DNA from: Mesostigma viride
Lineage: Eukaryota > Streptophyta > Mesostigmatophyceae > Mesostigmatales > Mesostigmataceae
Direction: 5' to 3'
DNA length: 64,000 nucleotides
Assembly (NCBI GenBank): GCA_009746045.1
Contig: RPFO01000299.1
Span: 908,807-972,806, forward strand
How positions within the stretch are numbered: the first letter of the stretch is position 1; the number at the start of each line of letters is the position of its first letter. Positions 1-64,000 of this stretch are shown one piece after another. The notes beneath the pieces are model-generated. The model was not told the DNA's origin and did not search any database. It saw only the letters and a program-made list of their open reading frames with translations. Made by a program: the position numbers and the translations under genes.

Positions 1-251
1 CTCGACGGCAAGGTTTACAGGATGCTCCGACAGGTCCTGAACGTAGGGTTTTCCAAGCGCCCGTCATTAGAGTCTTTGTATCAGGGTATGCCTCGTATTT
101 CGGACGAGATTAGGCAGCGTAGGATAGCATTTGTAGGACACCTTGCTCGCACCAGCCAGGTCGACACCGCCCTTGGTCTGGCAGGCCCCCAGCGGCTTGG
201 CCAGCCAGGGCGGCATATTCTGACCTGGCCTGGCCCCAAGGGCATTCCTAA
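1..251 (+). pseudogene. LINE ORF2 C-terminal fragment, left part of a split copy
   Basis: The translation reads through the C-terminal, post-reverse-transcriptase part of a non-LTR retrotransposon ORF2 (RMLRQVLNVGFSKRPS, then IAFVGHLARTSQVDTALG and GRHILTWPGP). Two other copies in the window (47637-48625 and 53568-54480) carry the same block. The copy stops at the 11-bp word GGCATTCCTAA (241-251) and resumes at 7887, after the second copy of that word. An ORF1-only LINE therefore split it. The catalytic reverse-transcriptase core lies outside the window or is missing. It is a non-functional relic. Confidence 0.8.
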
Positions 252-255
252 TTAA

Positions 256-2164
256 GGGGACTCGCACGTCCAAAAGCCTGAAAAACTGACTTTAATGAAT
301 TTCAGTTCCAATGCACTCGGGAACCATCTAGTGATGATTGAGTACCATAAATATGATGTTTGGACATTCATGCCACCACTTGTTGGGGGTACTACGCCCA
401 ACCACGCACCGGTGGCGAGCTAAAAATAGAAAAAGACGCTATTTATGAGATATTTTGCCCAAGACAAACCACTTATCCAAATGACCTGCCCATACATTTC
501 TGCAAAGTTCCCCCACTTTTTTAAAAGCTGGGCTATTTACATGGCCAAAATGGTCACATTTGTTTGAGTTATTAATTTTCCCGCAAAATGGGTACTTTTT
601 TGAGCCAAAAAAAAAAAATCAAATCATTAACACATCAGATTGGGTCATCCATACATTTTAAATTCCACTGAGTGGGGGGAAACACAACCCCAAAGTTTGA
701 GCTCATTCTGACAAGCGTAGCTCAAGTTATTGATTTTCCTGTGATGCCACCTGGGTAGACGCTAAAAGAGAATTGAGCTAGTGCTGAGCCAAAATGACAT
801 CTGTTTTGCTACCCTAGACACCCAAAAACATGCCCACTTTGATCACGGAGTGTGAGGAGGATGTCCGGAGCGTCATACGCCCCACCCCTCCATCGTCACA
901 GCCAGCCTTGTGAGTCTACCCTTAACAACAAGGCTGGTAGGACGACACGCCTGAGCAGCATATGTCATGCCTATCTCAGGCTAATAATATGTGTGATTTT
1001 GTGCCAACAACCAAGTTGTTCCACCCAACAACACATTAAAAACCCTCTTCCAAAATGCCCAACAAGCCGGACATGTGGAGGACCACACACGCAGTATATA
1101 AAGAGAAAATAAGCTGACTTTTTATCCAGCCAACCTGTGGCTAGCTGCTCTGGTTAGCATGACAAAGGCTATCATTTACTCAGTGGGAAAGGTGAAGAGA
1201 CCATTGGAACAACCTACCTGACGCATGTGCCACCAAAGCATTGTGTCCCGCAAAATGCACACTGCCTCCTTTCTAACAAGCACGAGCCACTTTCTTTAGG
1301 AGACAGGTGCCAGCTCGTCAGTGTCTGGGGAAAATGATGCCGCTGCTTAGGAAGACCGCGTGAATTTCCTCGAACACAACTGTCTATAAAGCAAAAGAAA
1401 TTTCAGAGAAGCATGGAAATAAAAGCATTACACCTTCCCGACAGGTTGTGGGCCACGCGCTGCAGCAAGCCAGCCACGTCACAGACGAACTTGCTAAAAA
1501 ACATCCAGGAATCCAGCGATGCAGCGCCAGGACCCGCAACTTAATGGCTGCATCTGGCCGGAAAGAAGGCAAAAAGCTTACGCTCAACGAGCTAAGAAAG
1601 CAGGAAAGCGCTATCTTAGGACGTTTAATACAAGAACGTACCATAACGGGCATTTATTCGTGCCCAGGCGCACAAGAAAGGCCACCCTTTCATGGAGAGG
1701 TCGGGCGCGCATCGCGCAGGCCTAATGTTATCTTACCGCAAAATGACGAGAAAGGTAAAGATAGCATCGGGAATTTTTACGGCTTTAGAAACATCATTAA
1801 ACTAGGTTCCATTAGGACCATCAAAACTGGCAACAATCGACAATCACACCTGCAGGCATCAATTATACTTTATTCATCCCGACAGAAATTCAGGCCGGAC
1901 CCCCCCTGCCGATGGTAAAGAAAAAGAGCCCGCGACATTATAGATCGCAACTATCCCACCATAAATTAGAATCAGTAACTAATTTTCTCCAAGAATCGAG
2001 CATTTTTTCTGCTTTCCGCGAGCCAGATTTGTCACGTTTCGTCTAAAAGCAGTCGCCATGGCCACTTCCGCAAGGGGTGCGCGCACCGTGCACCCACTTT
2101 TCACGGTACGGAGGGTACCGCGGAATTTTTTTGGCGCGGAAAATATTCGCCGCGCCGAGTCCCC
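256..2164. mobile_element. TTAA-flanked DNA transposon T1 (non-autonomous)
   Basis: The element is flanked by TTAA at 252-255 and 2165-2168 and ends in inverted repeats GGGGACTCG / CGAGTCCCC. TTAA duplications are typical of the piggyBac and Kolobok superfamilies. The G-rich termini fit Kolobok better, but no transposase is present to decide. Both ends resemble T3 (43272-46699): near the left end a block about AAAAATAGAAAAAGACGC is shared, and near the right end CAGTCGCCATGGCCACTTCC. The interior has only short open frames, the longest 156 codons at 1448-1918 with no recognisable domain. It inserted in the AATT-rich tail of LINE copy 0. Confidence 0.75.
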
Positions 2165-2168
2165 TTAA

Positions 2169-3086
2169 TTAATTAGGAACATAACTCCGTTGGGAGTATA
2201 TGTAGCACATAGCCCTTGAGAAGGGGCATATGGCCTATGATACATTCTAAGCTACTTCCTGCAAGGGTGGGAATGTAAACAACACTTGCTCTAGGTGCAC
2301 CAGGGCACCTGCACCCTCATGATGTTCACACTATCAAGGAGACAACCAGCGCAGGCCAGAAATCGGGAGAATCCGGACCATGATGTTCACACTATGCCCA
2401 GCTAAGGGGGAGTATGTCAGTCATGTGGGGGAAGATCATCATGGCTATACAAGAGCTAGGGCATGGCATCTCAGCAGAGAGCGGCTCTCTGCATGGGCAC
2501 AGCATAACTAAATAAAGCTAGGCATCATCTGGAGTGTGGCACATCATAGGCGCAATGGCTAAATAATACTCGTGAATCAGCTGGTACAGACTGCCTGTAG
2601 GAGGCTTACATGTACATGGCCACGGTCTAACTATTCTACACTACTGCTGCTGTATTCCCCTAAGCTGGGGCGTCTGGAGTCGTTGGGGCCGAGGGGGTCG
2701 CATGCCAGGGCTTGTGGCCGACGTAGATGGCCGCCCCGGCCTTCCAGTACACCGGCTGCCCCGCCTTGGTCTGCCGGAGCTGGAGGTAGGTCGGCCATAG
2801 CTCCCGTCGCCGTTGTTGCTGCGCCAGGGTCAAGTCGTCGTCAAGGGTGAAGAGAGTCTTCTGCTTGCGGCGTCGGAGAAAAGAAATCTTGTCCTCATGG
2901 GTTCTTAAAGGTTAGAAGGAGCGGGGGCGCCCCTGCCTTACCCCGCGCGCGGGGAAGGCGGTGGGCGACCAGCTCAATCTCACCAGTAAGGCCCATGCGA
3001 CCAAGGATTTCTCTCTCAAACGCACGCGCAAGCTTCTCGGAATTCTCACCTTCCACCAGGGCGAAGTTCTTGACGATGACGTTAAC
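2169..3086 (-). pseudogene. LINE copy 0: 3' UTR and end of ORF1
   Basis: This is the 3' half of LINE copy 0. It matches the corresponding parts of the copies at 10954-12944 and 15842-17853: the hairpin ACTCCCAACGGAGT (sense) at 2184-2197, the 3' UTR, then the end of ORF1, including the block that encodes PPLLLTF and RRRKR-type sequence in the better copies. It stops at the TTAA at 3083-3086, where the second DNA transposon entered. The ORF1 frame is broken here. Confidence 0.75.
2335..2378 (-). repeat. 44-bp micro-insertion of the S repeat with a 17-bp target duplication
   Basis: Within the LINE 3' UTR, the 17-bp word CATGATGTTCACACTAT occurs at 2318-2334 and again at 2379-2395, with 44 bp between. 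The related LINE copy at 44681-45520 has the corresponding site without an insert. The 44 bp match the end of a dispersed repeat (S) also found at 8449, 52081, 52384, 55542 and 59104, recognisable by GCGCAGGCCAGAAAT. A long direct duplication suggests target-primed retroposition of a very short, 5'-truncated copy. Confidence 0.7.
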
Positions 3087-3244
3087 CCCTAAATGGTCTG
3101 AGATCCTGCCGATAAATCGGCTGGATCTTCACATTTTTGCAAACCAGATGCCATCCAACCTACCCATATCCAATGGCTGTCCTTGGGGGCCAAGCATGTC
3201 CATGAGTTGCCCTTCGGGTTGGTATATCACAACCTCACATATAT

Positions 3245-4425
3245 TCATTGAGAATGATAGATTACGAAGGTGAGATAGGCATGCAACATAAGGAAAAAAC
3301 CGATGACTGGGAGAATAACCCTGAAGAAATTAATAGTAATCTGACACAGACATCCAAGGATCACGCCAGCGGCACAAGGTACAACTAACTATACATCACA
3401 AAACTACACGCAGCAACAGCGCTGCCGGCCCACCATGCAGGCCTGGAAGGAATCTAGACCGCGTGGGTCGCGACAAAGTCGGCCCGGGTGCGGCGGAATA
3501 ACACATCAGCCACGGTGCGAGTGAGGGCGAGTGACAGACGCTGCCGCCAATACGAGGACCACGTGCGGGCCGACCACGGGGCGGTCTGACCCTCGAGGTC
3601 GAGGCGGTCTTCACGGCGCTGGCAGCACTCGTGGAAAAACTCCGCTGTCTTGGGGCCCATGGCCCCGAACTCCTCAAGGACAAAGGGGATGACCCGGTGG
3701 GGCCCCACATTGCCGTAGGAGGCAAACTTGTCGCGCTCAGCCACAGCGGCAGCAGCGCCGGCATCCACAGCCGCCCGGAGGATGTGGCGACCGGAAAGCG
3801 GCCGAGCCACGGAGACATCGATGAGCAGGTGGCAACCCTGCCCGTCGTAGTCAAGCACGGTAATGTCGGGGCGGTGGTTGGGTGAGTAGAGGGCGGCCCC
3901 ATCCGCGTCCTCGCACTTAATGGTGGAGTGGGGAAAGACCGACCGAACCATGGCACACACCACCCGGAGGAGAGCGGTATGGAGATAGAGGAACCAGTTC
4001 TGGTTCTGCTGGCCACCCATGCACGCGATGTAGTGCGTCCCAGTAGTATCCAGAGCAAGCCCGCAGCTGCCGCAGGACGCACCCGCCGTGATGAGAGGTT
4101 GCGGGGCAAAGAGCTGGTGGCGGAGAGCGATGGCGTAAAGGGCCGGAACCAGTGTGAACAAAGGGCTCATGGGGAGGGCGCGCAGGAATGCGGACCCCAC
4201 GCTCCCCTCAAGGGAAACGGAGTGAAGCCAAGCCGTCCCCTGATCGTTCAAGCTCGCATGCAGACCCATCCAGTCGGCACAGTGTAGTATACCCGCGTAG
4301 GTCTTTTGTTGTTTTTCATGAACGCAGGCAGGGAAGACACTAGGACTGACGACAGTGGACACGCCGGGCGTGCCCCGGGGCAGGCGACGGTGGACGGCCT
4401 GAGCGGGGCGGACGAGGTCGCAAGC
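3245..4425 (-). mobile_element. 5'-truncated retroelement E1 with PD-(D/E)XK endonuclease domain
   Basis: A minus-strand frame open from the 5' junction to a stop at 3454 (about 325 codons) contains CGSCGLALDTTGTHYIAC, a CX2C-H-C zinc motif. This is followed by HRPDITVLDYDG and LLIDVSVARPL, fitting the PD...(D/E)XK-type core of the restriction-like endonuclease in site-specific non-LTR elements (R2/R4/CRE-like). The first Asp and the later Asp are visible; the lysine of DXK is replaced (DVSV). The reverse transcriptase is absent, as expected of 5' truncation. The element lies between copies of CCTCACATATAT at 3233-3244 and 4426-4437. Confidence 0.7.
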
Positions 4426-4437
4426 CCTCACATATAT

Positions 4438-5203
4438 GTTAAAAATATAATTACTTACAGCAGAGTGAAATCACTCAAACCAAAGCAAACGCCCAGCTAT
4501 AAACCTATATACAGAGCCATGTCAAAGCTCTATACTACGAAGTACGATAAGACCAATGGAAACGCCTAACGGGAGGAACCTAATAGCCCTGCTGCACCGC
4601 AAAATCAGCCCGCGTACGGCGGAGCATGATGTCCGCCATGGCCCGAGTCAGCGCCACCGACAAGCGCTGACGCCAATATGACGTCCAGGTCCGCGCCGAC
4701 CATGGGGCCCGCTGGCCCTCCAGGTCCAGCCGGTCCTCCCGGAGCCGGCAACACTCCTTGAAGAAGGCGGAGGTCAGGGGCCCCATGGCCCCAAACTCCT
4801 CCAGGACAAAGGGCACCACACGATGGTGCCCGACGTCGCCGTAGGCCAGGAGCTTGGCCCGCTCCGCCCGGTCCGCCGTGTAACCTGCCGTGAGGGAGGC
4901 CCCAGCCACGTGGCTAAGAGCCAAGGGCCGCGCCACCGAAACGTCAATAAGCAGATGCCGGCCACCCCCCTCAAAGTCCAGCACCACGATGTCAGGCCGG
5001 TGGTTGGGGGAATAGAAGGCAGCGCCATCCGCATCCTCGGACCGGATGTTCGCGTGGGGGAAAACCGACCGAATCATGGCGAGCACCACCGTCAGGAGGA
5101 CAGTGTGCAAATACAAATACCAATTCTGATTCTGTTGGCCCCCCATGCAGGCAAGGTAGTGAGTCCCCGTGGGATCCAGCGGCTGCCCACAGCTACCACA
5201 AGG
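4438..5203 (-). mobile_element. 5'-truncated retroelement E2 with PD-(D/E)XK endonuclease domain
   Basis: This is a second, diverged copy of the E1 domain with its stop at 4580. It shows CGSCGQPLDPTGTHYLAC, NHRPDIVVLDFEG, LLIDVSVARPL, then a shared C-terminus (PFVLEEFGAMGP, SARTW.SYWRQRLS.ALTR, RRTRADF). The two copies agree over the whole C-terminal domain but their 3' flanks differ, so they are not a recent tandem duplication. The 5' truncation falls exactly at the 12-bp word CCTCACATATAT (5204-5215). The other end abuts the same word at 4426-4437, which also borders E1. Confidence 0.7.
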
Positions 5204-5215
5204 CCTCACATATAT

Positions 5216-6743
5216 GCAGGGTAGGCCATGTATAACTGCCGTCAAAGTCAGGGGGGTCAAGACGCGCGTTTTCATTTTTGGTAGAATGTGCATTTTGAAT
5301 TATGTTATAAGACCTAGGCACCTACCACTTCAGGGATGATAAACAATTAGTTGCTGAACAGTTTGAGCCATTGGGGTCATCATTTGGGTGGGTATACCAG
5401 CAGTTACACCCAGTACAGCCCTTAGGGGTACCGTTGGTAAAAAGCAACCAAGGGGGTAGGGGTGGGCATACTACCTACTAATATGGCCACCAACCATGCC
5501 AAACAATACATTTCCCTTCCACAATGATGGTAAAACATAACTGCATCATCACACTGCCCTTACATGGCACCTATGTGCAGGTGCTACCTTGTCCATGCAC
5601 GTAGGTAACGTGGTACGGATACCCTACGCAAGGCATGCATTCTAGGAGGCAGCCACCAACAAACTAGTGATGTTGAGCCTATTTCAGCCTGCCCTAGCAA
5701 GGATAAACTAGGCCTAAGCTGCTATAGCTTGCCAGGTGATGGCCAGCACACCTGGTGGCACATGCTGTCAATGGGAAGCTTTTACTCACCAGTTACGTGC
5801 TTGATGATGCCACAGAGACCAGCCAACTGCCTCACACTCATGCAATATGTGTATGGGAAATGTATAACAAACATATATGGAGGTATTCAAACCCATACAG
5901 CCTCTAAAACTTATCACCATCACCCTGTGGCAGGTCAACTGACTGAGGGAAGCATCTAAGAAGGGTGTTTTAGAAAGGGGCCAGGCCAGGGTCAAGAAAG
6001 AGCATGAATAATGCAAAAAGAATGTGCTACACAAGCTAGAACGTACATATAAACGTCAAACATCGATAGGAAAACGATGCTTAAGCTTTACCAGGCATGG
6101 ATGGCGTTACCTTGGCCCAGGCGGTGGCCGCAAAATGGCGCATTTCGGCACACCAAAGTTGTGCAGCACGGTCGCTGGATTCGGCAATTTCTGGCCACCC
6201 TTGCACGTTAACGACTAATATGTATCATAAAAAGTACAAAGAAACCGATATATCCTTTAAAATACGCCGGAAATCTATTGCTGTCAACGTTTCTATCGTC
6301 CGGCCTGATCGCAGTTTTTTCCAGCAAGAACGCTGCCGACACCTATCAAATGGCATTCCCGCGAACCAAAAATTGGCCTGTATCATCTTTAGGACGTATA
6401 AAATCAATATCCTAAGTTTGGTCAGAAAATTCGAACGAAAACGTAAATGCCATGCGTGGGCGCAAGCCGCCATGGCCAGGTCGTCGTTTTCCGGAATGCA
6501 CGTTTTACGTGAAAAAGTACCCTGACCCCTTGTACTTTGACCGGCCAGAACACCTCTATAACTTTGTCAGAAGTATGCAAACCCATATACCATGCTGTGA
6601 AGAAACTTATAAACTTTCGATCTTCTCAGCTAAACTTTTCCTAATTCTCAATAGATTTCGCGGCATCTGGTCCCCCGAGAAGGGGCCGATGCATCGGCTG
6701 GAACTCGATTTTTGGCGGAAAATCGGCAGCAAGACCATTTAGG
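5216..6743. repeat. Right half of T2; family recurs at 15349-18140
   Basis: No gene is recognised here. The stretch from about 5588 to 6353 is nearly identical to 15349-15841 plus 17865-18140, the latter split by a LINE. A 76-codon plus-strand frame at 5729-5959 is preserved exactly in the other copy (15492-15722). Since the surrounding non-coding bases are equally conserved, this gives no evidence of coding function. The block ends at the right inverted repeat of T2. Confidence 0.6.
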
Positions 6744-6747
6744 GGTT

Positions 6748-7875
6748 AAGGAGTGCGCTTGGCGAGCTCGGCCTCCTCGCGGAGGTCAAGCGTCTGCCGC
6801 TGAAGCTGGGCTGCGACGGCGGAGGTGGTGGAGGTGGTGTGCTGCTTAAGCATATCCGCCCAGGTCGTAAGTGATGGGAGGAGCATCGCCGGCCAGGCCA
6901 GCAGGGGCTGGCTTGGCGGCAATGTCCTTCACCGCCTGGGCGGTGAGACCGGCGGTGTTCTGCAGGACCTCGATAGCGATTGCATTATCCTTGAGGCGCT
7001 GGTCGATGTCGCGGAGCTGGGCAGCCGATGCATGGAGTCGGTGGAGGCGGAGGGGGGGGGGGGGGGGGGCGAGGAGGGTGGCGGTGGCGGTGGGGATGGT
7101 GGGGAGCTCAGCAGCCAGCGTGCCTCCCATTGCCGCCACATCTGCGGCAAGGGGGGTCACGTGTTGCTCGAAAGCTTCCTTTTGGAGGGTGCAGATGGTG
7201 GCTTCGGTGGGGAAGGTGGGGGGGGGCGGTGGGGAAGCCCAGTCTGAGCGCGGTTTCGGAGCGTCCAAGGAGGGAGCAGAGGGCGAAGCGTTGGAGCTTG
7301 GGGCGATTCATGCGGTGAATGATTGGGAGAGCCTCGGCGGGGTCGACAAGCTGGCCATCACCAGGCCAGCGGCCGCGGTTGTGGGACGTGAGGTGCACGC
7401 ACAGGGCTAGAAGCGAGGCGTGCGTGCCGAAAAACACGTCGTCCATGAAGTACGATGGGCTGCGTTGCCAGTATAGCTGGAGGCGTTGATGTCGAAGGTC
7501 ATCTCTTCCCAGGGCGGCTCAGCAGAGCGACTGCGCTTAGGTTCAGGCGATGCCGATGGGGAGGCATGCCCGGGGGGCTGGGCGAGCACCAGTGCACGAC
7601 TTAGTAGTGTCACCGTTGCCGTCTGGGCCAGTGGGCGAAGCTGCAGCAGAAGCTGCAGGCGTATTTTCATTGCCGAGCGCAGGGCTCCGCCAGGCTGCGT
7701 TGCGTCGAGAGGCGTTTGCTCATCGTATATTGCGTAATAGCTTCGGAAAATTATATCAGCATGTGCGTCGTAGAAAGACGCATCGATTGTGATATTCACG
7801 GCTAAATTCGGTGCTCAAACGTGAAAGTTATGAGCTCCGCCGTCAGCCATGGCTACCTCGTGGCTCGTGGCTGAT
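6748..7875 (-). pseudogene. LINE copy 0: degenerate ORF1 and 5' end
   Basis: Minus-strand pieces match the ORF1 of copies 1 and 2, for example the central segment around QNTAGLTAQAVKDIAAKPAPAG (coded near 6900-6970). The frame is broken in several places and contains an 18-G run at 7052-7069. The 5' end near 7800-7860 matches copies 1 and 2 up to the block that reads CCATGGCTACCTCGTGGCTC on the plus strand. Copies share this start point, so it is probably the true element 5' end. Confidence 0.7.
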
Positions 7876-7886
7876 GGCATTCCTAA

Positions 7887-8275
7887 AAGGGTAGGGAAAC
7901 CTGTCACGAACTACGTTCAGATGAACATTGCTGGACGACCTAGTGGTCCCAGCCCAGTTTGAACACCGCATCCACTCTCTCTCCCTTCTTTGGACTGCCA
8001 TGCAGAACAAGACGCGGTGGCAAAAGATTGTCAAGGCTCACAGGCCAGCCCCTGTGGGCAAGCCACCTCCCCCCAAGCGGAGGAGGCGTTTTGATGGGTA
8101 GTGTAGTTAGGATTTTCTAGACTAGATAGCTTAGAGTTAGGTTAGTTCGATTACGCGGCTCCTCCCACGCCACCCATCCATCATGGAATATGTGCTACAT
8201 GATCTCCCAACGGAGGCATGTTATAATTTCATTTAATTTAATTTAATGATCTCCCAACGAAGTCATGTTATAGTT
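7887..8275 (+). pseudogene. LINE ORF2 C-terminus and 3' end, right part of the split copy
   Basis: This continues the fragment at 1-251. The sequence AAGGGTAGGGAAACC followed by the QF(E)HRIHSLS and PVGKPPPPKRRRR-type C-terminus aligns with the intact junction at about 48270. After the stop come the shared 3' UTR, the hairpin around CTCCCAACGGAGG near 8204-8217 and an (AATTT)n-type tail that is partly duplicated. Small indels break the frame near 7920. Confidence 0.75.
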
Positions 8276-8448
8276 TAATTTTAACACTACAGCCTAGCTT
8301 AGAAAACTATGGCCAGCTATAACATGCAACATCGCCTGGCTAATTTTACCCCGACTAGGATGTGCCGAACTCTCAAACTCTGAAATTCTCAAAATTCTCA
8401 CTTTTAATAAACTATATACCATATACAGAGATATACACTGAAAATTTA
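8276..8448. other. Spacer with a dispersed motif, no gene
   Basis: No gene is seen. It contains GCTAATTTTACCCCGACTA (about 8340-8358). Its inverse or near-inverse recurs near 13753-13772 and 14692-14712, and a direct copy near 38133-38150. This is compatible with the flanks of a larger, uncharacterised element around the HUH gene. Confidence 0.4.
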
Positions 8449-8480
8449 TCAAAGAGACAACCCGCGCAGGCCAGAAATTT
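8449..8480 (-). repeat. S repeat end abutting the HUH gene stop codon
   Basis: The sequence TCAAAGAGACAAC...GCGCAGGCCAGAAAT matches the end of the dispersed S repeat. It begins directly at the stop codon of the HUH gene (TAA at 8479-8481). It is either an insertion that formed the present stop or the true 3' terminus of the HUH element, shared with small derivatives. Confidence 0.55.
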
Positions 8481-11400
8481 ATGTATGAAATGCTATGTCA
8501 GAGTCGGAGTCGGATGACAACATGATATCTGGGTCATCCTTATTCCGTTCGTCACGCAGGACTTTGTCAAGGAGTTGCTCATCTGTTAATTCGTCATCAT
8601 CACGAAGGGGCACCTCTTCGATGATGGCATCTATGTCAAAATAGCCAGACCCTGGTGGCTCTTCCGTGCGTGCTGCGCGTTCTTGGCGTTGAGCCGCGCG
8701 TGCATCAGGAAAAACTGCATCTACCTCATCTGAATCAAAGTACCGCTCACGCGGATTGAAAAGGGCCCTTTCGAGCCCACGTGCTATAGCTGACAACGAA
8801 TGTTCACCAAGTCTAGGTTCAACCATGATCTCGAATGCAGCTTGTACACGAGGATAATCAAGACCCCTACCCATGAGAAACCTAGCATCTAGAGAGTATC
8901 GCCCCGTCTTGAACATGTGGGCCATTGTTTTAATCAGGTTTGGACGCAAGCTAATACTATTGTGGTGCTTAAACCAGTACACAGCAGCACGTTCGAGTAA
9001 ATTGTAGGCGGTCAAGCAGCACCGTCCCTTGAGAGTGGGGGACCCATGAAGTAAATATTCTATCCGGCCTTCTTCTTTCTCGTCCTCATCAATGCCGTGG
9101 CAATACAAGATCTGAAACCCTTCTTGCTCTTCCGACTTCAGCAAATAGCCTATCATCCCAGAATAATTCAACTTGTGGCTAGGCTTAACTTGGCGTGCCA
9201 CGAGGCTTGGCTTGGTTTTGTCATGTTTCCCTTTTTCATCTATCGGTTCTCCCCACCCAAGTTCCTTCTTGAGCTTCAGTTTCACAGCATGGGCTGATGT
9301 AGCCTCAACATCGATTAGCATGTGGACGTGCTTGTGCATTTCTAGTATTCCTTCTTCCACAATTGACATGCCCTTGCCGCCATTGGCTACATGGAAGGCT
9401 TCAATCTTGCCAAGCTCATCGTCATTAAGATCACGAGCCCCCCCTGAAATGGAGATGTGGAGTGTCATATTCTTTAGCGGCGTGCGCCCACGTGCGTGCT
9501 TGGGTTGACGCAATGGAATGAACTCGTCAGTTTCTTGAGCTTCTTCGTGCTGAGTTGCGGTGTTGTGTTCCTCATTGAGTGCAGCGTCCTCACGCTCTTG
9601 TAGATGTCGTCTTGCTTCTCTGTCACATACATTGCACATGCCAAGGAAAAATATATCGCACATTTTTAGCAAGAAGGGTGGTTAGTATTGAATAAAAGAC
9701 TTAAAAAATATTGGCGTATAATTTGGCAAGGAATTCCAATAAAAAAAATTACACAAGGAAGAGTGGCACCTTACCGCCCACGCTTTATCTTGCACGTCAC
9801 GTGATTGCTGAGACCACGTTGGCTCTTGGCCACGAAGGGCGGCTCGCAACAGTTGCACCTCAAATTCTCATTCTTACTTGCCCCAGCTTCACCATCGCTG
9901 TCCTCGTCATCATCCGAAACACTAGCTTCATCATCTATGAATTTTACTTTTTTTGCCCGGCGTGGAGGGGGATCCTCTTCGTCAACCTCATCCCCTTCCT
10001 CCTCCTCTTCCACTTCCTCTTCCCCTTCATCCTCCTCTCCTGGTTCGTCTTCCGATTCCTCTTCATCTTCCCCACCGATGTTGACCCTGTCGATATTATC
10101 TTCTTGCTCATCCTCGGAGGCATCGTCTAAAATGGCATGCCGCCGGCGCCGCCGTCGCCTTGCTGCAGCGTTTAAGTCAGGCACTACGTTGTCCTCCAGT
10201 CTCTCCGGGTCCAGGTGTGGTGGATCCAGTGAGTCCCGTTGCTGGGGATGAACAAGTAGGTCCGGCGTGGCTGTCGGTTGCTGGGCTGGCGTGGTCGTCA
10301 TGGACAGGGTCGTCATCTGGAGACGGCTCAAATGCAGGCGTTTTCTCATTGCATTCGTCAAAATTGAGGGCTCGTTTGGTCCCCTTGCCAGGCCAGGACG
10401 ACTTGCCAACGGTAAAAACGTTTTTTTCTTGGCCATGTTGTTTTGTAGACGTTTGTGTTGATGATGATGGGGTTACAGATGACCCACCCCCAGCAAGCTT
10501 GCCAGCTGCAGACAAAACGGAATTCAATAATTCATCCTCCTCCGCCTGGGACCCCGTCAGATCCACGGTATCCACCAAAGCCCCTTTATTGATTGCGTTG
10601 GAGAGCAAGGGCCCTATTGTCTCAAGTGTTGACAGCACCTCATTTGTTGCATGTTTGACCACCCCATCCCAAAGTTGTTCCTTTTTGCCCAAGGCGACTT
10701 TCAGCCGCTCTAACGTCTTTAGTTGCGGCTCCACCGTTGTCTCGTACGCCTTTCGCACTTTCTCCTCGCAGAGCTTTTCTTCTCTTTCCTTAAGTTCATG
10801 ATACCTTGCCTTAGCAGCATTGACATTCTTGGTCTGTATCTGTACGCCTTCGTTGGCACGGTCGAGGTTAATCGCCCTGTCTCTGATGGCGTTTGTTAAA
10901 TCAACTCGCTGCTTGTTTACTTTTCCAACGAGGTCCTTGAAGAGGTCTTGTTGAATTGAATTGAATTGAATTGTAACATAACTCCGTTGGGAGTATATGT
11001 AGCACATAGCCCTTGAGAGGGGGCATATGGCCTATCATACATCCTAAGCTACTTCCTGCAAGGGTGGGGATGTAAAGGACCCTTGCTCTAGGTGCACCAG
11101 GGCACGTGCATCCCCATGATCTTCAAGCTATGCCCAGCGAAGGGGGAGCCTGTCATGGGGGGGAAGATCAGCATAGCTATACAAAGAAGCTAGGGCATGG
11201 CGTCTCAGCAGAGAGCTACTCCCTGCATGGGCACAGCATAACTAAATAAAGCTCAGTAGGCATCATCTGGAGTGTGGCTCATCATAGGCACACATGTACA
11301 TGATTAAATAAAGCGCGTGGCTTAGCTGGGATAGGGCCTCTAGGAGGCGTACATGTACATGGCCACGGTCTATCTATTCTACACTACTACTGCTGTATTC

Positions 11401-12979
11401 CCCTAAGCTGGGGCGTCTGGAGTCGCTGGGGCCGCGGGGGTCGCCTGCCAGGGCTTGTGGCCGACGTAGATGGCCGCCCCCTTCCAGTACACCGGCTGCC
11501 CCGCCTTGGTCTGCCGGAGCTGTCCAGAGGTAGGTCGGCCATAGCTCCCGTCGCCGTTGTTGCTGCGCCAGGGTCAAGTCGTCGTCAAGGGTGAAGAGAG
11601 TCTTCTCGAGCCGCTTGCGGCGTCTGAGAAAAGAAATCTTGTCCGCCGGGGTCTTAAAGGTTAGAAGGAGCGGGGGCGGCCCTGCCTTACCCCGCGCGCG
11701 GGGAAGGCGGTGGGCGGCCAGCTCGATCTCACCAGTAAGGCCCATGCGATCAAGGATTTCTCTCTCAAAAGCACGCGCAAGCTTCTCGGAATTCTCACCT
11801 TCCTCCATCTTGAGATTCTTGACAATGACGTTGAGGCTGCGCTTGGCGAGCTCGGCCTCCTCGCGGAGGTCAAGCGTCTGCCGTTGAAGCTGGGCTGCGA
11901 CGGCGGAGGTGGTGGAGGTGGTGTGTTGCTTAAGCATGTCCGCCCAGGTGGTGATGGGAGGAGCATCGCCGCGGTCAGGCCAGCCGGGGCTGGCGTGGCG
12001 GCAATGTCCTTCACTGCCTGGGCGGTGAGGCCTGCGGTGTTCTGCAGGACCTCGATAGCGATGGCATTGTTCTTAAGACGCTGGTCGATGTCGAGGAGCT
12101 GGGCTTTGATGTCGGCGGTGGAGGTGGAGGTGGCAGTGGAGGTGGAGGCGAGGAGGGTGGAGGTGGAGGTGACGGTGGTGGAAATGTGAGGGAGCTCAGT
12201 AGCCAGCGTGCCGCCCATTGCCGCCACATCTGCGGCAAGGGGGGTCACGTGCTGCTGAAAGGCTTCCGTGAGGATGGAGCGGTATGTGGCTGCGGAGATG
12301 GTGGGGGCCAAGATCTCGCCGTCAGACTTCGTCAGCAGGGAACAAAGAATCATGTGCTGAAGCTCGGGCCGGGGGTACAAGCCCGTCAGCAGCAGTTCGC
12401 GGCTCTGTTGAAAATTAGAGCCGTCAAATTCCAGTAGGCGACGGATGCTGTGAAAGTAGAGGCACAGCTCAAGAAGCGAGGCGTAGTCCCCGAAGAAAAT
12501 GCAGTGCATAGCAGCGACCGGAGAAATGTTGTTGAACCAGTCGTGATCGTCGGCATGGAAGGAGTGGTACTTGAAACGCGGTTCGCGTGGAAAGGATGAG
12601 CGGCTGCGTTTAGGGTCTGGCGAGGCCGATGGCGAGGCAGGAAGCCCGGGAGGGTGCTGGGCGGCCACCAGTGCGCGACTAGTGTCACCACTGCCTTCCG
12701 GCCCTGATGGCGAAGCTGCAGCCGGAGCTGCAGACGTATTTTCATTGCCGAGCGCAGCCGTCAGGCTGCGTTGCGTCGATGGGCGTTTGCTCATCGTATA
12801 TTGCGTAATAGCGTCGGAAAATTATATCAGCATGTGCGTCTTAGAGAGACGAAGCGATTGTGATATTCACGACTAAATTCGGTGCTCAAACGTGAAAGTT
12901 ATGAGCGCCGCCGTCAGCCATGGCTACCTCGTGACATTTCCATCAGGTCTTGTTGCACCAGGTTATTCATCGCCGCCAT
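8479..12979 (-). CDS. Rep-like HUH endonuclease of a replitron-like transposon, interrupted by a LINE
   Basis: The gene is read on the minus strand in parts. The start ATG at 12979 (MAAMNNLVQQ) has an in-frame upstream TGA. A LINE interruption (10954-12944) follows, then a charged coiled-coil-like segment from about 10953, a basic (RRRRRRRH) and very acidic stretch at about 9900-10190, and a C2HC zinc finger (CNCC...NHVTC) at 9792-9857. A GTAAGG donor just after this joins in phase to an acceptor near 9620 (TACTAAC branch-like signal). The last exon has TLHISISGG (motif I-like), KHVHMLID at 9330 (HUH motif) and GYLLK at about 9147 (the Yxx K nucleophile motif of single-tyrosine Rep proteins). 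The C-terminus is acidic. There is no helicase domain, so it is not a Helitron. From memory, the closest described class is the replitrons of green algae. The frame change near 10250 could be a 64-bp intron with a poor donor or an indel. As it stands the copy is broken by the LINE. Confidence 0.7.
9618..9772 (-). other. Predicted spliceosomal intron in the HUH gene
   Basis: On the minus strand the zinc-finger exon ends ...AAGCGTGGGCG|GTAAGG. The intron contains TACTAACC, a good branch-point match, and ends in TGTGACAG before AGAAGCAAGACG. Splicing joins the two frames in phase (…KIKRGR-EARRHLQ…), which supports the zinc finger and the HUH domain belonging to one protein. Confidence 0.7.
10954..12944 (-). 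mobile_element. ORF1-only LINE copy 1, inserted in the HUH gene
   Basis: The target duplication AGGTCTTGTTG lies at 10943-10953 and 12945-12955. The minus-strand order is 5' end near 12934, ORF1 from 12794, 3' UTR, hairpin ACTCCCAACGGAGT (10981-10994) and tail of ATTCA units (10950s). The element is about 2 kb and has no reverse transcriptase. Its 5' end coincides with that of copies 0 and 2, so it is probably full length and non-autonomous rather than a deletion. Extra bases (about 11) lie between the element 5' end and the right target duplication. Confidence 0.9.
11374..12794 (-). pseudogene. LINE ORF1-like protein (copy 1), frameshifted
   Basis: The protein begins MSKRPSTQRSLTAALG. It has a low-complexity N-terminus, a middle helical region (LLDIDQRLKNNAIAIEVLQ) and a C-terminal half from about 11960 in another frame: SLNVIVKNLKMEEGENSE, GEIELAAHRLPRARG, PPLLLTFKTPADKISFLRRR and LTLAQQQRRRELWPTY. 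The order hydrophobic strand, 'AHRL' and 'LLLTF' followed by basic residues and a RRRELWP end resembles the RRM plus C-terminal domain of L1-type ORF1 proteins, which bind the element's RNA. One frameshift near 11965 separates the halves; copy 2 is continuous at that point. Confidence 0.65.
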
Positions 12980-13540
12980 GGCCCCGGCGTCTTCTTTTCT
13001 TTTTGTTTCCCTTCATTCACACACCTATTTTCGCGTGTATCCTGTCAATCACATGAATCGTGACGCGTGGCCGCTCCTTCTGCCTTTGGTATTCGTGCCC
13101 CGTGAGTAGCCAGCCAATCACACACGACGTAAGTTTCGTAACCGCAATCAGTATTCAGTTAGCCGACAGATGGATCCGTTTGTTGGTGCTGGTAGATGAT
13201 CACTGTTCCGGCCGTCGGCTGCTTCCAGATACCTGGTGCCCATGTGCACCACCGTTATATCCCTGCGACGCGTTACGTTCCAACGTGTCGGCCATTTCCA
13301 TGAAATGATATCTCCGTAACCGCTATTCTATAGATTCCAAGGTGTCAAATCCTCCACCTGGACCTTACTGGGCCTGACGCCCGGAAGTGCCGAAGTAAAC
13401 GCCATCTACGCTCCAACTACGGTCCAATAGATATTCGGTTTGAAACTGACCACGGGGTTTTCGTGGAATGCGCAATCCTCAGATTTTCGGCAGCGATTCC
13501 GAGTAGCCGTAACTAAAGCATGCCCCTAATTGGTACGTAC
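12980..13540. other. Upstream region of the HUH gene, no gene seen
   Basis: No open frame with recognisable content is present. This is the natural promoter side of the minus-strand HUH gene. No clear TATA box could be assigned. A short stretch TTGAATTGAATTGGAACATAA near 13683-13703 resembles the tail of the LINEs and may be a minute 5'-truncated copy. Confidence 0.4.
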
Positions 13541-14800
13541 CCCCCCGTTGTAACACCGTCCCCCCCCCCCCTAATAGAGTCATGCCTCTTATTTCATTTG
13601 AAGGTACCTCAGCCCCCGCCCTGAACGTCAGATCCAAAATCCGCTTGCCAGACCGGGAACTCCGTCCAATACCGTAGTGCATTGAATTGAATTGGAACAT
13701 AAATCCTTCTTTCCGTCACCCTCGATATGTTTTAGTACAATACTACAAATTCACGCCAGTCGGGGTAAAATTGGCTCTTTTTTAGCAAATTTAGCAAATT
13801 AGCAAATTAGCGGAGGCCGGGGGGCGAGATTAATTAAGAGGTACCTTGAAATTAAATAAGACGCATGCCTCTATCGAGATATATGTTTGGAGGCGAGTTT
13901 CTATTGGCGTTAATTTGTAGTATTGTACGACAACTGTCAAGGGTGACGGCATGTACTGAAATCGCGGATACTTTCTAGATCGATTGCGCATTCGACGGTT
14001 AAAAGGCAGAGCTGCGGTTGAAAGTACTGTACGGGGGGGGGACGGTGTTACAACGGGGGGGGGACGCATTTATGGGGGGGGGGACGGTGTTACAACGGGG
14101 GGACGGTGTTACAACGGGGGGACGGTGTTACAACGGGAGGGCGAGATTAATTAAGAGGTACCTTGAAATTAAATAAGACGCATGCCTCTATCGAGATATA
14201 TGTTTGCAGGCGAGTTTCTATTGGCGTAAATTTGCAGTATTGTACGACAACTGTCAAGGGTGACGGCATGTACTGAAATCGCGGAAGTGTCGCGGAGACG
14301 TTTCTACTTTCTAGATCGATTGCGCATTCGACGGTTAAGAGGCAGAGGTGCGGTCGACTGGCAGTACTGTACGACGGTGTTGGACGGAATTTCCGGTTAG
14401 CGATGCGGTCTAAAGCTTTGCATGTCACGTTGTCGGATCTTAGCCCTTGCGTCGCGCTGTGCTGTGGCGAACTTATTCTCCGCCGTCAGATTGCACCGTC
14501 GATGAGCGTCGATGCTCGTCGATGAACCCAACGCAAGCCATGTGACGAAAACAAGTAAAAATTGGTGCGGCGGCCTCTACGGCTGAGTTTGGTCAAGTAC
14601 GCAACTTGTAGCCCGGCGACTCCACGTAGAGCAGTCCGCAGGTAGTCCGCCGGCGTTAATTTGTTAATTTTGTTAATTTGTAAACTGGGGACAACCTAGT
14701 CGGGGTGAAATTGGCGAGACAATAGAAATTCACGTCCGAACATATATCTCGATAGAGTCATGCCTCTTATTTCATTTGAAGGTACCTCTTAACTCGCGTT
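13536..14800. repeat. G-rich tandem array with inverted and direct repeats
   Basis: A module of about 210 bp occurs twice in direct orientation (13822-14030 and 14139-14370). Both contain GGTACCTTGAAATTAAATAA. Near-inverse copies of its start lie at 13570-13606 and 14738-14795. Between the direct copies is a tandem array of a roughly 19-bp unit, a G run followed by ACGGTGTTACAAC (14030-14136), whose inverse appears near 13540-13570 with a C run. The layout suggests a degenerate foldback or terminal-inverted-repeat element. The G runs could form G-quadruplexes. No coding sequence is supported. Confidence 0.6.
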
Positions 14801-15348
14801 AGCACATTTATAACGCAATTTTTTGCGTTATAACACTTTATTTCAATTAAACACATCTAATGAAGCAAGCATGATATGGGCTATCTGAGGCCAGTTATGA
14901 ATTCTCTGAGATATATAAAAAAATGTAGTATATGGTCTTGGCATGTAATTCCCAGCCTGGCTATGTGAAATTCAAAGTTGAAGACACATGGGTCTCGTAA
15001 ACTATGACCCCCTCACACTACAAGGGGCCGGTATGCCACATGGGTCAAGTATTGCAGGCACTGAATTTTTTGGAGTAAAAGCAATATATGTAGACCCTCG
15101 TGGCTGCATATGGGCTTGAAATAAGCAGCCCTCCTATTTTCCCCACACCCATGAAATTATAACACTATAACACTGGGTAGACAAGTGGGTGCACACAAAA
15201 GGCACTGTGGGCCCCTTGGGGGGCATAAACCCATGGAGATGCACAAACTAAGCCCAGATATGTCAAAATAAGACAGGGCAACCACCTGCAGCCAATAATA
15301 CAAGCTGGCCACATGCCACGCTTAACGAGAAGAGCGGGCACTGCGGCC
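14801..15348. other. Intergenic stretch with AACGCAA hairpin
   Basis: No gene is seen. The palindromic word AACGCAATTTTTTGCGTT (about 14819-14836) can form a 7-bp stem with a T4 loop. The same word occurs near 18471-18488, and a version with an A4 loop lies near 38058-38075. Confidence 0.45.
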
Positions 15349-15841
15349 ACCTTGTCCATGCACGTAGGTAACGTGGTACGGACACCCTACGCAAGGCATG
15401 CATTCTAGGAGGCAGCCACCAACAAACTAGTGGTGTTGAGCCTATTTCAGCCTGCCCTAGCAAGGATAAACTAGGCCTAAGCTGCTATAGCTTGCCAGGT
15501 GATGGCCAGCACACCTGGTGGCACATGCTGTCAATGGGAAGCTTTTACTCACCAGTTACGTGCTTGATGATGCCACAGAGACCAGCCAACTGCCTCACAC
15601 TCATGCAATATGTGTATGGGAAATGTATAACAAACATATATGGAGGTATTCAAACCCATACAGCCTCTAAAACTTATCACCATCACCCTGTGGCAGGTCA
15701 ACTGACTGAGGGAAGCATCTAAGAATGGTGTTTTAGAAAGGGGCCAGGCCAGGGTCAAGAAAGAGCATGAATAGTGCAAAAAGAATGTGCTACACAAGCT
15801 AGAACGTATATATAAATGTCAAACATCGATAGGAAAACGAT

Positions 15842-17853
15842 TGAATTGAATTGAATTGTAACATAACTCCGTTGGGAGTATATGTAGCACATAGCCCTTG
15901 AGAGGGGGCATATGGCCTATCATACATCCTAAGCTACTTCCTGCAAGGGTGGGGATGTAAAGGACCCTTGCTCTAGGTGCACCAGGGCACTTGCATCCCC
16001 ATGATCTTCAAGCTATGCCCAGCGAAGGGGGAGCCTGTCATGGGGGGGAAGATCAGCATAGCTATACAAAAAGGCTAGGGCATGGCGTCTCAGCAGAGAG
16101 TTACTCCCTGCATGGGCACAACAGAGCTAAATAAAGCTAGGCATCATCTGGAGTGTGGCACATCATAGGCACACATGTACATGATTAAATAAAGCGTGTG
16201 GCTTAGCTAGGATAGTGCCTCTAGGAGGCGTACATGTACATGGCCACGGTCTATCTATTCTACACTACTACTGCTGTATTCCCCTAAGCTGGGGCGTCTG
16301 GAGTCGTTGGGGCCGCGGGGGTCGCCTGCCAGGGCTTGTGGCCGACGTAGATGGTCGCCCCCTTCCAGTACACCGGCTGCCCCGCCTTGGTCTGCCGGAG
16401 CTGGAGGTAGGTGGGCCATAGCTCCCGTCGCCGTTGTTGCTGCGCCAGGGTCAAGTCGTCGTCAAGGGTGAAGAGAGTCTTCTCGAGCCGCTTGCGGCGT
16501 CGGAGAAAAGAAATCTTGTCCGCCGGGGTCTTAAAGGTGAGAAGGAGCGGGGGCGGCCCTGCCTTACCCCGCGCGCGGGAAGGCGGTGGGCGACCAGGTC
16601 GATCTCACCAGTAAGGCCCATGCGACTAAGAATTTCTCTCTCAAACGCACGTGCAAGCTTCTCGGAATTCTCACCTTCCTCCATGTCGAGGTTCTTGACA
16701 ATGACGTTAAGGCTGCGCTTGGCAAGCTCGGCCTCCTCGCGGAGGTCAAGCGTCTGCCGCTGGAGCTGGGCTGCGACGGCGGAGGTGGTGGAGGTGGTGT
16801 GCTGCTTAAGCATGTCCGCCCAGGTCGTGATGGGAGGAGCATCGCCGGCCAGGCCAGCAGAGGCTGGCTTGGCGGCAATGTCCTTCACCGCCTGGGCGGT
16901 GAGGCCCGCGGTGTTCTGCAGGACCTCGATAGCGATGGCATTATCCTTAAGACGTTGGTCAATGTCGCGGAGCTGGGCGGTGATGGAGTCGGTGGAGGCG
17001 GAGGGGGGGGGGTGGAGGCGAGGAGGGTGGCGGTGGCGGTGGGGATGGTGGGGAGCTCAGCAGCCAGCGTGCGACCCACAGCTGCCACATCTGCAGCTAG
17101 GGGCGTCACGTGCTGTGAGATGGTTTCTTGGAGGTGGAGGAGGAAGGTGGATTCGGTCAAGGGGGAGGGGGTCCAGAGGTCCGTGACAGAGCGGTCAAGG
17201 ATGGAAAAGAGGGCGGCGAGCTGAAGACGGGGGCGAGACCAGCGGGCCAGGTTCTCAGGTCGGTGAGTAAACCGGCCGTCAGGTCCAGTGCGGAGGCGGT
17301 AATGGCTGTGAAGGCGCTGGCACAGGTCGAAAATGGAGGCGTATGACCCATAAAACACGAGCTCCAGTATCTTGATGGGTGGCATGTCGAAAAAGCCGGG
17401 TCTGGCATCGTCGAAGGTGGAAAATAACCCGTCAACGTCAAAGTCGCGCTCAGACCAGCTTGGTTCGGTTGGGCGGCTGCGTTTTGGCTCGGGCGAGGCT
17501 GAGGGCGAGGCAGGAAGCCCGGGAGGGTGCTGGGCGACAACCAGTGCGCGACTAGGGTCACCACCGCCTTCCGGCCCTGATGGCGAAGCTGCAGCCGGAG
17601 CTGCAGACGTATTTTCATTGCCGAGCGCAGCCGTCAGGCTGCGTTGCGTCGATGGGCGTTTGCTCATCGTATATTGCGTAATAGCGTCGGAAAATTATAT
17701 CAGCATGTGCGTCGTAGAAAGACGCGTCGATTGTGATATTCACGGCTAAATTCGGTGCTCAAACGTGAAAGTTATGAGCTCCGCCGTCAGCCATGGCTAC
17801 CTCGTGGCTCGTGGCTCGTGGCTCGTGGCTCGTGGCTCGTGGCTCGTCGATCG
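15842..17853 (-). mobile_element. ORF1-only LINE copy 2
   Basis: The 11-bp target duplication AGGAAAACGAT lies at 15831-15841 and 17854-17864, and the uninterrupted site is visible at about 6069-6079. The minus-strand order is a 5' end made of tandem TGGCTCG-type heptamers (read GTGGCTC on the plus strand, 17805-17850), ORF1, 3' UTR, hairpin (15866-15879) and ATTCA-unit tail. Length is about 2.0 kb, equal to copy 1, and again no ORF2. Confidence 0.9.
16451..17667 (-). pseudogene. LINE ORF1-like protein (copy 2), frameshifted once
   Basis: It begins MSKRPSTQRSLTAALG at 17667 and runs to about 16885. The second half follows in another frame (16888-16451) with DAPPITTWADMLKQH, SLNVIVKNLDMEEGENSE, GEIDLVAHRLP and the arginine-rich end. 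Compared with copy 1 the N-terminal third is quite different in residues 75-160, while the start and the C-terminal RNA-binding-like part are conserved. The N-terminal part therefore evolves fast or recombines. Confidence 0.65.
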
Positions 17854-18145
17854 AGGAAAACGATGCTTAAGCTTTACCAGGCATGGATGGCGTTACCTTG
17901 GCCCAGCCGGTGGCCGCAAAATGGCGCATTTCGGCACACCAAAGCTGTGCAGCATGGTCGCTGGATTCGGCGATTTCTGGCCACCCTTGCACGTTTACGA
18001 CTACTATGTATCATAAAAAGTAAAAAGAAACCGATATATCCTTTAAAATACGCCGGAAAGGTATTGCTGTCAACGTTTCTATCGTCCGGCCTGATCGCAG
18101 TTTATTCCAGCAAGAACGCTGCCGACACCTATCAAATGGCCCATT

Positions 18146-18486
18146 TCTCACCCCAGTATGTTGCTGGGACGCTAACATGTCTTCCTATTAGGTTACGATC
18201 GCGTTTCCTGGGGTCAAACAGCTGCGCCATGTCGCTAGACTACAGCAGGACTGCAGTGGGTACGCGCGATTTCGTTCGGCCATCACCTTCGTCTTCCCAA
18301 AAAAAGTCCTGATTTACAGCTGGCATTGCATGATGCCACGTGGCAACCGTTGGGTACTTGGGTACGGGGATTTTTTTATGAGATCCTAGGGTTATAAACT
18401 AAGCCTGACTGCAGTTGTTTGGCCTCTAAACTATTGGGAAATAGTTGTTTGAACTCCATGTTAACAACGCAATTTTTTGCGTTATA
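18146..18486. other. Intergenic stretch before the LTR element
   Basis: No gene is seen. It ends in the palindrome AACGCAATTTTTTGCGTT (18471-18488), just before the target duplication of the LTR retrotransposon. Confidence 0.4.
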
Positions 18487-18491
18487 ACCTC

Positions 18492-19193
18492 TGTAACGAC
18501 TAAAAATGTTGTGTTTGCAACAGCCTCAGTATCAACATTAGCGTGAAAAGATCTTTATACCTGGGTTGGAGTCGCGACAGATAACCTCACGTCCAGAGAA
18601 GCAATGAAGATGGATCTTCAACAGTTAAGGGAATGAGTCCCCACCCTTGTTAGACACAACAGACAAGTTATATCCAAGTCGACTATCTGTTGAAGTTATA
18701 GTTGACTTTTGGCAAGGGTTGTTTGATTGATGAAACAAGGAAACCCTTGAATTACACCATAGCTTTAGCTCTCACGTACGCACACATGCACGGCCGCCCC
18801 AAACAGGATAAAAGTCATCGTGCACGCAGCATCCATCCAACCCTAACCCGGAAGGACCAATCAAAAGTGAGGATCACTCAAGATAAGATCTTAGCCTCCG
18901 AATCCTCCACACAACACAAAGCCAGCACATACGAAATCTCAAGGACCTGGAACCAAATCCACCAGGTACAACGGTACTGCAGAGAATCTTGACTGACTAA
19001 ACAACACCATGCAAAGTACCCTACGTGGATCAGGCCACGACCAATGAGGGTAGAACAATAGATTCGACAGATCTCAACAGGCCCAATATCTATCAGACGT
19101 CGAAGCCTCCTAACTTCTCAAATAATTGTCCTAAAGAACTCATAATAAGATTCAACAGTAGGAAAACTTTGGATGTAACATTTGGTTGTTACA
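18492..19193 (-). repeat. 3' LTR of the chromovirus
   Basis: This 702-bp terminal repeat begins TGTAACGACT and ends GGTTGTTACA on the plus strand. It differs from the other LTR by about one substitution (CTCACG/TTCACG near 18587) and one single-base indel, which implies recent insertion. Confidence 0.9.
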
Positions 19194-19209
19194 TATCTCC
19201 CCCTCAAGA
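19194..19209 (-). other. Polypurine tract of the chromovirus
   Basis: On the minus strand the bases just before the 3' LTR read TTGAGGGGGAGATA. This purine-rich tract is the usual primer for plus-strand DNA synthesis. Confidence 0.75.
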
Positions 19210-19595
19210 CAGGAACTCCCAGTTCCTAGAAGCCAAGAAGAATAAAACAACAACCTCCACAAAACAACACAACATAAACAGGAAGTCCACCACCTCTTGG
19301 GACAAGCAAGTGGGTTTTTACATCCCCAAAGGGCCTCCTATCTCAGTACATCTGATCATGTCAACCCTGAATAAGACAAATTCACCCACAGATGAAATGT
19401 CATCAAGTGACTAACACACAGGCAACCATGCCTGGATAATACAACTGCAAAGCTACCATGAACTCAGAACTGTCATTGCTGGAAATCTGGACTGGACATC
19501 AGAACTGGTCGCCTCCATTCTGGATCCCCACCTCACTCCACAGCCCATCTCCAACCATCCTGGAACCCTTCACAGAGTGAACCAATCCCCCTTCT

Positions 19596-20829
19596 TCATA
19601 TCCTTCCCCTCGTTCCAAACACTGGGAAATGCTCCACCATGGACACCAGATCTGGCCAGTTCCTGCTGACCTGAATATCCAAGCAGGTCTCAGCAGCCTT
19701 GCCCAACTCAGCTGAAAACCTACTGCACTGGGCAGGGTAGGACAGAGTGACCACAGCCTGTCGGAGGGGATCGAAGACCCAGCCACTGGCAGTCTTATGG
19801 CGACATAGCCAGCTGCTATAGGCCCACCACAGCTGTAGAAAGGCCTTGATAGGCCCCCACCTGGCGCCCAAGATGGGTACCAGCACCCTCAAAGGTGTGA
19901 GCCTGGCCCTCAGCTCGTTAGGGAACTTTGGTAACTGCAGCCCCACAAAGACTGTGCTGTCCTTGCGTGGAAAACAAGACATCACAGAGCAGTTGGACGA
20001 CGGGTAAGGTCAAACTCTCCCTGCTTGACAGCCTGCTCAAGTAGCTCAGTGTAGGTCTGGGAATATCCAACTGGCTTGAGCCCTGCAAAGGCGAGTCTCA
20101 GGTCACTGGGCAGAGCCTCCATCAAGTCCTGGCCCTCCACCGGCCTCATGTCAAACGAAGGCCACGGGTACACTGCAAAGACGGTGTGCATAATGTAAGC
20201 CACCATAGGTGACCCAATCTCACAGAGACTGGGGGGCAGACAGTCAAGGGCCAACTCTACCATACCCTCAGGTACTAGTTCACCCTCCTCCACCACTGTC
20301 TGATCCAATGCCTGCATGGCTGTGTACAAGGATTTACACCACTCGCACTGTCCAGGAGCACAATTACGGTGGTCCAAGAACTGCTCCACCTGTTTTGTTG
20401 GAACAGCTGACCTGGGCAAGTGTACCACCACCTTAGGGGGTGGAGGAGCCTCCGTAGGAGAGGGGACTGAGACCACCGGGGTGGGGATAGCCTCCTGAGC
20501 TACTGGAGCCTCAGAAACTGCAGGCACAGCAGAACCCACAGTTGGAATGTGCCCAGCCCTCAAGTGTTCTGCCATCTGAGTAACCAGACCCTCCACATTA
20601 ATCAACCTGGTTATCAAGGCCCCGTGACGCTGCTCGTGCCGTTGCTGATCATGTACCATACGCTGGAACAGATTGAGAAAATGGGCTTCCACAAACCCAG
20701 CGTCTTCCTGGATCGAAGGGCCCGGGCTCTGGGGCCAGCGTAGTCGTGCTGAAAGACATACGTAGCCCTCACGTCCTCTTGGGTTCGTGCAGGTGGCCTG
20801 GGTGTCCCCTCAGGATGGGAGTCGGCCAT
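19596..20829 (-). pseudogene. Post-integrase ORF of copy A, unknown function
   Basis: After the integrase a separate frame begins MADSHPEGTPRPPARTQEDV (20829). It changes frame near 20715 and runs as a 236-codon frame (…MVHDQQRHEQRHGALITRL…, a proline-rich stretch, then QFLDHRNCAPGQCEWC) to 19982. A one-base deletion near 20003, absent from copy C, cuts off a further segment (…CFPRKDSTVFVGLQLP…) ending at 19596. The repaired length would be about 410 residues. There is no signal peptide or membrane segment, so it is not env-like. A C-x4-C-x2-C cluster could bind zinc. Function unknown. Confidence 0.5.
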
Positions 20830-20877
20830 GGCTGGCAACCACAGACACAAAACACCAAAAAGAGGTGTTAGCAGTGC

Positions 20878-21405
20878 TCACTGGGAGCTATGAAGGGGAG
20901 CACACCGCTCAGAGCCCATGACATACCACTCAGGCAAGGTGATACCATGACGCTGACAATACTCTAGTACAGCAGAGTGACTGTTGGTGAGATCAGACAA
21001 CCACAGCCACGTAGCAGTCACCTCTAGCTCTCCCTTCCAGTGTACCTTAAACTGCAACTGTTTGGTACGACCTTTCCCCTTCACCCTGTGAGCCAACAAC
21101 CGCTCCACTTCATAGATCTTCTCCCCCTCAGAATCCAATTCATAAGGCAAAGGGGCAGACAATCTGCCTGGTAAGGTGTTGCGCCTGTACAGCTTCAGCT
21201 GGGCTAGGTGAAAAATATTATTCCTGAGCTTCCAGTGAGAAGGCACTTGGACCTGGACCACTGTACCATAGTGGAAGGTTGCCAACACTGGGTAAGGACC
21301 CAACCAGAGTGGTTGCAGTTTCCTGCATTGCTCCTTCTCAGGCAGCACTCTGTTGGCTTCCAGCAACACCAAGTCCCCAGGAGCTACAAAGGAATGACTG
21401 GCCAC
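20878..21405 (-). pseudogene. Integrase C-terminus with chromodomain, copy A
   Basis: The frame reads FVAPGDLVLLEANRVLP, LGPYPVLATFHYGTVVQVQVP and NIFHLAQLKLY (the integrase GPF/Y-type module). IYEVERLLAHR and LQFKVHWKG follow, and together resemble a chromodomain. It is identical in copy C. Chromodomains of this class are thought to direct integration to particular chromatin. The segment is out of frame with the integrase core. Confidence 0.75.
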
Positions 21406-21424
21406 CGTTTGCTGCCAGGCGTAG

Positions 21425-23409
21425 TCAGGTATTGTCCTGTGTCCTCAACAGCTGGGTAGCCACAATGCTGTGAGCCTCCTGGAAGGAAGCCAACAACTGC
21501 TGGACTGAACCAAGACGTCGCTGGAAAGGGCCTTCAGCGTCTCTGTCAGGCAGTTCCAAGTCGAATGGTGTCAAGGGACACTGGCCATTGCAGATCACGA
21601 AGGGGGACATCTGGTGAGGAGCCAGAGGAGAGTTGTTGATTGCGAACTCTATGAAAGGTATCTTCTTGTCCCAGTCCTTGTTGTCGTGTGTACAATAGTG
21701 CTTTTGACACTCCCTGACAATTCTGTTCATCCTCTCCACCGCCCCAGTACTGGCACACCTGTATGCCACACCGAATGCCAGCTTAGTGTCTAGGATGTCA
21801 AAGAATGACTTCCAAAACCCTGACAGCCAAAGGGGGTCCTGATCAGTGATGATCACTCTAGGCATGCCGTGCAGACGGTAGATCTCCTTCATAAACAAAT
21901 CCACACACTGTGCAGCGGTGAGATGAGTATTGCAAGGAATCAGATGGCACATCCTGGACAGCCTGTCCATGACCACAAGGATCCTGTCATTGCCACCATC
22001 TGACATGGGAAGACCACAGATAAAATCCATAGTCACACTGATCCAAGGGCGCAGGGGAATGGGCATAGCCATGGGAAAATGGGCGTGGCTTGGTTCCTGA
22101 CCTTATTTCTCTGGCAGGAGTCACAGGAATCCACATAGGCCTTAACATCCTGATAAAGGCCAGGCCACCAAAACCTCTGCTGCACCTCATGAGTAGCTTA
22201 GCATAACCAGGATGACACGCAGTCACATCGTCATGGAAACAATGTAACACTGTGGGAATGGCCATCTCAGGCACATACACTTTTCTAGTCACCGTGTGCT
22301 CTGCATCATGAGTGTGAACATACAGAACGCCCTCCCAGTATTCTACAGGTCTATTGCCAAAGTTGCCCCTCTGGATAGCTGCAGTAGCCATGTCCTCCGT
22401 CTTGGTGAAGGCCTTGATGACGTCCAGCAGGGAAATATTTAAAGGGTTAGGCAACACCAGGTCCTTGTCAGGTCCCAGGGGCTGCATCTGCATCTCCTCT
22501 TCCTGCCCAGGGCTAGCCACCAACTGCTTGGATGAGACAGTAGTAGCTATAGGCCCTTTTGACCTTGCCATCACCTGAGAGGCCAACACCTTGGACCGGC
22601 CTACCAACACAGGGTCCATGACCCACTTCCTGGGCCTACCTCTGCTGCGCCTAGCAGGGCCTCCCTCACCTGGCTGCTCTGTGGGAGTGGGCACCACACC
22701 TTCAGGACTTCTCCTAAGACTGTCAGACAGTGACTGGACACCCTCCTGGACGCCTGTCAACTCTGGGACAGAGCCCTGGTCGATGAGCATCACGGGACCA
22801 CCGTTATTCCCTACAGGTGGTGTCAACAGTTGAGAAACCTTCTGGTTGTTGGCCTGAGCTCTAGTCAAGGCTCCACACTCTACCACAGAAATCAGGGCAG
22901 CACAGATGTCCAAGTCCTCATGAAAACTTCCCATCAAATCCCTCCTCCTGGACAGGGCGTCAGGCACCACATTCTGCGTACCAGGAATGTACCTCACAGA
23001 GAAAGGTCCAAACCCCCCCAGGAACTCCATCCATCCAGCCATCCTCTTACTCATCCGGGTCTGTTCCAACACATGTACCAAGGGCCTGTGGTCAGTCATC
23101 AGGGTAATAGACTCGTTGCCCTGCCCATCTCTGGCGCTGCTGGCCACAGAAAACTGGCCCCCTTCAGTAGGTGTTCCCACTTGTGACAGGCCACCACCAA
23201 TCCCAACAGCTCTGCTCATGAACAGGGTAGTTACGTTCTGCAGACGTCATACTCCTGGACATGTATTCCACTGGTTGAGGGCCCTTACCATGATCTTGCA
23301 TTAGTACTGCACCAATAGCACCCTGTGAGGCGTCAGACCTAACCTGGTATGGCAAGTCTGGGTTGGGGCCCACCAACAAGGGAGCAGTGGTAAGCTTCTG
23401 CTTCAACAC
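21425..23409 (-). pseudogene. RNase H and integrase region, copy A
   Basis: RNase H: YQVRSDASQGAIGAVLMQ, EYMSRSMTSAERNYPVHE, LMTDHRPLVHVL and RYIPGTQNVVPDALSR, with the catalytic Asp/Glu positions visible. Integrase: the HHCC zinc region near 22250-22130 (ACHPGYAKLL … DSCQRN). The core is ISVTMDFICGLPMS, VIITDQDPLWLSGFWKSFF and GAVERMNRIVREC, supplying the D, D and E residues. The frame is broken at several single-base indels (for example near 23180 and 22090). Confidence 0.8.
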
Positions 23410-23496
23410 ATCAAAAGCTTGCTGGCATGCTGCAGTCCATTCAAAGGGACATCCTTCTTGAGCAGGGCTAACAGGGGACCAGAGATGGCCGCCATG

Positions 23497-24743
23497 TCAG
23501 GGAATGAACCGTCGGTACCAGCCCACCAGGCCCAGAAAGGATCTGACATCCTGAGCTGACTTCAACACAGGCCACTCCAAAACAGCAGAGACCTTGCTGG
23601 CCTCAGGAGTCATACCTGCAGCGCTCAGCTGGTAGCCCAGAAACTTCACCTCTTGGCCCCACTCCACCTTGGACCTCTTCACCGACAGATGATACTGATG
23701 GATCACCTTAAGGACCTCCTCCACGTTCTCCAGGTGCTCCCTGAAGGTACGAGAGTGTACCAGAATGTCGTCCAGGTAGACGACCACACAAGTCCTGAAG
23801 ACCACCCTGGTAGTGTCACACAAGTGGGCAATGTCCTTGAACCTGGGGTTGCGAAGGTCAGGTGAGATCTGGGGCAGGGCATTTCCAGTCAGGTGGCCAA
23901 AGATGGCATTGACAAACATCTGCATAGTGGCAGGACTGTTAGAGGCACCCATGGGCATTACTGTCCACTGGAACTGTCCCCATGGGGTAGAAAAGGCCGT
24001 CTTGGGGATGTCCTCAGTAGCCACCCTGATCTGCCAGAAAGCATGCCTGAGGTCAAACTTGGTAAAGAAGGCAGCTCCTGCAGTCCTCTCCAGCAACTCA
24101 TCAATTCTGGGCAGAGGGTACCTGGACTTGACAGTCACCTTGTTCAGTCCCCTCAGGTCAATGCACAACCTCCACCCCCCATCATGCTTGGGTACAAGCA
24201 AACACCCAGAACTGAAAGGACTGTTAGCTGGGAGGATCAGACCAGCCTCCAACAGGCCAATAAGTATGGTCTTCAGCTCTGCCATCTCTGCAGGGCCCAT
24301 CCTGTACATAGGCACAAAGGAGGACGAGCACCCTCTACCAACTTGATGACATGTGTGATGGGTCCCTCAGGAGGATACTGGGGCATCTTGTCCTCAAAGA
24401 TGGCTCCATACCTGTCCAACAAGGCATCATGCTGCTGTTGTTGCTCAGTGGTGACAGTAGAACTGACAGCATTGACAGAATGACCACTAGCAGACTCAGG
24501 TTCATTAGGCACCAAATGCAGGAAAAAGATGTGTTCCACTGGATAGGTGGCCAAATAAGACAGAGTATGCTTGGCAGACCACACATGCTTCAGTAGGGCA
24601 GCCCGTTTCTCCTCCAAAGTCGGCTCTTGATCCACCCCTTTCGCACCTGCTTCCCCTCCCTTGCCATCATTGACAGCTGTCTGTGTGGAACAGCACTCAG
24701 TGGCTGTTCTTCTCCCCCTGGCAACACACAGGTAGCATCCCAC
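23497..24743 (-). pseudogene. Reverse transcriptase region, copy A
   Basis: Motifs in order: GLILPANSPFSSGCLLVPKH, WRLCIDLRGLN, FFTKFDLRHAFWQI, FQWTVMPMGASNSP, VVYLDDILVHS (YLDD catalytic box) and VKFLGYQLS, ending GWYRRFIP. A frameshift at the entrance (near 24325, GTGCTCGTCC) and another after RRFIP (near 23500) are shared with copy C. Fragment B does not show the first. Confidence 0.85.
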
Positions 24744-25215
24744 ACTGTCCCATCCTTGAACTGGACCACCCTGTCAGGCCAAGAAATAGCAGGATTGGTG
24801 TCAGACAACCATGGGATCCCCAAAATCACATCTGCTGCCGTGAGGGGAATGACATCTGCTGTCACTTCCAAAGTCTGGGATGAACAAACTTGGAAGATGA
24901 GCTGCACATAGCCAGGTGAGCAGCTTCTCCTGCCATCAGAATACTGCACCATGACAGGTGTGGGGTGGGCCAACACAGGCAACTTCAGCTCCTGCACCAA
25001 GGATGCAGCAATATAATTACTGCCAGCACCAGAATCAATCATAAACAAGCAAGCTGGCTGAGCCAAGGGACTGGCACGTTGAGGAGCCTAGCCTGAAACT
25101 TGAGTAAGTGACCTGGTACAGGAGGACCCACAGGGACAGCAGGGTCAGAAGCACCCACAGTGTTCACTGGCCTAACGTCAACAGCAGGCAGGTCAGACCT
25201 GGCCATGACAGAAGG
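24590..25215 (-). pseudogene. Aspartic protease region, copy A
   Basis: FMIDSGAGSNYIA carries the DSG active site of a retropepsin, followed by ADVILGIPWLSDTNP. The reading frame is interrupted relative to copy C by a one-base loss near 25070 (AAGGGACT against AAGGGGACT). Confidence 0.8.
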
Positions 25216-26850
25216 ATGACCTGGGGACCCAACTAGTTTTTTGACTCAGGTGGGTCTGGGATGCTCCACTGCCCGATGGTGGAAGCTGCTCAGGTGGTGC
25301 TGGAGGCTCATCCTCGTCCCCCCATCCTCCTCATCTGCCAGCAGCTGCATGAGAGCGTTCACCATCCTACGCTTATCCTGTCTGCTGAAGGGCCTAGCGC
25401 GGGACTGGAACCTCCCAGAGGGCTGGAAGTTGGGCTGGAACCCTGGCTGCATCCGGTGATCGCCAGCAGGAACGCCAGGAGGAAGGTTGGGTGGCCTGGG
25501 AGATGGCAGGGCGCCAAAAGGTCCTCTCGTGGCAGGGGGAAACTGGTCCCGTCTAGGGCAGTCCCGTGCAAAGTGACCTGGCTGGTTGCAGATAAAACAG
25601 TTACCCTGGGTGGGATCCAAGCATTGAGCTTCCCCCAGGAGGTCATCCAGCTGGTTCAGGGACTTCTTGATGGGTGGCACTGGCGTGGCCACAGGTTCCC
25701 ACTTGACAGAAAAAGCAGGCACACGACAAAGGGTAAGCACATAAGACAACACCTTGTCCCATTGCCAATCCACGTAGTCGAACTGGGAGAAGTGCTTGTC
25801 CACATCCAGTCGCACGTGTGGAGCCATGCCATGCAGTAGTCTGTGAAGCGCCTCTGCGTCAGAGCATTGGGAATCTTGGCTCTAAGGTTGGTGAATTGCT
25901 CCACGAACTGTGGCAGCGTCAAACCAGCCTGCGTACAGTTAGCCAGTGCGTCCCGATCCATGCGAAGCTGATCCTGGGGTAACAGAAACCGGCGAAAGCC
26001 CAATAGGAGAGAGGGGAGGTCGGTACACGCACGTCCAGCCACAGAACGCAAAAACTCATCAAAACGGTCGCTGGCACTGTCGCTCATCCGCTGCCTAACC
26101 ATTCTCTTCTGGATGTCCATCGTGAGACGTTCCTCTGCCTTGGGCCCATAGTTGGCGAAGTGGATAGCGAAGACATCCTGAAACTTGGTGGAGAAATGGT
26201 CGAAGCTGCGATGGGTAAGGTTGGTCAGCGATAGCTTGTCTACCGACTCCACCTTGGAAAAGGAACAGTACGAGGATACAAAGACGTGAGCTCCATCACT
26301 GGGGCGTGTGGTGCATTCTGATTCTCCGGCAATGTCGCAGCCACCGAGAGCCGTGGAGGCTCATGCCCCTGTGCATCTGTCCCTTCATCAACAAAAGGAG
26401 CGTCAACCGCATATACCCTCGTATACCCAGTGTTGGAGACGGTTGATCCACGAAAACAGACTCTCCATCGCCCGCCTGCCCTTGCGACTCAAGTTGCTGC
26501 ACACGCGCAATAGTCCTACCCACACTCTTCTCCAGCGCTTCCGCCACACTTCTAGCTCTCGCAGCTTCCTCACGTTCATGTTGTAATCGAATTTTCTCCG
26601 CTGTCAGCTCGTCAGCCGCTAGCCGAGTGCCGTCTCGCCCCGGCACCGTGTTGTAGCCAAAACGAATAGCCGAACCGTATTCGGGTGCTGGCGAACGCGT
26701 GTCCCCACGTTGGAGAACCGTGGTACACCTCTACCAATGCCACGCAGGGAGGGCTCGCCTGGTTGCACACCGAGGGGCAAGATGGAGAACTTTGGGCCGA
26801 CCGACAGCGAATATCTGCGGGAAGCAGACATTAAGGTGGTATCTCTCCTC
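25215..26850 (-). pseudogene. Gag region, copy A
   Basis: The retrotransposon Gag capsid part and the zinc knuckle CFICNQPGHFARDC (CX2CX4HX4C) near 25600 are present, but the frame is cut by single-base differences from copy C near 25620 and 25870. The N-terminal coiled coil (ADELTAEKIRLQHEREEAAR) lies near 26600. Copy A ends abruptly near 26845, where fragment B begins. Confidence 0.8.
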
Positions 26851-29391
26851 TCCACCGCCCCAGTACTGGCCACCTGTATGCCACACCGAATGCCAGCTTA
26901 GTGTCTAGGATGTCAAAGAATGACTTCCAAAACCCTGACAGCCAAAGGGGGTCTGATCAGTGATGATCACTCTAGGCTGCGTGCAGACGGTAGATCGTCC
27001 TTCATAAACAAATCTACACACTGTACAGCTGTGAGATGAGTATTGCAAGGAATCAGATGGACCATCCTGGACAGCCTGTCCATGACCACAAGGATCCTGT
27101 CATTGCCACCATTGACATGGGAAGACCACAGATAAAATCCATAGTCCACTGATCAAAGGGCGCAGGGGAATGGGCATAGCCATGTAAAAAATGGGCGTGG
27201 CTTTGGTTCTGACCTTATTCTCTGGCAGGAGTCACAGGAAGTCCACATAGGCCTTAACATCCTGATAAAGCCAGGCCACAAATTGCTGCACCTCATGCAG
27301 TAGCTTAGCATAACCAGGATGACACGCAGTCACATCGTCATGGAAACAATGTAACACTGTGGGAATGGCCATCTCAGGCACGTACACTTTTCTAGTCACC
27401 GTGTGCTCTTGCATCGACTGTGAACATACAGAACGCCCTCCCAGTATTCTACAGGTCTATTGCCAAAGTTGCCCTCTGGATAGCTGCAGTAGCCATGTCC
27501 TCCGTCTTGGTGAAGCCTTGATGACGTCCAGCAGGGAAATATTTAAAGGGTTAGGCAACACCAGGTCCTTGTCAGGTTCCCAGGGGCTGCATCTGCATCT
27601 CCTCTTCCTGCCCAGGGCTAGCCACCAACTGCTTGGATGAGACAGTAGTAGACTATAGGGTCCTTTTGACCTTGCCATCACCTGAGAGGCCAACACCTTG
27701 GACGCCTACAACACAGGGTCCATGACCCACTTCCTGGGCCTACCTCTGCTGCGCCTAGCAGGGCCTCCCTCACCTGGCTGCTCTGTGGAGTGGGCACCAC
27801 ACCTCAGGACTCTCCTAAGGACTGTCAGACAGTGCTGGACACCCTCCTGGACGCCTGTCAACTCTTGGAAGAGCCTGGTCGATGAGCATCACGGGACCAC
27901 CGTTATCCCTACAGGTGGTGTCAAACAGTTGAGAAACCTTCTGGTTGTTGGCCTGAGCCTAGTCAAGGCTCCACACTCTACACAGAAATCAGGCAGCACA
28001 GATGTCATCTCATGAAAACTTCCCATCAAATCCCTCCTCCTGGACAGGGCGTCGGGCACCACATCTGCGTTACCAGAATGTACTCACAGAGAAAGGTCCA
28101 ACCCCCAAGAACTCCATCCATCCAGCCATCCTCTTACTCATCGGGTCTGTTCCAACACATGTACCAAGGGCCTGTGGTCAGTCATCAGGGTATAGACTCG
28201 TTGCCCTGCCCATCTCTGGCGCTGCTGGCCACAGAAAACTGGGCCCCCTTCAGTAGGTGTTCCCACTTGTGACAGGCCACCACCAATCCCAACAGCTCTT
28301 GCTCATGAAAGGGTTGTACGTTCTGCAGACGTCATACTCCTGACATGTATTCCACTGGTTGAGGCCTTACATGATCTTGCATTAGTATGCACAATAGCAC
28401 CCTGTGAGGCGTCAGACCTGACCTGGTATGGCAAGTCTGGGTTGGGCCCACCAACAAGGGAGCAGTGGTAAGCTTCTGCTTCAACACATAAGAAAGCTTG
28501 CTGGCATGCTGCAGTCCATTCAAAGGGGACATCCTTCTTGAGCAGGCTAACAGGGGACAGAGATGGCCGCCATGTCGGAATGAACAGTCGGTACCAGCCA
28601 CCAGCCCAGAAAAGGATCTGACATCCTGAGCTGACTTCACACAGGCCACTCCAAAACAGCAGAGACCTTGCTGGCTCAGGAGTCATCCTGCAGCGCTCAG
28701 CTGGTAGCCCAGAACTTCACCTCTTGCCCACTCACCTTGGACCTCTTACCGACAGATGATACTGATGGATCACCTTAAGGACCTCCTCACGTTCTCCAGG
28801 TGCTCCCTGAAGGTACGAGAGTGTACCCAGAATGTCGTCCAGGTAGACGACACACAAGTCCTGAAGACCACCCTGGTAGTGTCACACAGTGGGCAATGTC
28901 CTTGAACTGGGGTTGCGAAAGGTCAGGTGAGATCTGGGGCAGGGCATTTCCAGTCAGGTGGCCAAAGATGGCATTGACAAACATCTGGCATAGTGCAGGA
29001 CGTTAGAGGCACCCATGGGCATTACTGTCCACTGGAACTGTCCCATGGGGTAGAAAAGGCCGTCTTGGGGATGTCCTCAGTAGCCACCCTGACTGCCAGA
29101 AAGAATGCCTGAGGTCAAACTTGGTAAAGAGGCAGTCCTGCAGTCCTCTCCAGCAACTCATCAATTCTGGGCAGAGGGTACCTGGACTTGACAGTCACTT
29201 GTTTCAGTCCCCTCAGGTCAAGCACAACTCCACCCCCACATGCTTGGGTACAAGCAAACACCCAGAATGAAAGGACTGTTAGCTGGGAGATCAGACCAGC
29301 CTCCACAGCAATAAGTATGGTCTTCAGCTCTGCATCTCTGCAGGGCCCATCCTTACATAGGCACAAAGGAGGACGAAGCACCCTCTACCAA
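26846..29391 (-). pseudogene. Fragment B: indel-riddled pol piece between the two interiors
   Basis: It aligns with copy A from about 21733 (integrase core) to 24346 (start of the reverse transcriptase), but is about 68 bp shorter and carries dozens of scattered single-base deletions and insertions. No frame exceeds about 130 codons. Both ends are blunt joins to copies A and C without LTR sequence. The error pattern resembles uncorrected long-read consensus more than natural decay. Confidence 0.8.
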
Positions 29392-29743
29392 TTGGACAAC
29401 CTCCACAAAACAACACAACATTAAACAGGAAGTCCACCACCTCTTGGGACAAGCAAGTGGGTTTTTACATCCCCAAAGGGCCTCCTATCTCAGTACCATC
29501 TGATCATGTCAACCCTGAATAAGACAAATTCACCCACAGATGAAATGTCATCAAGTGACTAACACACAGGCAACCATGCCTGGATAATACAACTGCAAAG
29601 CTACCATGAACTCAGAACTGTCATTGCTGGAAATCTGGACTGGACATCAGAACTGGTCGCCTCCATTCTGGATCCCCACCTCACTCCACAGCCCATCTCC
29701 AACCATCCTGGAACCCTTCACAGAGTGAACCAATCCCCCTTCT

Positions 29744-30976
29744 TCATATCCTTCCCCTCGTTCCAAACACTGGGAAATGCTCCACCATGGACACCAGATC
29801 TGGCCAGTTCCTGCTGACCTGAATATCCAAGCAGGTCTCAGCAGCCTTGCCCAACTCAGCTGAAAACCTACTGCACTGGGCAGGGTAGGACAGAGTGACC
29901 ACAGCCTGTCGGAGGGGATCGAAGACCCAGCCACTGGCAGTCTTATGGCGACATAGCCAGCTGCTATAGGCCCACCACAGCTGTAGAAAGGCCTTGATAG
30001 GCCCCCACCTGGCGCCCAAGATGGGTACCAGCACCCTCAAAGGTGTGAGCCTGGCCCTCAGCTCGTTAGGGAACTTTGGTAACTGCAGCCCCACAAAGAC
30101 TGTGCTGTCCTTGCGTGGAAAACAAGACATCACAGAGCAGTTGGACGACGGAGTAAGGTCAAACTCTCCCTGCTTGACAGCCTGCTCAAGTAGCTCAGTG
30201 TAGGTCTGGGAATATCCAACTGGCTTGAGCCTGCAAAGGCGAGTCTCAGGTCACTGGGCAGAGCCTCCATCAAGTCCTGGCCCTCCACCGGCCTCATGTC
30301 AAACGAAGGCCACGGGTACACTGCAAAGACGGTGTGCATAATGTAAGCCACCATAGGTGACCCAATCTCACAGAGACTGGGGGGCAGACAGTCAAGGGCC
30401 AACTCTACCATACCCTCAGGTACTAGTTCACCCTCCTCCACCACTGTCTGATCCAATGCCTGCATGGCTGTGTACAAGGATTTACACCACTCGCACTGTC
30501 CAGGAGCACAATTACGGTGGTCCAAGAACTGCTCCACCTGTTTTGTTGGACAGCTGACCTGGGCAAGTGTACCACCACCTTAGGGGGTGGAGGAGCCTCC
30601 GTAGGAGAGGGGACTGAGACCACCGGGGTGGGGATAGCCTCCTGAGCTACTGGAGCCTCAGAAACTGCAGGCACAGCAGAACCCACAGTTGGAATGTGCC
30701 CAGCCCTCAAGTGTTCTGCCATCTGAGTAACCAGACCCTCCACATTAATCAACCTGGTTATCAAGGCCCCGTGACGCTGCTCGTGCCGTTGCTGATCATG
30801 TACCATACGCTGGAACAGATTGAGAAAATGGGCTTCCACAAACCCAGCGTCTTCCTGGATCGAAGGGCCCGGGCTCTGGGGCCAGCGTAGTCGTGCTGAA
30901 AGACATACGTAGCCCTCACGTCCTCTTGGGTTCGTGCAGGTGGCCTGGGTGTCCCCTCAGGATGGGAGTCGGCCAT
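29744..30976 (-). pseudogene. Post-integrase ORF of copy C, unknown function
   Basis: Same protein as at 19596-20829. Here the end is in frame (…EFDLTPSSNCSVMSCF…) because the base missing near 20003 in copy A is present. A different base is missing near 30229 (GAGCCTGC against GAGCCCTGC) and breaks the middle. A further base is missing near 30549. The two copies thus carry complementary single-base defects. Confidence 0.5.
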
Positions 30977-31023
30977 GGCTGGCAACCACAGACACAAACA
31001 CCAAAAAGAGGTGTTAGCAGTGC

Positions 31024-31551
31024 TCACTGGGAGCTATGAAGGGGAGCACACCGCTCAGAGCCCATGACATACCACTCAGGCAAGGTGATACCATGACGCT
31101 GACAATACTCTAGTACAGCAGAGTGACTGTTGGTGAGATCAGACAACCACAGCCACGTAGCAGTCACCTCTAGCTCTCCCTTCCAGTGTACCTTAAACTG
31201 CAACTGTTTGGTACGACCTTTCCCCTTCACCCTGTGAGCCAACAACCGCTCCACTTCATAGATCTTCTCCCCCTCAGAATCCAATTCATAAGGCAAAGGG
31301 GCAGACAATCTGCCTGGTAAGGTGTTGCGCCTGTACAGCTTCAGCTGGGCTAGGTGAAAAATATTATTCCTGAGCTTCCAGTGAGAAGGCACTTGGACCT
31401 GGACCACTGTACCATAGTGGAAGGTTGCCAACACTGGGTAAGGACCCAACCAGAGTGGTTGCAGTTTCCTGCATTGCTCCTTCTCAGGCAGCACTCTGTT
31501 GGCTTCCAGCAACACCAAGTCCCCAGGAGCTACAAAGGAATGACTGGCCAC
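31024..31551 (-). CDS. Integrase C-terminus with chromodomain, copy C
   Basis: A 175-codon frame identical to copy A. The GPF/Y-like module (LGPYPVLATFHYG) is followed by IYEVERLLAHR…LQFKVHWKGELEVTATWLWLSDL, a chromodomain-like fold with the usual aromatic and tryptophan positions partly kept. It ends in CAPLHSSQ. It belongs to the same polyprotein as the integrase core upstream but a single-base difference separates the frames. Confidence 0.75.
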   Translation of the reverse strand: MASHSFVAPGDLVLLEANRVLPEKEQCRKLQPLWLGPYPVLATFHYGTVVQVQVPSHWKLRNNIFHLAQLKLYRRNTLPGRLSAPLPYELDSEGEKIYEVERLLAHRVKGKGRTKQLQFKVHWKGELEVTATWLWLSDLTNSHSAVLEYCQRHGITLPEWYVMGSERCAPLHSSQ

Positions 31552-31591
31552 CGTTTGCTGCCAGGCGTTAGTCAGGTATTGTCCTGTGTCC

Positions 31592-32330
31592 TCAACAGCT
31601 GGGTAGCCACAATGCTGTGAGCCTCCTGGAAGGAAGCCAACAACTGCTGGACTGAACCAAGACGTCGCTGGAAAGGGCCTTCAGCGTCTCTGTCAGGCAG
31701 TTCCAAGTCGAATGGTCAAGGGACACTGGCCATTGCAGATCACGAAGGGGGACATCTGGTGAGGAGCCAGAGGAGAGTTGTTGATTGCGAACTCTATGAA
31801 AGGTATCTTCTTGTCCCAGTCCTTGTTGTCGTGTGTACAATAGTGCTTTTGACACTCCCTGACAATTCTGTTCATCCTCTCCACCGCCCCAGTACTGGCA
31901 CACCTGTATGCCACACCGAATGCCAGCTTAGTGTCTAGGATGTCAAAGAATGACTTCCAAAACCCTGACAGCCAAAGGGGGTCCTGATCAGTGATGATCA
32001 CTCTAGGCATGCCGTGCAGACGGTAGATCTCCTTCATAAACAAATCTACACACTGTACAGCGTGAGATGAGTATTGCAAGGAATCAGATGGCACATCCTG
32101 GACAGCCTGTCCATGACCACAAGGATCCTGTCATTGCCACCATCTGACATGGGAAGACCACAGATAAAATCCATAGTCACACTGATCCAAGGGCGCAGGG
32201 GAATGGGCATAGCCATGGGAAAAATGGGCGTGGCTTGGTTCCTGACCTTATTTCTCTGGCAGGAGTCACAGGAATCCACATAGGCCTTAACATCCTGATA
32301 AAGGCCAGGCCACCAAAACCTCTGCTGCAC
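31592..32330 (-). pseudogene. Integrase core, copy C
   Basis: It carries WWPGLYQDVKAYVDSCDSCQ (zinc-binding end), VTMDFICGLPM, IITDQDPLWLSG and GAVERMNR, i.e. the D,D,E catalytic triad of retroviral-type integrases. Two indels divide it: one near 32060 in CACTGTACAGC, where a base is missing relative to copy A, and a 2-bp loss near 31714. Confidence 0.8.
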
Positions 32331-33556
32331 CTCATGAGTAGCTTAGCATAACCAGGATGACACGCAGTCACATCGTCATGGAAACAATGTAACACTGTGG
32401 GAATGGCCATCTCAGGCACATACACTTTTCTAGTCACCGTGTGCTCTGCATCATGAGTGTGAACATACAGAACGCCCTCCCAGTATTCTACAGGTCTATT
32501 GCCAAAGTTGCCCCTCTGGATAGCTGCAGTAGCCATGTCCTCCGTCTTGGTGAAGGCCTTGATGACGTCCAGCAGGGAAATATTTAAAGGGTTAGGCAAC
32601 ACCAGGTCCTTGTCAGGTCCCAGGGGCTGCATCTGCATCTCCTCTTCCTGCCCAGGGCTAGCCACCAACTGCTTGGATGAGACAGTAGTAGCTATAGGCC
32701 CTTTTGACCTTGCCATCACCTGAGAGGCCAACACCTTGGACCGGCCTACCAACACAGGGTCCATGACCCACTTCCTGGGCCTACCTCTGCTGCGCCTAGC
32801 AGGGCCTCCCTCACCTGGCTGCTCTGTGGGAGTGGGCACCACACCTTCAGGACTTCTCCTAAGACTGTCAGACAGTGACTGGACACCCTCCTGGACGCCT
32901 GTCAACTCTGGGACAGAGCCCTGGTCGATGAGCATCACGGGACCACCGTTATTCCCTACAGGTGGTGTCAACAGTTGAGAAACCTTCTGGTTGTTGGCCT
33001 GAGCTCTAGTCAAGGCTCCACACTCTACCACAGAAATCAGGGCAGCACAGATGTCCAAGTCCTCATGAAAACTTCCCATCAAATCCCTCCTCCTGGACAG
33101 GGCGTCAGGCACCACATTCTGCGTACCAGGAATGTACCTCACAGAGAAAGGTCCAAACCCCCCCAGGAACTCCATCCATCCAGCCATCCTCTTACTCATC
33201 CGGGTCTGTTCCAACACATGTACCAAGGGCCTGTGGTCAGTCATCAGGGTAATAGACTCGTTGCCCTGCCCATCTCTGGCGCTGCTGGCCACAGAAAACT
33301 GGGCCCCCTTCAGTAGGTGTTCCCACTTGTGACAGGCCACCACCAATCCCAACAGCTCTTGCTCATGAACAGGGTAGTTACGTTCTGCAGACGTCATACT
33401 CCTGGACATGTATTCCACTGGTTGAGGGCCCTTACCATGATCTTGCATTAGTACTGCACCAATAGCACCCTGTGAGGCGTCAGACCTGACCTGGTATGGC
33501 AAGTCTGGGTTGGGGCCCACCAACAAGGGAGCAGTGGTAAGCTTCTGCTTCAACAC
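32177..33556 (-). CDS. RNase H and integrase zinc region, copy C
   Basis: A 459-codon open frame, longer than in copy A. RNase H motifs are YQVRSDASQGAIGAVL, VHEQELLGLVVACHKWEH, MTDHRPLVHVLEQ and VPDALSRRRDL. A serine/proline-rich linker follows, then the integrase N-terminal zinc domain begins (HCFHDDVTACHPGYAKLL). It ends in a frameshift near 32220. RNase H removes the RNA strand during reverse transcription; the linker is unusually long. Confidence 0.8.
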   Translation of the reverse strand: MLKQKLTTAPLLVGPNPDLPYQVRSDASQGAIGAVLMQDHGKGPQPVEYMSRSMTSAERNYPVHEQELLGLVVACHKWEHLLKGAQFSVASSARDGQGNESITLMTDHRPLVHVLEQTRMSKRMAGWMEFLGGFGPFSVRYIPGTQNVVPDALSRRRDLMGSFHEDLDICAALISVVECGALTRAQANNQKVSQLLTPPVGNNGGPVMLIDQGSVPELTGVQEGVQSLSDSLRRSPEGVVPTPTEQPGEGGPARRSRGRPRKWVMDPVLVGRSKVLASQVMARSKGPIATTVSSKQLVASPGQEEEMQMQPLGPDKDLVLPNPLNISLLDVIKAFTKTEDMATAAIQRGNFGNRPVEYWEGVLYVHTHDAEHTVTRKVYVPEMAIPTVLHCFHDDVTACHPGYAKLLMRCSRGFGGLAFIRMLRPMWIPVTPAREIRSGTKPRPFFPWLCPFPCALGSV

Positions 33557-33643
33557 ATCAAAAGCTTGCTGGCATGCTGCAGTCCATTCAAAGGGACATC
33601 CTTCTTGAGCAGGGCTAACAGGGGACCAGAGATGGCCGCCATG

Positions 33644-34890
33644 TCAGGGAATGAACCGTCGGTACCAGCCCACCAGGCCCAGAAAGGATCTGACATCCTG
33701 AGCTGACTTCAACACAGGCCACTCCAAAACAGCAGAGACCTTGCTGGCCTCAGGAGTCATACCTGCAGCGCTCAGCTGGTAGCCCAGAAACTTCACCTCT
33801 TGGCCCCACTCCACCTTGGACCTCTTCACCGACAGATGATACTGATGGATCACCTTAAGGACCTCCTCCACGTTCTCCAGGTGCTCCCTGAAGGTACGAG
33901 AGTGTACCAGAATGTCGTCCAGGTAGACGACCACACAAGTCCTGAAGACCACCCTGGTAGTGTCACACAAGTGGGCAATGTCCTTGAACCTGGGGTTGCG
34001 AAGGTCAGGTGAGATCTGGGGCAGGGCATTTCCAGTCAGGTGGCCAAAGATGGCATTGACAAACATCTGCATAGTGGCAGGACTGTTAGAGGCACCCATG
34101 GGCATTACTGTCCACTGGAACTGTCCCCATGGGGTAGAAAAGGCCGTCTTGGGGATGTCCTCAGTAGCCACCCTGATCTGCCAGAAAGCATGCCTGAGGT
34201 CAAACTTGGTAAAGAAGGCAGCTCCTGCAGTCCTCTCCAGCAACTCATCAATTCTGGGCAGAGGGTACCTGGACTTGACAGTCACCTTGTTCAGTCCCCT
34301 CAGGTCAATGCACAACCTCCACCCCCCATCATGCTTGGGTACAAGCAAACACCCAGAACTGAAAGGACTGTTAGCTGGGAGGATCAGACCAGCCTCCAAC
34401 AGGCCAATAAGTATGGTCTTCAGCTCTGCCATCTCTGCAGGGCCCATCCTGTACATAGGCACAAAGGAGGACGAGCACCCTCTACCAACTTGATGACATG
34501 TGTGATGGGTCCCTCAGGAGGATACTGGGGCATCTTGTCCTCAAAGATGGCTCCATACCTGTCCAACAAGGCATCATGCTGCTGTTGTTGCTCAGTGGTG
34601 ACAGTAGAACTGACAGCATTGACAGAATGATCACTAGCAGACTCAGGTTCATTAGGCACCAAATGCAGGAAAAAGATGTGTTCCACTGGATAGGTGGCCA
34701 AATAAGACAGAGTATGCTTGGCAGACCACACATGCTTCAGTAGGGCAGCCCGTTTCTCCTCCAAAGTCGGCTCTTGATCCACCCCTTTCGCACCTGCTTC
34801 CCCTCCCTTGCCATCATTGACAGCTGTCTGTGTGGAACAGCACTCAGTGGCTGTTCTTCTCCCCCTGGCAACACACAGGTAGCATCCCAC
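33644..34890 (-). pseudogene. Reverse transcriptase, copy C
   Basis: The frame beginning MYRMGPAEMAELK (34459) holds 272 codons with all palm and finger motifs: LVPKHDGGWRLCIDLRGLN, FDLRHAFWQI, VMPMGASNSPATMQ, VVYLDDILVH and FLGYQLSAAG. The upstream part (LDRYGAIFEDKMPQ…THVIKL) is in another frame, separated by the shared one-base defect near 34472. The downstream break is at RRFIP (33644). Confidence 0.85.
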
Positions 34891-35354
34891 ACTGTCCCAT
34901 CCTTGAACTGGACCACCCTGTCAGGCCAAGAAATAGCAGGATTGGTGTCAGACAACCATGGGATCCCCAAAATCACATCCGCTGCCGTGAGGGGAATGAC
35001 ATCTGCTGTCACTTCCAAAGTCTGGGATGAACAAACTTGGAAGATGAGCTGCACATAGCCAGGTGAGCAGCTTCTCCTGCCATCAGAATACTGCACCATG
35101 ACAGGTGTGGGGTGGGCCAACACAGGCAACTTCAGCTCCTGCACCAAGGATGCAGCAATATAATTACTGCCAGCACCAGAATCAATCATAAACAAGCAAG
35201 CTGGCTGAGCCAAGGGGACTGGCACGTTGAGGAGCCTAGCCTGAAACTTGAGTAAGTGACCTGGTACAGGAGGACCCACAGGGACAGCAGGGTCAGAAGC
35301 ACCCACAGTGTTCACTGGCCTAACGTCAACAGCAGGCAGGTCAGACCTGGCCAT
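34737..35354 (-). CDS. Retropepsin-type protease, start of pol, copy C
   Basis: This 205-codon frame begins MARSDLPAVDV and overlaps the gag stop by 14 bp. The active-site motif FMIDSGAGSNYIA lies at residues 53-65, and the second motif ADVILGIPWLSD about 75 residues later. It processes the polyprotein in this family. The frame ends in a defect before the reverse transcriptase. Confidence 0.8.
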   Translation of the reverse strand: MARSDLPAVDVRPVNTVGASDPAVPVGPPVPGHLLKFQARLLNVPVPLAQPACLFMIDSGAGSNYIAASLVQELKLPVLAHPTPVMVQYSDGRRSCSPGYVQLIFQVCSSQTLEVTADVIPLTAADVILGIPWLSDTNPAISWPDRVVQFKDGTVWDATCVLPGGEEQPLSAVPHRQLSMMAREGKQVRKGWIKSRLWRRNGLPY

Positions 35355-36830
35355 GACAGAAGGATGACCTGGGGACCCAACTAGTTTTTTGACTCAGGTG
35401 GGTCTGGGGATGCTCCACTGCCCGATGGTGGAAGCTGCTCAGGTGGTGCTGGAGGCTCATCCTCGTCCCCCCATCCTCCTCATCTGCCAGCAGCTGCATG
35501 AGAGCGTTCACCATCCTACGCTTATCCTGTCTGCTGAAGGGCCTAGCGCGGGACTGGAACCTCCCAGAGGGCTGGAAGTTGGGCTGGAACCCTGGCTGTA
35601 TCCGGTGATCGCCAGCAGGAACGCCAGGAGGAAGGTTGGGTGGCCTGGGAGATGGCAGGGCGCCAAAAGGTCCTCTCGTGGCAGGGGGAAACTGGTCCCG
35701 TCTAGGGCAGTCCCGTGCAAAGTGACCTGGCTGGTTGCAGATAAAACAGTTACCCTGGGTGGGATCCAATGCATTGAGTTCCCCCAGGAGGTCATCCAGC
35801 TGGTTCAGGGACTTCTTGATGGGTGGCACTGGCGTGGCCACAGGTTCCCACTTGACAGAAAAAGCAGGCACACGACAAAGGGTAAGCACATAAGACAACA
35901 CCTTGTCCCATTGCCAATCCACGTAGTCGAACTGGGAGAAGTGCTTGTCCACATCCAGTCGCACGTGTGGAGCCATGCCATGCAGTAGTCTGTGAAGTGC
36001 CTCTGCGTCAGAGCATTGAGGAATCTTGGCTCTAAGGTTGGTGAATTGCTCCACGAACTGTGGCAGCGTCAAACCAGCCTGCGTACAGTTAGCCAGTGCG
36101 TCCCGATCCATGCGAAGCTGATCCTGGGGTAACAGAAACCGGCGAAAGCCCAATAGGAGAGAGGGGAGGTCGGTACACGCACGTCCAGCCACAGAACGCA
36201 AAAACTCATCAAAACGGTCGCTGGCACTGTCGCTCATCCGCTGCCTAACCATTCTCTTCTGGATGTCCATCGTGAGACGTTCCTCTGCCTTGGGCCCATA
36301 GTTGGCGAAGTGGATAGCGAAGACATCCTGAAACTTGGTGGAGAAATGGTCGAAGCTGCGATGGGTAAGGTTGGTCAGCGATAGCTTGTCTACCGACTCC
36401 ACCTTAGGAAAAGGAACAGTACGAGGATACAAAGACGTGAGCTCCATCACTGGGGCGTGTGGTGCATTCTGATTCTCCGACAATGTCGCAGCCACCGAGA
36501 GCCGTGGAGGCTCATGCCCCTGTGCATCTGTCCCTTCATCAACAAAAGGAGCGTCAACCGCATATACCCTCGTATACCCAGTGTTGGAGACGGTTGATCC
36601 ACGAAAACAGACTCTCCATCGCCCGCCTGCCCTTGCGACTCAAGTTGCTGCACACGCGCAATAGTCCTACCCACACTCTTCTCCAGCGCTTCCGCCACAC
36701 TTCTAGCTCTCGCAGCTTCCTCACGTTCATGTTGTAATCGAATTTTCTCCGCTGTCAGCTCGTCAGCCGCTAGCCGAGTGCCGTCTCGCCCCGGCACCGT
36801 GTTGTAGCCAAAACGAATAGCCGAACCGTA
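35341..36830 (-). CDS. Gag polyprotein, copy C
   Basis: The main frame (36495-35341, 384 codons) has the retrotransposon capsid core (LTHRSFDHFSTKFQDVFAIH … FVEQFTNLRAKIP), the zinc knuckle CFICNQPGHFARDC near residues 259-272 and a proline/arginine-rich tail. The upstream coiled-coil part (RDGTRLAADELTAEKIRLQH…) is in a second frame (36797-36447), and an earlier segment (36770-37129) in a third. The N-terminal third therefore carries one or two frameshifts. Gag forms the virus-like particle and binds genomic RNA. Confidence 0.75.
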
Positions 36831-37329
36831 TTCGGGTGCTGGCGAACGCGTGTCCCCACGTTGGAGAACCGTGGTACACCTCTACCAATGCCACGCAGGG
36901 AGGGCTCGCCTGGTTGCACACCGAGGGGCAAGATGGAGAACTTTGGGCCGACCGACAGCGAATATCTGCGGGAAGCAGACATTAAGGTGGTATCTCCAAA
37001 TAGTTGACGTCTGGGAGTAGATGATGAAACCCTTTCATCACCGGTCGTCCGTTGAGCTGCTAAAGATGTGGTTGCATCTTCAACTCTCTTACTTGATAAC
37101 GGTGGTTGTGTCTCCGGGTTACTCATCACTCCATGGGTCGCGCATGCCGGACTGGGGAACGTTAGAGACTTATGGGCTCAAGGCAGTTCTCAGAGCAAGA
37201 CTGTCACATAAGGATGAGTCACACTCTTAAGAACTGTCCGAATACACAGCATAACGTACCCTCTCTGGGTCTGGCAAGAATTCCATTGTTAATCGTGAAC
37301 TAATACTGTCAAGACAACCAACACCTAGG

Positions 37330-37348
37330 TAGAAACCTCCGATACCAA
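37330..37348 (-). other. Primer binding site of the chromovirus
   Basis: On the minus strand the 5' LTR is followed after one base by TGGTATCGGAGGTTTC. The first bases match the complement of an initiator-methionine tRNA 3' end (TGGTATC.GAG), with one difference from the plant form I recall. Confidence 0.65.
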
Positions 37349-38051
37349 TGTAACGACTAAAAATGTTGTGTTTGCAACAGCCTCAGTATCAACATTAGCG
37401 TGAAAAGATCTTTATACCTGGGTTGGAGTCGCGACAGATAACTTCACGTCCAGAGAAGCAATGAAGATGGATCTTCAACAGTTAAGGGAATGAGTCCCCA
37501 CCCTTGTTAGACACAACAGACAAGTTATATCCAAGTCGACTATCTGTTGAAGTTATAGTTGACTTTTGGCAAGGGTTGTTTGATTGATGAAACAAGGAAA
37601 CCCTTGAATTACACCATAGCTTTAGCTCTCACGTACGCACACATGCACGGCCGCCCCAAACAGGATAAAAGTCATCGTGCACGCAGCATCCATCCAACCC
37701 TAACCCGGAAGGACCAATCAAAAGTGAGGATCACTCAAGATAAGATCTTAGCCTCCGAATCCTCCACACAACACAAAGCCAGCACATACGAAATCTCAAG
37801 GACCTGGAACCAAATCCACCAGGTACAACGGTACTGCAGAGAATCTTTGACTGACTAAACAACACCATGCAAAGTACCCTACGTGGATCAGGCCACGACC
37901 AATGAGGGTAGAACAATAGATTCGACAGATCTCAACAGGCCCAATATCTATCAGACGTCGAAGCCTCCTAACTTCTCAAATAATTGTCCTAAAGAACTCA
38001 TAATAAGATTCAACAGTAGGAAAACTTTGGATGTAACATTTGGTTGTTACA
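37349..38051 (-). repeat. 5' LTR of the chromovirus
   Basis: A 703-bp partner of the LTR at 18492-19193, TGTAACGACT…GGTTGTTACA in plus orientation, followed by the target duplication ACCTC. It carries the promoter for the minus-strand transcript. Confidence 0.9.
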
Positions 38052-38056
38052 ACCTC

Positions 38057-39060
38057 ACAACGCAAAAAATTGCGTTATGTAATAACCCGAGTTAATTAAT
38101 CTCGGCCCCCGCCCTCTGAGAATTGAGAACTCTGGAGCCAATTTTACCCCGACTAACATGCAACATCTTGGTCTCATGCCCCCAGCACAACCTCATGTCT
38201 ACAGTCCTATTGAAATTACTACTTCGAAAAACCTGGGATGCAAATTTTCACCCAAAAAAATGGAACAATTTCAGTGGATGTGTTTTCATGAATTCGAGAC
38301 TTTTGATGTAGAAATTATTTTGTCATGATTATACTATGCTGAAATGAATCAAACAAAAGATCAGTAACGCCCACATAAGCCAATCGAAGCTACAATTGGT
38401 ACCCGTGGCAGATCCAAAACTGGTGGAGAACCAATGTATAAAGACAACTGAAAATCTGGTGCCCACTCAAAGACTGTACTAGAAAACCCATCAACAAACA
38501 TCAGGGGAACACTGGCTTTCTATATACGAAGCAATTTTTCTTTCGTAAATCAACAATACATAAATCAAACCAAGCTACAGATCAACTAGATGCATAGCAT
38601 CCAAATCTGCTGGAACACCTCTCGGGCATTCTTGCAACAGAGCCGTGGAACCTCAACAGAGGTCACCACAAGCTTGTTATTGAAGAAAAACCAAGGGCGA
38701 TTCTTGGACAATCGAGCTTAACTTTAGCAACTTGATAGAAGGATGAACTTCTTATCCTGTACATGAAAAGGGGGGCGGACAAGCAACAACCAACATGCAA
38801 ACTATATTTAGCGATTTGAGGATGGTGCCTGCAGGTGCAATCAGATTATCTAAACAACTACAGTAAAACTGACCGATGCAACTGCAGACAGACACCACCA
38901 AACAACATTAGCTCAGGACTAAAAACCATCCCCAAGACTCTCAACCATCACCAAGACGAAAGACTTTTCCTCCCCTTTCTCATTCATGGTCACAGAAATT
39001 AACTTGCGCTAAAATCAAACTGTCACAAACCGTCAAACACCATACTTCACATCCCTGTTT
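38057..39060. other. Intergenic region downstream of the ATP/ADP carrier gene
   Basis: No gene is recognised. It starts with the palindrome AACGCAAAAAATTGCGTT, then a motif GCCAATTTTACCCCGACTAA shared with about 8340 and the 13.7-14.7 kb array. The remainder is AT-richer sequence that probably includes the 3' UTR of the transporter gene. Confidence 0.4.
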
Positions 39061-39104
39061 TGCCCCAAATATTTGTCTTTCCGCCCGCCACTAGTCCTCA
39101 CCTT

Positions 39105-41759
39105 TTATTTCAGCTCGTCGATCATGTCCTCCTTGACAAGGGCACGGAACTGCTTGTCCAGGGAGGCAGCAGCGCGGATCCAAACGATGACAATGGTAAG
39201 GAGGATCACACCCAGGTAAGGGGTAGAGGTCGCCAGCGAGCCAAAGCCGATGATGAGGAACTGCTGGATGAGGGCACCGCCGGACTTGCCCAGTGGATTG
39301 CAGACGACATCAATGGCAGCCTTGCCCTTGACCTGTGGTACAAGCAATTCAGGAAAAAATTAAGAACAACAAAAGTTTATGTAAATAAAAAAACCGATGA
39401 CAAGCAGAAAGGGAGAAAACTGCTCTATGAGACACAAACTCACTACAGATAAGAAACCAAATCTTGAACAGCCTGATATTACAAACATTCTTCTGTCTGA
39501 AATCTCGACATGCAAGAGTTACCCTGAAAGATCCAATGCATGGATTCATCACCCACCTTGGTCTCAGTGTCCAGGGGGATGTAGGCCATCTCCTTGCACG
39601 GGTCGAAGAGGGAGTACTTGGAGGACTTAGAGAAGATGTTCTGGGCGGCACCCAGGTACACGGCGGCCAGCAGCGGGGTCATGCCAATGCCCGCAAGCAC
39701 AGGGGTGAGTGGGCCCGAGAAGATGATTAGGGAGAAGAAGGCCACACCGGTGATCAGCAGCACCGTCGGGGTGATCTGGGCAGCAACGCCCCAGCCCCAC
39801 TTGCGGAAGATGACACGAGAGAGGAGCATCATCACGAAGGTGACCAGCCCAGTGCTGGAGGAGAAGTCACCCATAAAAGCAGAGTAGTCGTTCGGGTTGG
39901 GGAACTGCGCGGACACGAAACAGCAGCACCAGTTCAGGACAGATCACCAACAGAAGCGAAAAAGTCAGAACAAAGATTGACAACATATCCAAGCACTGAG
40001 CAAAAAAAAAAAAAACAGAGATTCGTTTCCTCTAAACAAAACACGAGAAGATTTTAGCAGGCCCATCCACTCTTACCTGGGCCTTGATCTTGCCCTTCCA
40101 GGTAACCTCCACCAGGTTGATGCTGATGCCGTAGGCAACAACCAGCAGGGCCAGGTCGCGGACATACTGAGACTTGGCCAGGAAGGCAATGGACTCGCCC
40201 AGAGGCATCTTGGTCTTCTCCTTCTTCTGCGGGATCCAAGACAGAAAATGCAATTGACAAAAAAAGGTAAAACCAATTTCTGGTTAGTCTTTAACAATAC
40301 AGAATAAAATAAATTTAGAAGAAAGAAATACAAATAGAAAGCAAAAAAAAAAGTTGTCTTGGTTCCATCAACATGAAAGCAACTAAATAGAAGCACGCAC
40401 CATCTTGGCACCTCCCTTCTGACCAGCCTCCTCCATCTCCTTGACAACGGTGCGGTTCAGCCACCAGTAGATGCCCGCGATGATGAGGCCACCGACCACA
40501 ACCAGGGACATCATGTACTTGAGGGACAGACCCCAGCCGTCAACACCAGGGGGCAGCCTGCCGCGCAGGTCAGACAGGATCTTGACGACGCGGCCCGAGA
40601 CGATCAGGGCAACGTTGGCGCCAAGGCCGAAGAGGGGTAGAACTGCTTGGCCTCATCGACCTGGGTGATCTGGTTGGCAAAGCCCCAGAAGAGGACGGAC
40701 ACGACGACTGAACCCCACAGCTCAGCCATCACATAGAAGAGGCAGTAGCTCCAGTTGCGGAGGATGGAGATAGGGCCAGAGAAGCGGGGGCCAGCAGCGG
40801 CAAGCATCTTGTCCGCCAGCGCGTTCGGGTGGATGGCGTCGCGCATCGGGTAGAGCACGAACGCAAACAGCCCGAAGAAGGTGATGAACGGGAAGATGCA
40901 GGTGTAGAACAGAGCTTCTGGGCTCAGCATGTTAGCCAGCTGAGAGTAGAGGACCATGAAGCCGACAGCCATGGGCAGGTTGACCCAGGTCTTGAGGAAA
41001 GGAATAATCTCGGCGCCGCTGCCGGGGGCAGTGACGACCAGCACATCCTGCGACCAAAAACAAGGAAATGCACCACGAGGTCATGTCAGACACTGACCCT
41101 GCAGTAAATACTACAACTATACAAACGCGCTGACTAAGACTTCGGCGATGCAGCCTGTAGTAAAAGCCACAATTTTGCGAGTGCGTTTTCCGTGGAGTGA
41201 TCATGCCCGAAGATTGCAGGCAGCGGTGACTGCGAAACAAGAAAGCAATTCTATAGCCAGTCAAAAGTTTCCTGGGTGCAAAAGAACTGCAGATGCACTG
41301 CCATATGAAGCTTCTCACCTTGGTGTCGCGAAGAATGGTGTAGTTGAAGAGAATGCAGAAGAACATCAGACCGAGAGGAACAATCTTCCGCAGGGTGAAC
41401 ACCTCCACTCCCAGGAACTTGTTAGAAGGAGCTGGCACCGCCGTCATCGGCACGAGCGCCAGGCTCTCCTCCTGGGCAGGCTGCTCACGAGGCCCATCGG
41501 CAAATGCCTCAGCGGCAGCGGCAGCGGAAGCCTTGATAGACAGGTCCCGGGAACGGGAAGAGCTACGGAAACGGATATCAACATTGCTTCCCACGAAGGA
41601 GGAAGACTGGAGGGAGACGGTTCCTTGCCTGCAGCCGGCATTGTTGGGCGCGGCCTTCTTCTGGGCAGAGGAGTTCTTGCTCGCAACTGCCGAGCTGACA
41701 AACGGGCTGCTCACCGCTACGCGGCTCGCAGCAGTCGAAAAAGCGACAGCTGCCGCCAT
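39105..41759 (-). CDS. Plastid ATP/ADP antiporter (NTT, TLC family), five exons, one frameshift
   Basis: Exons (minus): 41759-41319, 41047-40401, 40226-40077, 39904-39557 and 39332-39105, all with GT-AG borders in phase 0. The product would be about 605 residues, the usual length for NTT proteins. The first ~90 residues (MAAAVAFSTAASRVAVSSP…) are Ser/Ala/Arg-rich like a plastid transit peptide. The body is strongly hydrophobic with conserved NTT blocks (FNYTILRDTK, FWGFANQIT, MSLVVVGGLIIAGIYWWLN, LVEVTWKGKIKAQ, FSSSTGLVT, PLGKSGGALIQQF), predicting about a dozen membrane helices in the inner envelope. The protein exchanges cytosolic ATP for stromal ADP plus phosphate. Exon 2 is 647 nt, one short of a codon multiple. 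A C is missing in the run at 40634-40637 (the frame would read FYPLFGLGANVAL), about residue 284. Either a sequencing error or a mutation; everything else looks intact. Confidence 0.9.
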
Positions 41760-41849
41760 TGCTTACTCTCTATGCAATTGTGCGCATACGCCAAACTATC
41801 TAACGTATGCTTTTACGATCAGGGCGCTATCCGGATATGGTTGCCGACG

Positions 41850-43230
41850 TGACGGCGTGCACACTGGGAAGAGGCCGTTGGTCCCCGCTTTTTCTTCCCC
41901 TTGAGCAGGAGGCGCAAAAAATCCAACGACAGCGTCCACGCCACCAAGAAACCCGAAAAGGCAGCCGTCCGAAAATTTTGAGTTTAACTTCACTTTGTTA
42001 AGTTAAACTCGATCTCCCAATCGGCGGGCTACCGACATGATGGCGATTCGCGCCTTTTGAACGACGACCGCAAGCTACGTCACCTTTTTGCCGTCGGGCA
42101 GTTCAGCAGTCGGCACCAGGGTTCATCCGTAGCCACTCATTTAGAATGGAACAATCCAAATGTTATTCCACGCCGGATTCTCTGTGATCTCAACTGGAAT
42201 CCATTTGGGTGCACCCGCGTGCACCTCAACCGCTGGCCTACACGTGAGCAGGTGCGGAGTGCACAGGCTGTAAAGTGCGACCGCGTAGGCGCGTACCCCG
42301 CGCACCTGGTGACTGGTCAGATGCCTACGCACGGGGCCAGACGGCACACTTGTTTCCAGCCGGGTTCATGGCTGGTTTCGACTCCATCGAGTACCGTCGG
42401 TTATGAATCCGTCTTGCTATCTGGCAGCGCGTAAAGCTTTTCTCGTGCGTGAAGAATATGCCGTCATAAGATGTTCATGATGTGTAGCCACGGCATCGCC
42501 CTTAGCATTTAAGGACAACAATGTTGTAATGTTGTTATCGTTCGTGGGAATCAGGTTTTCAGGGACGTCTGTTGTCCAGAGGTCTGGTTAGGGCATGATG
42601 TTTCTGTAATATGCTGCCTGGTCACGTATGAAATTGGGGCGGATGTGAGGGCGACGCGAGCTTGTCGGCCTTGCGCTTTAGGGGTTTTGCCCATGCATCA
42701 GATTTCCCAAGTCTAATCACGCATTGGCGTCAAACTCATTCTCAACAGGGACTTGTGCGATCCGGTTAACCTTTTGGTGCGGTGTCTACACTGGAATGGA
42801 GTAGCTGGATTTCAGTATTTTATCGGCGCAGGAACCACTGAGTCCACCATACCTGCGACTAAAACAGGCGTGCACTTTGTAGCAGCTTTGTTCGCGAAAC
42901 TTACTAATCCCACTACCGTCTCCGTTCTGGTTACGTGGAAGTTGATGGCTATTTATTGGTTGTTCGTGCCTAATACCTCGTCATCCATCCTCCATTCCAG
43001 CGGGCCTAGTCAGAATAACCTATCGGAACATTCTCCAATACCTTCCATAAGTGCCATTACCGGTAATAGAACAAGCCGCATTGTGTAAATCAAGGAAAGG
43101 CGAACCAGCTATTTAACCTTGAGCCCACATTCACCTTGGCAGAATACAGAAGAAGTGGTGCTTTTTGCTTGCATGGGATACCTCTCCCATGCTATAAACT
43201 GCTCACCGAGCAGCGGGTGGGATTTCTTCT
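41850..43230. other. Intergenic region upstream of the ATP/ADP carrier gene
   Basis: No gene or repeat was recognised in this stretch. It includes the presumed promoter of the minus-strand transporter gene directly upstream of 41760. Open frames here are short and show no family resemblance. Confidence 0.4.
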
Positions 43231-43892
43231 ACCTTGGCAATCTGGAATGCAACTATCAATCAATTAATTAAGGGGAGGGGACACCCCTAAAGGGCACTTT
43301 TCTGGAAACCATACCTATGCATGTGCTAAAAATCCAATGATGATTGGGGACCATAAATATGAATAAAAAAAAATTTTCCAGCCACTTGGGGGGGTACAAG
43401 CCCCCACCATACACCGGTAACGTGCTAAAAATAGAAAAAGACGCTATTTTAGTCACATTTTTCCTAGGGCAGTGGGCAAACATATTGGGACCAAATCATA
43501 TATTCCCATATAGTTCCCTGACTTTTGAGAAAGTCTGCCTAATTTTGAGCACAGAATCATCATGTTTAGACACATTGATGGATTTTCCCACAAAAAGGGT
43601 ACTTTTTTCCACCAAAAAAAATAAATCAAATCATACACACATGGAATAGTGCCAAATCATATATTCCCAAATACTAGAGGTTGGGGGACATGCAGCCCCA
43701 AATTTTCAGGTCATTCTGACAAGCGCAGCCCTAGTTGATGGATATTCCTAGTTTGCCGCCTGTGATGACGCTGATGGAGGTTTTAGCTAGTATTTAACCA
43801 CACTAACACCCCTTTATACTCTGATCAGGCACTCCGCAAAGGTGAAAACCTTTGCGTTCAGTGCCGGGCCGCGGAAAACGCGGAAAACGCGA

Positions 43893-43995
43893 TCTGCAAA
43901 TGAATCCGACCGGAATCGAACTGGGGACCTCTCGCACCAATTTTGCTGACTATAGGACGGACGTCTCCGGTTACCATGGCATCGCCAACTTACAC
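43893..43995 (-). other. Possible tRNA-derived relic
   Basis: On the minus strand CCAGTTCGATTCCGG resembles a tRNA T-arm / B box, and GGTAACCGG upstream faintly resembles an A box. The T stem contains a mismatch and no convincing cloverleaf was built by eye. The neighbouring CGCGTTTTCCGCGG and the inverse of CACTGAACGCAAA recur at about 48947-49000, so it may be the head of a short repeat instead. Confidence 0.25.
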
Positions 43996-44680
43996 CTACA
44001 GTCATCCGCAAAAGTTCTCCTGTCCGGGGAGTGATGCAAGCCTTTCGGATTTGGTACTAGATAAATCACTCGAGATCTGTGTGTAGGAGTACTACACACA
44101 TGTCTACCCCTTTATACATCCAAGCCAGGTGAAAACTGGCCAAACCACATACTACCATCCTCTGCACATATGGTACCTCCTATGTTCAAGGTTTGACGAC
44201 GTTCTGACAAGAACTGCCCAAGTTACAACCATTCCAAGACGGCCACCCATGTAGACACTGCAAGGAAATTAGAGTAACCATTCAGCCACACTAGCACCTC
44301 CTTCTTCATCAAAGACACCTGCAAACTGACCAAATCACACATAATTAACTCTTGCACGCTGACGGCAACGCATGCTCAATGTGGGGGGTCATTGTGACAA
44401 GAACTACCCAAGTTGATGGGTTTCCGATATGACCACCTGACAAGGCGCTAAGGACCACTCAGTAAGTTAGTAACCCCACAGTGCCACTTCATATGCCATC
44501 CAACATGCACCAAAACCATGCTGAGTATGTTTACAAAGTACAAAGGGGTGGCCACGCACCTCATACGTCTTCATCATCCCTCCAGCATGGCCAGCCTTGT
44601 AAATATGTGCATAGCCTTGACGATGGTAGCCCTAACATGCCTAAGCAGCATTTCCTATGTTCTCCCAGGTTAGAGTGTAA

Positions 44681-45520
44681 TTAATTAATTAATTAATTAT
44701 CAACATCACTCCGTTGGGAGTAGATGTAGCACATAGCCCTGAGAAGGGGCATATGGCTTTTAATACATTCTAGGCTACTTCATGCAAGGGTGGGAATGTA
44801 AGCTACCCCTGCTCTAGGTGCACCAAGGCACCTGCACCCTCATGATGTATCGCGCTATGCCCAGTTAAGGGGGAGCGTGGCATGTGGGGGAAGATCATCG
44901 TGGCTATACAGGAGCTATGGCATGGCTTCTCAGCAGAGAGTGACTCCCTGCATGGGCACAACATTACTAAATAAGGCTAGGCATCGTCTGGAGTGTGGCT
45001 CATCATAGGCACACATGTACATGACTAAAAAGGCTAGGCCTCAGCTGGTATAGTGCCTGTAGTAGGCGGGCATGTACAAGGCCACTGTCTAACTATTCTA
45101 CACTACTGCTGTATTCCCCTAGGCTGGGGCTGGAGTTGCTGGGGCCGCGGTGGTCGAGGGGGTCGCTTGCCAGGGCTTGTGGCCGACGTAGATGGCCGCC
45201 CCCTTCCAGTACACCGGCTGGCCCGCCTTGGTCTGCCGGAGCTGGGTGTAGGTCGGCCATAGCTCCCGTCGCCGTTGTTGCTGTGCCAGGGTCAAGTCGT
45301 CGTCCACGGTGAAGGGAGTATTCGCGAGCCGCTTGCGGCGTCTGAGAAACGAAATCTTGTCCGCTGGGCTATCAAAGATGAGAAGAAGCGGAGGCGCCCC
45401 TGCCTTACCCCGCGCGCGGGGGAGGCGGTGGGCGGTCAGCTTGATCTCACCAAGAAGGCCCATGCGTGCAAGGATTTTGCTCTCAAACGCACGTGCAAGC
45501 TTCTCGGAATTCTCACCTTC
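44681..45520 (-). mobile_element. 5'-truncated ORF1-type LINE copy 3, inside T3
   Basis: The 11-bp target duplication TTAGAGTGTAA lies at 44670-44680 and 45521-45531. The minus-strand order is the ORF1 C-terminus (GEIKLTAHRLPRARG, PPLLLIF.SPADKISFLRRR, QQRRRELWPTY…VYWKGAAIYVGHKPW; stop at 45119), 3' UTR, hairpin (44708-44721) and AATT tail. The open C-terminal frame spans 45119-45463. Confidence 0.9.
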
Positions 45521-46703
45521 TTAGAGTGTAAGGTTGATGCAAACCAAGCTAATCAACACAACAACACCTCCTAAACTGTCCTCCCCGGCATGGATGACAA
45601 ACTGGGACTATGGAGGGCAAGGAACCAAGTAGGAACATGGTATATATAGCTTGCATGCAGTCATGCATGTCAACCATGGTTGGCTCAGCACATTGTAGTC
45701 TTGTCACATCATCATAACAAAGGAAAGCTCAGACAACCATTGGTGCCAGCTATCTACATGCAGTCACACAAATGCAATATCTCCAACATCATCTTCACTA
45801 TAACACTTCCATCCCTGCACGATAAAATGCAAAGAAACCATTGGCGGCCCTTCAGCGCATGAGCGCTGTGATGCCGCTGCGGCCTGCGAAGAGAGGGTGC
45901 GTCACTAGAGCTCAAACAACAAGAAGCGTCCATACGCACAACATCCTTGCCAGAACACGTTTTATGAAATTCCCTATACCTTCCCGAAGAGCTATAGGCT
46001 GCGACTGAAGCGGCCCTGATCACGACATCAACGAAAACAATATAAAGCTGCCAGGTATTCGACAACACAACGGCAAGCGACGGCGAGCTAGCTGGCAGAA
46101 ACTGCCCCAAAAGAACGCAAAAAACCTCGAACGATGAGCTCAGAGAAGAAAGCGCTGATAGCAGATAACATTCACGACAAATCTGTACCTTGCCCTCGTA
46201 AATCCCTCGCCCAGGCGTGCAACAACAGCCGTTCTTCCATGGACAGGTCAGACACGCACTGCGCAGGTCTGAACAATTACTTACCGATAATGGCCGAAAA
46301 TCTGGCGAAAAGCACCAGATCGGTTTAGAGTTCGATGCAACCGATATTAATGCCTGCTTCACGGTCAGAACGACGCGATTTTACAGCCGCTATCATGAAT
46401 TCTGTTTCATTCCGCGCGACCAAAAACTTCAGATTACCCCCCATGCCGATGGCATAAAAAAACAACAGCGATATTGTAAACCAGCTTATTTCCACCACAA
46501 ACTAACATCATAAACTCATCGCCTTTTAGATTCGAGTAAAATTTTTGCATTTCGCCTGCCCTAGTGTGGTAGTTTCGCCTGAACGCAGTCGCCATGGCCA
46601 CTTCCGCAAGGGGTGCTCGCACCGTGCACGTGAAATTTGTGACCTTCGGTTCCGGCGCGAATTTTTTGGCGCCAAAAAATTCGGGGGTGTCCCGTCCCCT
46701 TAA

Positions 46704-46856
46704 TTAACTTTGGCAATATGGAATGCAACTATTAATTAATTAATAAATTAATTAAAACACGTGCCCTCGTAATCTGGAATGCAACTATCAATCAATTAAT
46801 TAATTAACTTTGGCAATCTGGAATGCAACTATTAATTAATTAATTAATTAATTAAA
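46704..46856. repeat. Short tandem repeats of a TGGAATGCAACTAT/TTAA unit
   Basis: The unit 'TGGAATGCAACTAT' plus (TTAA)n, with or without CACGTGCCCTCGT, occurs three times here. It occurs once more at about 43242-43271 across transposon T3. It was therefore present before T3 inserted and was then partly amplified. Confidence 0.6.
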
Positions 46857-47060
46857 ACACGTGCCCTCGTTGGGGAGTCACGGAGCACCGGAGTGCTTTT
46901 AATCCCTGTAAATGCTCAACTGGAAAAGGGGCAGAGACCCCTTTTCCTTCATGCCAGAGGCATTCCACAGCAGCGGTCGGATCCGATTAAACGATCCGGC
47001 AAATTCTGTGGGTGCAAAAAGATCCGCATGAGCAGAGCTTGGCAAGGAGAGCGTGGGCAA
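46857..47060 (-). repeat. SINE-like repeat, copy 1
   Basis: It matches 48755-48945 and 52690-52845. In sense (minus) orientation it contains the perfect hairpin GGAAAAGGGG…CCCCTTTTCC and ends in GGAGCACTCC-like words. A stem with CAAC loop (CTCCCCAACGAGGG here, decayed) and a TTAA tail follow. There is no open frame and no clear tRNA-like head. Confidence 0.6.
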
Positions 47061-47343
47061 GCAAGCTGAGCGAAGCGATGGACGTAGCATGACTGGCTGT
47101 GTTGTTGCTAGGCATTAAAAATGTATGGCTGGGTGTCTACCGTCCATTAGCATTGCACGTGGCAGCAAGTGGTCAGGTATGAAGTGAGACAACTATGCAT
47201 GGACGCATGGCGATCCAACGCCGTGGAAGGACTAGGGTAGTTGTCTGAGAGGAAAGACGCGAAGGCCGCGCGAGCCGCGTGGCTATCTCTAGGTAGACCT
47301 GCATGGAGGGAGACAGAGGGTAACAAGAAAGGTTGATATAGGG

Positions 47344-47345
<2 letters not shown>

Positions 47346-47377
<32 letters not shown>
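47346..47377. repeat. CA dinucleotide microsatellite
   Basis: An uninterrupted (CA)n run is followed by CCA triplets. It is simple-sequence DNA of no evident function. Confidence 0.9.
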
Positions 47378-47378
<1 letters not shown>

Positions 47379-47636
47379 ACCACCACCACGACCAACACAA
47401 ACAACCAAAACTAAGAAGGAAAAGAGGGAACGCATACACACATACACGAAGGGGCTAAAAGAATAGGTAAGGAGTATACATTACAAAGGGAAAAGAAAAA
47501 AGAGAAAGAAAGGAAGGAAAAAGAAAAGGAAATGTAAACGGTAATAATACGAACAATAATAAATAAAGACCAAGTAAAGAGTAGTAATAATAACATAAAC
47601 AATAATGGAATAAAGGAAGGTCATTGCTGGGATGAT

Positions 47637-48625
47637 ACCACCCTCATCGAGCGCCCCGAGCACATTCAGACCTGGCTGGACTGCCTGGGCCTGGAGGCGC
47701 GGGCGGTGGGGTTGGAGATTAGTGTCAAGACTGAGGCGATGGTGATAGGGGCCTCCAGTAAACCACCGCTGCCGCGCCTGCTCGACGGGACGGAGGTCCC
47801 GTTCCGCGACCGCTTCAAGCTGTTGGGGAGCTGGCTTCCTGACACCGACGACGATGTGGACACCCGCATCGCCCTCGCCTGGGCCAAGCTCCGTTCGCTC
47901 ACACCTTACTGGCGCTCGAAGGGCCTGGACGGGCACCGCAAACGCATGCTCTTCAAGGTCCTCGTCCTCACGGTGCTCACGTATGGCGCCGAGGCGTGGA
48001 CCCTCCCACCCAAACTGGCAGCTCGGCTCGACGGCACAGTTTACAGGATGCTCCGGCAGGTCCTTAACGTAGGTTTTTCCGAGCGTCCGTCATCAGAGTC
48101 TTTGTATCATGGCATGCCTCGTGTTTCGGACGAGATTAGGCAGCGTAGGATAGCATTTGTAGGACACCTTGCCCGCACTAGCCAGGTCGACACCACCCTT
48201 GGTCTGGCCGGCCCCCAGCGGCTTGGCCAGCCAGGGCGGCATATTCTGACCTGGCCTGGCCCCGCGGACATTCCCAAAAGGGTAGGGAAACCTGTCACCA
48301 ACTACGTTCAGATGTTGCTGGACGACCTAGTGGTCCCAGCCCAGTTTGAGCACCGCATACACTCTCTCTCCCGTCTTTGGACTGTCATGCAGGACAAGAC
48401 GCGGTGGAAGAAGATTGTCAAGGCGCACACGCCCGACCCTGTGGGCAAGCCACCTCCCCCCAAGCGGAGGAGGCGTTTTGATGAGTAGTGTAGTTAGGAT
48501 TTTCTAGATAGCCTAGCGTTAGTATAGTTCGATCACGCGGCTTCCTCCACCCCATCCATCATGGAATATGTGCTACATGACCTCCCCACGGAGGCATGTT
48601 ATAATTTAATTTAATTTAATTTTTA
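47637..48625 (+). mobile_element. 5'-truncated LINE, ORF2 C-terminus, best-preserved copy
   Basis: The 14-bp target duplication ATTGCTGGGATGAT lies at 47623-47636 and 48626-48639. The open frame to the stop at 48488 shows the block typical of the region after the reverse transcriptase. It reads ISVKTEAMVIGAS, FRDRFKLLGSWLPD, DDVDTRIALAWAKLRSL, KVLVLTVLTYGAEAW and LDGTVYRMLRQVLN. It continues IAFVGHLART, GRHILTWPGP and the basic PPPPKRRRRFDE end. The 3' UTR follows, then the hairpin CCTCC-CCAC-GGAGG (within 48576-48597) and (AATTT)n. The reverse-transcriptase core and any endonuclease are missing. Confidence 0.9.
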
Positions 48626-48754
48626 ATTGCTGGGATGATGTGGTGAGGCACAGGCGATGTTGGAGTTTGAAACAGGAGTTGGATTTTTCAGCGCCCATGG
48701 TGCCCGGCCGGGGGTCTCCTATCCAACAGGGTCTAAAGCCTCATCAATTAAACT

Positions 48755-48945
48755 AGTGCTCCCGTTGGGGAGTCATGCACGGAGCACCGAAGTGCTTTTA
48801 ATCCCTGCATGTGCACAACAGGAAGAAAGGGCAGAGACCCCCTTTCTCCTTCATGCCAGAGGCATGCCACAGCGGCAATCGGACACGCCATAGACGCGAT
48901 CCGGCAAGTGCTGTGGGTGCAATAAGACCCATGTGAGCATTTCGC
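48755..48945 (-). repeat. SINE-like repeat, copy 2
   Basis: Same family as 46857-47060. In sense orientation the stem ACTCCCCAACGGGAGC occurs near its 3' end (about 48758-48773), and upstream is a GAAAGGG/CCCTTTC-type hairpin. A motif CGCGTTTTCCGCGG follows on the plus strand at about 48947, shared with 43860. Confidence 0.6.
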
Positions 48946-49099
48946 GTTTTCCGCGGACCGGCATGCACTGAACGCAAATCGTTTTCACTATTTGCGGCGT
49001 GCCAAATCAGAAATCAGAATATCATCAGTAACAAGTAGCGTGGGCAAGTAAACTGATCATAGCCAGGATGTAGCATGGCTGTACAAGGGCTAAGCTGAG

Positions 49100-49495
49100 G
49101 CTATGGCTGGTACATCAGATAGACTAGCTGGCACCAAGCCCGCCCAGCCTGGGCGATATGTCCTCACCTGGCGTGCCCCCGGCCGCGCGCGGCAGGGTCG
49201 CCACCCGTGGACTTTTCGTGATAGACTCGGCATGGACATGTGCTACACTAGACGTGACGGGCTCACCCCCGGGCAGCCTCCTGCATGGTTTGTCTGTAAT
49301 ATGGAGGCAGATGGTGCGCAAGGATAGATGGCAAGTAGTGATGAAGGAGACCACCCCCAAGCCTGTGGGGGCTCCGCGTGTGACCAAGTATGGCATTCAT
49401 AGCGATTCGGGCCGCGGTGCCCACACCCCTGTAACTAGGACAGGTCTAGATAGCTTATACCATCCATTCCATCCCATGTTCCCCTCCCACTGAGG
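49100..49495 (+). pseudogene. Strongly diverged LINE ORF2 C-terminal relic
   Basis: GTKPAQPGRYVLTWRAPG aligns with GLGQPGRHILTWPGP, and RWQVVMKETTPKPVGAP with RWKKIVKAHTPDPVGKP, of the intact copy. Frames shift in between. It represents an older or different LINE lineage. Confidence 0.5.
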
Positions 49496-49763
49496 ACTTA
49501 TGCTCACGTGACGCAGTCACGTGTCTATTAATTAATTAATTAATTAATTAATGGCTGGTAAATCCTCATTGCCCAGCTGATCAGTAGGCTCATTCTTTGC
49601 AACAGTGGCTACGATGGCGACTACATATGACTACCCATGGTTACAATTAGGGCTGATCTAACCCGCGGTGGGCGTCCACATCTTGTGGTTGATCATGAGG
49701 TCCCCTATCCGCGCGGTGGCCTACGCGCATGTGCGCCCATTAATTAATTAATTAATAGACACG

Positions 49764-50519
49764 TGCGTTGAATTGAATTGAATTGTAACATAACTCCGTT
49801 GGGAGTATATGTAGCACATAGCCCTTGAGAGGGGGCATATGGCCTATCATACATCCTAGGCTACTTCCTGCAAGGGTGGGGATGTAAAGGACCCTTGCTC
49901 TAGGTGCACCAGGGCACTTGCATCCCCATGATCTTCAAGCTATGCCCAGCGAAGGGGGAGCCTGTCATGGGGGGGAAGATCAGCATAGCAATACAAAGAA
50001 GCTAGGGCAGGGCGTCTCAGCAGAGAGTGACTCCCTGCATAGGCACAACAGAACTAAATAAAACTAGGCATCATCTGGGGTGTGGCTCATCATAGGCACA
50101 CATGTACATGATTAAGTAAAGCGCGTGGCTTAGCTGGGATAGTGCCTCTAGGAGGCGTACATGTACATGGCCACGGTCTAACTATTCTACACTACTACTG
50201 CTATATTCCCCTAAGCTGGGGCGTCTGGAGTCGCTGGGGCCGGGGGGGGGGGGGGTCGCCTGCCAGCCAGGGCTTATGGCCGACGTAGATGGCCGCCCCC
50301 TTCCAGTACACCGGCTGTCCCGCCTTGGTCTGCCGGAGCTGGAGGTAGGTCGGCCATAGCTCCCGTCGCCGTTGTTGCTGCGCCAGGGTCAAGTCGTCAT
50401 CAAGGGTGAAGAGAGTCTTCTCGAGCCGCTTGCGGCGTCTGAGAAAAGAAATCTTGTCCGCCGGGGTCTTAAAGGTGAGAAGGAGCGGGGGCGGCCCTGC
50501 CTTACCCCGCGCGCATATA
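49764..50519 (-). mobile_element. 5'-truncated ORF1-type LINE copy 4
   Basis: The ATTCA-unit tail (49768-49785), hairpin 49793-49806 and 3' UTR are followed by the ORF1 C-terminus (KAGPPPLLLTFKTPADKISF…WPTYLQLRQTKAGQPVYW, stop near 50201). The flanks ATAGACACGTGCG (left) and ATAGACACG(CATG)TGCG-like (right, 50517-50533) suggest an imperfect target duplication. It is close to copies 1 and 2 in sequence and so is young. Confidence 0.8.
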
Positions 50520-50725
50520 TAGACACGCATGTGCGCCCATAATGGCCCCCATGGATGACGCCTTCAGCATTTAGCCAAGCCTTGCCTATAATGGGACCCC
50601 CATGGATGATGCATTAAGAATTAGCTCAGCCCTGCCTATACAGAGAGTCACTCTCTTATGAGAAGCCATGCCCTAGCTCTTGTATAGCCATGGTGATCTT
50701 CCCCCCCCCATGACAGGCTCCCCTT

Positions 50726-51054
50726 AAATTAAATTAAATTAAATTATAACATGACTCCGTTGGGAGATCATGTAGCACATATTCCCGTGGATGGATGGAG
50801 GGGGGACAAAGCCGCGAAACCGAACTAATCTAACTCTAAGCTAATCTAATCTAGAAAACCCTACCTATTCTACTCAGCAAAGCGCCCCTTCCGCTTGGGG
50901 GGAGGGGGCTTGCCCACAGGGGCAGGCGTATGAGCCTGGACAATGGTCTTCCACCTCTTCTTGTCCTGCATAGCAGTCCAAGCAAGAGAGAGGGAGTGAA
51001 TTCAATGTTCAAACTGCGCTGGGACCACTAGGTCAGCCATCAACTGCTGTGGGT
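50726..51054 (-). mobile_element. 5'-truncated LINE ORF2 3' end
   Basis: The 11-bp duplication AGGCTCCCCTT lies at 50715-50725 and 51055-51065. On the minus strand the last ORF2 codons (…TAMQDKKRWKTIVQAHTP.PVGKPPPP..KG) are followed by the 3' UTR, the hairpin near 50754-50768 and the AATTT tail. Confidence 0.85.
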
Positions 51055-51084
51055 AGGCTCCCCTTCTAAAGTTGGGTTGAGCTT

Positions 51085-51245
51085 GAGACTCTGGTGGTGC
51101 AGGTGCCCTTGGTGCACCAGCTAGAGCAAGTGTCGTTTACATTCCCACCCTTGCAGGAAGTAGCTTAGAATGTCGTATGCCATATGCCATATGCCCCTTC
51201 TCTGGGATATGTGCTACATATTATACTCCCAACGGAGTTATGTTC
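51085..51245 (+). mobile_element. LINE 3' UTR and tail, plus orientation
   Basis: The 3' UTR of the ORF1-type LINE (TGGTGCACC…TTACATTCCCACCCTTGC) is followed by GTGCTACAT, the stem ACTCCCAACGGAGT (51220s-51230s) and an AATT tail. It meets the tail of the next, oppositely oriented relic in one TTAA array (51245-51275). Confidence 0.7.
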
Positions 51246-51269
51246 CTAATTAATTAATTAATTAATTAA

Positions 51270-51950
51270 TTAATGAGGTCCCCACCCCTCCAGTAGACCT
51301 TGGGCCGGCTCTGCTGGGGATCTTGCTTGTGGCGGAGGTATTCCGGCCACAGGTAGCGTCGCTGCTGCTGCTGAGCGGGGGTCAGGTCGTCCCCCAGCGT
51401 CCAGGTGAAGTCGTGCAACTTCTTGCAACGAGAGCCAGAGGAACAGCCGCTTATTCTCCAAGGACCGGAAGGTGAGCAGGGCTGGTGGGGGAGCCGCCTT
51501 GTCCCGTGAGTGGGGAAGGCGGTGGCACCCACGCAGCTCTACATCATCACCCACAGGCCCATGAGGGTAATACGGAGCTTGTTCTTGAGCTCGTCAGCAA
51601 GAGTATTTGCCGTCTCTCCTGGCTTCTTGGGGGAACGACGCAGCACCACGGGTCCGCCACTCGCGGCGGGGGCGATCGGTGGCCTCCCGTTGTTCCGCCT
51701 GGCGGTGGGCTTCCAGCTCCTGGAGTTTCGTGGCGATGGCGTCAGTGGTCGAGGCGGTCACTGACCGCAGCAGGTCTGCATAGGAGTGCGGCGGAAGGTC
51801 GCCAGAGTCCTGCCGGGTAGGCTGGGTTGCGATGGTGGCCGTCTGCGCCGCGCGATCACTGGGACCTGCGTGGCCAGGGCCTCGGCGTGGGCGGTGACGG
51901 CTTCAAGCTTCTTGATGAGCACGGCGCACAGTTTGCCTTCCACCTAGCTA
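51270..51950 (-). pseudogene. Diverged LINE ORF1 relic
   Basis: In two frames the minus strand shows VELRGCHRLPHSRDKAAPPPALLTF and LTPAQQQQRRYLWPEYL…RPKVYWRGGDLIN. This is the C-terminal RNA-binding-like part of an ORF1 related to, but clearly different from, copies 0-4. It ends directly in a TTAA-type tail. Upstream (51600-51950) the sequence is broken. Confidence 0.6.
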
Positions 51951-52080
51951 GCTGGTTGAGGCGGGAATATACGAGTTGTTATGCATGAATCATTTTATAT
52001 ATCAGTCAAAATCAAGGCCATGGTAGGCACCTTAACGTCCTTGCAATTCACATCAATAAATAGTTTGTAAACACATAGAA

Positions 52081-52158
52081 GCGGCAGGCTCGAGCTACCA
52101 TGGTCCGGATTCTCCCGATTTCTGGCCTGCGCTGGGTCACTCGTTGTCTCCTTGACAT
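52081..52158 (+). repeat. S repeat
   Basis: It carries GGCAGGCTCGAGCTACCATG followed by CCGGATTCTCCCGATTTCTG and ends TTGTCTCCTTGACATA. It forms an inverted pair with 52384-52480. Confidence 0.65.
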
Positions 52159-52383
52159 AGAAGCGTCATGTGAGCGTGCGGCACTTTACATGCGGCTTGT
52201 CCACAAACTCCCAAATTGAAATGTTTGATCATGTGCATGCTTGGGGAGCCCTCTTGCTTTTTCCCATGAGACTCATACAAATAGTACGTACTGTGCACTT
52301 AATTGTCTCACTTAATGCCTGATCTGAGAATGCAATCATCCATGAGTACGTGCATGAGACAACCATAATTCCTGGATGCAGAG

Positions 52384-52480
52384 TATCAAAGAGACAACCA
52401 GCGCAGGCCAGAAATCGGGAGAATCCGGACCATGGTAGCTCGAGCCTGCCGTTATCTTTTCCGCGTTTTCGAGTCGTTCA
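52384..52480 (-). repeat. S repeat, longest copy
   Basis: The inverse of 52081-52158, extended by AACGGCAG and GATAACG..CGCGGAAAAG-type sequence to TGAACGACTCG. With its partner it encloses about 225 bp. Confidence 0.65.
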
Positions 52481-52689
52481 AGCAGAGTATAGTTGTCTGA
52501 GAGAACAGACATAAAGCCCGCGGATAAGCCGTGAGTTATACTTTCTGAATTGGAGGATCGACCTGCGCACGGATGAGCGATGACTTCTCGTCTTCATTAT
52601 CGACATCACTCCTGTCAGAGCGGACCTGCTGAAGAGCCAGGCGTGCAACGTCCAGATGTCCGTGGACGCACCATGCATGCACACCGCGG

Positions 52690-52845
52690 CCGTTCGGATC
52701 GTGTAATCGGACGTCCGATCGCTTCTGTGGCATGCCTCTGGCATGAAGGAAAAGGGGGGTCTCTGCCCCTTTTCCTGCTGTGCATATATACATGGATTAA
52801 AAGCACTCCGGTGCTCCGTGACTCCCCAACGGGAGTACGTGTTTT
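52690..52845 (+). repeat. SINE-like repeat, copy 3, with the best 3' hairpin
   Basis: In this copy the plus strand is sense: ATGCCTCTGGCATGAAGG, then a purine/pyrimidine hairpin (GGAAAAGGGG…CCCCTTTTCC). AGCACTCCGGTGCT follows, then CGTG-ACTCCC-CAAC-GGGAGT-ACGTG (52817-52840) and an AATAAA-rich tail. Confidence 0.65.
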
Positions 52846-53039
52846 AATAAAATAAATAAATGCACACCGCTGGCCACCGCCACCAAGCTATAGAGGATCG
52901 AGCTGGAAGACAAGCGCCGCTTGGCGCCACAGCCGACGGACTGCGACAATCGCCGCTGCCGAGTGCATTCTCGATCAGAAAAACTCAGACATGGCCCCCG
53001 GGGCCGCGAGAAACCAGATTCTCTAGAACTCGGAAAGCT

Positions 53040-53190
53040 CCACGACCAGCTCCTCACGTGACTAGAGCTGCAAGGTTTGTTGATCGACGCTTGCAGGGTG
53101 CCCACCGCCTGCCCAATTCCCAGGATAAGGCAGCTGGGCCCCTACTGGCGCTCCTCACCGGCCAGTTCCGTGACATTGCTGCCATCTAAC
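53040..53190 (+). pseudogene. LINE ORF1 relic
   Basis: The frame QGAHRLPNSQDKAAGPLLALL parallels GCHRLPHSRDKAAPPPALLTF of 51270-51554. Only about 35 codons are recognisable. The motif TAACATCTAACTACAGTG is duplicated just after it (53186-53217). Confidence 0.5.
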
Positions 53191-53567
53191 TACAGTGATT
53201 AACATCTAACTACAGTGGTTGTCTCCTTGACAGTGAGGTTCCTCATGTCTTGATGATGACGTGATCGACGCATTCTCTGCAGCAGCAACGCCGCGGGACC
53301 CGTACGTGGCCTAACTATATCCGCCACAATATTGACCCGGACCCCAGGGCACGGGGAGTACCTATACATCATATTAAGTGAGACAACTATGTCACCAATG
53401 TACGTACTAAGTGTGGAAGCCCCCCTGGGCTCCCCCAGGATCAGAGGAGGCTTGCTGTTTAGATGGGGGAGTTGGCATGGCATGCATGACTTGCATGTAC
53501 TTCATTTGTGTTGCAGTCCCCTTCCGGAGCCGCGAGTTGTGTACATGTGTTGGCATTAGATTATGTG

Positions 53568-54480
53568 ATGCGATGGTGATTGGGGCTTCCAGTCGCCCGC
53601 TGCTGCTGCGGCTGCTAGACGGGACGGAGGTCCCGTTTCGTGATCGCTTCAAACTGCTGGGGAGCATGCTTCCTGACACCGCCGACAATGTGGACACCCG
53701 CATCGGCCTGGCCTGGGCTAGGCATCGTTCGCTCAAAACCTACTGGCACTCGAAGGCCCTCGGCGAGCACCGCAAGCGCATGCTCCTCAAGGCCCTGGTC
53801 CTCATGCACGGTGCTCACGTATGGCGCTGAGGCATGGACGGTCATGGACACGCTGGCGGCCAAGCTAGACGGCACGGCCAGTAACCAGGCTGCTCCGTCA
53901 GGCCCTGAATGTAGGGTTTTCCACGCATAGTCTTTAGAATCTTTGTACCAGGGCATGCCTCGCATTTCGAACGAGATTAGACAGCGTAGGATAGCATTCG
54001 TAGGACATCTTGCTCGCACCAGCCAGGTAGACACCGACCTCGGTCTGGCCGGCCCCCAGCGGCTTGGCCAGCCAGGGCGGCATATCCTGACCTGGCCTGG
54101 CCCCAAGGACATTCCTAAGAAGGTAGGCAAACATGTCATGACCTACCCACAGCAGTTGCTGGCTGACCTAGTGGTCCCAGCTCAGTTTGAACATCGCATT
54201 CACTCCCTCTCTCTTGCTTGGACTGCTATGCAGGACAAGAAGAGGTGGAAGACCATTGTCCAGGCTCATACGCCCACCCCTGTGGGCAAGCCCCCTCCCC
54301 CCAAGCGGAAGGGGCGCTTTGCTGAGTAGAATAGGTAGGGTTTTCTAGATAAGATTAGCTTAGAGTTAGATAAGCTCGGTTTCGCGGCTTTGCCCCCCCC
54401 TCGGCCATCCATCCACGGGAATATGTGCTACATGATCTCCCAACGGAGTCATGTTATAATTTAGTTTAATTTAAATTAAT
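53568..54480 (+). mobile_element. 5'-truncated LINE, ORF2 C-terminus
   Basis: The 12-bp duplication TTAGATTATGTG lies at 53556-53567 and 54481-54492. The content parallels 47637-48625 (MVIGASSRPLLLRLLDGTEV, KLLGSMLPDTADNVDTRIG, GRHILTWPGPKDIPKKVG, stop near 54329), with frameshifts near 53810 and 53890. The 3' hairpin CATGA-(T)CTCC-CAAC-GGAG-TCATG is at 54431-54453, followed by AATTT units. Confidence 0.9.
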
Positions 54481-54588
54481 TTAGATTATGTGTTAGCCAT
54501 ATGGGCCAGATGTAGTACCAAGTGTTCTGCGCACCAAGCTCCATTTACGCTACAGCGATGAGGTACAACTATGAACCATTTACGTTGA

Positions 54589-57500
54589 TCAAACACGTGG
54601 TACGATTTCTTTCAGTGCTGCATCCAAAGTGGGATACTTGAAAGTAAACCCAAGGTCCTGGGTCCGCTTCGGGACAACCTTCTGACCATCCAGAACCTGG
54701 ATGAAAAGCACAGCAGTTTACAAGCAAGCAGTCAAACATCACAATTCCACAAAGCACATTAAGATGGATATACCGTTTCCAAGGCCACATCATCTCATGC
54801 GGCAAGCACTTGTGAAGTGGTAAGGCTCATTGCATGACTGCTGCTCATGCCAGATGCTACATCGTGAGAAGGGCTTTCAACGATTAGTCCCGCCTAATCT
54901 GGAGCTAACCAAGTCGCACGGAATACAATAAAGAAGATACTTTGCTGCCGGAGTATGCGGGTTCTATCAGTAACCCATAACCAATGGTTGGTAATGGGCA
55001 TGTTACAGATAAACTTAACATGCAGAAAGTCCAAAGAGATGAATGCAAGGTCTAAACCTCTGTGTGAAATCCATAGCCCAGTGCACTCCTGGCCTAATAT
55101 TCTGGTGAATCACTGGGCTGCACACATGACACAGGCATGAATGCAGGCAAACTATCCAGAAGCCACGCACCACGACAGCTCCCTCGCCCAGCAATGTCTT
55201 CACCACAATATCCGGAACGGGCGCCCATGAGGGCCGACCCAGCGCGCGGCCCAGAGCGCGGCAAAAGTCGTTCATGGTGGCTGGGTATGGGGCGGTCCCG
55301 TTCACCACGCCGTTGAACTTCTCCGGTGACGTCACGCCCAGCAAGTATAACTGGCACAGGTCCTCTCGGTGGATCCAAGACATCCTGGACGCGAGTGCAC
55401 ACAAAATTACCAGGCAGAGGGCAAGGGTTTGGCCCCAAATGCAGACCATGGAGGAGTCGGTGCGTGCAAAAACCATGCGACATGCGCACTAACCCATATT
55501 GCAAGGAAAACTTTTGGCCAACCATGCATATAGCAATGAGGGAACAGCACAGGCTGGAAAGTTGGAGAATCTGGACCATGGTAGCTCGAGCCCGCTGCTA
55601 TCTTATCTGCGTTTCTTAGTCGCTCAGGATGATCGAAATGAATGAAGGTGAAAATATGTAGCAGTGTACGTTGAAATTATGGCTGGCTAAGGTTCACAGA
55701 CAGACCTAGATGATTTAGCTAAGAAACAAACTTTCGTAATCAGTGTGTTTGTTCCTAGCGCCCAGGAGTGCCCAGTTGTTAGCACCGCAGCTGCGATCGT
55801 TGTCCCGCCATTTGCATATGTGCAAATCCAGGTCACATCTGCATTTCACATGGAATGGTGCAGGGAAATAAGGAGTTGGCTGATGGTGAACACTAGAGGC
55901 AAGCAGTGGATGGCTACACCACAGGCACGGGCAGACCTTGCCCATCGCTTTCCGCATCCAGGTACACCATGTTGATCGTGGAAAGAGCACGGCAAGCGAT
56001 GGACAACCCACGCAGCACACTCTGGGCGTGAAGGGTAACATGCAGGCAACGGCTTCTTGGCAGCAACTGCCAGTCAGGGAATGAGGACAGAATGTCCTTC
56101 ACAAACACGTATAAGGCTGCCGTAATTGAATGTATCATCTCGGTAATGCAGGCGAATGCATCTAGTTGAAATGGGATGCCCTGCTGCTGCCACAGGTGTG
56201 GCCCGTACCATTGCTTGCCCGTGCCAAGGGGGCCGCCCGCAAATGCCAAGAAGACGGGGAGCAGCTTCCCTGGGATCACAAGCAGACGCGAGCCGGAGGA
56301 GAATATTCACATGGGCATGGAGGGCAAGATATTCATCATGAGCAAACAAGAAAGAAAGAGCGAAAACTGGCACGGAGACCGCACCGTGGGAGAAAGAGAG
56401 GAAACAGGAAAACAGCAAGTGTGGGTTCTGGTGGGCTGGCCTGTCTGCAGTGTTTCTAGTAACGTGACGTTTTCGTCAAATGTTGACGCAAAACACAAAT
56501 TTCGCCATGAAACGTCAACATTTTAGGGTAAAACGTCAACACTTTGACGCCAAAAAAATGCCAAATCGTCAACATTTTGACGTTCGCGAAGTGTTCGTGC
56601 GTCAAACGGGTTTCGAACACAAGGGGCTCGGCGTCAACTGACGAGCGCCATGAGGCGCGGCGTCACTGGACCGGGGGGTAGGGGCGCAACGTCAACCACT
56701 AGTACTTGTGCAATATACTCCTTGTTACTGGACTATACTTGCTATCTGGAACATTCATGATACGGTGCGAAAATCTTGCCAGTTTGTTTGCCAGCAGGTC
56801 TTTCTGAGACACACATTGGGCACTTGGCACTGTTCTAGGCTTTGCCTGTCACGGTGTAGTGGAGGTAAAAGGACGCAGCAAGCCAGCAACAGATTACCGA
56901 GGGCAAATGCAGGCGAAGCGATACTTTAATGGTCGCAGCTCGCATTAGGTCGTTTCCAATGGATGCGTTTTACTTTTAAAATATTGCGGTAAAGAATGGC
57001 TAACAAAAAAGGTGCTGTATCTTTCAAGTCAGAGTCCATCGCTAGTTTGTTTAAAAAGAAACTGGGTGGACCGGCTTCGGATGATGCGGAAAAGGATGTC
57101 GTGGATGTTGGCAGGATTTTGGCGGATGATAGGCAGGGTAAGCACCGTCATGCCAAGCGGGCGAGAGAAGAGCTTGACGAGGCGGTTGATGCGGGGGAGA
57201 TTGGAAGCGGCACTGAGAAAGCGCCTGCGGATACAGCAACTGAAACTGCGGGACGAGGGTCGGCCGTCTCTGCCGGAGGGAAATCTGGGAAGAAAACTTC
57301 GAGCGCGGCAGGAGAAAGCAACCTGGCAACAACAAGCGGATCAGGCAGTTGGCTTTGATGGGCATAATGTTTGCAGAGTCTATAGGGTGCGGTCAGCCCT
57401 GCACTTTTGACACGTGTGACTTGTTTGTTTTATCCTTGTACGGCTAATGCCCTAGAGGCACACTGGCAGAGTCGCACGGGCAATGCCTGTGATCCGGATT

Positions 57501-60500
57501 ATATCATCATTATCATGTCTTATTTCCACGCGACTGCTGGGTTTTGATACGGTGGCTTTTCAAAAGGCTCAGAAAGTAATGCACTAATGCTATAATTTAA
57601 TCATTTTAATAGACGCACGTTGTTGTGGTACCAACACCACATGAGTCATGACGCCCCTTTTCCCTTCTGTTATCAATGAGACAACGTCTATATTTGCAAG
57701 CTATTCCCCAAACTAGCAGGCCTAGGCCAGCCCCCCCCCAGAAAAGCAATCATCATGTTTGACGCTACGCCGGGGCAAAAAGTCAAACGTTGACGCTACG
57801 CCGGGGCAAAAAGTCAACATTTTGACGGAAGGGTCAGGGGCAAAAGTCAACATTTTGACGTTTCCTAAAAACCTCTACTAGAAACACTGCCTGTCTGGGT
57901 GGAGGCCACATTAAAACGGATCCTCACGAACCTGTGTGTGCCAGCAGCAGGAGATGCACAGGTGCATGCCTAACGCAAAGTATCATCAGCTGATTTGAGG
58001 CATCTCCATAGTGGACGGCATCACGCTTGCCTCGCTGGTAAGGACGCAGGGCGGGGCATGGTGCCGCTGGAACACGGGAGGTAGGCAGCGAGCGGGGGCG
58101 GGCATCATAAAGCACGTGTACTAAAGGGAGTCGTGCAACCAGCGGCTGCACCCTGGGCTACAAACCGAGGCGTGCTGTGGAACAGCAAGCCTAGCTCCAC
58201 TGATACATGCAATATAGAAGCTAGACTCACCAAGCACCCCCCCATTGGTATCCAGCGCGATGCCCGACCTCACGATGAGCACACTGACCCCCTCAGGGAC
58301 ACTGCGTGCCTGCTGCTCCCAGGCTTGGCACACCTGGTGGGGTGTCATGAGGCATGGGGCAAGATGACATGCAAGCGTCAGGAGGGCAGGCAGCGGACCC
58401 TCCACGAGTAACGGATGTGATGTGGATGAGGACGAGAGCACGGTTTAGGTATGTAAGGTATAGGCGGGGAATGCCAGATAGGGAAGGGCCCAGCATTGCA
58501 TAATGCAAATTCTGAATGGGGCAAGGACCGGTGAAATTAGGGTGCATCAAGAAATGGTATTGCCCAAGCAACTGGTAATGGCACGAAGGGAGGCATGGCG
58601 ATAGAAATGTAGCAGTACTACCAGGTGCTGGCATCTGCGAGAAAAGCCTGCCAGCTGCTGTTGCGTGTCAAGGCTGCTTTTGTTTCCAAGATAAACCTTC
58701 AAGCAGATATTCAAACAGACAGTAACATGATGTTTTATGGAATACGCGGGCTTTTGTTTCCCGCCGAACACTTGCAAGTGATGTCCTCCGGATTATTGCT
58801 TTTGCACCATGTGCAGTTCTTGGACGTTTGGAAACATGGCATGGCTAACGTAATGACTGACTAGCTAGACCTTTTCAGTGGTTTTCCATGTGCAGGTATT
58901 TCCTCGTAAATGATGGGAGAGCAATCGCAGCAATGGTGCTCACCACTAGACACTCCCGGCCAGTTAGGCTCGAAACACACGCCCTGATCAAGCAAGCTGT
59001 TTCCGGCCCCACCGTCTAGGTCATTTAGTCGCTCTACACGTAAGCCAGCCATAATTTCTATGCACAAGGCTACACATTTCCATCTCCATTCATATTCATC
59101 ATCCTGAACGACTCGAAAACGCGGAAAAGATAACGGCAGGCTCGAGCTACAATTGTCCGGATTCTTGTATTCCTGGCCTACGCTGGCTGTCCCCATGGTA
59201 TATGTGTCTTTACTTCACTTTCATGAGCATGCGGAAATGCCAGCACTCAAGCACCTCACATCACTGCGCTTATCTAATGGACAAAAGGCATCATAGACCA
59301 AGTAATCGCTGCACTCATCTCATGGACCAGGGCATCATAGACCAAGGAATCGCGGCGCTCATCTCATGGACTAAGATATCATAGACCAAGGAATCGCTGC
59401 ACTCATCTCATGGACCAAGGTTCCTCGCCTCCAAGTCCAAGGTACCTGGGCGAGGTAGTCGGAACCGGGCTTGCTCGCCTCCTCAAAGGTGGCCGTGTCA
59501 CTGCATCCATAGTAGCCCACCGCGGACGCCGACACAAGCACTGAGGGGCGGGACTCGGCGGGGCACTCGCTGATGGCGCGCGCGACCTGAGGCACCCGAG
59601 TGGAAGAAATGTAGCATGATTTTGTATGATGAGTGCATGTTGGTGTTGCATGATGTGTGCGAGGGGGAATGGGTAACAGTATAAATTATTGGAGGAGCCT
59701 AAGGGCACACCAGGTCTTGCACCGCAGCACGCGAGCCAGGAGCTCTGGTTTGAATAGATAGGACCATGGCTTGCAATGGGACGTTGAAACATGATGTTGT
59801 TGAGCCTGGAGCGGTGGCAATATCCACCAACCGCAACTACACCATAGGCATGCACACTTGCAAACCCAGAACCCTCGCAGCATTGCACGGCTCCAGCCAA
59901 TGACCCACTTGGAACAAGCGACATGGACTGTGAAACGAGCATTCTATACACGGCTGCCTCATGGCCCCAAGACAGCAGAGATTGTCTTTGACGATTTTCC
60001 CTGGGGTGCATGCGCGAGGACAAAATTGTTGGAATGCATGCACAGGTCGTCATCTCAGCACACAGGCCCAGCAATACTACATCCACTAAGTTTAAGGATC
60101 GGAAGTCGAGCTGGCCAAGTGCCTGCAGCATGTGACCGCATGGAACTACCCTTTCGGCAAACCATCGTGATCGGCACAGGCATGGAAAGCATGTACAGGT
60201 GTGTGCGAGGCAGAAGGTCCCACGGAGCCACATGTGGCACGGCAGCACGTACCCTCTCGGTGGCATTCACTCGGCTGGTCATGATGGATGCCTTCACCTG
60301 GCACACAGAAGGTGCAAGGACAAGGCAGGATGGCAGTGGGCATGGGGCCAAGTTAGCAGATGATACTTGCAGGGTGTGGCGCGTCGCTAGCAGGCGTTCC
60401 GCTGATACCCCTGCCAAGGGACCCAAGGCGGGCGATGGCGGGACTAGCGTAGCAGATGGCAGCAGGTAGCATCCACGTGCCACAGTGCAAGAGTTCCTGT

Positions 60501-63500
60501 TACTTCTCATCAGTGCGAATCCTTGTAGCTTGCCAATTCGATAGCCCAGATGCAACGCCCTTGAAGGCACACAGGTGCATGCTGTTCCAGGGCTGAGGGA
60601 AAAAGAAGAGGGGAAGCCGTTAGGTCAGAACAAATGTGTATGGAGTACCAGAAAAATGTCACCAAATTAAATTACTTGTACAAAAGGTAGCTAATCAGCT
60701 AAGAATCTTCAGAATAGATTGTGACATGACTTTTAAAGAAGCGCAGCCCTGAGAGTATGACCAAGAAGCGCGGCCTCCAGCTGATATATGGAGGATTTGG
60801 GCCGATCAATACAAGAACATTTTGTGCTCGGCAAGTCGACGGGCTAAGTGATCGTAGCATACAACGTGGAACCTAGACAAACCTCTGGGGTCCACCGCGC
60901 CGAGATGGGGGCCCCTGCCAGGTTGACCACAGCCTTGCACCCGCAGATGGCCTTGGACCACCCAGGCACGGCGACGCTGGTGAGGCGGTCCGATGGGTAC
61001 TTGCTCTCTGTGAGCACGTGGGGTGGGAAGGATACCAAGTGATGCCGAGGATACCGGCAGGAAGGCAGGCGCCGTTCAGGGAAGACTAGCTACTCACTAC
61101 TCAAGGCAGCATGCGGCTGTAATACACTCTGGGCTCTTGGACGTTTGGTTCTGCTACAATTTCATATGGTGTTGCAACCACCAACAATGAATTGCCGAGA
61201 GCGCTCTGAGCAATGTTTGGTGAATTGACTGCTGCCAACGAACGAACAAGATGTCTTTGCTGGGCATGTGGCCTGCCATTCGAAACATGACACAGGCAGA
61301 CGTAACGAGGAGCCCTCCACATCATGCTGCCATGCAGCCATGCCGCGCAAGGCCCAGGGCACAGCATGCACAGCTGACCGTCCCAAGGCGATGCCTCGAC
61401 ACTTATGACCCAAACCTGTGGTTCATGTTGCTGCACGGCCAGCATGTTCAGCCACGGAAGCGGGGCTGTCAGTCTCAGGAGTCTCACACCTGGAACACAA
61501 ATGGGGGGGAGGATTGTCTCGAGAGCGGAAGGGTCCCACACTGTTTACTAACCACCTAGAACGACGACATGTTTCTTCTAGGACGTGATCCCACCAAAAG
61601 AGGTTTGGCTTCCGATAATGTGGGCCCAGGAGCAAGTATCGCGGCTCACCTGGGAACGTATTCTGGGCGTTCCGAACGTCCCGTGTCAGCACGCAGACAT
61701 CGTAGCCCTCTGATCGTGGCAACACAAGGTGTGGCAGCAAAGGGCCGCCAGATCGGAAGTTCCGTACGAACAGTGCATGTGGAAATCAATCACCACCACC
61801 CCAGCAAGCAGAGCACACAGTGCCGAATGGAAATGGTGATTGCAGCCTTTGAGAGCCCATGTTGACTCAAGCACACGACACAAGTTCCTTGAAAATCAGT
61901 ATTCACTGCACAATGAAGGTTTGGGGGCGCTGAACTTTTAGGGAGGGGGGGGGGGGGGGGGGGGGGAAGGGGGACGGGGGAACGGGCAGGGTTCTGGGCT
62001 GAAGGCAGAAGGGAAGATGCCGACATCAATGGAGGCAACGGGCATAATGCATGTGAATCTAACTCCGCAAATCTAAATACACACGGCTGTGTAGCGTTGC
62101 GCTTACATTGAGACAGATACAATTATGTGAGAATGCTGGAATGGATTGGGAAAGATAATGCTTATGGGTTGAACAACAAGTGTCAGAGATGTCAGGCATG
62201 TGTGCGCCAATGAAGAACCCGTCTGCCTGTGTCAAGAGAACCACCTTTAAAGAAATACACCTCTGGCTTAAACCTATTTGTGAAAAACGATGTGTGTGCT
62301 GGCATGAATGCCTAACTTCACCACCCATGGCACAGCCCAGGCTTTATGTTGTCCAGGTATATTCAATGGCATCCGTCCGGCTTCCTGGTCCCGAGCTTCC
62401 ATGTTTCACGTCTGCCATTATATTTAATGGCATGGCCCTTAATTTTTCCCTGCTACAGCACGTGTTCATACCTAACAACTCGGTTTAGAAATGTCGACTC
62501 ACCCTGAATGAGCATATCCACAAGCTTTCGGCCCACAAAGCCGGTGGCTCCCGTCACGGCCACCTTGCCCTGGTGCATCCAGGGATATTGTTTATCCAGA
62601 GGCATGGCATGCATGCGGCAAGCACGGGCAGAGTGTGAAAAACATTCACCACAATAAGCATCACAACCACAATGAATGACATGGGTTGTTGAGAGGCAAA
62701 AATATCTATTTATCCGGTAATCTAAACCATGAAACTTGTAAAAGCACGGCGCACATGGTAGCACAACAACAGACGACATGTTCATCCAATCTGTGTTTCA
62801 ACTGGAGGGCGAACAACTGGCAAAAGCGCCCAAACATCATGGAATACCTGTCAACATAATTGGTTATACCTTGCTCCCCGCGGCTGCGACAACCTGGAAA
62901 GCTGTCCCATAGCGAGGCAAGCAAGAAGCACCAGCGGCAGGGCGTTCCTGCAAGAGGCGTCGTACCACAGCAAGAACTGAGTTGTCACCCAATTTAAAAC
63001 CTCAGTATTGTGGCTATTCATCAGAAGCAACCGACACCCCTCAGCATGGACAAGGGCATGAAAGTCAAGGCTGTGCAACGCCCTGTATTCGGCTGAAGAA
63101 TAGTTATGCATCGGCAAAACTGATCGATTAATGTTCGTTTCTATATTTCCTGATTCTCTCTATTTTACACTGGCGTACGTGCGTCGTCGCACATAACGCA
63201 CCAGAAGGGCAGGCATGGGTACAGTGTACACCAGCTCATGCTCTAAACTTTTGGCGTAATGACCGTGCCGGTCAGAGCCTTGGCAGCTACCTTGGCCTTT
63301 AATGCCATAAAGTCGTCTGCTGCATGCAGCCCGCTCATCAGTCGAACAAGGACGGGTACTGTGATGAGAATCTGAGAGCTCAAACCATGTGCAGGCGCAC
63401 ACGGGCAATACGCGGCGAACAATACGAGGTAATTACACCGGGAAAATGGTACCGTAACGCACCACAGAAAGGTTGCAGGGGCGGATTTTCGTCCCCAGAA

Positions 63501-63648
63501 ACTCGGATATCCGATTATTCGCATGCGCGGCACGCCTGTGTGCTATCACAGGAGAGACACCGACGCATTCTCGACTGTTTACTTGCAATTTGTGAATTTT
63601 TGTTGCAAAGACAGCTTTGCTGCAGGATAATGTCGCTGCAGAAGCCAT
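54589..63648 (-). CDS. GC1: GC1/AtSulA-type chloroplast division protein (SDR39U1/YfcH epimerase family), ten exons
   Basis: Exons (minus): 63648-63463, 62569-62503, 61709-61650, 61007-60883, 60297-60253, 59586-59446, 58333-58231, 56269-56209, 55384-55171 and 54696-54589. Every junction is GT-AG and the phases agree throughout, giving about 369 residues. Residues 1-62 ([14 protein letters not shown]…) look like a plastid transit peptide; the exon 1 donor is the least certain choice. [12 protein letters not shown] (residues 64-75) is the Rossmann dinucleotide loop. [28 protein letters not shown] (177-188, with the family's S and YY positions), [46 protein letters not shown] and the C-terminal [14 protein letters not shown] domain follow in order. 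Arabidopsis GC1 is a stroma-side inner-envelope protein needed for an early step of chloroplast division; any enzyme activity is unproven. One intron holds a hAT element, another a G22 run, and S repeats lie in two introns. Confidence 0.88.
55542..55628 (-). repeat. S repeat in a GC1 intron region
   Basis: A diverged copy: GGAGAATCTGGACCATGGTA then GCTCGAGCCCGCTGCTATC and a TCTGCGTTTC…GTCGCTCA end. It lies between exons 8 and 9 of the GC1-like gene. Confidence 0.55.
56448..57889 (+). mobile_element. hAT-superfamily DNA transposon, non-autonomous, in a GC1 intron
   Basis: It is flanked by the perfect 8-bp duplication CCTGTCTG (56440-56447 and 57890-57897) and bounded by 14-bp inverted repeats CAGTGTTTCTAGTA / TACTAGAAACACTG. 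An 8-bp duplication plus CAGTG-type ends is the hAT signature. Both sub-terminal regions (56466-56650 and 57760-57865) are filled with copies in both orientations of GTCAA…TTTTGACG-type words, as expected of transposase binding arrays. No transposase with the hAT dimerisation domain is present. It lies in the intron between exons 7 and 8 of the GC1-like gene. Confidence 0.9.
56996..57358 (+). CDS. Small ORF inside the hAT element, unknown function
   Basis: A 120-codon frame begins [20 protein letters not shown]. It is lysine-rich at the start, then has an acidic/alanine-rich middle ([18 protein letters not shown]) and a Ser/Gly/Ala tail. The start ATG is the first in the element after an AT-rich leader. 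It may be the remaining N-terminus of a transposase or a captured host exon. No known domain was recognised and splicing to further exons was not seen. Confidence 0.4.
   Translation: MANKKGAVSFKSESIASLFKKKLGGPASDDAEKDVVDVGRILADDRQGKHRHAKRAREELDEAVDAGEIGSGTEKAPADTATETAGRGSAVSAGGKSGKKTSSAAGESNLATTSGSGSWL
59104..59195 (+). repeat. S repeat in a GC1 intron
   Basis: It carries TGAACGACTCGAAAACGCGG, then GATAACGGCAGGCTCGAGCT and CTGGCCTACGCTGGCTGTC. It is oriented opposite to the copy at 55542-55628 and lies in the intron between exons 6 and 7. It is followed by tandem ATCTCATGGACCA / ATCATAGACCAAG units (59270-59420). Confidence 0.6.
59270..59420. repeat. Short tandem repeat in a GC1 intron
   Basis: Units of about 47 bp containing CTCATCTCATGGAC, ATCATAGACCAAG and AATCGC are repeated three to four times with small differences, reaching to within about 25 bp of exon 6. 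Confidence 0.7.
61945..61966. repeat. Run of 22 G in a GC1 intron
   Basis: A pure G run on the plus strand, which is a C run in the transcript, lies in the intron between exons 2 and 3. Its exact length is uncertain in any assembly. Confidence 0.9.
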
Positions 63649-64000
63649 TTTACTGTTGCAGATTTCCGGCTATGGTGCCACGCTGGACAGGTTCATCTTG
63701 CCATCGAGTCACACCTTGATAATTTGATGGAGGACGTTCCACCTCGGCATCCAAGCCAGTGAGAGGCCACGATTCGGGCAACCGTTCTCAGACTGCCAGG
63801 GTGAAATGTGGAGCTTGGCCGTGGGCTTGGCGCGGATAGATCTCGTGGCAGCCGCCAGCACGGACATACCGAGCTGCCACGTCACCACAGGTAACCAGCA
63901 TTTTTGCCACCTGGGGTTTTCCCTCGGTTTTCCTCGGCATTTCGGATTTTCGGTGAGACGCTTCTGCTTGATCATCACTTCGTCCAAAAAACGCTTCGTG
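63649..64000. other. Upstream flank of the GC1-like gene
   Basis: No supported gene. It contains the presumed promoter of the minus-strand GC1-like gene. A 92-codon minus-strand frame (63709-63987) shows no recognisable domain. Confidence 0.4.

Follow-up and report, generated by a model that had tools for sequence, protein, structure and literature searches.

Within a 64,000-nucleotide stretch of the Mesostigma viride genome (the window), a minus-strand open frame at 8479–9681 encodes the motif HKHVHML and, about 60 residues on in the same frame, GYLLK. What kind of element this frame belongs to, and how far its gene extends, is the question addressed here. The sequence-only reading had taken the two motifs as an HUH motif with a single-tyrosine YxxK and had proposed a replitron-like transposon, with a single gene running through a zinc finger and an acidic, coiled-coil N-terminus to an ATG at 12979. 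The transposon is borne out and the single gene is not. The element is a damaged Replitron, one disabled member of a multi-copy family in the Mesostigma viride genome.

Replitrons are described as elements of the green lineage, 0.9–4 kb in length, that lack terminal inverted repeats, carry direct terminal repeats of 5–11 bp, and produce target duplications of 2–8 bp (PMC10741241).

The HUH Endonuclease

The endonuclease gene, termed ORF2, is composed of two minus-strand exons (10436–9775 and 9619–8479) that together encode a protein of 600 amino acids. Exon 1 (9775–10436) starts with MAKKK, contains an acidic stretch and a CNCC...H motif, and is 97% identical to the Mesvir1 gene model P0002. 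The intron (9620–9774, minus strand) is 155 bp long, in phase 2, and bounded by GT and AG; its junction is as in P0002, and it joins the HUH exon to an upstream exon as first supposed. Exon 2 with the stop codon (8479–9619, minus strand) encodes the HUH endonuclease, with H318-V-H320 and Y379xxK382. Among 5000 Markov-1 simulations, an open stretch as long as ORF2 exon 1 arose in one frame or another 2 times, whereas stretches as long as ORF2 exon 2 or as the upstream frame discussed below, ORF1, arose 0 times.

The window protein matches the Pfam family Replitron_HUH (PF21859) at 27.6 bits (E 4.1e-6), 0.9 bit below the cut-off of 28.5. P0002 (26.6 bits), P0003 (26.0 bits), and the copy L023 (28.1 bits) also score just below it, and a relative from the same genome that is 36% identical (L041, of the distant family C) passes it at 28.9 bits. 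Family C is matched by the window protein at E values down to about 1e-63 in the genome search. The catalytic residues H315, H317, Y376, and K379 (P0002 numbering) of HxH and YxxK, on whose conservation the first reading had been staked, are invariant in all four aligned sequences. The proposed C2HC zinc finger stands in part: CxCC and H are kept, but the position of the fourth ligand holds C in P0002 and A in P0003, and no such ligand is seen in family C. The acidic portion of the proposed N-terminus lies in exon 1; the helical portion belongs to ORF1. A structure model of ORF2 is of low quality (mean pLDDT 52), also in the region past the HUH domain where an oligomerisation domain might lie, and matches ACT/ferredoxin-like folds; with this model as query, no Rep is found among the 50 rows listed in the structure comparison.

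Reps of CRESS-type DNA viruses and plasmids carry HxH with YxxK, and by this resemblance the locus could be the integrated replication gene of such a virus or plasmid and no transposon at all. However, the claimed absence of a helicase domain is confirmed among Pfam matches up to E 1–5 for the ORF1 and ORF2 proteins, where, unlike in a CRESS-DNA virus Rep, no superfamily 3 helicase match follows the HUH domain. The Pfam scans also gave no capsid match. Two peptide patterns retrieved 47 stretches from viral contigs (IMG/VR) and 39 from bacterial and archaeal genomes, with no relative confirmed in either set or in plasmid records. The search of solved structures gave no relative, PHROGs gave none (best E 0.13 or worse), and a protein search with alignment, in which the best 7999 candidates were scored, returned P0002 and P0003 alone. 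The high copy number and defined ends described next go most of the way to refuting a viral or plasmid origin, the empty-site paralogues also speak against it, and it is barely credible as an account of this locus.

Helitrons, which are also HUH transposons of eukaryotes, likewise lack terminal inverted repeats and can likewise form tandem arrays, but they carry two tyrosines and a fused helicase. The Mesostigma viride element has one YxxK and no helicase match.

Copies, Ends, and Arrays

A search of the same genome for further copies found at least 111 matches to ORF2 and 103 to ORF1, and it defined the termini. At full length an element measures about 3.4 kb; its terminal repeats are short and direct, and terminal inverted repeats are absent. 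Intact relatives begin with AGTCGGGGTAAAATTGGC and end with CCTAGTCAGTAAAAAA or CCTAGT(CG or AT)GGGTAAAA. The terminal direct repeat of L021 reads AGTCGGGGTAAA(A or G) versus AGTCGGGGTAAAA; L022 has GGGTAAAA at both termini, and L023 has AGTC and GTAAAA at both. The common 3′ end is found 95 times in the genome, against 0 for a reversed control. Four full copies that are 99.4–99.97% identical to L023 have different flanks and sharp ends. Near-identical copies at many sites would fit copy-and-paste movement. Head-to-tail arrays occur with periods of 3442, 2825, and 675 bp; unequal crossing-over could also enlarge such arrays.

The insertion of L026 was checked against empty-site paralogues and is a single precise insertion. 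One paralogue of the empty site lies at 6278–6749 (plus strand), with the insertion point between 6677 and 6678. Of 12 copies, only a few have clear candidate target duplications, of 10–12 bp at L036, 5 bp at L033, and 3–6 bp at L029; the others are doubtful, short, or none. An apparent bias for AGTC beside insertions was tested only after being noticed, in a set of 18 of 20 copies (L024 and L037, with no recognised 3′ end, were left out), and the P values obtained are therefore not a fair test of it. The bacterial HUH transposons IS91/ISCR and IS200/IS605 insert next to a short sequence that is always the same, and the AGTC bias is akin to this. The Replitron family has probably been active recently in Mesostigma viride.

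On sequence criteria, the window element belongs to the Replitron class because of the HUH match, the invariant HxH and YxxK, the copy number, the direct terminal repeats without inverted ones, the checked insertion, and the arrays. The HUH domain, the single tyrosine, the lack of any helicase found, the direct rather than inverted terminal repeats, the length of 3.4 kb, and the green lineage all agree with the description of Replitrons (PMC10741241). Compared with that description, the Mesostigma viride elements differ in adding an overlapping ORF1 under selection, in their irregular target duplications, and in their frequent head-to-tail arrays.

A Second Gene

In intact relatives, ORF1 is a separate second gene, kept by selection, that precedes the endonuclease. 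It encodes about 260 amino acids in its own frame, and its end overlaps the start of ORF2 in the +1 frame by 233–251 nt, or by 83–92 nt in the distant family. The +1 overlap is present in 11 of 21 parsed loci, whereas the remaining 10 had suffered truncation or rearrangement, were split (the window copy), or had been paired wrongly in the parsing (L027); in family C, it is present in three of five.

Both ORFs are under selection. Upstream of the overlap, dN/dS of ORF1 is 0.07–0.17 in six pairs, which indicates purifying selection; within the overlap, the ORF1 tail has a dN/dS of 0.7–1.3, that is, no constraint; there, four of the six pairs show stronger constraint on the ORF2 frame than on that of ORF1. 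Two L038 comparisons of ORF2 exon 2, based on 26 codons, are left out of these figures, and dN/dS within family C was uninformative.

Could the Replitron consist of ORF2 alone, with ORF1 a neighbouring older element or host gene caught by chance? An ORF1 match is missing upstream of 35 of the 111 ORF2 matches. ORF2 is missing from its expected place at 24 of the 103 ORF1 matches, and 11 ORF1 matches have ORF2 upstream. However, for 79 of the 103 ORF1 matches ORF2 follows on that strand at a distance of no more than 3 kb, L021, L022, and L023 each enclose the two ORFs within their shared ends, and family C has the same two-ORF layout. Many of the unlinked ORF2 matches are fragments or belong to family C, whose ORF1 is too distant for the search. 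Together with the purifying selection on ORF1, this leaves a chance association highly improbable.

The coiled coil proposed for the N-terminus is not borne out as such. Of four periods tested for hydrophobicity in ORF1, that of 3.6 residues was reached by 5 of 5000 shuffles and the heptad period of 3.5 by 981 of 5000; a clear heptad coil is not supported, and the peak at 3.6 suggests long amphipathic helices. A Pfam scan of ORF1 gave weak matches below cut-off alone, such as GrpE (E 0.06).

The long N-terminus would in effect be right if ORF1 were joined to ORF2 in a fusion protein by alternative splicing or frameshifting. The constraint on the ORF1 frame does stop at about the ORF2 start, the ORF2 frame is the more constrained one in most overlaps, and 7–9 ATGs between the two starts argue against simple leaky scanning. 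Against a fusion, the predicted models P0002, P0003, P0004, and P0005 all describe ORF1 or ORF2 separately, and the start MAK(K/T)K, whose ATG has a favourable context, is shared by subfamilies A and B and by family C. A candidate splice acceptor just 5′ of ORF2 in subfamily A is absent from subfamily B, and a −1 shift at a slippery heptamer within the overlap would, by eye, enter the third frame with an early stop. A fusion is therefore unlikely, and two separate proteins are the preferred reading.

The Window Copy and Its Neighbour

The whole copy, of subfamily A, lies on the minus strand at 8344–13622, with its 5′ end at 13622 and its 3′ end at 8344, where the terminal direct repeat CCTAGTCGGGGTAAAA occupies 8344–8359 (minus strand). 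It is 99.4% identical to L021 over 13622–12945 and 98.7% over 10953–8342, and its 5′ end is about 47 bp shorter by end comparison. A 25-bp repeat at 8450–8474 was considered as a private insertion of this copy and rejected, a similar stretch being present in L022.

ORF1 is split here. Its 5′ piece (12945–12979, minus strand) starts with MAAMNNLV, as P0004 and P0005 also begin; the remainder with the stop codon (10177–10953, minus strand) overlaps ORF2 exon 1 at 10436–10177 in the other frame. The helical stretch is +1 apart from ORF2, has its own stop at 10177–10179, and corresponds to the separate models P0004 and P0005, so it is no part of a single gene. Nor is the sequence continuous to 12979, because an insertion at 10954–12944 (minus strand) is flanked on both sides by CAACAAGACCT (10943–10953 and 12945–12955). 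This insertion of about 2 kb, with a TTCAA-type tail and parts that recur elsewhere in the window, is a putative, retroelement-like element.

A shorter, apparently non-autonomous relative lies nearby at 13758–14701 (plus strand), from AGTCGGGGTAAAATTGG to GGGGACAACCTAGTC. By eye, sequence of this relative recurs in the 675-bp units that make up the L046 array. An inverted AGTCGGGG near 13758, considered as a terminal inverted repeat, belongs to this second, plus-strand element. A fused 3′–5′ junction is a candidate reading of position 14698.

Proposed Mechanism and Significance

The locus is very probably a disabled copy of a recently active two-protein Replitron family, in which ORF2 would nick AGTC ends and one strand would be copied and joined to the target. 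The ORF1 protein (~260 amino acids) would be a helical accessory protein. ORF2 (~600 amino acids, one intron), which would start within the last part of ORF1 in the +1 frame, combines an acidic N-terminus with a finger-like motif and an HUH endonuclease that has a single tyrosine. Through Y379, it would most likely nick an AGTC motif at the element ends and remain covalently bound, while one strand is copied and displaced by enzymes of the host. The displaced strand would be joined to the target, often adjoining another AGTC, and a missed stop at the 3′ AGTC would yield head-to-tail arrays. ORF1 probably aids either by forming oligomers or by keeping hold of the DNA or of ORF2. Replitrons reportedly have one catalytic tyrosine, in a YxxK after HxH, and are said to include a potential oligomerisation domain.

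A bolder version, to which we give slightly less than an even chance, is a two-protein Replitron lineage with ORF1 as a needed helical partner, AGTC at both ends and in the target, and rolling-circle copying that overruns into perfect head-to-tail arrays. No two-ORF Replitron was found in the literature searched, a comparison that excludes the founding paper (Craig 2023), and within that scope, the conserved two-ORF Replitron looks like a novel variant of the class.

As a class, Replitrons were described only recently, and little is known about their mechanism. The numerous near-identical copies, defined ends, empty-site paralogues, tandem arrays, and conserved ORF1 of Mesostigma viride make the cut site of the enzyme and rolling-circle copying testable, and the same system makes it testable whether some Replitrons need two proteins.

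The HUH endonuclease gene

ORF2, the endonuclease gene of the window copy, lies on the minus strand. The HUH and YxxK motifs proposed in the sequence-only reading are both present in the open frame 9681 to 8479, as HKHVHML and GYLLK, and the proposed intron junction stands as well: a 155-bp GT-AG intron (9774–9620) links exon 10436–9775 to the HUH frame. This exon begins MAKKK and contains an acidic stretch and CNCC...H, and the spliced gene has 600 codons with no internal stops. A search of 5.8 billion proteins with ORF2 found two relatives, both Mesostigma viride gene models: P0002 (95% identity, whole query covered) and P0003 (64% identity over 62%). An alignment-based protein search, in which the best 7999 candidates were scored, gave the same pair.

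A second, overlapping gene

The stretch formerly taken for the N-terminus of the HUH protein is instead open in a different frame, one base on, with its own stop (10177–10179), and resembles separate gene models P0004 (256 aa, 82%) and P0005 (204 aa, 77%), both starting MAAM(K/N)NLVQQDL. The tail of P0005 is a third-frame reading of DNA matching the ORF2 start; therefore this gene, ORF1, adjoins ORF2 at the P0005 locus too. The genome contains 103 ORF1 matches. For 79 of these, the same strand carries an ORF2 match no more than 3 kb downstream; for 11 the ORF2 match is upstream, and for 4 it is nearby on the opposite strand. Conversely, ORF1 is upstream for 76 of 111 ORF2 matches. Fragments of one element are entered separately in these counts.

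In 11 of 21 parsed loci (L021–L026, L028, L029, L033, L038, and L039), ORF1 and the beginning of ORF2 share 233 or 251 nt, always in the +1 frame. Several are near-identical, so the 11 represent about three lineages. Leaky scanning to the ORF2 start is argued against by the 7–9 ATGs between the two starts, and the candidate site for splicing into ORF2 lacks conservation.

The distant family C keeps the two-ORF layout in three of five loci (L042, L044, and L045), with MAKTK and an overlap of 83 or 92 nt; among these, ORF1 is open from its start only in L045. The ORF2 frame of L041 and of L043 is disrupted at the overlap position. ORF1 of L045 shares 26% identity with subfamily A ORF1 over 177 columns (hhalign P of 8e-4 global and 0.0084 local, at low probability; BLASTP E of 0.17), which is suggestive of shared descent, no more.

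Selection maintains ORF1, and its overlapping tail looks free of selection, because dN/dS over six pairs of copies is 0.07–0.17 ahead of the overlap and 0.7–1.3 within it. In the ORF2 frame, the same pairs give 0.47–0.75 for the overlap and 0.15–0.50 for exon 1 past it, and exon 2 gives 0.05–0.14 (four valid pairs; two L038 rows left out). Values within family C were uninformative. Of four periods tried, an amphipathic-helix periodicity in ORF1 at 3.6 residues was reached by 5 of 5000 shuffles, and none was found at 3.5 residues. VDLTGSQAEEDE and IDLTSASNDGEDE, in the ORF1 of two families (window 10953–10180; L045), are reminiscent of SUMO-interacting motifs.

Element ends and insertion sites

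At full length, about 3.44 kb, subfamily B copies begin with AGTCGGGGTAAAATTGGC and end with CCTAGTCAGTAAAAAA; L025, L026, L028, and L029 are 99.4–99.97% identical to L023, and their flanks differ. Subfamily A has the same beginning and the 3′ end CCTAGT(CG or AT)GGGTAAAA. Copies end in short direct repeats, and no terminal inverted repeat was found among the ends compared. One 3′ end has 95 exact occurrences (reversed control, 0).

The window copy (13622–8344, minus strand) belongs to subfamily A, with two blocks 98.7% and 99.4% identical to L021, and lacks ~47 bp of the L021 5′ end. Its ORF1 is split by a retroelement-like insertion (10954–12944) flanked by CAACAAGACCT; intact relatives of the copy exist. 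Relatives of the insertion, with proline-/threonine-rich frames, lie at 6754–7862 and 16885–17694; a scan of two pieces gave no Pfam match.

Other repeats occur elsewhere in the window. A subfamily A type 5′ end fragment (AGTCGGGGTAAAATTGGCTCCAGAGTTCTC) lies at 38090–38154 (minus strand). At 13540–14800, a tangle of repeats with GGTGTTACAAC units, some direct and some inverted, surrounds a short plus-strand Replitron relative; a 3′ end at 14698 runs directly into AGTCGGGGTGAAATTGG. The short repeat CAAAGAGACAACC(A/C)GCGCAGGCCAG occurs at 8450–8474, 2335–2354, and 52387–52406, at 2335 between two ATGATGTTCACACTAT copies, as if inserted. Two short tandem arrays (46700–46851 and 59260–59420) have a 44-bp period.

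Two places, the window at 6278–6749 and L028, hold diverged repeats in which the matches to the two L026 flanks are contiguous (92.5% and 87.7% in the window; 90.4% and 79.7% in L028). These repeats are empty-site paralogues for L026 and show insertion without loss; at most one base is repeated, with three extra bases. Target duplications among 12 copies are 10–12 bp in L036, 5 bp in L033, and 3–6 bp in L029, the rest being doubtful, short, or none. Of 18 copies, 5 have AGTC within 12 bases past the 3′ end, where chance predicts 2.5%, a pattern noticed before testing; in two of the five it is the 5′ end of an adjoining Replitron.

Arrays and proposed mechanism

Some copies stand head to tail: two full copies 3442 bp apart on contig C1801, and others at 2825–2826 bp spacing on C1106. 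On C258, five 3′ ends are spaced exactly 675 bp; near-identical units of a short Replitron relative (L046, 103300–105700) have four identical junctions in the stretch read, and two compared units match at 674 of 675 bases. On C224, 3′ ends are also close, 836 and 758 bp apart.

The most likely mechanism, given the enzyme family and element anatomy, is nicking and strand transfer. The first step would be a nick by the HUH enzyme at AGTC of an element end; the enzyme would then form a tyrosine link and hand a displaced strand to a target, and read-through beyond the 3′ AGTC would yield arrays. Arrays can also expand by unequal crossing-over after a dimer has formed.

The Replitron class is already known and present in Pfam. 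In the literature searched, where only three papers name Replitrons, a conserved second ORF is nowhere described. Subject to what the founding paper contains, the conserved second ORF appears to be new for Replitrons, and ORF1 may be a partner for oligomerising or DNA-holding.
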